From: a virus
Direction: 5' to 3' (one strand)
DNA length: 27,689 nt
Virus record (IMG/VR): IMGVR_UViG_3300020195_000138
Span: 1-27,689 of that record
The position numbers and the translations under genes are program-made. Below are positions 1-27,689 of the stretch, piece after piece. The notes beneath the pieces are model-generated. The model was not told the origin of the DNA, ran no database searches, and worked only from the letters and a program-made list of their open reading frames with translations. Position 1 is the stretch's first letter; each line of letters starts with the position of its first letter.

Positions 1-31
1 GGCGTTTTTATAGAATTAGAAGAGTGCCCTA

Positions 32-2407
32 TTACTCTAATTGGCACACAACCGATCCGCGAAGAGAAAATCGCAGCCACCCAAAGCCACCCCGCGAAAG
101 TGGCTCAGATCTCAACCGCGATTGATAATAGGGCTCTGCAGACGCTTTCACAGCCACAAAATTCTTTTGCATTAGGATTGAAAAACGGGTCTGCGTTTGC
201 ATGCCTCCCCACTCGCGGTAGGCAGCGTATAACTCGCTTGATGGCACGACTAAATCAGCGGCAACCACGCAGCAGTCCTCAATGAAACGACCGATTTCAT
301 CCGACTTGCCACGATAGGATTTGGTCTCATCGATAATCGAAGATGGTTCAATGAATCCGTGCTCACGCCAATCCTGGAACCCATCCAAGAGCCAATTCAA
401 TATCCCTGGCCCTTCTTCACGAACGAGCACCTTGTGATAATCGGGGATCGGCTTGGTAACCTGGCGCAAATCGACGCGGAACGGTATCAGCTTGATTCGT
501 CGCCAGATGCCTTCATCGGTACCGGTGATCCGTGGCAGATGGTTGGTACTGAGCCAGAACTTATGCGTTCTGTGAAAGCTCCAGTAGTCCTCGCGCATGC
601 GTCGAGCGGTAATCTGTTCATCGCCGGTCAGCTCCTTAACGCGCGCTTCTCGGAGTTTTGCCCCTTCGTCAGGCTCGCTGATGGCTACCAGACGCCGTTG
701 GTAAAGCGATGCGATGATCGTGTCGTGTTCATTTGCCGTGCCGAGCAAGAGCTTGCTAGGAGCCAACATCGCGTAATCGCCAAGCAGCTCGACGATCGCG
801 TTCCACAGCGTTGACTTGCCGTTGGCTCCAGCACCATAGCAAATTGGCAGGATGTGCTCTCCAACGTCACCCGAACACGAATAACCTAATAGAGCCTGGA
901 TGTATCGCTTGGCCTGATCGTCTTCGCCAAAGATCAAATCGATGAACGCCTTCCACTTGGGACATTGTGCGTGTGGATCAAACGCAACGTTTGCGATCTG
1001 AGTGATGGAATCGGTCTGGCGATGCTCTCGAAATTCCCGTGTTGTTAAATCAATTGTCCCGTTTTGAAGATTCAGAAAGTCCGTGTTTTGATTCAATAGC
1101 TCGTGGTCGATTGCCGTTCTTGCATCGCATCGCGCTAGGTTGACAACATTTTCAATCGTCGTTTTGCGATTCGCCCATCGGCAGAAGTCAGCCCACTGCT
1201 TCTGTTGCTTCTCAGACTGAATATTCAGCAGACGATCCCAATAATTACGGACTAATCTTCTCGCGAGACGTGTTGTTCGACTTGAATCGATATCTATCTT
1301 CCATCGCTTACCATCCCATGCGAGCCACTTTTTCCAAGGTGGCACATATCGCAGTTGGGTTTGATTTGCGTTAATGAACTCAACAGCCATCGCGTTTTCT
1401 GTTTGCTCGCTCTTAAACTCCCGGTCGATCGCAGACTTTGGAAAGCCGAGGTTTGGTGGCAGTTGTAGTCGTGAAGCTGTGGACCGTTTTGCCTTCGGAG
1501 AGTACTGCTTGACTACTTTACGAAGAGCCCGGGCGATAGTCCTTTGACCATAGCTTTCATTGCCGCGCAGTTCATTCCACTTGGGACGCATCAACGCCGA
1601 GCGTCGAAAAATGCGATCAATCTGCGCTTCATCTTTTGTGAAGTAGGCAAGCGTGAATATGACTGACGCGTCAGCCTCGCTTGGCGAATTCATCAGCTGA
1701 CTTTGCCAGTTGCCAGCCCATAAAGCTTTGAACTTTTCGCCTGACCCACGTTGACTGGATGCCAAATGAATAATTTCGTCGTCACTGAGTTGAAGATACG
1801 CCGTAGAATCTGATGCGGAGACTGGTGCATCGGGACTGATTCTCGCATCGGGCTCTTCATCGCCAAATACGCGTGCATATACGAATTCGAGCTCTTCTTG
1901 TCGAAGGTTGACCTCGTTAGAAACGTTCGGCAGCCGATCGCCCGTCACTGCGAAAAAGCGATCGCGATCGTAGATTTCGACTTCGCCATCTGCATAGGCT
2001 TTACGACATCGGCTGCCAGGTTTGCTGGCTTTGATAAAAACCTTCAGGCCAAGTCCGGAAGGACTGATTTCTGTGTAGCTGTCGAGCTTGGCAAGTAGTT
2101 CAAGAGCCCACGGTTTGACGTTGCCATCAGCATCAATGCAGTCGTCTAAGTCAACGCCACAGTACAGGTCGTCGGCGGAGAAGACGAATCCTATGCCGGC
2201 CAGCGAACGATATTTTTGACGCGCCTCCACTGCCTGATCGAATGTGCCCCAAGTCGCCTTGGAGGTGGAATCAGCGAGACTGCCATCATGCGGAGACACA
2301 GGAGCCTTGGTTTCTTTTCCATCGCGTATGATTAAACGCCAAGCCACCCACTGTGCACGATCTCGCAAACATGCTGGAACGACCGACCGAAGATCATTTA
2401 CGTTCAT
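32..2407 (-). CDS. PrimPol-SF3 helicase (D5/P4-family replication protein)
   Basis: Likely the phage replication initiator, combining primer synthesis with DNA unwinding in 791 residues. The N-terminal third looks like a NrS-1-type primase-polymerase: acidic pair in GVDLDD (84-89), SPSGLGLK (115-122), EIYDRDRFFAVTG (144-156). Residues about 210-300 resemble the helix-bundle domain that follows PrimPol in such proteins. The C-terminal half is a superfamily 3 helicase with Walker A GAGANGKST (525-533), Walker B-like LVAISEPDEG (573-582), sensor-1 FWLSTNHLP (617-625) and arginine finger GIWRRIKL (633-640). The ATG start has a strong GGAGGT six bases upstream. It is the last gene of the leftward early operon, 36 bases after the ParB-methyltransferase. 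Helicase assignment is very secure; polymerase activity is inferred from motifs. Confidence 0.93.
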   Translation of the reverse strand: MNVNDLRSVVPACLRDRAQWVAWRLIIRDGKETKAPVSPHDGSLADSTSKATWGTFDQAVEARQKYRSLAGIGFVFSADDLYCGVDLDDCIDADGNVKPWALELLAKLDSYTEISPSGLGLKVFIKASKPGSRCRKAYADGEVEIYDRDRFFAVTGDRLPNVSNEVNLRQEELEFVYARVFGDEEPDARISPDAPVSASDSTAYLQLSDDEIIHLASSQRGSGEKFKALWAGNWQSQLMNSPSEADASVIFTLAYFTKDEAQIDRIFRRSALMRPKWNELRGNESYGQRTIARALRKVVKQYSPKAKRSTASRLQLPPNLGFPKSAIDREFKSEQTENAMAVEFINANQTQLRYVPPWKKWLAWDGKRWKIDIDSSRTTRLARRLVRNYWDRLLNIQSEKQQKQWADFCRWANRKTTIENVVNLARCDARTAIDHELLNQNTDFLNLQNGTIDLTTREFREHRQTDSITQIANVAFDPHAQCPKWKAFIDLIFGEDDQAKRYIQALLGYSCSGDVGEHILPICYGAGANGKSTLWNAIVELLGDYAMLAPSKLLLGTANEHDTIIASLYQRRLVAISEPDEGAKLREARVKELTGDEQITARRMREDYWSFHRTHKFWLSTNHLPRITGTDEGIWRRIKLIPFRVDLRQVTKPIPDYHKVLVREEGPGILNWLLDGFQDWREHGFIEPSSIIDETKSYRGKSDEIGRFIEDCCVVAADLVVPSSELYAAYREWGGMQTQTRFSILMQKNFVAVKASAEPYYQSRLRSEPLSRGGFGWLRFSLRGSVVCQLE

Positions 2408-2443
2408 TGCAAGACCTCCGATCTTTTACAGGCAAAGACATAT

Positions 2444-3928
2444 TCAACCACGCTGAACTCCTTTCAGTCGCATCGTTGCCAGTTCAGCGAATTGCGCCGA
2501 CTTCTCGATTCCGATGTATCGACGACCGTTTTGGATCGCCGCAACGCCCGTAGTTCCCGAGCCGTTGAAGGGATCGATGATGAGATCACCGGGATCCGAT
2601 GCGCATAAAACGATCGGAGTCAGCAATTTCAACGGGAGTTGCGTTGGAAAATCTGGCACCCGTTCATTGCACGTCCCTGTAAGCCGAGGGATTGGTGGAT
2701 CAATACCCCAAATGTTGTCCCACAATTTTCCCGTTTCAGCGGCACGTTTGTCGGCATATTTGGTTTGACGGTCTGAGAGACGTGAAACCGCATCCTCGTG
2801 GAAAACGAAGTTGTTAGGATCTCGAACGCAATAAAAAATGTGGCGGGAGCAGCGATTGAAGTTGCGAGAACAATTAACCCCAAAGGACTCGAACCATTTG
2901 ATCCACGATCGAACCGTTAATCCGAGACGTTTGAGCGTAACGCTGTACTCGGCTGCATACTCGTCTCCAATGAGAATCCACATCGATCCATCGTCGGTCA
3001 GCATATCCCGGCAGCCGACCAGCCATTGTTCGACCCATGCCATATACTGATCGTCAGGCAGCAAATCCGCTGACTTTCCGCCGCCATAGTTGACTCCAAT
3101 GTTGTACGGCGGGTCGGCGAAGATAAGACGGGCGCGATCTTTGACCATTGGCAAAAGCTCCACGCAGTCGCCGGTTCGAATCTCCCAGTTGCCGTCGTTG
3201 CTCAAAACGTCCTGCGCCCGCGTTTTCAGTTCTTCGCGTTTTTGACGCCGGCGCAGTTCTTGTTTAACTTGCGGGATGGTCCGTGCGCCCGTTTTTACTT
3301 GATCGAGCAATTCCGGAGCTTCATTGCGGATTTTTTTGGCATCTTGAACATAGCGTGCGCTTGCTCCGAATTGGTGAGCCACCGTTTCGCGTGCTTTTTG
3401 GCTGACCGTAGTCGGTTGGACGACTTCATGAGTTTTGCATTTCGAAGAAATTGAACCTTGAGGAAAAATTTCCTTATCATTCGATTCGATTGAAGGTTGT
3501 TCTATTGAACCCTGTGGCAATCTTGCCACAGGGTTCATACGAGGGCGTCGTACCTCACCCGATTTATGACCACCTTTTATTGCCGCTTCGTTCATCCTCT
3601 TATGAGCTTCAATTTCAGCTATTTCCATCTCATCCGCTTGAACCGCGACAGCGGCGCGCTGACTTGCGCTAAGATGACGTCGCCGCAGATTTTGTGAAAT
3701 AACGTATTGCGTAATTGAACCATTCCCATTCCAGGGCTTAAATTTAGGCTCAATTTTCAATTCGCAACAAGCGTTGTAACGATGGCGACCGTCGATGATT
3801 TGCCCGTTGTGCAAAACAATCGGCTCGAGCTGACCATTGGCAGCGATATCCGCAACGAGCGATCGATACTCTTCCTCCACCATGCTCGGGAACAATGTGG
3901 CGGCTTCATGCAAAGGAATTATTTCCAT
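2444..3928 (-). CDS. ParB-like domain fused to DNA methyltransferase
   Basis: A 494-residue fusion. Residues 1-110 are a ParB/Srx-type N-terminal domain (IDGRHR at 45-50, then a helical stretch ending QNLRRRHLSASQRAA). Residues 170-230 resemble the helical DNA-binding part of phage ParB-like proteins. Residues 247-494 are an amino-methyltransferase: catalytic DPPY (272-275) precedes the AdoMet-binding DPFNGSGTTG (452-461), which is the beta-class order. It should methylate adenine N6 or cytosine N4; the target site cannot be read from sequence. I chose ATG at 3928 over the upstream GTG at 3937 because the GTG lies inside the AAGGTG ribosome site six bases before the ATG. The linker (130-165) contains two PQGSI copies and a perfect DNA inverted repeat. 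No restriction enzyme is adjacent, so self-protection or anti-restriction is the likely role. Confidence 0.9.
   Translation of the reverse strand: MEIIPLHEAATLFPSMVEEEYRSLVADIAANGQLEPIVLHNGQIIDGRHRYNACCELKIEPKFKPWNGNGSITQYVISQNLRRRHLSASQRAAVAVQADEMEIAEIEAHKRMNEAAIKGGHKSGEVRRPRMNPVARLPQGSIEQPSIESNDKEIFPQGSISSKCKTHEVVQPTTVSQKARETVAHQFGASARYVQDAKKIRNEAPELLDQVKTGARTIPQVKQELRRRQKREELKTRAQDVLSNDGNWEIRTGDCVELLPMVKDRARLIFADPPYNIGVNYGGGKSADLLPDDQYMAWVEQWLVGCRDMLTDDGSMWILIGDEYAAEYSVTLKRLGLTVRSWIKWFESFGVNCSRNFNRCSRHIFYCVRDPNNFVFHEDAVSRLSDRQTKYADKRAAETGKLWDNIWGIDPPIPRLTGTCNERVPDFPTQLPLKLLTPIVLCASDPGDLIIDPFNGSGTTGVAAIQNGRRYIGIEKSAQFAELATMRLKGVQRG
3506..3537. repeat. Perfect 15-bp inverted repeat inside a CDS
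   Basis: Two perfectly complementary 15-base arms (3506-3520 and 3523-3537) separated by two bases, within the ParB-methyltransferase gene. On the coding strand it encodes MNPVARLPQG in the inter-domain linker. A second GGTTCAAT copy about 55 bases downstream on the coding strand encodes the repeated PQGSI. The hairpin could form in mRNA or act as an operator. Confidence 0.85.
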
Positions 3929-4018
3929 TCGAAACACCTTTCAATCCTAAGTTCATAAAAATTCAAAATATGGAGAGTACGAAGACTGATTTTCAGCTTC
4001 TATCAACCGTAGGTTGAT

Positions 4019-4405
4019 TCAATCGACGAACTCGGGCATTGCCGACGGATGTGCGATGTCATCCATTACCTTCATCGAGACAGTCGCCTTTCCTCCGGAT
4101 ACTTGCGCTGACTTAATCGTCAACAACCAAACGATTTGTGAGTCGTCCCAAAAAGCGCCACCGTTTTGCAACGCATCTAAAATAGTTTTTTGTGCGTTGT
4201 CACAATCACGGCGCCGCTGATCGGGCGGACTGATTTCAATCCGCACGGCCAATGGACCCATCAATGGCTTCGCTCCCGAAGCAGCGATTTGCCGACGAAC
4301 TTGCTGGCGATATGCCCGAGCTTCCTTGGATAAAACAGGTCGCCCTCTGACGTAACTAAAAAAATGATTCCATGACGGCGGATAATCCAACTCAAGTGTG
4401 ACCAT
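4019..4405 (-). CDS. rusA: RusA-family Holliday junction resolvase
   Basis: A 128-residue endodeoxyribonuclease of the RusA family, which cuts Holliday junctions and branched DNA made during phage replication and recombination. Family marks are YPPSWNHFF near the N-terminus, VLSKEARAYRQQV (24-36), the metal-binding RRRDCDN with D67 and D69, and FWDDSQI with D87/D88. The frame opens at 4459, but I place the start at ATG 4405: it has GGAG nine bases upstream, and the family normally begins just before the PPSWN motif. The upstream ATG has no ribosome site and would overlap the DUF4326 gene by 35 bases. It lies between the ParB-methyltransferase and DUF4326 genes in the early operon. Confidence 0.92.
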   Translation of the reverse strand: MVTLELDYPPSWNHFFSYVRGRPVLSKEARAYRQQVRRQIAASGAKPLMGPLAVRIEISPPDQRRRDCDNAQKTILDALQNGGAFWDDSQIVWLLTIKSAQVSGGKATVSMKVMDDIAHPSAMPEFVD

Positions 4406-4424
4406 GCTTCCTTGCTCCGGTTTG

Positions 4425-4880
4425 TTATTTGTTCGCTTCTGTGCACAATCGATCGCCATGGCATCGACATGGGTGACACCAACACCCCAGAACCTTACCC
4501 TTGAGCGAATGAATTTTGTGTTGCAGGCTCGGCTTTAGATCAAAAAACACATCGAAGGATTCGCATACCCGATCCCTATCGCCATCCTCTTTCATAATGA
4601 ACGGATTCCCCCATTGCGTGCCGCGATCGATCGGCATGAAACATCGATTCTCGCTCGCCCACCGAATTAAGCGTCCGTCAAGTCTCTTATTCGCAACAAC
4701 CGAGATCCCGTTCAAAACAAGCTTTTTTCGTTCTAATTCGCTTTCGGTCCATGCTTCGTTGGATCGTGCCACGTCGGCTTGTGCGACTGCCTTGATGGGA
4801 CCTTGCCCTTCGTTTCCTATCGGGTCAGGACAATTGTCCTTACCCTGTGTTTTAGCAATGATCGTTGTGTTGATTTCCAT
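4425..4880 (-). CDS. DUF4326 domain protein
   Basis: A 151-residue protein whose last about 80 residues match the DUF4326 pattern: DRGTQWGNPFIM, then FFDLKPSLQ, then a cysteine/histidine cluster LGCWCHPCRCHGD near the end. That cluster could bind metal. The family is common in phages and has no assigned role that I know of. The open frame begins at 5042, but the upstream part runs through a tRNA-like segment. ATG at 4880 has GGAG nine bases upstream and is preferred. The first about 75 residues are low in recognisable motifs. It lies between DUF669 and rusA, so a role in DNA metabolism or modification is plausible from context only. Confidence 0.8.
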   Translation of the reverse strand: MEINTTIIAKTQGKDNCPDPIGNEGQGPIKAVAQADVARSNEAWTESELERKKLVLNGISVVANKRLDGRLIRWASENRCFMPIDRGTQWGNPFIMKEDGDRDRVCESFDVFFDLKPSLQHKIHSLKGKVLGCWCHPCRCHGDRLCTEANK

Positions 4881-4913
4881 ATTTGTTTTCTCCAAAGGAA
4901 GACCGTACAGAAG

Positions 4914-4978
4914 TGGATCGGTCGGGATTCGAACCTGCGTGCTCTGTACTCTGGCGGGTCCCACCACGCCGCCGATCC
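4914..4978 (-). other. tRNA-like segment (degenerate or non-canonical)
   Basis: In the 178-base gap before the DUF4326 gene the minus strand carries GGATCGG (4978-4972) and CCGATCC (4921-4915), a perfect 7-bp acceptor-like helix. GCAGGTTCGAATCCCGA sits directly inside its 3' arm and contains a consensus T-loop/B-box. Against a working tRNA: total length is only 65 bases, the T-stem has two mismatches, and only a GGCG/CGCC stem is clear in the D/anticodon region. No credible anticodon loop is visible. It may be a tRNA remnant or a structured leader of the DUF4326 mRNA. Confidence 0.35.
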
Positions 4979-5058
4979 AAGTGCCGTCTCTCCGGCTGTC
5001 ACGACTTGAGCTAACCCCGTCGTTCGGGTCGCACCCTCGCATCGATGGGTGCTAACAA

Positions 5059-5520
5059 TCAGAACGGAGTGTTTTCATCGTCGTGGTTGCTCGATGCATT
5101 TCCAGCGAGCTGAATCCGACGATTGAAATAAACGTTCGCGAAATCGCCACGCGTTCGCTTAGTTACTTCGAGCGTCACGTCAAGTAAGCTCTCCAGCCGA
5201 CCAGCTAACTCGCTGAACTTGGTAAGTTGCAAGCCAACCGTGCTCAAATCGCCTTTTACAAACGGCAGGGACGCCGCTGTGATCACCGAATTGCGGAAGA
5301 TGCGGCGGCCGGTTTGTGGACCAGAGATCACCAACAACTCCCACTTAATCATGGGGTCACCTTTCTGGCTCTGACCCAATCGCACGGAATCGATCCGTAC
5401 TTGGTACTTACCATCGGGCACTTCGTCGTAGCTGGGCGCCTCTACCGTTTCGAAATCGTTATCGAACGCACTGAGGTCAATGCTGCTTTTGCTGGATTCA
5501 TAGGTATCGAATTCGCTCAT
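5059..5520 (-). CDS. DUF669 protein, probable phage single-stranded DNA-binding protein
   Basis: A 153-residue match to DUF669: VPDGKYQVRIDSVRLGQSQKG, then PMIKWELLVISGPQTGRRIF and a NVYFNRRI strand near the end. DUF669 proteins sit beside phage annealing ATPases and are thought to act as SSB analogues. The protein ends DDENTPF, an acidic tail capped by Pro-Phe that resembles the SSB protein-interaction tip (DDDIPF in E. coli). The ATG overlaps the stop of the upstream Sak4-like gene as ATGA, with AAAGG about seven bases upstream, so the two are probably translated together and act as annealase plus SSB. The function is inference from family and tail. Confidence 0.82.
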   Translation of the reverse strand: MSEFDTYESSKSSIDLSAFDNDFETVEAPSYDEVPDGKYQVRIDSVRLGQSQKGDPMIKWELLVISGPQTGRRIFRNSVITAASLPFVKGDLSTVGLQLTKFSELAGRLESLLDVTLEVTKRTRGDFANVYFNRRIQLAGNASSNHDDENTPF

Positions 5521-6302
5521 GATTTTGCCTTTACATTAGGGGTGCTGACCGGCGTGGAACTATTAGCTGCGCTGCCATTGCCGGAATCCTGGCTGCGAGC
5601 GGGTGAATTGAAAGCCTTCACGAAGGCGTCGTAATCGAGTGGTAATACTTCGGGCAAACGACCTGTGCGATCGCCGGCTTCGTAGGTCGGATGCGGCTTA
5701 GTCCGCAGCACGCGTTCGATGGTCACATTGCCGGCGGCATCTTTTTTGGCAACAGAGTCGCCGAAGAGAATAATGTCGACGAGTCCCAACACAACGTTGC
5801 GGGCACGATCGGGGAGACTCGGTTGCGTCTTGGTATATTCACCAGTTCGCGTTTCGATGGTTTTGTCCTGGGCGTGTGAAATTAGAATCAAGCCGTAGGG
5901 CAGACTGGCTAAGCGAGTTAACACTCGATGCCACTCGTTTTTGACTAAAGCCCAACCTTTTCCGTGGCCGAGGTCTCCTTCATAATCGACGCCATACTTG
6001 GCACAGACATGCTCCGAGCACATTTTGAAAGCGTTGTCGACAGTGTCGATAACGATCGTTTTGAATGGATGATCGCTCTTCGCAACGAGCTTGCATGCTT
6101 CCAGAAAGTCGTCCCACTTGAAGGTCGGTACCTTGAATACTTCCAAATGGTTTAGACCTGGTTCGCATTCAAAGAAGATAGTGTCAGGGAATTTTGAAGA
6201 AAATTCAGACTTTCCGGACTTGGGTGTGCCGTAAAGTAAGATCGTTTGCTTGCCCAATTCGGCAACGGTTTTCGATCGCTGTGTTGGTAATGTCATAGTC
6301 AT
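5517..6302 (-). CDS. Sak4-like RecA-fold ATPase (phage recombination)
   Basis: A 261-residue P-loop ATPase of the AAA_24/Sak4 type: Walker A GTPKSGKS (25-32), Walker B TIVIDTVD (82-89), and GLILISHAQDK (137-147) as the third core strand. Sak4 proteins promote single-strand annealing in phage recombination. The last about 35 residues are Ser/Asn/Pro-rich and probably disordered. The start is ATG 6302 with an AAGGAAAG stretch upstream; a second in-frame ATG lies two codons later. It is 18 bases after the Fe-S nuclease gene and overlaps the DUF669 gene by four bases, giving a nuclease-annealase-SSB cassette. Confidence 0.86.
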   Translation of the reverse strand: MTMTLPTQRSKTVAELGKQTILLYGTPKSGKSEFSSKFPDTIFFECEPGLNHLEVFKVPTFKWDDFLEACKLVAKSDHPFKTIVIDTVDNAFKMCSEHVCAKYGVDYEGDLGHGKGWALVKNEWHRVLTRLASLPYGLILISHAQDKTIETRTGEYTKTQPSLPDRARNVVLGLVDIILFGDSVAKKDAAGNVTIERVLRTKPHPTYEAGDRTGRLPEVLPLDYDAFVKAFNSPARSQDSGNGSAANSSTPVSTPNVKAKS

Positions 6303-6320
6303 TGTGTAAAACTTTCCTTT

Positions 6321-7364
6321 TCAAAATATGGGTGCATCAGAATCGACAGGGGTGAGTTCTTCGTGTGGAAGTGCAATCTCATAGAGGTTGTCCGCAACGT
6401 TGGGATTGAAGCCCGATTGGCAGAACGGCAGATATTCACAGGGGCGTTGAAATGAAAAACAGTTGGATGTATTTAGCAGCCACTTGCCGCGGCGCTTGGC
6501 ATCGAGATATTGCTGCGTGATCTCCCAGACTTCTTCCTGAAGCATGGCCAATCGCTCTTCCGACAAGTAGACGATTTCGCGATGGAATGCATCCGGCCGT
6601 GAATACCAATCCGCCAAGCGGGCTTGAAACTCGTCATCCGTCTCGGGCATTTGACGCTTCGCTGTCGACTTGCCACTCTTGTTTTTGGCCGCCAGTTCCG
6701 CGTAACGAGCCTCATATTCCTCTTGCGTCTCACCAAGGCTTTGTTTCAATCGTGATTTCAGCAGGACGTTGTAAATGACGCCGACGATTGGGTAGCCAAG
6801 TTCCCGTAGGTAGTGACTGTAAAGTGCGATCTGCGTGTCGGTCCAAAGCTTATCGAGATAGTTGGCGTCGATGCCAGATGCTGTCTTATGCTCGAGCAAG
6901 TACATCCCGTCGTGGCATTGGACGATCGCATCGGCTTTACCGGCAATCACAAACGTTTGGCTGAGTCGTCCCGTTACCGGATTACGAATTTCGCCGACGA
7001 ACGATTTTTCGACTTCGACGATGCCAAATTCTTCAATCGCATATCGATCGGCATATCCTGTGAACATGGCCCGAGCCAAATGCCAGGCTGCCATTTTGGA
7101 TTCATCACCGATACGACCTGAGAATTGCTGGTCGATGAAATCCAAGACAGATTGGAGGCGGTCGCAATCGTCATCCGTTCGATACCAAAGTTCGATAGCG
7201 TTGTGGATAACGCTTCCGAACGACAATGCATCGGCTTTTTCACGCGGGCGAAGATTGTCGACGTATCGATGCTTATATTTTCGCGGGCAATTCCGAAAGG
7301 TGTTCAGTGCCGAATAGGTCAGCACGTTTTTAACGATTGGTGCTTGAAAAGTAACAGTAGACAT
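6321..7364 (-). CDS. PD-(D/E)XK nuclease with Fe-S cysteines (Cas4/RecB-like)
   Basis: A 347-residue nuclease of the PDDEXK_1 group. LTYSALNTFRNCPRKYKHRYV (15-35) gives the first cluster cysteine, C26. GSVIHNAIE has the motif H54, AGKADAIV the metal-binding D145, LEHKTAS the E158-x-K160 pair, and DTQIALYSHYL the Q178/Y182 motif. Three further cysteines lie at the end (C302, C309, C315), as in Cas4 and AddB proteins that hold a 4Fe-4S cluster. A DNA-end resecting exonuclease feeding the annealase is likely. The open frame begins with TTG at 7397 with no ribosome site; ATG 7364 with GGA eight bases upstream is preferred. No CRISPR array or cas1/cas2 is nearby, so it is not part of CRISPR adaptation here. 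Confidence 0.88.
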   Translation of the reverse strand: MSTVTFQAPIVKNVLTYSALNTFRNCPRKYKHRYVDNLRPREKADALSFGSVIHNAIELWYRTDDDCDRLQSVLDFIDQQFSGRIGDESKMAAWHLARAMFTGYADRYAIEEFGIVEVEKSFVGEIRNPVTGRLSQTFVIAGKADAIVQCHDGMYLLEHKTASGIDANYLDKLWTDTQIALYSHYLRELGYPIVGVIYNVLLKSRLKQSLGETQEEYEARYAELAAKNKSGKSTAKRQMPETDDEFQARLADWYSRPDAFHREIVYLSEERLAMLQEEVWEITQQYLDAKRRGKWLLNTSNCFSFQRPCEYLPFCQSGFNPNVADNLYEIALPHEELTPVDSDAPIF

Positions 7365-7406
7365 GAATGGATTCCGTTTAGCGGGTCTGGTTTTCAACTA
7401 AATGAG

Positions 7407-7673
7407 TTAGAACGAAGTGTCAAAAGGGTCGTTTTCGAAGGTCAAGCCGTTGCGGCGTTTCACTCCGCGTTCCTTACCCAGTACGGCTTCGGGGAGATTG
7501 CCGTATTTGTCGTTATTGATGCATTTGCAGGGAGGACAGATGCGATTGCCCGGTCCTTTCGACTTAAACTCCTTGTCGCACTTCAAGCAGACTCGTATCG
7601 CGGCTTTGGGTTGAATCGAAAGCATGGTCAACGCAGGGTTTAAGTTCGGTGCTCGCCAGTGTGGTGCGTTCAT
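7407..7673 (-). CDS. Small zinc-ribbon protein
   Basis: An 88-residue protein with CLKCDKEFKSKGPGNRICPPC, two CxxC knuckles that should bind one zinc ion. The N-terminal 25 residues and the tail have no recognisable motif. The start is well supported: GAGGTG lies six bases before the ATG, and the upstream gene stops immediately before it (TAAATG). Similar small zinc-ribbon proteins are common in planctomycete phage early operons. Function unknown; nucleic-acid binding or transcription modulation is possible. It precedes the Fe-S nuclease gene. Confidence 0.72.
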   Translation of the reverse strand: MNAPHWRAPNLNPALTMLSIQPKAAIRVCLKCDKEFKSKGPGNRICPPCKCINNDKYGNLPEAVLGKERGVKRRNGLTFENDPFDTSF

Positions 7674-7913
7674 TTAGATCACCTCAATCTGCTCGACGTC
7701 GAAATTCCCGCAGTCGTCGCTAACCACGAGGTAGTGCCGGTAGTCGAATTGAGTAACGAATCGCAGCGGCTCGGGGAGTTGATTTCGCAGTGATGAGCAG
7801 GCGTCGGTCAGTTCTTGGGATGCGGTCGCAAATCGATCGACGGCTCGGACGTAGCGCCCCACCGCAAGCGAAATATCGATTCGTCGTTCAATGTTGAGTT
7901 GTGAGTTGGACAT
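7674..7913 (-). CDS. Hypothetical small protein
   Basis: A 79-residue protein not recognised as any family. The first 45 residues are probably helical (LAVGRYVRAVDRFATASQELTDACSSLRNQL); the rest looks like a short beta segment. An AAGGA lies five to six bases before the ATG, supporting expression. Its stop abuts the start of the zinc-ribbon gene, so the two are translated together. It is the first gene after the sigma-factor-like gene, separated from it by 82 bases that may carry a promoter (a 12-base repeat shared with 8868-8879 lies there). Confidence 0.65.
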   Translation of the reverse strand: MSNSQLNIERRIDISLAVGRYVRAVDRFATASQELTDACSSLRNQLPEPLRFVTQFDYRHYLVVSDDCGNFDVEQIEVI

Positions 7914-7995
7914 AGGGTTCCTTCTTGAGTTAAATGGTGTGTGATGAGTTGCTCTATCTCTTACCTACCCGGTTGGCGCGAATTTTGGACAGAAA

Positions 7996-8580
7996 TTACA
8001 AATATTCTTTTATGCCGATCGCTTCGAACTTCGCTCGGATCTGTCGTATCCAGCCTCGGATCGTTGTGCGCGAGATTCCGGTGATCCTCGCAATCTCCGA
8101 GAATCGGTATGTCTTGCGAAGTTCAAGCACTCTCTGCCATTCGAGCGGCAGGGAAGCCACAACCTGCTCGATGTCGGCGCGAAGTTCTGTGAGTTCGCTT
8201 TGGTCACGGCGTTTGCGCCCCAGACGCGAATCCAATTCGTGATCCGAAATCGTGGCGGACATTTCCACAAGCCCGACGTCGGCCACTTCTATGAGTGAGC
8301 TCAACGAGCACGTTTCAGAATCGTCGCGTTTGTCGGCACTGCGATTGCGGAGCAAGTTTGCTGTATATCGTTCGACGACCGTTGCAATGAATCGATTGCG
8401 ATGCGAATGCCCAGGTTGGTAGCTTGGCCAACTCTGAAGGATGCGCAGGAAAATGTCTTGTTCGATGTCTTCGGCGTCCGCAAGATTGAATTGGGCATTC
8501 CTGGAGATTTGCTTGGCTTTACGGGTTACAAGCTTGCGAGTGAAGGGATCGTCCATGGGATTGAAGTCGGCGTGCGTCAT
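7996..8580 (-). CDS. RNA polymerase sigma factor, ECF/sigma-70-like
   Basis: A 194-residue sigma-like protein. Region 2: FTRKLVTRKAKQISR and ADAEDIEQDIFLRILQSW, then FIATVVERYTANLLRN. Region 4 is C-terminal: VVASLPLEWQRVLELRKTY then an HTH, FSEIARITGISRTTIRGWIRQIRAKF. The frame is open up to ATG 8697, but that start lacks a ribosome site. ATG 8580 has AAGGAG eleven bases upstream and begins just before region 2, as usual in the family. It heads the leftward early operon, so it probably directs RNA polymerase to phage promoters or is part of an early switch. There is no anti-sigma factor next to it. Confidence 0.8.
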   Translation of the reverse strand: MTHADFNPMDDPFTRKLVTRKAKQISRNAQFNLADAEDIEQDIFLRILQSWPSYQPGHSHRNRFIATVVERYTANLLRNRSADKRDDSETCSLSSLIEVADVGLVEMSATISDHELDSRLGRKRRDQSELTELRADIEQVVASLPLEWQRVLELRKTYRFSEIARITGISRTTIRGWIRQIRAKFEAIGIKEYL

Positions 8581-8917
8581 ACCTTGAAAAACTCCTTGGA
8601 AAGGCCCGCAACCAACGGTGAATATTTGGTGATTGGGCGACTTTAATAGCTGGATGATTTCGACACCGATCGAGAACCATTCACGTCGGGCATCCATAGA
8701 GTTATTTGCCGCCGACGCTCTGAGTTCGAACCAAATTCCGCCACGCTCACGTGAGTGATTTTGTCACCGGTGACAAACACATTTCACTCACATTTAGCAC
8801 ACATTACGCACACTCAAACACCTAAAGCTCTACATACATGTCACCGGTGGCAGCCTCAGAATCATCCTGTGTGATGAGTGCAATTCGTGACCAATCGCGG
8901 CGAACAAGGGAGCTTTA
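8581..8917. other. Divergent regulatory gap between sigma-like genes
   Basis: A 337-base stretch without a convincing gene. The part from 8581 to 8697 is an in-frame upstream extension of the leftward sigma-like gene, without a ribosome site of its own. The part from 8698 to 8917 holds the palindromes and repeats listed separately and the AAGGGAG ribosome site of the rightward sigma-like gene. I cannot assign -35/-10 boxes with confidence. Confidence 0.6.
8760..8777. promoter_or_regulatory. 18-bp perfect palindrome, candidate operator, with a second degenerate copy
   Basis: TTTGTCACCGGTGACAAA is a perfect 18-bp palindrome in the divergent region between the two sigma-like genes. A near copy of its core (GTCACCGGTGGC) lies at 8840-8851, about 80 bases away. 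A further 10-bp palindrome CTCACGTGAG is at 8746-8755. The region also holds several CACTCA/CACAC half-site-like words and a 12-base word TGTGTGATGAGT (8868-8879) repeated at 7938-7949. The arrangement looks like paired operators of a dimeric repressor controlling both directions. No repressor gene of a classical Cro/CI type is visible nearby. Confidence 0.6.
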
Positions 8918-9472
8918 ATGCAAAACGAAACATCGGCTGAATATTGCCTTGACGAATGGAAAGTCGAGATCATTAAAAGACGTGCGAGGCAGCGGGGATT
9001 CCGACATCACGACCTCGAAGATGCGGTTCAAAGCGTGGCCATCGAAGTCATGCAATTTAAGTTCGATTCATGCAATCCCAATCAAGCCTGTGAAGAAACA
9101 GCCTTGATCGCTTTAATCGATCGACGCTTAGCAATGATCTGGCGCGGTGAGTATCGGCGAAAAAACCGATGGATTCGGCATGCCACTGAGATCCGAGATG
9201 GCTTTATCTCAAGTCGCTACTCGTCGGTAGATGAGTCGGCGAGCGCACACGAATTTGGCATGGAAGTCGCGGAGATCGTCAGCGATTTTGATGACCTCAG
9301 CAAATCGATCGTCGTTTCTTTAGCAAAAGGCGATTCGACCGCTGCCATCGCTGAGCAACATGGCATGAGCTGGAAATCGGCGGCATCTCATATCGATCGG
9401 ATACGCAGGGCCTTTACGCAAGGCGGTTTTGAGAAGGCGGCCGCATCCACGACAGCCGGAGGTTGGGTATGA
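8918..9472 (+). CDS. Sigma-factor-like transcription regulator
   Basis: A 184-residue protein with weak but coherent sigma-70 character. DLEDAVQSVAIEVMQFKF (about 32-50) resembles region 2.1/2.2. LSKSIVVSLAKGDSTAAIAEQHGMSWKSAASHIDRIRRAF (about 127-166) resembles region 4 with its HTH. It is more divergent than the leftward sigma. The ATG has AAGGGAG seven bases upstream. Its stop overlaps the start of the AlpA-like gene (ATGA), and the integrase follows, so it probably belongs to the lysogeny/integration operon and may regulate it. A phage late-type activator is an alternative. Confidence 0.72.
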   Translation: MQNETSAEYCLDEWKVEIIKRRARQRGFRHHDLEDAVQSVAIEVMQFKFDSCNPNQACEETALIALIDRRLAMIWRGEYRRKNRWIRHATEIRDGFISSRYSSVDESASAHEFGMEVAEIVSDFDDLSKSIVVSLAKGDSTAAIAEQHGMSWKSAASHIDRIRRAFTQGGFEKAAASTTAGGWV

Positions 9473-9756
9473 CACACGAAGTCTCACAACCTCTGTCGGA
9501 AACCGAGCCCTCAATAACAACCCCGCTGCTTCATAAAGCGCACTTCGTCGCCGCGATGGTGGGAGTTTCCGTGAGAACATGGTGGAAATGGAATGCGGCA
9601 GCATTGATTCCTCGACCAATCCGCATCGGCGGGTCCGCGTTTTGGCGAGCAGAGGAAGTGAAGTCCTGGCGCGACGCCAATTGCCCATGTCGAAAAGAGT
9701 GGGAAAAAAATCCTGAGAAAGTTCCGGTTCATGCCTTGAGGAGACGCCCACGTTGA
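9469..9756 (+). CDS. AlpA-like HTH protein, possible excisionase
   Basis: A 95-residue protein with a MerR/AlpA-type winged HTH: LLHKAHFVAAMVGVSVRTWWKWN, IPRPIRIGGSAFWRAEEVKSW. It matches the short HTH proteins that precede phage integrases in planctomycetes. A TTG two codons upstream is in frame, but ATG 9469 has GGAGG exactly six bases upstream and overlaps the preceding stop, so it is the start. Given its place directly before the integrase, it may be the recombination directionality factor or a regulator of int. The basic C-terminus (ALRRRPR) fits DNA binding. Confidence 0.78.
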   Translation: MTHEVSQPLSETEPSITTPLLHKAHFVAAMVGVSVRTWWKWNAAALIPRPIRIGGSAFWRAEEVKSWRDANCPCRKEWEKNPEKVPVHALRRRPR

Positions 9757-9815
9757 GCAAACTGTGACACCCGTTTTTTATGGTTTAGTCTCTTTATAGA
9801 AAAGGAACATCTTCG

Positions 9816-11153
9816 ATGGCAAGTCTCTTCAAGAAAAAGATCATGGTTTGCAATCCAAAGACCGGTAAAAAAGTACCGTCTTGGTCGCGGAAGTGGTGGG
9901 GCCAATATCGCGACGAAAATAAGAAGCTTCGTCGCAAGCCTCTCGCACAAGACAAAGCAGCTGCGACCGCCATGCTACAAAAACTGGTTCGCAAAGTCGA
10001 ACTGCGAGTTGCGGGGGTCACCGATTGTTTCGACGACCATCGGGCAATACCGCTGGCCAAGCATATCGACGAATTTATCGAGTACTTACACAACAAAGGG
10101 AATATTAAAACCTATGTCTCCCGTACGCAACAGATGCTGCGAGATATCGTCGATGCATGCAAGTTCACCATGATGACGCAGATCAGTGCAAGTGCTGTGC
10201 AAAGTTTTTTAGGTAGCTTGCGTAACGATGGTTATTCGGTCAACAGTGTAAATCACTACCTTCGGGCTGCAAAAATGTTCTCGCGATGGCTGTTCCGCGA
10301 TCATCGCAATCAAGAAGATCGCTTGATGCACCTTCGAGTCCAGAATCCCGAGACCGACCGGCGCCGCATACGTCGGCCACTATCGACGGAAGAATTAAGT
10401 TGGTTACTCCTGGCGACGCAACGCGCCCGATCGAATCAAGGGATCTCCGGATCGGACCGCGTAATACTTTATATCTTGGCTTGTTACACGGGCTTCCGAA
10501 GAAACGAACTCGGTTCGATCACCGAGAGATCGTTCAATTTTGAATCGAAACCGCCACAACTGACTGTAGCCGCATCTTTTTCCAAGCGACGTAAAAACGA
10601 CGTGATTCCGCTGCGATCAGATTTGGCGGAGCGCATCCAAGGATGGCTTGCGTTGCGAACCGATCGTGACGACAAACTGCCACTGATTGGTATCTCGAAC
10701 AAGCGAACTGGCGAGATGTTGAAAAGAGACTTGGCGTTCGCTAGAAAGTTATGGCTGGCCGAAATCACGGACGAACAACTACGAAAGAAAGCCGAGGCTA
10801 GTTCATTCCTATGTTTCATCGATGTGAACGGTCGGTATGCTGATTTCCATGCATTGCGAAAGACCTTCATCACCAATCTTTCCAAATCCGGCGTCTCTCC
10901 GAAGATGGCTCAGAGCCTTGCTCGCCATTCCGACATCAACTTAACGATGAACGTCTACACCGACGTCGTACTCGAAGACCAAGCCATTGCCGTTGAGTCG
11001 CTGCCGCAGCTCCCTCCGGCAACGCCGCTGCCACCACCGCCACCGGTGCAAGAGCCTGGCATCTATAAACATCTTGCCAAGATGCGAGCCCAAGCCGAAC
11101 GTCGTGTGTCCAGTAAGAAGCGATTAGAAGAACAGTTGAAAAAATCGGGTTAA
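9816..11153 (+). CDS. int: Tyrosine recombinase / phage integrase 1
   Basis: A 445-residue integrase. The N-terminal about 60 residues are basic and arm-binding-like. A SAM-like core-binding domain spans about 78-165, and the catalytic domain follows: R228 in TGFRRNEL, K in FSKRRKNDVIPL (254-266), H345xxR348 in DFHALRKT, H371 in LARHSD and the nucleophile Y381 in MNVYTD. All catalytic residues are present. Residues about 399-418 are proline-rich and the tail is a basic coiled stretch. AAGGA lies nine bases upstream of the ATG. It is the last gene of the sigma-like/AlpA/int set. Its attachment site is not identified; it is not adjacent to the tRNA fragment, which lies next to integrase 2. Confidence 0.94.
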   Translation: MASLFKKKIMVCNPKTGKKVPSWSRKWWGQYRDENKKLRRKPLAQDKAAATAMLQKLVRKVELRVAGVTDCFDDHRAIPLAKHIDEFIEYLHNKGNIKTYVSRTQQMLRDIVDACKFTMMTQISASAVQSFLGSLRNDGYSVNSVNHYLRAAKMFSRWLFRDHRNQEDRLMHLRVQNPETDRRRIRRPLSTEELSWLLLATQRARSNQGISGSDRVILYILACYTGFRRNELGSITERSFNFESKPPQLTVAASFSKRRKNDVIPLRSDLAERIQGWLALRTDRDDKLPLIGISNKRTGEMLKRDLAFARKLWLAEITDEQLRKKAEASSFLCFIDVNGRYADFHALRKTFITNLSKSGVSPKMAQSLARHSDINLTMNVYTDVVLEDQAIAVESLPQLPPATPLPPPPPVQEPGIYKHLAKMRAQAERRVSSKKRLEEQLKKSG

Positions 11154-11336
11154 TAACCTGGCGTGGAATAACGCGACGAGGTGGAGAGTGATCAGTCAGC
11201 GATGATCGCCCGTACGCAATTTCTATGGACTGTTTGAGCTACCAGCGATTCGACGGACGGTCAGCACTCATAGATGGTGCTTACGGCCGAACAATTATTC
11301 ACCTTACATTATTTCGGCGGAATACCCGTTCCGACA
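11154..11336. other. Convergent gap after integrase 1
   Basis: 183 bases between integrase 1 (plus) and the toxin gene (minus). I see no gene. A 6-bp stem GCCGAA (11286-11291)/TTCGGC (11313-11318) with a 21-base loop could be a weak bidirectional terminator. The region may contain the attachment site of integrase 1, but no repeat partner is visible in the window. Confidence 0.4.
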
Positions 11337-11711
11337 TCACATGTCCTCGATCGCTTCACGAACGTCGCTATCGGATGGATTGTCGCTGCGTCTAAATGCC
11401 TGCGCGATATGGACGCGATTTTCGTCGCAATAGGCAACCACGACCAGACGCAGGCTCCCACTTTTTCCACACCCCGGCAATGCCCAACGCACTTTCAGCA
11501 CCTTACCGCCGCTTGGCGTTCCCTTTAACGGAGAAATGGAGTCCCCCTGTGTGTTATTGCAGTCACCGGAGGAGAAATACCCACACAGAAATTCCTGCAG
11601 GGCTCGCTTGTTCTGGTCGTAGTCTTCGTCAGTCATTTGCTGTCGAAGCGCGAACAGCAGTTTTGCCTCCCCGCCCAACTGCCACTTGCCGTCTTCCGGC
11701 CGGTAATGCAT
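11337..11711 (-). CDS. RelE/HigB-like toxin candidate
   Basis: A 124-residue protein. Its second half has the RelE/HigB-type pattern of a K-x-RW strand, a Gly/Lys turn and a second arginine strand: GGKVLKVRWALPGCGKSGSLRLVVVAY, then HIAQAFRRSDNPSDSDV. Toxins of this fold usually cut ribosome-bound mRNA. The N-terminal half is Gln/Asp-rich and not recognised. The ATG overlaps the antitoxin stop (TAATG), so antitoxin is made first and the pair is coupled. Assignment rests on the pattern plus the Panacea partner; a different protein needing Panacea neutralisation is possible. Confidence 0.68.
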   Translation of the reverse strand: MHYRPEDGKWQLGGEAKLLFALRQQMTDEDYDQNKRALQEFLCGYFSSGDCNNTQGDSISPLKGTPSGGKVLKVRWALPGCGKSGSLRLVVVAYCDENRVHIAQAFRRSDNPSDSDVREAIEDM

Positions 11712-12289
11712 TACCAGTCATCTCCCACTGCATTGTCCGCCGAAGCGAGGATTTCATCATCCCCGGACAGCGGCACTTGCATCCAAGGATCGGATTCGAC
11801 GATCTGCTGCATCGCAATCCGCATGTTGACGGCTGCCGCATTCCCTTCACGCAGGTAGTGATTCCAGGCAAGTTGCCAGCCCGGATTCTTGTGAGAGAAG
11901 TCGGACGCGATTCGAGACGTGGCGTCAGCAAAGAAACCGGTCACGTCCGAAATCGTGATCATGGCGTCGGAATCGAGAAACTCAAAGTGGGCCGGGCAAT
12001 TTTCCAGCACGATCGGTTTCGAGCCGTCCCATTGGCTAATTTGCCGAGCAAGCCCTTTTTCGTCGAGTAGGTTGATCAATCGTTGCTGATATCGAGCAAC
12101 AACCGGTCCGTTCTGAAGTGCGATATAAGCGTTATGAGTGATGGTTTCTCCGCGATCACGCAACGAAGCAAGGTCTAGATAGAACAACACCTTGTTTAGT
12201 ACGACCGCGTTCAGCGAACGATTTGGCGCAGCGTGCAAAGCCGCGCAGGCGGCTTCCAACAATCGCTGACTCTTTTCATTCGGTTCCAT
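11711..12289 (-). CDS. Panacea (DUF4065) antitoxin-like protein
   Basis: A 192-residue DUF4065/SocA-type protein: LNAVVLNKVLFYLDLASLRDRGETITHNAYIALQNGPVVARYQ is the typical helical core with the Y-x-A-x-x-x-GPV motif. The Panacea domain is an antitoxin domain known to neutralise many unrelated toxins. The open frame begins at 12394, but residues before M36 look unrelated and the family starts at ATG 12289. There is no ribosome site before it; instead a TATACT box ends seven bases upstream, which would give a leaderless or nearly leaderless mRNA. The toxin gene follows with a one-base overlap. Confidence 0.82.
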   Translation of the reverse strand: MEPNEKSQRLLEAACAALHAAPNRSLNAVVLNKVLFYLDLASLRDRGETITHNAYIALQNGPVVARYQQRLINLLDEKGLARQISQWDGSKPIVLENCPAHFEFLDSDAMITISDVTGFFADATSRIASDFSHKNPGWQLAWNHYLREGNAAAVNMRIAMQQIVESDPWMQVPLSGDDEILASADNAVGDDW

Positions 12290-12296
12290 GATCGTC

Positions 12297-12302
12297 AGTA
12301 TA
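12297..12302 (-). promoter_or_regulatory. Candidate -10 box for the toxin-antitoxin operon
   Basis: On the minus strand TATACT ends seven bases before the antitoxin ATG at 12289, with a weak TTAATC 17 bases upstream as a possible -35. With no Shine-Dalgarno present, transcription would start at or near the A of the ATG. Confidence 0.35.
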
Positions 12303-12724
12303 CACACAAATTCTAACTTGATTAAAGACAGGCTGGAACCCTTATCGGTTCGTTTCGGCCGGCAATCATCAATTTGCTTACGATCAAGGTGCATTCGCCG
12401 GTCGCAGCCAAGTACGCTCGAATGTTAGAAAACGCCCGACGATGACATGGCTGCATTGAACTAGGCAAGTCAAAAAATAGCCGTTTGGCGGTTATCACGA
12501 TCGGCATATGAATTCTGACGAACGTGTGAATGCTCGACGCCAAAAAGGTGCTCCCGGTGGGGCTGCACAGGACTAAAGGGGCCTTCTGTGGTGTCATGTT
12601 TTATGCATTGATTTGCGTAGTTCTGCATTGATCTGCATCAAGATGCACTAGAAAACGGGGTAATACACAGGACTATTTATCTTGTGCATGTGGCGAGAAG
12701 GCCAACGGAAGTGGGAGTAAAAGC
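12303..12724. other. Non-coding stretch with spaced direct repeats
   Basis: About 420 bases without a convincing gene. CACAGGACTA occurs at 12566-12575 and again exactly 100 bases later at 12666-12675. Between them TGCATTGAT occurs at 12604-12612 and exactly 20 bases later at 12624-12632, followed by TGCATC-AA-GATGCA (12634-12647). The spacing suggests a protein-binding array, such as integrase arm sites or iterons. The remainder (12303-12565) shows nothing I can name. Confidence 0.5.
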
Positions 12725-12752
12725 AAAAACCCAAGGAAAACCCTGGGTTTTT
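12725..12752 (-). terminator. Rho-independent terminator of the tRNA-Leu fragment
   Basis: On the minus strand, directly after the tRNA 3' end, AAAAACCC pairs perfectly with GGGTTTTT (one further A-T pair closes the loop side), followed by GCTTTT. A standard hairpin with a U-rich tail. Its retention next to the tRNA end suggests this flank was copied or kept from a native tRNA-Leu locus. Confidence 0.75.
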
Positions 12753-12754
12753 AG

Positions 12755-12814
12755 TAGCCGAGGCGGGACTCGAACCCGCACGAGGATTTACTCCTCCCAG
12801 GATTTTAAGTCCTG
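12755..12814 (-). other. Attachment site: 3' fragment of a tRNA-Leu(UAA) gene
   Basis: The minus strand holds the 3' 60 bases of a leucine tRNA: anticodon arm CAGGA-CTTAAAA-TCCTG with anticodon TAA, a long variable arm with AGGA/TCCT, a perfect T-arm GCGGG-TTCGAGT-CCCGC, and the acceptor 3' strand CTCGGCT plus discriminator A. The 5' acceptor strand and D-arm are absent: upstream DNA is AT-rich and unrelated. This is the classic footprint of a tyrosine integrase using the tRNA anticodon-to-3' end as core. Integrase 2 ends 147 bases away on the truncated side. CCA is not encoded. Confidence 0.88.
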
Positions 12815-12960
12815 ATTTATTACCGAAAAAACATTGCGGTTTCCATTGGCTTGTGGCCAATTGTGAGCCGAGTCGTGAGCGCCAAATGTTTTGGGTCCTT
12901 CCGGCGACTTTTGGATTGGACACCCCTGCGGGAACAACACGGAAATGAGACACAGTTTCT

Positions 12961-14001
12961 TTATTGTTGGGTCGCGAGTTGCCAATCTTCGGGCGTGACT
13001 TGGGCGTAGTGCTTGGCTGCGACCGCTGGGCTGTTGCCGATCCAGAGGCATGCTGTCGTTATTCCGAATCTGAGGATCAACTCCGTTTCGCGAGTCGCTC
13101 GCATCGAATGCCATAGCGATGGCCAGCTAGGAATCGATTGCATTTTGAGTAGTCGCTTGAACCGTGACGTGATTCCGCTTGGAGACAACTCGAGCAATTG
13201 CGATTTGTGAAGCTCGAACGGTAAAGGAAGATACCTGCGAAGCTCAGGAAAAATAGGGATCTCGCGAATCGAATGTCGCTTGGCGTCGTTGATCCGAATC
13301 CGCTCGCGACGAATGTCGCTCGGCACGATTGGATAAAGTTCGCTCGGAATTCGAATCCCACCCCAGCGAGACAGAGCGACCACGGCGCGAAGATCCGCGT
13401 CGCTACATCCCGCGAGTACTCGATGGACCAAATCCGCTTCAACGAATGGCTTATCGGCAACGCCTACTGTAGTCGAGAAGTCGGCGGCTGGGTTCTCTGC
13501 GATGTAACGCTTCGTCACGCACCATTCGAAAAACTGCTTCCAATGCTTTGCGATTTTAGCTTTAGTGGAATCGCAGATGCTTAACCCGTCATGTATCGAT
13601 CGCAACGCTTCGCTGTCGACAGACTGGACTAGCGAATGCCCAAACGCGTCGATGATCGCGTCAAGACTGTTGACAATTGTCAACAGCGAACTCTGCTCGA
13701 CGCTTCGCGATTTCTCATCGACGAATTCATCGACGGCAACGCCAGCGGTTTTGAATAGCCCCATTATCGGAGCTAGCTTGGATCGCAAGTCCGGCGACGC
13801 TCGATCCAGCCAATTTTGCGTTTGTCGTGGAACCGGAAGATCAGACGTTTGCGATTCTAAGAGTTGCTCGACGTGAGCACGCGTAGCATTAGCGTCGGCC
13901 TCACCAATCCTGCCGAGCCATATCGATCGACGGCCGGCCGCAGTGTACACCCTCAGACGGAATCCAGTACGCGAGCCAGTTTCGTAGGTAAGCGAGGACA
14001 T
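12961..14001 (-). CDS. int: Tyrosine recombinase / phage integrase 2
   Basis: A 346-residue integrase lying beside the tRNA-Leu fragment. The N-terminus (TGFRLRVYTAAGRRSIWLGRI) resembles the beta-rich arm-binding domain of planctomycete phage integrases. The catalytic domain shows R217 (WGGIRIPSE), K241, H298xxR301 (LWHSMRAT) and nucleophile Y332 (KHYAQVT). The second box-II histidine is N323 in WIGNSPAVAAKHY, a substitution I have seen in this integrase group. There is no clear ribosome site before the ATG. Proximity to the tRNA remnant makes it the likely enzyme for that attachment site. Confidence 0.92.
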   Translation of the reverse strand: MSSLTYETGSRTGFRLRVYTAAGRRSIWLGRIGEADANATRAHVEQLLESQTSDLPVPRQTQNWLDRASPDLRSKLAPIMGLFKTAGVAVDEFVDEKSRSVEQSSLLTIVNSLDAIIDAFGHSLVQSVDSEALRSIHDGLSICDSTKAKIAKHWKQFFEWCVTKRYIAENPAADFSTTVGVADKPFVEADLVHRVLAGCSDADLRAVVALSRWGGIRIPSELYPIVPSDIRRERIRINDAKRHSIREIPIFPELRRYLPLPFELHKSQLLELSPSGITSRFKRLLKMQSIPSWPSLWHSMRATRETELILRFGITTACLWIGNSPAVAAKHYAQVTPEDWQLATQQ

Positions 14002-14017
14002 ATTAAAAAGCGTCCGG

Positions 14018-14236
14018 TCAGCCTGCGCGCCTTCTTACGACCTTGACACCGCCGCAAGGAGCGCATTCGCAAGCAGGGTAATAGTGGGTGTACCGGCTCA
14101 CTGTCGATCCCGCGAGGTAATGATGGCAACAGACTTTGCACTTTGGCCCAGCTCTTTTGCGCTGGCGCAGATAGCGAGCGCGGACAAGTGCCGACGGATT
14201 TTCGGCGCGCAGTAATAATCGGGCATCAAGCATCAT
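14018..14236 (-). CDS. Small cysteine-rich (zinc-ribbon-like) protein
   Basis: About 72 residues, starting at the ATG that overlaps the upstream gene's stop (ATGA at 14236-14233). The frame stays open to another ATG at 14290, which would overlap more. A central KCKVCCHHYLAGSTVSRYTHYYPACECAPCGG gives CxxCC and CxCxxC knuckles that could bind zinc; the rest is Arg-rich. It ends 17 bases before the integrase 2 start, so it is probably expressed with it. A directionality factor or DNA-binding role is possible but not shown. Confidence 0.55.
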   Translation of the reverse strand: MMLDARLLLRAENPSALVRARYLRQRKRAGPKCKVCCHHYLAGSTVSRYTHYYPACECAPCGGVKVVRRRAG

Positions 14237-14694
14237 TGACCAGGTGCGACGAGGGGGACGGGCGAAGCTAAATTTTTGGTGACTAGCCATTTGTGGAGCG
14301 TCACACTAGTGGATAGAAAAATCCATCCAGGCAAAATCGAGTCGTCGTTCAGCGAACGCAGCCAGCCACGATCGACCAGCGGTACCGGAATAAATGCAGA
14401 CAGTTGGGATCTCGCCTTTTCGAGCACGTCCCAAGCTCGGTCATAGCATGCGACACCAGCCGGGTTAAGTTGCAGGACGTCGGCGTTGGCGTCCAACGAC
14501 TTAACGAGCGGCGGCGCGAAGCAATCAATGAGTGAGATTGTCAACTCGATGTCCCCCGCGATTTGCACCCTCCATAGATCGCCGGCAAGTCCGCGAACGA
14601 TTTGCCTGATCGCAATATGGAGCCCGTAATTTACAGGCCGCGTCTCTGGGCATGTCACGCCATCGTGACTGTCACTGTCGTAAGGCTTAAGCAT
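14233..14694 (-). CDS. Hypothetical protein of the integrase 2 operon
   Basis: A 153-residue protein of no family I recognise. It has no signal peptide or membrane segment. It contains CYDRAWDVLEKARSQL (about 81-96), likely helical, and a hydrophobic C-terminal third (LPGWIFLSTSVTLHKW). The ATG has GGAGG four bases upstream, so translation is well supported. It is the first gene of the leftward three-gene set ending in integrase 2, and lies divergent to the late operon across a 101-base gap. Confidence 0.62.
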   Translation of the reverse strand: MLKPYDSDSHDGVTCPETRPVNYGLHIAIRQIVRGLAGDLWRVQIAGDIELTISLIDCFAPPLVKSLDANADVLQLNPAGVACYDRAWDVLEKARSQLSAFIPVPLVDRGWLRSLNDDSILPGWIFLSTSVTLHKWLVTKNLASPVPLVAPGQ

Positions 14695-14795
14695 AGATCC
14701 TCCAAGCTTATTGTGCCGGGCGTTATTCTAGCACGGATTTCCAGGCCTCCTAACAAAATCCGCGCACTCTGTAAGACAGGTGGGATCGGATAGCC

Positions 14796-15431
14796 ATGTC
14801 ACGGGGTATGGTTTATTCGATGAAGACTTCTCGATTTCTGACAATGATCTGGCTCGCATTGAGCCTAATTCTAGGAGGCTGCGATCATGCGATAAGCTAC
14901 CGAGCTCTCCCTGCGCCCAGGCCGGAGACGCCTTCGGTGAACCCACCGGTCGCGATCCGTCAATCGAACTGGCTCAAGAACAACGAAGGCTCATGCGTTC
15001 ACGCGTCGCTCTCGTCGATGCTCCATTGGGCGAATCAGTTTGATTTAGCCAAGCAATGGAGGCAAACCTACGGAGGCGGCGAATACAGCGACCGATTGCG
15101 TCGGCGACTCGACGCTGCCGGGATCAAGTATTTTTTCACTGAGTCGAGCAGTCTCGACATGCTCGACTATGCCCACTCAACTCGACGAGGAGCATTGCTC
15201 TGGTGGAAGCCATCGCATTGCTGCATGTTTTGCGGCTGGGTACGGTCGGCAGACAACGTCACGACCTACGCAGTCATCCTCGACAACAACTCCGTCCAGA
15301 AATATGAGCTCGTCGAGCGCGGCCAGTTTCACCGGCTATGGGCTGGGTATGGCGGATTTGCCTTGACCACTCTATTCGATCCACCGTCGCCGCCGATCTA
15401 TCGATCGTATGAGCCGACTTCAATGAGGTAA
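14796..15431 (+). CDS. Lipoprotein with papain/C39-like cysteine peptidase motifs
   Basis: About 211 residues. MKTSRFLTMIWLALSLILGGC is a lipoprotein signal peptide with the modified cysteine at residue 29 (counting from 14796). The mature part has EGSCVHASLSSMLHW with C67 as candidate nucleophile, PSHCCMFCGW with H141, and ILDNN with D163/N164: the Cys-His-Asp/Asn order of C39/papain-like peptidases. Neither ATG 14796 nor ATG 14820 has a good ribosome site; the signal peptide shape favours 14820. I recall similar proteins in planctomycete prophages between the attachment end and the gpW/portal genes. A role in cell-envelope processing during release or in superinfection exclusion is inference. 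Confidence 0.7.
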   Translation: MSRGMVYSMKTSRFLTMIWLALSLILGGCDHAISYRALPAPRPETPSVNPPVAIRQSNWLKNNEGSCVHASLSSMLHWANQFDLAKQWRQTYGGGEYSDRLRRRLDAAGIKYFFTESSSLDMLDYAHSTRRGALLWWKPSHCCMFCGWVRSADNVTTYAVILDNNSVQKYELVERGQFHRLWAGYGGFALTTLFDPPSPPIYRSYEPTSMR

Positions 15432-16351
15432 TGATGAGCAATTCAATTAAGATCACCGCGAGCTTTGGAATCATCCTGCTCGTAATCGCCCACGCCCTAA
15501 TGCTCGCGACAGCCCAGCGAGTTCTACCGCAAGTCGAGCATCGGCTCGGCCTAGCCACCGACAACAGCACCATCGAATCGATACCGATTGGCGGATTCAA
15601 CTGGGATCGAGCCAAAGCAAACGGACCTATCAATTCGCTACCGGTCAACCCATCCGCCCGCGACGAAATCAAGCGGGCCGCTCCATGCCTTCTCTGTGTG
15701 CAATACACGAAACCCCAACCGCAGCCCGCAATCGTTCCATCGCGAACGATCGCCAACGTCTCGCCAGTCGCCGTCGATCAGACCAAGTACAACATCGTTC
15801 TATTCGTCGAGTCTGACGCCCAGTCACAGCAATTGCTTGACTGGTTCAATCGCGACCCAGCGCTCTACAAATTGCGAGCCAGATGCAATTTCCAGGTCTA
15901 CACTTCGAGCAACCCATTGTATCTATCACGGTATGCTCAGACTGTCCCGAAGCAAGCTTTCCCGGCGATGTTGTTCGGCGATTCGAGCGGCGGTTTAGTC
16001 CATTCGTTTAACCGAGATTTGATGCCGTCGAACCCTACGCAGCTCTACGCAGATATGAGCCACGCATACACGCTACAGCAGCAAGTCGTACAGACGCGTA
16101 AAGGAATCTCGACCAGCGAAAGCACGAATCCCAATTGCCCAGACGGCAACTGTGATCAGCGGGAGCCATGGCTAAACCCAGACCGCGATCGCGTTTTGCC
16201 TTCGATGTTTGACCGAAGCAAAGACGACGGCTCGATTGAAGGAATCTTTCGCGCACTCCTGAATCCCATCAAAACAATGGAGACGGCAGGGATGATCGTC
16301 TTAGTGATTGTCGGCGCGATCGTGGCAATCAAGTATCTCCGCACACCTTAG
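15431..16351 (+). CDS. Membrane protein with thioredoxin-like domain
   Basis: A 306-residue protein with an N-terminal membrane anchor (about 8-28, IKITASFGIILLVIAHALMLA) and a C-terminal membrane helix (about 284-302, AGMIVLVIVGAIVAIKYL). Between them, YNIVLFVES to SSGGLVHSF (about 119-190) has the strand/helix order of a thioredoxin fold, including a QAFPAMLF segment at the cis-proline position. No CxxC pair is present, so redox activity is unlikely; CLLC (86-89) and CPDGNC lie outside the domain. The ATG overlaps the peptidase stop; a second ATG follows at once and fits the GAGG better. Fold assignment is tentative. Confidence 0.62.
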   Translation: MMSNSIKITASFGIILLVIAHALMLATAQRVLPQVEHRLGLATDNSTIESIPIGGFNWDRAKANGPINSLPVNPSARDEIKRAAPCLLCVQYTKPQPQPAIVPSRTIANVSPVAVDQTKYNIVLFVESDAQSQQLLDWFNRDPALYKLRARCNFQVYTSSNPLYLSRYAQTVPKQAFPAMLFGDSSGGLVHSFNRDLMPSNPTQLYADMSHAYTLQQQVVQTRKGISTSESTNPNCPDGNCDQREPWLNPDRDRVLPSMFDRSKDDGSIEGIFRALLNPIKTMETAGMIVLVIVGAIVAIKYLRTP

Positions 16352-16362
16352 GACAGAAATCA

Positions 16363-16605
16363 ATGCTCCCAGTAATTTTGATTGCAATCGCAATACTCGT
16401 CGTTTTAGCGTTCCTACCGACAAAGCCAAAATCGTCGCTTGGATCGCCAATCTTCGCATCCGCGCGTTCGAACCGGGACGTTGAGGTTGACGAGGATCTC
16501 GCTTCCGTCGGCGACGCCTATCGCGAATCGGAGATCGCTCGTCGCAAAAGAGAGGCGATCGTCAAGGTAGCAGCCCTCCAAGACGCCGCAGCCAAATCTA
16601 AATAA
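16363..16605 (+). CDS. Small single-span membrane protein
   Basis: An 80-residue protein: an N-terminal hydrophobic helix (LPVILIAIAILVVLAFLP) followed by a charged helical tail rich in Arg, Glu and Lys. A GGA about nine bases before the ATG is the only ribosome signal. It stands 11 bases after the thioredoxin-like gene and one base before the gpW-like gene. Family not recognised; a spanin-like or holin-accessory role is possible by position only. Confidence 0.6.
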   Translation: MLPVILIAIAILVVLAFLPTKPKSSLGSPIFASARSNRDVEVDEDLASVGDAYRESEIARRKREAIVKVAALQDAAAKSK

Positions 16606-16606
16606 C

Positions 16607-16807
16607 ATGGCCAACATCACCGACCAAGAATTGATCGACGCAGCGAAAGCACCATCGAGTGTATCGGTCGACGGCATGGCCGTCACCAATCGATCAGCGT
16701 CCGAACTCATAGAAGTCCAAGACAACGTCGCGAACAACAGCAACGCCACGTCGCCACGGCGCGGCTTGCTATTCGCGAAGATGATCCCAGGGTCAGCAGT
16801 GAGCTGA
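16607..16807 (+). CDS. gpW-like head-tail connector candidate
   Basis: A 66-residue protein: ITDQELIDAAKAPSSVSVDGMAVTNRSASELIEVQDNVA then a basic tail. The pattern (short helices, a two-strand turn with VSVDGMAVTNRS, then a long helix) is that of gpW-type proteins, which close the phage lambda head and connect the tail. Position before the lambda-type portal agrees with W-B order, although two small genes intervene. It lies one base after the preceding stop. Sequence similarity to lambda W itself is low; the call is fold pattern plus context. Confidence 0.6.
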   Translation: MANITDQELIDAAKAPSSVSVDGMAVTNRSASELIEVQDNVANNSNATSPRRGLLFAKMIPGSAVS

Positions 16808-16873
16808 CATTTTATTCGCATGGATTGCGACAAAGTCGGGCAAGGATGCCCATTTTTCCAAGGACGGAAAATC

Positions 16874-17122
16874 ATGCCCGGATGGGTTCTCACTCTACTG
16901 ATTATCGTTAGCAAGGTTTGGGCCAGCGCTCTCGCGTCCACCATCCTCAAGACGATCTTTTCTAGCCGTGCGATGATCGCCTGCGGCTGCGTGCTAGTCG
17001 TCTTTGGCTGCCTACTTCATTCGATCCTGATCATTTTGCTCGGCTGCGGAATCCTTCTTTGGATCTCGCATCGCAACGAATACTTTCCACCATCGCCGCC
17101 GCCTGCAGTGGTGACGCCATGA
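16874..17122 (+). CDS. Small membrane protein, holin-like
   Basis: An 82-residue protein from ATG 16874, chosen because AAGGACGG lies about nine bases upstream; ATG 16820 in the same frame has none. Two hydrophobic segments (about WVLTLLIIVSKVWASALA, and MIACGCVLVVFGCLLHSILIILLGCGILLW, possibly one long or two short spans) and a short polar tail PPSPPPAVVTP. Size and topology fit a phage holin, but no family motif is visible. Its stop overlaps the next ATG. Confidence 0.55.
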   Translation: MPGWVLTLLIIVSKVWASALASTILKTIFSSRAMIACGCVLVVFGCLLHSILIILLGCGILLWISHRNEYFPPSPPPAVVTP

Positions 17123-17541
17123 ATGCGATCCTGTCGATCCTGCTCACGATAGCCGTTGCAACGTCGGCACCAGGCCGCGTCGCCGAGTCGGTCGACATGA
17201 TCGAGCTCAATCATTTCCACGACATCCTCGGTCGACACGTTTACGACCAGGTCATTTTCTACGAGTGGTCGCAAACGCATCGCGAGTATCACGTACGGGC
17301 CTGGGCACTGATCGACGAACGTGACAGTGAAACCCGATGGCCGACCAAGAATTACGCATCGAGCCGTTGGCATGTCCGCTGGCACGATCGCGATCAAAAC
17401 TTTGCTCGCGATCTATCGTCGGCCTGGCTCCGCGAAAGCTGGACGCAAGCCGATCCCGAACGCGTCAACAAAGCTTTGCTACCAGAAAAACTCAGGCATG
17501 CATTAGTGAAACGCCATACTCCCCGGACACCTACTGAATGA
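17119..17541 (+). CDS. Secreted phage-associated protein of unknown function
   Basis: A 140-residue protein. The first 19 residues (MNAILSILLTIAVATSAPG) form a likely signal peptide. The mature part is rich in Trp, His and Arg: IELNHFHDILGRHVYDQVIFYEWS, then WHVRWHDRDQNFARDL and RESWTQADPE. I recognise the pattern from planctomycete prophages but know no function. The start overlaps the upstream stop and the stop overlaps the portal start (both ATGA), so it is tightly coupled to the head genes. Confidence 0.68.
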   Translation: MNAILSILLTIAVATSAPGRVAESVDMIELNHFHDILGRHVYDQVIFYEWSQTHREYHVRAWALIDERDSETRWPTKNYASSRWHVRWHDRDQNFARDLSSAWLRESWTQADPERVNKALLPEKLRHALVKRHTPRTPTE

Positions 17542-19394
17542 TGGCACTACTCGACCAATACGGACAGCCGATCGATACGCGAGCTCTTGCAGCTCAGCGT
17601 AAGCTATCGCAGCGAGTCCAGCGTGCCGACTCGCTCAACGCTGCCTACGACGCAGCCCAAGACACGGTCGAGAACCGCAAGCACTGGCAATGGGCCGACG
17701 GCCGCAGCGCCGCCGCCGCCAATTCGATCGAAGTTCGAAAGCGACTGCGACAACGCGCCCGCTACGAATGCCTTGAAGCCAATTCGTTCGGCAAAGGTAT
17801 CTGCCTAACGCTTAGCAACGACACAATCGCGACCGGTCCATCGCTGCAATGCACGCTCGCCGATGCTGCCCAGTCCCGCGCGATCGAGCAAGCCTGGCGC
17901 AAGTGGTGCAAAGCAACACGCCTGGCGTCGAAGCTTCGCACAGCACGACTCTCGAAGATCATCGACGGCGAAGTCGTGCTGCTCAAGACCACCAACCGCT
18001 CGCTCCGAACTCCCGTACAGCTCGACATCCGACTCATCGAAGCCGACCAACTCGCCACGCCTGGCTTCTTCGACGGGCAAGTCAACAAAGTCGACGGCAT
18101 CGAGTTCGACGACCACGGCAACGCGATAAACTATCACATTCTCAAAGGCCATCCTGGCGATATTTGGCCCATCAACGCTTGGGAAAAAGACGACGTCCAC
18201 CCTGACGATTTGATCCACATGTTCCGCCGCGAGCGACCTGGTCAAGTCCGCGGCATCCCTGAAATCACACCAGCCTTGCCGCTCTTTGCTTTGCTCCGTC
18301 GATTCACACTGGCCGTGATCAGTGCCTCCGAGTTTGCTGCCGATTTCTCGGCCATCCTGCAAACGCAATCCAACGCGTTCGGCAGTGAAGACGGCGGCGT
18401 CGATGACATCGACCCATTCGATAGCGTCCAGATCGATCGCGGCATGATGGTCTCTCTGCCCAAGGGCTGGCAGATGAATCAATTCAAAGCCGAGCAGCCG
18501 ACGACGACCTACGAAATGTTCCGCAACGCGATACTGAATGAGATTGCCCGTTGCGTCCACATGCCATCCAACAAAGCCCTCGCCGACTCATCGAAGTACA
18601 ATTATTCGTCGGGCCGACTCGATCACCAAACCTACTACGAAGCGATCGCCATCGAGCGCAACGAATGGGAAATCGACTGCCTCGATCGCGTCTTTGAATG
18701 GTGGCTCGACGAGGCACTCATGATCGACGGCTATCTCAACGTCGACACCGTCGACGAGATCCCGCACGTCTGGCGATGGCCACCGAACAAGGACGTTGAT
18801 CCTGGTTCCGACGCCGACGCTTCGATTTCATTGATCACCGCTGGTTTGATGTCTGAGGAGCAATACCTGATTGCCAAGGACATCGACCCCGAATCGCACT
18901 ACGCACAGATCGCAGCCCAGTCCGACCGTAAAAAACCTCTCGACTCCACCACAGACATCCAAACGACGGCGTTGAACGGCGCACAAACAACCGCGATCGT
19001 TGATGTTGTCGCAAAAGTTGTGACCGGTGAACTGCCAAAGGAATCCGCGAAGGTGATTATCGCCGTCGCAAACCCAGCGATCGACGCGGCGACTATTGCA
19101 AGCATGATCGATCCAATCGAGCAATCTGGTGCGATACCCGCAAGTAATGGGACGCCGGGGAGCAACGCCCCTTTGCAAGCAGACACTCCCGCCCCGACCT
19201 CCGAGTTCGCCAACGTCTCACGCCGGCAGCTCCAGCGAAACACGAAAGCCATCGACGACGCATTTCAAAAACTCTCGACTGGCGAATGGACCGAGGCCCG
19301 CGCCCGCGTCCATCTATCCTCCGTCGGCATGACCGATCGAACCATCGACAACCTACTCTCCGAAGTCACACAGACCGCGGGAACCAATGAATGA
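17538..19394 (+). CDS. Phage portal protein, lambda gpB family
   Basis: A 618-residue portal, the dodecameric ring through which DNA enters and leaves the capsid. Lambda-family marks: HWQWADGRSAAAANSIEVRKRLRQRARYE near the N-terminus, then IATGPSLQC, RLIEADQL, IHMFRRERPGQVRGIPEITPAL, and later ARCVHMPSNKALADSSKYNYSSGRLDHQTY. The last about 130 residues are an extension with a Pro/Ala-rich linker and a helical end (RQLQRNTKAIDDAFQKL). Start and stop both overlap neighbours as ATGA. No terminase gene lies upstream in the window, which is unusual for a portal. Confidence 0.92.
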   Translation: MMALLDQYGQPIDTRALAAQRKLSQRVQRADSLNAAYDAAQDTVENRKHWQWADGRSAAAANSIEVRKRLRQRARYECLEANSFGKGICLTLSNDTIATGPSLQCTLADAAQSRAIEQAWRKWCKATRLASKLRTARLSKIIDGEVVLLKTTNRSLRTPVQLDIRLIEADQLATPGFFDGQVNKVDGIEFDDHGNAINYHILKGHPGDIWPINAWEKDDVHPDDLIHMFRRERPGQVRGIPEITPALPLFALLRRFTLAVISASEFAADFSAILQTQSNAFGSEDGGVDDIDPFDSVQIDRGMMVSLPKGWQMNQFKAEQPTTTYEMFRNAILNEIARCVHMPSNKALADSSKYNYSSGRLDHQTYYEAIAIERNEWEIDCLDRVFEWWLDEALMIDGYLNVDTVDEIPHVWRWPPNKDVDPGSDADASISLITAGLMSEEQYLIAKDIDPESHYAQIAAQSDRKKPLDSTTDIQTTALNGAQTTAIVDVVAKVVTGELPKESAKVIIAVANPAIDAATIASMIDPIEQSGAIPASNGTPGSNAPLQADTPAPTSEFANVSRRQLQRNTKAIDDAFQKLSTGEWTEARARVHLSSVGMTDRTIDNLLSEVTQTAGTNE

Positions 19395-20233
19395 TTTCAC
19401 AAGCAAGCAAGCAAGCAAGCAAGCGCAAATTGCGTGCCATTCCATCGCCGGTAACTTGGTTTGGCGGAAAAGGACAGCAGTGGCATTGGATCGTAAAACA
19501 TTTCCCCGAACATACGACCTACGTTGAACCGTTCGGCGGTGGCGCGAGCGTCCTGCTTAACAAGCCACCGGTGAAAGTCGAGGTATACAACGATCTCGAT
19601 AGTCGGCTCATCGATTTATTTTCAGTCCTTCGAAACCCGCAACAATCAGAAGCATTATCCGAACAGCTCGCCTTAACGCCGTTTAGCGAACTCGAATACT
19701 ATCGAGCGTGCGACGAACCGATGCCCATCGAGCCAATCGAACGAGCGCGTCGCACATTCGTTATGTTTCGATTTTGCTTCGGTGGAACCGGAACACGTGG
19801 CACAAAAACAGGCTTTTCGTATGGCAAGGTCCAATCCAATGCCACGAAAACCCGCAATGCGATCGATGCACTGCCAACCGTAATAGATCGACTTCGCAAC
19901 GTTCAAATCATGAGTCGCGATGCGGTCGATGTCATACGGACATTTGACACTGAAAACACACTGCATTATTGCGATCCGCCGTACGCATTGTCGGCAAGAT
20001 CAAAGTCAAACGACTACATGCACGACATGACCGACGCAGATCAAGAACGAATTGCGGAGACGCTCAATTCCGTCAAGGGAAAAGCAGTCGTGTCTGGCTA
20101 TCCGTCCCCCTTATACGAACGACTTTACGCCGGATGGCGAACGGTCGAACGAACCGTCGGATTATCCTGCGCACGACACTTGCCCAACAAACCACGCCAG
20201 CAACGTACCGAATTGCTTTGGATGAACTTTTAA
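19391..20233 (+). CDS. Dam-family adenine-N6 DNA methyltransferase with repeat tract at its start
   Basis: A 280-residue D12-class methyltransferase: FGGKGQ (24-29) and YVEPFGGGASVLL (44-56) bind AdoMet, and DPPYALS (195-201) is the catalytic motif IV. Expected product is N6-methyladenine; the site may be GATC as in other Dam enzymes, but this is not readable. Codons 4-12 are built from six AAGC copies, so gain or loss of one unit would shift the frame. The ATG overlaps the portal stop. A TTG at 19430, before the first motif, is a possible alternative start beyond the repeat. It is a morphogenesis-cluster insertion (moron-like), and the window's second methyltransferase. Confidence 0.9.
   Translation: MISQASKQASKRKLRAIPSPVTWFGGKGQQWHWIVKHFPEHTTYVEPFGGGASVLLNKPPVKVEVYNDLDSRLIDLFSVLRNPQQSEALSEQLALTPFSELEYYRACDEPMPIEPIERARRTFVMFRFCFGGTGTRGTKTGFSYGKVQSNATKTRNAIDALPTVIDRLRNVQIMSRDAVDVIRTFDTENTLHYCDPPYALSARSKSNDYMHDMTDADQERIAETLNSVKGKAVVSGYPSPLYERLYAGWRTVERTVGLSCARHLPNKPRQQRTELLWMNF
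19401..19424 (+). repeat. (AAGC)6 tetranucleotide tract in the methyltransferase reading frame
   Basis: Six perfect AAGC units (24 bases) directly follow the fourth codon region of the Dam-type gene. Tracts of this kind change length by slipped-strand mispairing and switch genes on and off in phase-variable methyltransferases of Haemophilus and Neisseria. Confidence 0.9.
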
Positions 20234-20250
20234 CCAATTGAATACCAACC

Positions 20251-20613
20251 ATGGCCAGTGAAATCACCGTCGCAGCATCGATCACCGTGCGCAATGGCAA
20301 CATGATCGAAAGCATCGCACCCGGTCAAAAGCTCATCGATCAAGCAGCCGTTGGCGGCCCATCGCCTGGCTACGTCACGATCGCAACGACCGAGGAAAAC
20401 GTCACGTTCCCCGAGATCAGTTCGCTCGGCTGGCTGTTCCTACAGAATCTCGACGCCACCAACTACATCGAATGGGGATTCTCGGCCACGGTATACGGTG
20501 GCCAATTGTTACCGGGCGAGTACGGGCTGTTTCGACTGAAGCCCGGCGTCTCGCTTTTTATGAAAGCCAACGTCGCAGCCTGCAAAGCAATCGTCAAAGC
20601 TTTCGAGGCCTAG
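20251..20613 (+). CDS. Phage structural protein, probably head-associated
   Basis: A 120-residue protein, predicted mostly beta: ITVAASITVRNGNMIESIAPGQ, then GWLFLQNLDATNYIEWG and GLFRLKPGVSLFMKA. Such small beta-rich proteins occur in planctomycete prophage head-tail clusters and could be decoration or head-completion proteins; no function is established that I know of. The gene is 17 bases after the methyltransferase and 59 before the capsid fusion. No strong ribosome site is seen. Confidence 0.62.
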   Translation: MASEITVAASITVRNGNMIESIAPGQKLIDQAAVGGPSPGYVTIATTEENVTFPEISSLGWLFLQNLDATNYIEWGFSATVYGGQLLPGEYGLFRLKPGVSLFMKANVAACKAIVKAFEA

Positions 20614-20672
20614 CTCCTGAATCTGTAAGCAAGCTCGGATCGAAAAACAGTCTACCATGATAATCTCGAACC

Positions 20673-22967
20673 ATGAAGGATCGACAGCTACGAGCCAAGA
20701 AGGCTCTGCGTCAGAAGCGAAAGCGAATCGACGCACGGAAAAATGCTTGGCTGCACGCTGCCATGGCAAAGCAGGATCTCCTGCGATGCTACGGCGAGCC
20801 TCTGTCGTTGCGTGCGGACAATGCCGTTGGAAGTATTCCGTCATTTGACGGAGTTGCCTACAGCGGTGGCCTGATGACGCCGAATCTCGCCATAGCATGG
20901 AGAGGACCGGTTGTTGTTGATCTCGCTGGTTTGATTAGCGAATCAGTGATCCCAGTGCATCGTGACCACGATGAAACGCGACCAGTTGCTCACACGACGT
21001 CCGTAGTCAACGACGGAAGTCGGCTGGTTTGTTCCGGTGCTTTTTCGATCGATTCGAAAGATGCCCAAGAAGTCCTATCGGGTGCTCGCAATGGTTTTCC
21101 ATGGCGACCATCCGTAGGACTCAAGATGATCAAGACAGTCACGCTTGCCGCTGGGCAACGAGCCACTGTCAACGGCCGCGAGTTCCTTGGCCCCCTCCTC
21201 GTCGTCCGCGAATCCATCCTCAAAGAACTATCCGTAGTCACCATCCCGGGCGATGGCGATTCAGACCTCACTATCAGTGCCTCGCAAGGAAGCGAATCCA
21301 TGTTGTTCGAAGATTATGTCAAGTCGTTAGGTCTCGATCCAGCCACACTCACACCTGAGGCTACGGCTGCATTGCAATGCGCATTCGACGAATCGCAAGA
21401 GACCGCCCCTGATGTTGCTGCCGCAGCTCCGGCACCCTCGGCCGAAGCATCCGACGCATCGGACAAGCCTGCCCCTGCCGAAGATCCCGCCAAAGCCACC
21501 GCGTCCGGCTCGCGCTCTGTCGACCTCACCGCCACGACTGCCGACATCGCTCGCATCACCCGCGAAACGATGGCCAGCGAAACCCTACGAGCCAACAGCG
21601 TTCGCGACTTGTGCGCCCGCTTCTCCAATCCAACGATCCTAGTCAACGGCAAGCCCGTCGATCTCGCAGCCCACGCCATCCAGCATGGCTGGAAAGCTGA
21701 CCAAGTTGAGCTGCATGCTCGACGCCATTCCGACCTCGAAGCCGCTCGCGATCGCCGACCCAGTGGACCAGCAATCCACAGCGTCAACCGAAGCGAACGC
21801 AACTCGCTCCAAGCCCTCCAAGCCGGTATGCTTCTCCGCGCCGGTTGCGCCCTCGATAGCCCAGCCTTCAATCACGCTCGCGTTCGAGCTCGATTGCCTG
21901 GCTGGCTACAAGCTGGCGTCAATGATCCCGCTCGACAGCGAGCTATGGACGCAGGCCACGCCCACTCGGAACTATCCCTCGTCGACGCCTGCCGCATGGC
22001 CCTGCAAGCCAACGGCCACGACGTACCATCCAATCGCAACGATATGCTCCACGCATCGTTCTCGACGGGTTCGACGTCGGCTCTATTTGGTGCCACGATC
22101 GGCGCTCGAATGCTGTTGAGCTACGCCGAGATTCAAGACTTTTCCGAAGGCTGGTGCCAAGAAGAAGAAAACCCAGACCTCGAGCAACACAATCGGAACC
22201 AGACCGAAGCCGCGCAGAATCTCGCCTACCATCCTGTCGGAGGCGAAGCGGCTCACACTGGTCTGACCGTCACGACCGAAAAGGCCCAAGTCCAACGCTT
22301 CACGCGTCAGATGGAAATCGACGAAGCCGACTTCTTATCCGACAACTTTGGTAAGTTCAAAGACACGCCGAAAATGTTTGGACTGGCTGCCGGTCGCGTC
22401 CGACCCAACCTTGTCGCCGCCGTCATCATGGGCAACCCGACGTTGCTCAAGACTGGCCGAGCATTGTTTAACACGACCGACGGCAACGCGGCCACGGGTG
22501 CCGCTCTCGCCCGAGCAACCCTATCGGCTGCGATCGCTCGCATCGCACGCCGCATGGACGGCGACGCATCGATCAATCTCAACTCGACGCATCTGCTTGT
22601 TCCACCTGAGTTGATGGACACCGCAGTCCAGCTCACTAAGTCCGGGTTGCTCAGCAACGATTCCGGATCCGGTGAATTGAATCCGCTCAAGCAATACAAC
22701 ATCACTCCCGTGATGGAACCACGCTTAGCCAACGGACTCACGCATCCGGTCACTGGCGTCGCGATCGCAGGCTCGACCGTCACGTACTACCTGGTTTCGA
22801 AAGAAGCCAACACGATCGAAGTCACCTATCTGACCGGTGCCGGTCGAGTACCCGTCGTGCGAACGACCGACCTAGTCAACGGCAAATTCGGACTCAACGT
22901 CGACGTCCGGCACTATGTCGGAGCTGCACCAATGGATTGGCGTGGATTCGATCGAAGCATCGGCTAG
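20673..22967 (+). CDS. Prohead protease - major capsid protein fusion
   Basis: A 764-residue fusion. Residues about 1-205 are an HK97/U35-type prohead protease: H99 in IPVHRDHDETRPVAH and S187 in LKELSVVTIPGDG are the likely catalytic pair. Residues about 240-282 are an Ala/Pro/Ser-rich linker. Residues about 290-764 are an HK97-fold capsid: STHLLVPPELMDTAVQL, NPLKQYNITPVMEP, and the C-terminal YLVSKEANTIEVTYLTGAGRVPVV with APMDWRGFD. Fusions like this are known and release the capsid domain by self-cleavage; the middle region (about 300-450) probably acts as scaffold. ATG 20673 is the first start; the ribosome site is not strong. Confidence 0.9.
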   Translation: MKDRQLRAKKALRQKRKRIDARKNAWLHAAMAKQDLLRCYGEPLSLRADNAVGSIPSFDGVAYSGGLMTPNLAIAWRGPVVVDLAGLISESVIPVHRDHDETRPVAHTTSVVNDGSRLVCSGAFSIDSKDAQEVLSGARNGFPWRPSVGLKMIKTVTLAAGQRATVNGREFLGPLLVVRESILKELSVVTIPGDGDSDLTISASQGSESMLFEDYVKSLGLDPATLTPEATAALQCAFDESQETAPDVAAAAPAPSAEASDASDKPAPAEDPAKATASGSRSVDLTATTADIARITRETMASETLRANSVRDLCARFSNPTILVNGKPVDLAAHAIQHGWKADQVELHARRHSDLEAARDRRPSGPAIHSVNRSERNSLQALQAGMLLRAGCALDSPAFNHARVRARLPGWLQAGVNDPARQRAMDAGHAHSELSLVDACRMALQANGHDVPSNRNDMLHASFSTGSTSALFGATIGARMLLSYAEIQDFSEGWCQEEENPDLEQHNRNQTEAAQNLAYHPVGGEAAHTGLTVTTEKAQVQRFTRQMEIDEADFLSDNFGKFKDTPKMFGLAAGRVRPNLVAAVIMGNPTLLKTGRALFNTTDGNAATGAALARATLSAAIARIARRMDGDASINLNSTHLLVPPELMDTAVQLTKSGLLSNDSGSGELNPLKQYNITPVMEPRLANGLTHPVTGVAIAGSTVTYYLVSKEANTIEVTYLTGAGRVPVVRTTDLVNGKFGLNVDVRHYVGAAPMDWRGFDRSIG

Positions 22968-23018
22968 TCCGGTACCTCCAACCGCAACCGCAATCAGCAA
23001 CCAGAAACCCTAGAGACC

Positions 23019-23303
23019 ATGCAAGTAAAACTACTTCAAAACGTCAGCATCGACGGCACCGTCGTCGAAGCTGGAACCGTGATCGACTGTAAGGCTCGTG
23101 GCGTCTCAGGCGAAAGCATGATCGCGTATCAATGGGCCGTCGAACACAAACCATCGAAACGCGACGACTCGAAGCCAGCCGAATCGAAGCCAGCCGAATC
23201 GAAACCCGTCGAATCATTCGAATCCGCTCCCGATAGTCAGCCCGCCAACGAAGACGCTCCCGTGTCTCCGAAGCCAAAGACTCGCCGGCCGCGCAAGTCT
23301 TAG
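23019..23303 (+). CDS. Small head-cluster protein with SKPAE repeats
   Basis: A 94-residue protein. The first 45 residues look beta-rich (MQVKLLQNVSIDGTVVEAGTVIDC), a pattern common in small proteins after phage capsid genes. The rest is low complexity with three near-identical pentapeptide steps (SKPAE, SKPAE, SKPVE), then a basic tail KPKTRRPRKS. The repeat is also visible in DNA as 15-base steps. Function unknown; a minor head protein is likely by position. Confidence 0.62.
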   Translation: MQVKLLQNVSIDGTVVEAGTVIDCKARGVSGESMIAYQWAVEHKPSKRDDSKPAESKPAESKPVESFESAPDSQPANEDAPVSPKPKTRRPRKS

Positions 23304-23347
23304 TTCTCAAATTTTAAATCTCAGATCCCAAATCAGAGTAACCACTC

Positions 23348-23713
23348 ATGCCTAAGTTTTTCAAAGAATCCGAAAATCGCTCCATCACCAACGGCGGCAC
23401 CGCCTTCAACTGCGGTGACCTAGTGCAAGTGGCTGACGGCACCGCGGCAATTGTCGAAGCCCAACGCGGGCTACCTGCCAATGAAATCGGTAGCGTGCGG
23501 ATCAAGGGGCAAGTCATTTGTAACAAGACCGTTGCTGCTACCGCGATCACTGCCGGCGATCGCGTCGAATATGTCATCGCAACCAAAACCGTCGCCGCGA
23601 AAGTCGGTGCCGCTACGGCGGGCGCGTTCATCATCGGTCGCGCCGTTGCCACCGCCGCTGCCAACGTCGCAACCGTGATCGTCGACCTGAACCACCAAGG
23701 TCCAACGATCTAA
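23348..23713 (+). CDS. DUF2190 capsid decoration/cement protein
   Basis: A 121-residue protein matching DUF2190: ITNGGTAFNCGDLVQVADGTAAIVEA, VRIKGQVICNKTVAATAITAGDRVEYV, TKTVAAKVGAATAGAFIIGRAV, ending VIVDLNHQG. Members coat phage heads and are usually encoded just after the major capsid protein, as here. It is an all-beta protein with many Ala and Thr residues. Expected to be highly expressed with the capsid. Confidence 0.84.
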   Translation: MPKFFKESENRSITNGGTAFNCGDLVQVADGTAAIVEAQRGLPANEIGSVRIKGQVICNKTVAATAITAGDRVEYVIATKTVAAKVGAATAGAFIIGRAVATAAANVATVIVDLNHQGPTI

Positions 23714-23729
23714 TCGATACCATCGCCCA

Positions 23730-24041
23730 ATGCTAAAAAAAGAATCGCTTCAGGAATGGCAATCGTGCGACCTCCGTCGCCGCGAACTTGATCGAGAAGC
23801 CAAGACGCTCAAAGATCGCTGCGATCAACTCGCCGAAGAATTTGCCGCCGAGCTCACCAAGAGCAAGAACCCCTCGATAGTTCGGCACGGATTCACCCTT
23901 GCATGGGTCGCCGGCCGAGCGACAGTTTCTTGGGCCGATGCATTCCTTCGAGAATGCGGACCCGATAAAGCCCAGGCCCTCAAAGCCGAAGCCGCCGCAA
24001 AGACCACTCAAAAACTATCGATCACAGTGCCTAGGACATAA
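23730..24041 (+). CDS. Hypothetical head-tail cluster protein
   Basis: A 103-residue protein. The first about 55 residues form a charged coiled-coil-like helix (RRRELDREAKTLKDRCDQLAEEFAAEL), followed by RHGFTLAWVAGRATVSWADAFLREC and an Ala/Lys-rich helix. Not recognised as a family. It starts 17 bases after the decoration protein gene, within the same operon, and is followed by a repeat hairpin. Confidence 0.6.
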   Translation: MLKKESLQEWQSCDLRRRELDREAKTLKDRCDQLAEEFAAELTKSKNPSIVRHGFTLAWVAGRATVSWADAFLRECGPDKAQALKAEAAAKTTQKLSITVPRT

Positions 24042-24105
24042 TTCCCCTTATTCCCATTCCTCCCATGATTTGATGGGAATGATGAGAAGAATGGGAATGA
24101 TAGGA
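24041..24105. repeat. Intergenic hairpin repeat, copy 1
   Basis: ATTCCCATTC (24051-24060) pairs perfectly with GAATGGGAAT (24090-24099), with an inner CCCAT/ATGGG stem. Positions 24077-24098 are an exact 22-base repeat of 25538-25559. The words are close to the TTCCCCA-type heptamers at the right end of the window. The hairpin lies between two tail-cluster genes and may stop or process the transcript. Confidence 0.75.
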
Positions 24106-24117
24106 TTAAAATAAACC

Positions 24118-24483
24118 TTGGATACCTTCGGAGCCGCCATCGCCTACATGGCCACCAGGCTCGCCGAAGCAACTGCGATTCCGATCAGCTATTCGCGAGT
24201 CGGAGAATTCGGAACTGAATCATCGTCGATCGATGCCACACGCGGCTCGACGCCGTTCGAAGCCCTAAGCGACGACGGCATCATCACGCGAATCGAATCA
24301 CGCGACTACCTTACCAGCGGCGCAACGTTTCCATTCGGACTACCAGAATCCGGCGACCTGATAACCGACGGCGAAGATCAATACGAAGTCCAAGCACTTG
24401 GCGGCTCGCGACCTTATCGATACAGCGATCCCGGACGGGCACTACTCCGAATCCACACCAAGAGAATCGGCGTACCTGAATAA
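24118..24483 (+). CDS. Phage neck (head-tail joining) protein candidate
   Basis: About 121 residues. AYMATRLAEATAIPISYSRVGEF, IESRDYLTSGATFPFGLPESGD and YRYSDPGRALLRIHTKRIG match a pattern I know from planctomycete prophage neck or stopper proteins. The family-like region starts near 24121, yet I read CTT at 24118, and the first standard in-frame start is ATG 24148, which has no good ribosome site. The adjoining hairpin repeat may have removed the original start. The next gene starts three bases after the stop. Family call is tentative; presence of a conserved coding frame is firm. Confidence 0.62.
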   Translation: MDTFGAAIAYMATRLAEATAIPISYSRVGEFGTESSSIDATRGSTPFEALSDDGIITRIESRDYLTSGATFPFGLPESGDLITDGEDQYEVQALGGSRPYRYSDPGRALLRIHTKRIGVPE

Positions 24484-24486
24484 ACC

Positions 24487-24942
24487 ATGACATGCATCGA
24501 CGTCCAACTAGCCAACGCCGTACGCGACGCACTCATCACCGCCGAATTGACCATACCATCGTTCGGAGCTGCATTCACCGAAGATCAAATCAAGCGCGTT
24601 TACCTACCGCGATTTGAACTCAAAGACCTCGACCTATTGCAGATCCTCGTCGCACCGCGAGCCAGAACGCTAAGCCCGTTATCGCGCACGACCCAGAAGC
24701 GCGAACACGCAGTACAAGTCTGCGTCATGCAACGATGCAAGCCCGATAGCGAGTTGATGGATGAACTAATCGATCTCGTCGCCAACATCGACGACACATT
24801 AGCCAACCTTGCACGAGTCGTACCAACGCAATCGCGGCCAGCAACCTGGCTCGGATCAACGACCGAAGAGCTTTACAACATCGAAACACTCGAGCAACAC
24901 GGCGTCTTTCGCAGCGTCATCACAATCAACTACATGTTGTGA
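24487..24942 (+). CDS. Phage tail terminator/completion-like protein
   Basis: A 151-residue protein. The arrangement VQLANAVRDALITAEL, then RFELKDLDLLQILVAPRAR, SRTTQKREHAVQVCVMQRC and MDELIDLVANIDDTL, is the alternating strand/helix pattern of tail terminator proteins that cap the tail tube. Position between the neck-like gene and the tail tube gene agrees. No motif is decisive. It starts just after the neck gene (TAAACCATG). Confidence 0.6.
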   Translation: MTCIDVQLANAVRDALITAELTIPSFGAAFTEDQIKRVYLPRFELKDLDLLQILVAPRARTLSPLSRTTQKREHAVQVCVMQRCKPDSELMDELIDLVANIDDTLANLARVVPTQSRPATWLGSTTEELYNIETLEQHGVFRSVITINYML

Positions 24943-24972
24943 TCCATCAACCCTCAGACATAAGCACCACTC

Positions 24973-25470
24973 ATGCCACTTAACAAAGGTCCCCGCGTAG
25001 GTCTTGATTGCATCCTCGCATTCAACGCGACACTTTCGAACACGATCACCCCCGCGAGTTTTACGACCGTCCCCGAAGTGATGGACCTCAACTTGTCCGT
25101 TGCTCACGGCAAGATCGACACGCCCTCGCGTGCATCGAAGTGGAAAAGCAAAGTACCTGGCATGACCGAACTGTCGATGACGTTCGGATACAACTACCAA
25201 GGAGATCCAGGCGACACGATTTTCACCACGCTACGAACTGCATTTCTCGCCAAGACAATCCTGCATTTCGCCGTCATGGATAACGTCTTAGTCAGCCCCG
25301 GCCCAGCCGGTGCGCAAGGCCTCGTCTTCCCCGGCGTGATCTTTGATTTCCCACTCGACCAACCGCTTGAAGCGGCTGCGAAAGTCGACATCGGCGTTGA
25401 GCTCACGCGAGCCAAAGATGGCGCCGTCATCATCGATCCAGTATGGCTAATCATAGCGCCAACGGCGTAG
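24973..25470 (+). CDS. Major tail tube protein
   Basis: A 165-residue protein: VMDLNLSVAHGKIDTPSRASKWKSKVPGM, LSMTFGYNYQGDPGDTIFTTLRTAF, and VFPGVIFDFPLDQPLEAAAKVDIGVELT. This is the compact beta-sandwich pattern of siphophage tail tube proteins, which polymerise into the tail shaft. It is followed by hairpin repeat copy 2. A tail tube implies a long-tailed phage, yet no tape measure gene follows in the window. Confidence 0.76.
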   Translation: MPLNKGPRVGLDCILAFNATLSNTITPASFTTVPEVMDLNLSVAHGKIDTPSRASKWKSKVPGMTELSMTFGYNYQGDPGDTIFTTLRTAFLAKTILHFAVMDNVLVSPGPAGAQGLVFPGVIFDFPLDQPLEAAAKVDIGVELTRAKDGAVIIDPVWLIIAPTA

Positions 25471-25498
25471 CGATTTTGGTCTTTGTCTTGGTATTTTC

Positions 25499-25563
25499 AT
25501 TCTTCCCATTAGTCCCATTCTTCCCATAGTTTCCATAGGAATGATGAGAAGAATGGGAAGAAT
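25499..25563. repeat. Intergenic hairpin repeat, copy 2
   Basis: ATTCTTCCCATT (25499-25510) pairs perfectly with AATGGGAAGAAT (25552-25563). It shares an exact 22-base block with the copy at 24077-24098. It lies between the tail tube gene and the HExxH gene, 14 bases before the latter's ATG. It could act as a terminator or RNA-processing site lowering expression of downstream genes relative to the tube. Confidence 0.78.
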
Positions 25564-25577
25564 AAAATTTCTCTTTA

Positions 25578-25850
25578 ATGATCGTCACCATCAACGGCAA
25601 TCGATTTGACTTCCGCTACGTGGCCGGCCGTCATTTTGCTGAGAACCAAGACGGCACTTGCGAATCGCCAATCGAGGCTGCAACCCCGAAGATCCGAATC
25701 CGTCGCGATTTACAGCCCGAACGCAAGCTCGAAGTGACCATCCACGAGCTGCTCCACGCAGCACGTTGGAGCATGTCCGAAGAATCCGTCACGCAGATCG
25801 CCGCCGACATGACCCGCATTCTCAGCACTCTCAATCTCCTCAAGTCCTGA
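25578..25850 (+). CDS. Small HExxH-motif protein (metallopeptidase-like)
   Basis: A 90-residue protein with LEVTIHELLHAARW: H56-E57-x-x-H60 is the zinc-binding motif of gluzincin/metzincin-type peptidases, and E68/E69 in the next helix could supply a third ligand. The N-terminal half is a short beta region (MIVTINGNRFDFRYV). It is much smaller than typical peptidases. Its role among tail genes is unknown; cleavage of a tail or cell-wall substrate is conjecture. There is no good ribosome site; the upstream 14 bases are T-rich and follow the hairpin. Confidence 0.66.
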   Translation: MIVTINGNRFDFRYVAGRHFAENQDGTCESPIEAATPKIRIRRDLQPERKLEVTIHELLHAARWSMSEESVTQIAADMTRILSTLNLLKS

Positions 25851-25853
25851 TCT

Positions 25854-26276
25854 ATGGCCACACCTAAAATAGGCTACCTCGGCGAGCGACTCGATTTAGA
25901 GATCCGGCAAGGCGCAACCTTTGGCCCGCACGCCGCCCAGATGTTCGGACTGATCGACTTGAACAATCCGACGCATGTTTTGCAAGGTTACGGCAATCCG
26001 ATCAATCTCACGAGCTGCACAATACGCGGCAAGATTCGCAAGACCGCTTTATCAGCAACCGTCACCTGCAGCCTAGTCGTCACGATCACCGACGCTTTGC
26101 TCGGCAAGTACGAATTCTCACTCACCGACGCGATCACCGCCGCCATTGTCGCCGGAGAGCGACTCACAGACAACGCATCCAAATACGTCTGGGATCTTGA
26201 GCTAGTCGACTCCACCGGGAAAGTATTCCCCCTCTACTACGGAAACGTCATTATCTTGCGCGAGGTAACAAGATGA
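25854..26276 (+). CDS. Tail/baseplate adaptor-like protein (BppU-like domain)
   Basis: A 140-residue protein: LEIRQGATFG, INLTSCTIRGKIRKTALSATVTCSLVVTITDALLGKYEFSLTDA, and YVWDLELVDSTGKVFPLYYGNVIILREVT. This is the beta-sandwich pattern of BppU-like N-terminal domains that attach receptor-binding proteins to the tail tip. It overlaps the collagen-like fibre gene by four bases (ATGA), which supports an adaptor-fibre pair. It starts three bases after the HExxH gene. Confidence 0.66.
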   Translation: MATPKIGYLGERLDLEIRQGATFGPHAAQMFGLIDLNNPTHVLQGYGNPINLTSCTIRGKIRKTALSATVTCSLVVTITDALLGKYEFSLTDAITAAIVAGERLTDNASKYVWDLELVDSTGKVFPLYYGNVIILREVTR

Positions 26277-27238
26277 GCCTCACAATAATAACCATCTTGC
26301 AAAACGGCCAAGGGCCGGCAGGTGCTCCCGGTTCAACGGGCGCGACGGGTGGAACCGGGGCAACGGGTGCAACAGGGCCGCAAGGACCGGCAGGCAATCC
26401 GGGCAGCAATTTACAGCTAGGCGTGACCGATACAACGGCTCATCGCGGCGATCTAGGAACGATTGCCCATACGCATTCGCAGGTCGTTCACGCTCCCGCC
26501 AATGCTCAGAAAAACAGCGACATAACCAAGGCCGAAATTGAAGCAAAGCTTATTGGTGAAATCGCTTCGCATACGCATGCTGGCGGGCTTGCACTCGGCG
26601 AAACGTCGCTGACAGCCTACCGAGGAGATCGAGGCAAGACAGCTTACGATCATTCTCAGATCGACGCAGGCAATCCGCACGGAACCGTGATTGAAGACAT
26701 TGATAACCTGCGAGCGACCCTCGACGCCAAGATTTACCACGGTCAAAACGGAGAAGCATCATTCTGGGACTGGCTCGACGTTGGCTATTTGGATGTTAGC
26801 CTTGATCAGCAATACTACACGACGATCATTCTCTCTTCGCGTTCAACCGACGCTGCGTACCTCGACGCCAAATTGGAACTCGATGCATCGCAATACGCGG
26901 GCTTGAAAAAAGGCACGAACTATTTCCGAGTGACCAATACCGGATACACGGTCGCACTGGCTTCAGCATTTCGAACAGCCATCGGAGCAGGCACAAGCTC
27001 GTTTGATCCTGCATCCCCTGGACCGATTGGTGGTACGACTCCGGGTGCGGGAGCGTTTACGACCGGGACGTTTACCGGATTCTTAAAATTGGGCATCAAA
27101 ACAATCGCGACTCTACCCAGTGCCGCATCCAGTTCGGGTGAACGGTATCAAGTATCTAATTCAGCAACAATCGTTAACCGTATTGCGTTCAGCAACGGTT
27201 CGGCATGGTATTACGAAGGGACCGCGGTAGCAGTATGA
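26273..27238 (+). CDS. Collagen-like tail fibre protein
   Basis: A 321-residue protein. Residues about 14-45 are Gly-x-y repeats (GPAGAPGSTGATGGTGATG and on), expected to form a trimeric collagen-like stalk. Two related repeats follow: TAHRGDLGTIAHTHSQ (54-69) and TAYRGDRGKTAYDHSQ (113-128), a sequence type common in phage tail fibres. The C-terminal part has SPGPIGGTTPGAGAFTTGTFTG and a final beta domain with FSNGSAWYYEG, probably the tip. Likely the host-binding fibre. Glycine repeats make this region prone to recombination. Confidence 0.82.
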   Translation: MSLTIITILQNGQGPAGAPGSTGATGGTGATGATGPQGPAGNPGSNLQLGVTDTTAHRGDLGTIAHTHSQVVHAPANAQKNSDITKAEIEAKLIGEIASHTHAGGLALGETSLTAYRGDRGKTAYDHSQIDAGNPHGTVIEDIDNLRATLDAKIYHGQNGEASFWDWLDVGYLDVSLDQQYYTTIILSSRSTDAAYLDAKLELDASQYAGLKKGTNYFRVTNTGYTVALASAFRTAIGAGTSSFDPASPGPIGGTTPGAGAFTTGTFTGFLKLGIKTIATLPSAASSSGERYQVSNSATIVNRIAFSNGSAWYYEGTAVAV

Positions 27239-27558
27239 CGTTAGTAACAGTGATTCCGATTTCGATTGAACACGTTTGGAACGATGCCGGAACGGAAATC
27301 AAAGGTGCATCGATTACCGAGGCTAGTTTCGTCGATGGTGTCTTTTGGAAAAAAGAAGTCAAGCATCTAGCCGACTCGACTTTGGAAGGTGTAAGAGAGT
27401 TTCAAACGGCGTTCAATGCGTCGATTGTCAAAGAACGAGACGAACTTAAAACAAGTCTTGAAGCAAAGACCAAAGAGTTTTCCACAGCTACGCAGCAACT
27501 CGAATCGTTGATGAACCTGAGCAAAAGCCAGCGGCGACAATCCTATGACGCAGATTGA
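27235..27558 (+). CDS. Small protein after the tail fibre, coiled-coil C-terminus
   Basis: A 107-residue protein from ATG 27235, which overlaps the fibre stop (ATGA); an in-frame upstream GTG at 27205 would overlap far more. The N-terminal half is mixed (VTVIPISIEHVWNDAGTEIKGASI); residues about 55-100 are a charged coiled coil (KERDELKTSLEAKTKEFSTATQQLESL). Not recognised. A tail fibre chaperone or assembly partner is suggested by coupling and coiled coil only. Confidence 0.6.
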   Translation: MTLVTVIPISIEHVWNDAGTEIKGASITEASFVDGVFWKKEVKHLADSTLEGVREFQTAFNASIVKERDELKTSLEAKTKEFSTATQQLESLMNLSKSQRRQSYDAD

Positions 27559-27574
27559 CATTATCTTGTCAATC
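27553..27574 (+). terminator. Candidate terminator of the late operon
   Basis: GATTGACA (27553-27560) pairs perfectly with TGTCAATC (27567-27574) around a six-base loop, followed by TTGTTC. The 5' arm overlaps the stop of the last gene. The U-tract is weak. Confidence 0.5.
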
Positions 27575-27591
27575 TTGTTCATCCGGCTGAT

Positions 27592-27689
27592 TTCCCCATT
27601 CCCTATTCCCTATTCCCAATTCCCCATTCCCCATTCCCTATTCCCCATTCCCTATTCCCCATTCCCTATTCCCCATTCCCTATTCCCCA
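27592..27689. repeat. Tandem heptamer array, 14 units
   Basis: Fourteen exact-length heptamers fill 98 bases to the window edge: seven TTCCCCA, six TTCCCTA and one TTCCCAA. From the sixth unit on, TTCCCCA and TTCCCTA alternate strictly, giving a 14-base higher-order period. No reading frame is associated. The array probably continues beyond the window. It resembles the short tandemly repeated heptamers (STRR) described in cyanobacteria. Confidence 0.92.

Follow-up and report, generated by a model that had tools for sequence, protein, structure and literature searches.

A CAAG repeat tract at the start of an accessory phage DNA methyltransferase gene as a candidate phase-variation switch

Phase-variable methylation is a known bacterial trait. 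Phase-variable Mods with tetranucleotide tracts have been described in Haemophilus, Neisseria, and Moraxella (PMC4751487, PMC6902483), and for these type III mod phasevarions the ON/OFF switching by slipped-strand mispairing has been shown experimentally. The phase-variable tetranucleotide tracts of H. influenzae contain at least 5 repeats, most of them at least 15 (PMC4235727). Methyltransferase (MT) genes with comparable tracts also turned up, in the scan described below, in Mu-like prophages of the Pasteurellaceae. Mu keeps mom next to com, and in Haemophilus phage SuMu the MT gene (SuMu_53) directly follows com. SuMu's own copy of this MT lacks a tract, and the SuMu paper makes no mention of phase variation (PMC3447690). 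No paper on repeat-switched (SSR) phage-encoded MTs was found in the open-access library searched, which is incomplete and lacks most subscription papers.

The DNA analysed here (the window), a virus record from IMG/VR, is 27,689 bases long; its relevant features are collected in Table 1. The gene at issue is assigned to the D12 class (MethyltransfD12/Dam family) of adenine-N6 MTs. Its product matches PF02086 in a profile search (E value 1e-25; 91.4 bits, cut-off 22), phrog_56 (E value 3.3e-71) and, by phmmer, the DpnM structure 2dpm (E value 1e-12), and the segments WFGGK (motif X-like), VEPFGGG (motif I), and DPPY (motif IV) are kept across an alignment with nine homologs. The initial annotation called the enzyme Dam-type. 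This is supported for the D12 class, to which PF02086, phrog_56, and DpnM all point, but not for the Dam subfamily that acts on GATC: the NCBIfam dam model TIGR00571 gives 84.9 bits, below its cut-off of 114.85, and the observed/expected ratio of GATC in the window is 1.01, neither enriched nor depleted and therefore uninformative on specificity. Since the score falls below the curated cut-off of this stricter model, GATC specificity is not claimed.

Table 1. Features of the methyltransferase locus, other relevant genes of the window, and repeat-bearing acyltransferase loci.
Feature	Position	Strand	Remarks
Tyrosine integrase	9816-11153		profile search
Second MT, N6_N4 domain	2444-3937	-	profile search
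Portal protein (Phage_portal_2)	17538..19394	+	upstream, overlaps MT start
Second ATG, four bases upstream of the first	19387..19389	+	in frame with MT at 5, 8, 11 units
ATG start of MT	19391..19393	+	in frame at 3, 6, 9 units; ATGA overlap with portal stop codon
D12/Dam-like adenine-N6 DNA methyltransferase, 280 aa, phrog_56	19391..20233	+	FGGK, EPFGGGA, DPPY motifs conserved
(CAAG)6.25 tetranucleotide tract	19400..19424	+	encodes Gln-Ala-Ser-Lys whichever frame
TTG, five bases past tract	19430..19432	+	in frame at any unit number; aligned with homolog starts
Small protein ORF	20251..20613	+	L003 homolog 70% identical, directly after portal there
Capsid/head maturation protease fusion	20673..22967	+	downstream of small ORF
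OafA-like acyltransferase loci with short ATG leader, then (CAAG)8-15	L336, L335, L343, L352		bins G037 and G160

As initially annotated, the MT gene lies between the portal and capsid genes, with one small ORF intervening. This MT is absent from the position in all 56 related portal loci, and L003, the closest relative (portal 74% identical), shows the empty site: there the homolog of the small gene begins 5 bases after the portal gene. By these comparisons the MT is an accessory gene inserted in the portal-capsid slot. The commonest other cargo of this slot in related phages is a tyrosine-recombinase-like gene. A gene of this kind is also present elsewhere in the window (12961-14001, minus strand), its homologs in the slot of related phages being 43-57% identical, which makes it a mobile slot gene. 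A further relative, L094, carries an N6_N4 MT directly after the portal gene (L094:4089-4829, plus strand), so that the slot takes up MT genes repeatedly; this gene shares with the window MT its position in a related phage but belongs to another family and has no tract. The closest relative of the window MT itself (L219, 51%) comes from a planctomycete MAG, sits between the terminase and portal genes, and is also devoid of a tract. No close relative in which this MT has a different number of units was found, nor any relative carrying this MT with a tract, and searches with exact flank patterns for a second allele gave no match, or only unrelated shared sequence.

Of 392 Planctomycetota genomes sampled, 41 contain portal homologs, which supports the planctomycete host that had been proposed from the sequence; a portal scan of a separate genome-contig collection gave no match. 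Because an integrase gene is present, the phage is probably temperate. CAAG tracts of at least 21 bases occur in five of the 392 Planctomycetota genomes. Two bins sampled as Planctomycetota (G037 and G160) contain several OafA-like acyltransferase genes whose ATG is closely followed by a (CAAG)8-15 tract; these are probable phase-variable surface genes of the phylum, although the bins may be contaminated, and with that same caveat they make CAAG switching plausible in the host phylum.

The tract consists of six perfect CAAG units plus one base and can alternatively be read as AAGC x6 (19401-19424). Counted from ATG 19391, it occupies codons 4-12 of a 280-codon ORF. The initial description of six perfect units within the first dozen codons of an intact MT gene is accurate, the tract being exact and the ORF uninterrupted. 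The window has no other tetranucleotide tract of at least three units, and even four units with one mismatch appeared in none of 100 dinucleotide shuffles. Likewise, no tetranucleotide tract of at least four units is found in a set of 262 loci that was collected without a tract query; it comprises related portal loci together with MT loci and genomes that bear an MT, and amounts to 1,984,766 bases. The locus thus shows two properties by which SSR phase-variable genes are recognised: a repeat unit that is not a multiple of three in or before the coding region, and a length beyond chance, as judged by the shuffles and the related loci. The tract also occupies a place in the gene at which such switches are typically found. 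Repeats of other kinds are also present in the window. Its end (27592-27689) lies inside a 7/14-base tandem array, (TTCCCTATTCCCCA)x7, and shorter 9-base repeats occur at 24071-24105 and 25494-25536.

Two staggered ATGs precede the tract, and the layout would constitute a three-state switch in which the MT starts at ATG 19391, at ATG 19387 or at neither. In the proposed mechanism, the MT would move in or out of frame as CAAG units are added or removed downstream of the start codons and ahead of the catalytic domain. The sequenced state has six units, and translation of the MT would here begin at ATG 19391, probably by translational coupling, since this ATG overlaps the portal stop codon; ATG 19387 then opens a peptide of 46 codons. 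With five units the MT would be read from ATG 19387. By frame arithmetic, neither ATG reaches the MT frame at 4, 7 or 10 units, and loss of two units or gain of one would leave TTG 19430 as the only start, at best a weak one. The claim that one slip closes the frame therefore applies to the gain of a unit, which leaves no ATG, but not to the loss of one, which brings ATG 19387 into frame. The position of ATG 19387 is where L003 starts its next gene, and this suggests an insertion of the MT directly after a pre-existing start.

The strongest support comes from other phages. A gene-blind scan of IMG/VR for at least five CAAG units yielded 68 stretches with 66 tract-associated ORFs, 19 of which belong to phrog_56, the PHROG of the window MT. 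These 19 are D12-like MTs of prophages like SuMu (94.9% identity in the case of L064). Their tract lies just ahead of the first conserved motif, F-x-GQK, as that of the window lies just ahead of WFGGK, and many of them have candidate start codons only upstream of the tract. Two pairs of loci differ in unit number within nearly invariant surroundings: L038 has 8 units and L046 has 20, with 600 of 600 flanking bases identical on both sides, and L040 has 11 units and L066 has 10, in different frames, with the downstream 600 bases identical. Identical flanks with differing unit numbers are direct evidence, read from the sequences, that CAAG tracts in phage MT genes slip. An extreme case is L041 (4-1533, minus strand), where a tract of 166 units (666 bases) starts a D12-like MT in a prophage with the frame kept. 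Descent of the window MT from the tract-bearing Pasteurellaceae MTs was considered and ruled out, the similarity being marginal (BLAST E values of 0.1 or worse). It follows from this marginal similarity that the arrangement arose separately, the parallel being one of convergence and not of descent.

Other DNA-modification genes among the 66 CAAG ORFs are four HsdS, two N6_N4 MTs, and one Mom. In a control scan with GAAC, the CAAG unit reversed and of the same composition, the 54 ORFs found include four C5 MTs, two N6_N4 MTs, and one Mom. Among 124 random ORFs from the same contigs none matched the MT seeds, and one HsdM is present among the 25 of 76 Pfam matches listed. The raw CAAG counts are inflated because related prophages recur; the 66 ORFs form 33 clusters, four or five of which are DNA-modification families. 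With counts that are not dereplicated, the trend is nevertheless clear that phage CAAG and GAAC tracts, as found in these sequences, repeatedly fall in genes for DNA modification (D12, C5, and N6/N4 MTs, HsdS, Mom). An N6_N4 MT (L045:6191-7375) and a Mom (L068:934-1647) have nearly the same leader and CAAG tract followed by different genes, which suggests that modification genes may be exchanged at the tract. Tetranucleotide tracts are also found in unrelated phage genes. The PAPS-reductase-like phage proteins L030, L032, L051, and L365, which form one cluster, have CAAG or GAAC tracts within the gene as well.

Phase variation of the window MT is likely, albeit unproven, and we consider it somewhat probable that the tract, known from one allele, acts as a slipped-strand switch on this accessory gene. 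This reading has to be weighed against constitutive production of the MT from TTG 19430, in which the tract would be part of the leader and changes in unit number would not affect the protein. The initial annotation placed the next in-frame ATG far downstream, but the next in-frame start is this TTG, only five bases beyond the tract, as that annotation itself recognised when it named translation from there as what would refute the proposal. In a MAFFT alignment, Leu14, encoded by TTG 19430, lines up with the initiator Met of three homologs (L131, L134, and L136); among 168 MT loci, the nearest ATG or GTG most often lies 12-13 codons from the GGK motif, and for TTG 19430 this distance is 12 codons; and the 13 residues encoded ahead of it have no clear homologs. 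Because homologs begin at this position, the tract-encoded residues are a non-homologous extension and the TTG start is a serious rival. The MT of L219 likewise lacks an in-frame ATG and offers TTG starts only. However, ATG 19391 on the portal stop codon is a classic ATGA coupling arrangement, whereas TTG 19430 lies 36 bases past that stop; the start codons taken for the other plus-strand genes of the window are ATG in all but two; and several tract-bearing D12 MTs, having no start codon just after the tract, must start upstream of it. On balance we regard a constitutive TTG start as unlikely, if worth serious attention. Shine-Dalgarno sequences mark neither ATG 19391 nor ATG 19387 nor TTG 19430, and they were dropped as a discriminator since most morphogenesis genes of the window lack one. 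The morphogenesis genes at 20251, 20673, 23019, 24118, and 24487 of the window start right after ACC (ACC-ATG or ACC-TTG) with no well-placed Shine-Dalgarno sequence, and ACC before the start is possibly a start context of these phages.

The MT could also be translated through a tract that is a neutral expansion, encoding an ordinary Gln-Ala-Ser-Lys linker and slipping too rarely to matter. The small number of units, the single known allele, and the tracts of unrelated phage genes agree with this, and slippage may indeed be slow, since six units are at the short end of the H. influenzae range. Such tracts are, however, very rare in related phages (none in the 1.98 Mb mentioned above), and the present tract is no more than 12 codons from the start of an MT, a position at which the tracts of other phages recur, so that we find neutrality rather improbable. 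Finally, the unit number of the contig might be an assembly or sequencing error, since short repeats are known to mislead assembly, and the contig does end inside another tandem array; yet the length of a read far exceeds the 25 bases of the tract, and the frame given by six units stays open for 280 codons, so that an artefact seems very improbable.

If the tract is a slipped-strand switch, a phage population would contain MT-making and non-making genomes, and its virions or lysogens would differ in methylation, the most likely use of which is protection against restriction by the host. For this particular tract we infer a useful slippage rate, a start upstream of the tract, and a benefit to the phage. 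The interpretation is plausible, and better supported than could be known when it was initially put forward, because the same design demonstrably slips in the MTs of other phages. As regards a wider view, we give an even chance to the idea that phages of unrelated hosts have independently placed modification genes (D12, C5, and N6/N4 MTs, HsdS, Mom) under tetranucleotide switches, betting on methylated and unmethylated genomes at once, and that the planctomycete phage is one case of this, with two staggered ATGs and three states instead of two. If repeat-switched modification genes do belong to the phages themselves, the virions of a clonal stock would differ in their modification, which would change the understanding of escape from restriction. 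The recurrence of tracts in phage DNA-modification genes provides a candidate list in cultivable Pasteurellaceae phages.

Compared with known systems, the window MT shares the catalytic domain, the motifs, and a length of about 260-280 aa with phage orphan Dam/D12 MTs (DpnM- and T4 Dam-like), but the homologs fetched from this group have no repeat tract at their start. With the type III mod phasevarions it has in common that the gene encodes an adenine MT and has a tetranucleotide tract close to its start. In those, however, switching is an experimental fact and not, as here, a proposal from sequence, and the switched gene is a host Mod, usually with many more units, instead of a phage orphan D12 MT with six. 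The SuMu_53 family of MTs from Mu-like Pasteurellaceae prophages (L009-L071) resembles it in being phage-borne, in belonging to phrog_56, in the CAAG unit, and in having the tract immediately ahead of the first conserved motif. Unlike the window, this family has tracts that reach 166 units and visibly change in length, and its MTs are too distant for direct kinship. Repeat-driven phase variation of MTs being already known, the novelty of the window system would be that it is phage-encoded and possibly three-state.
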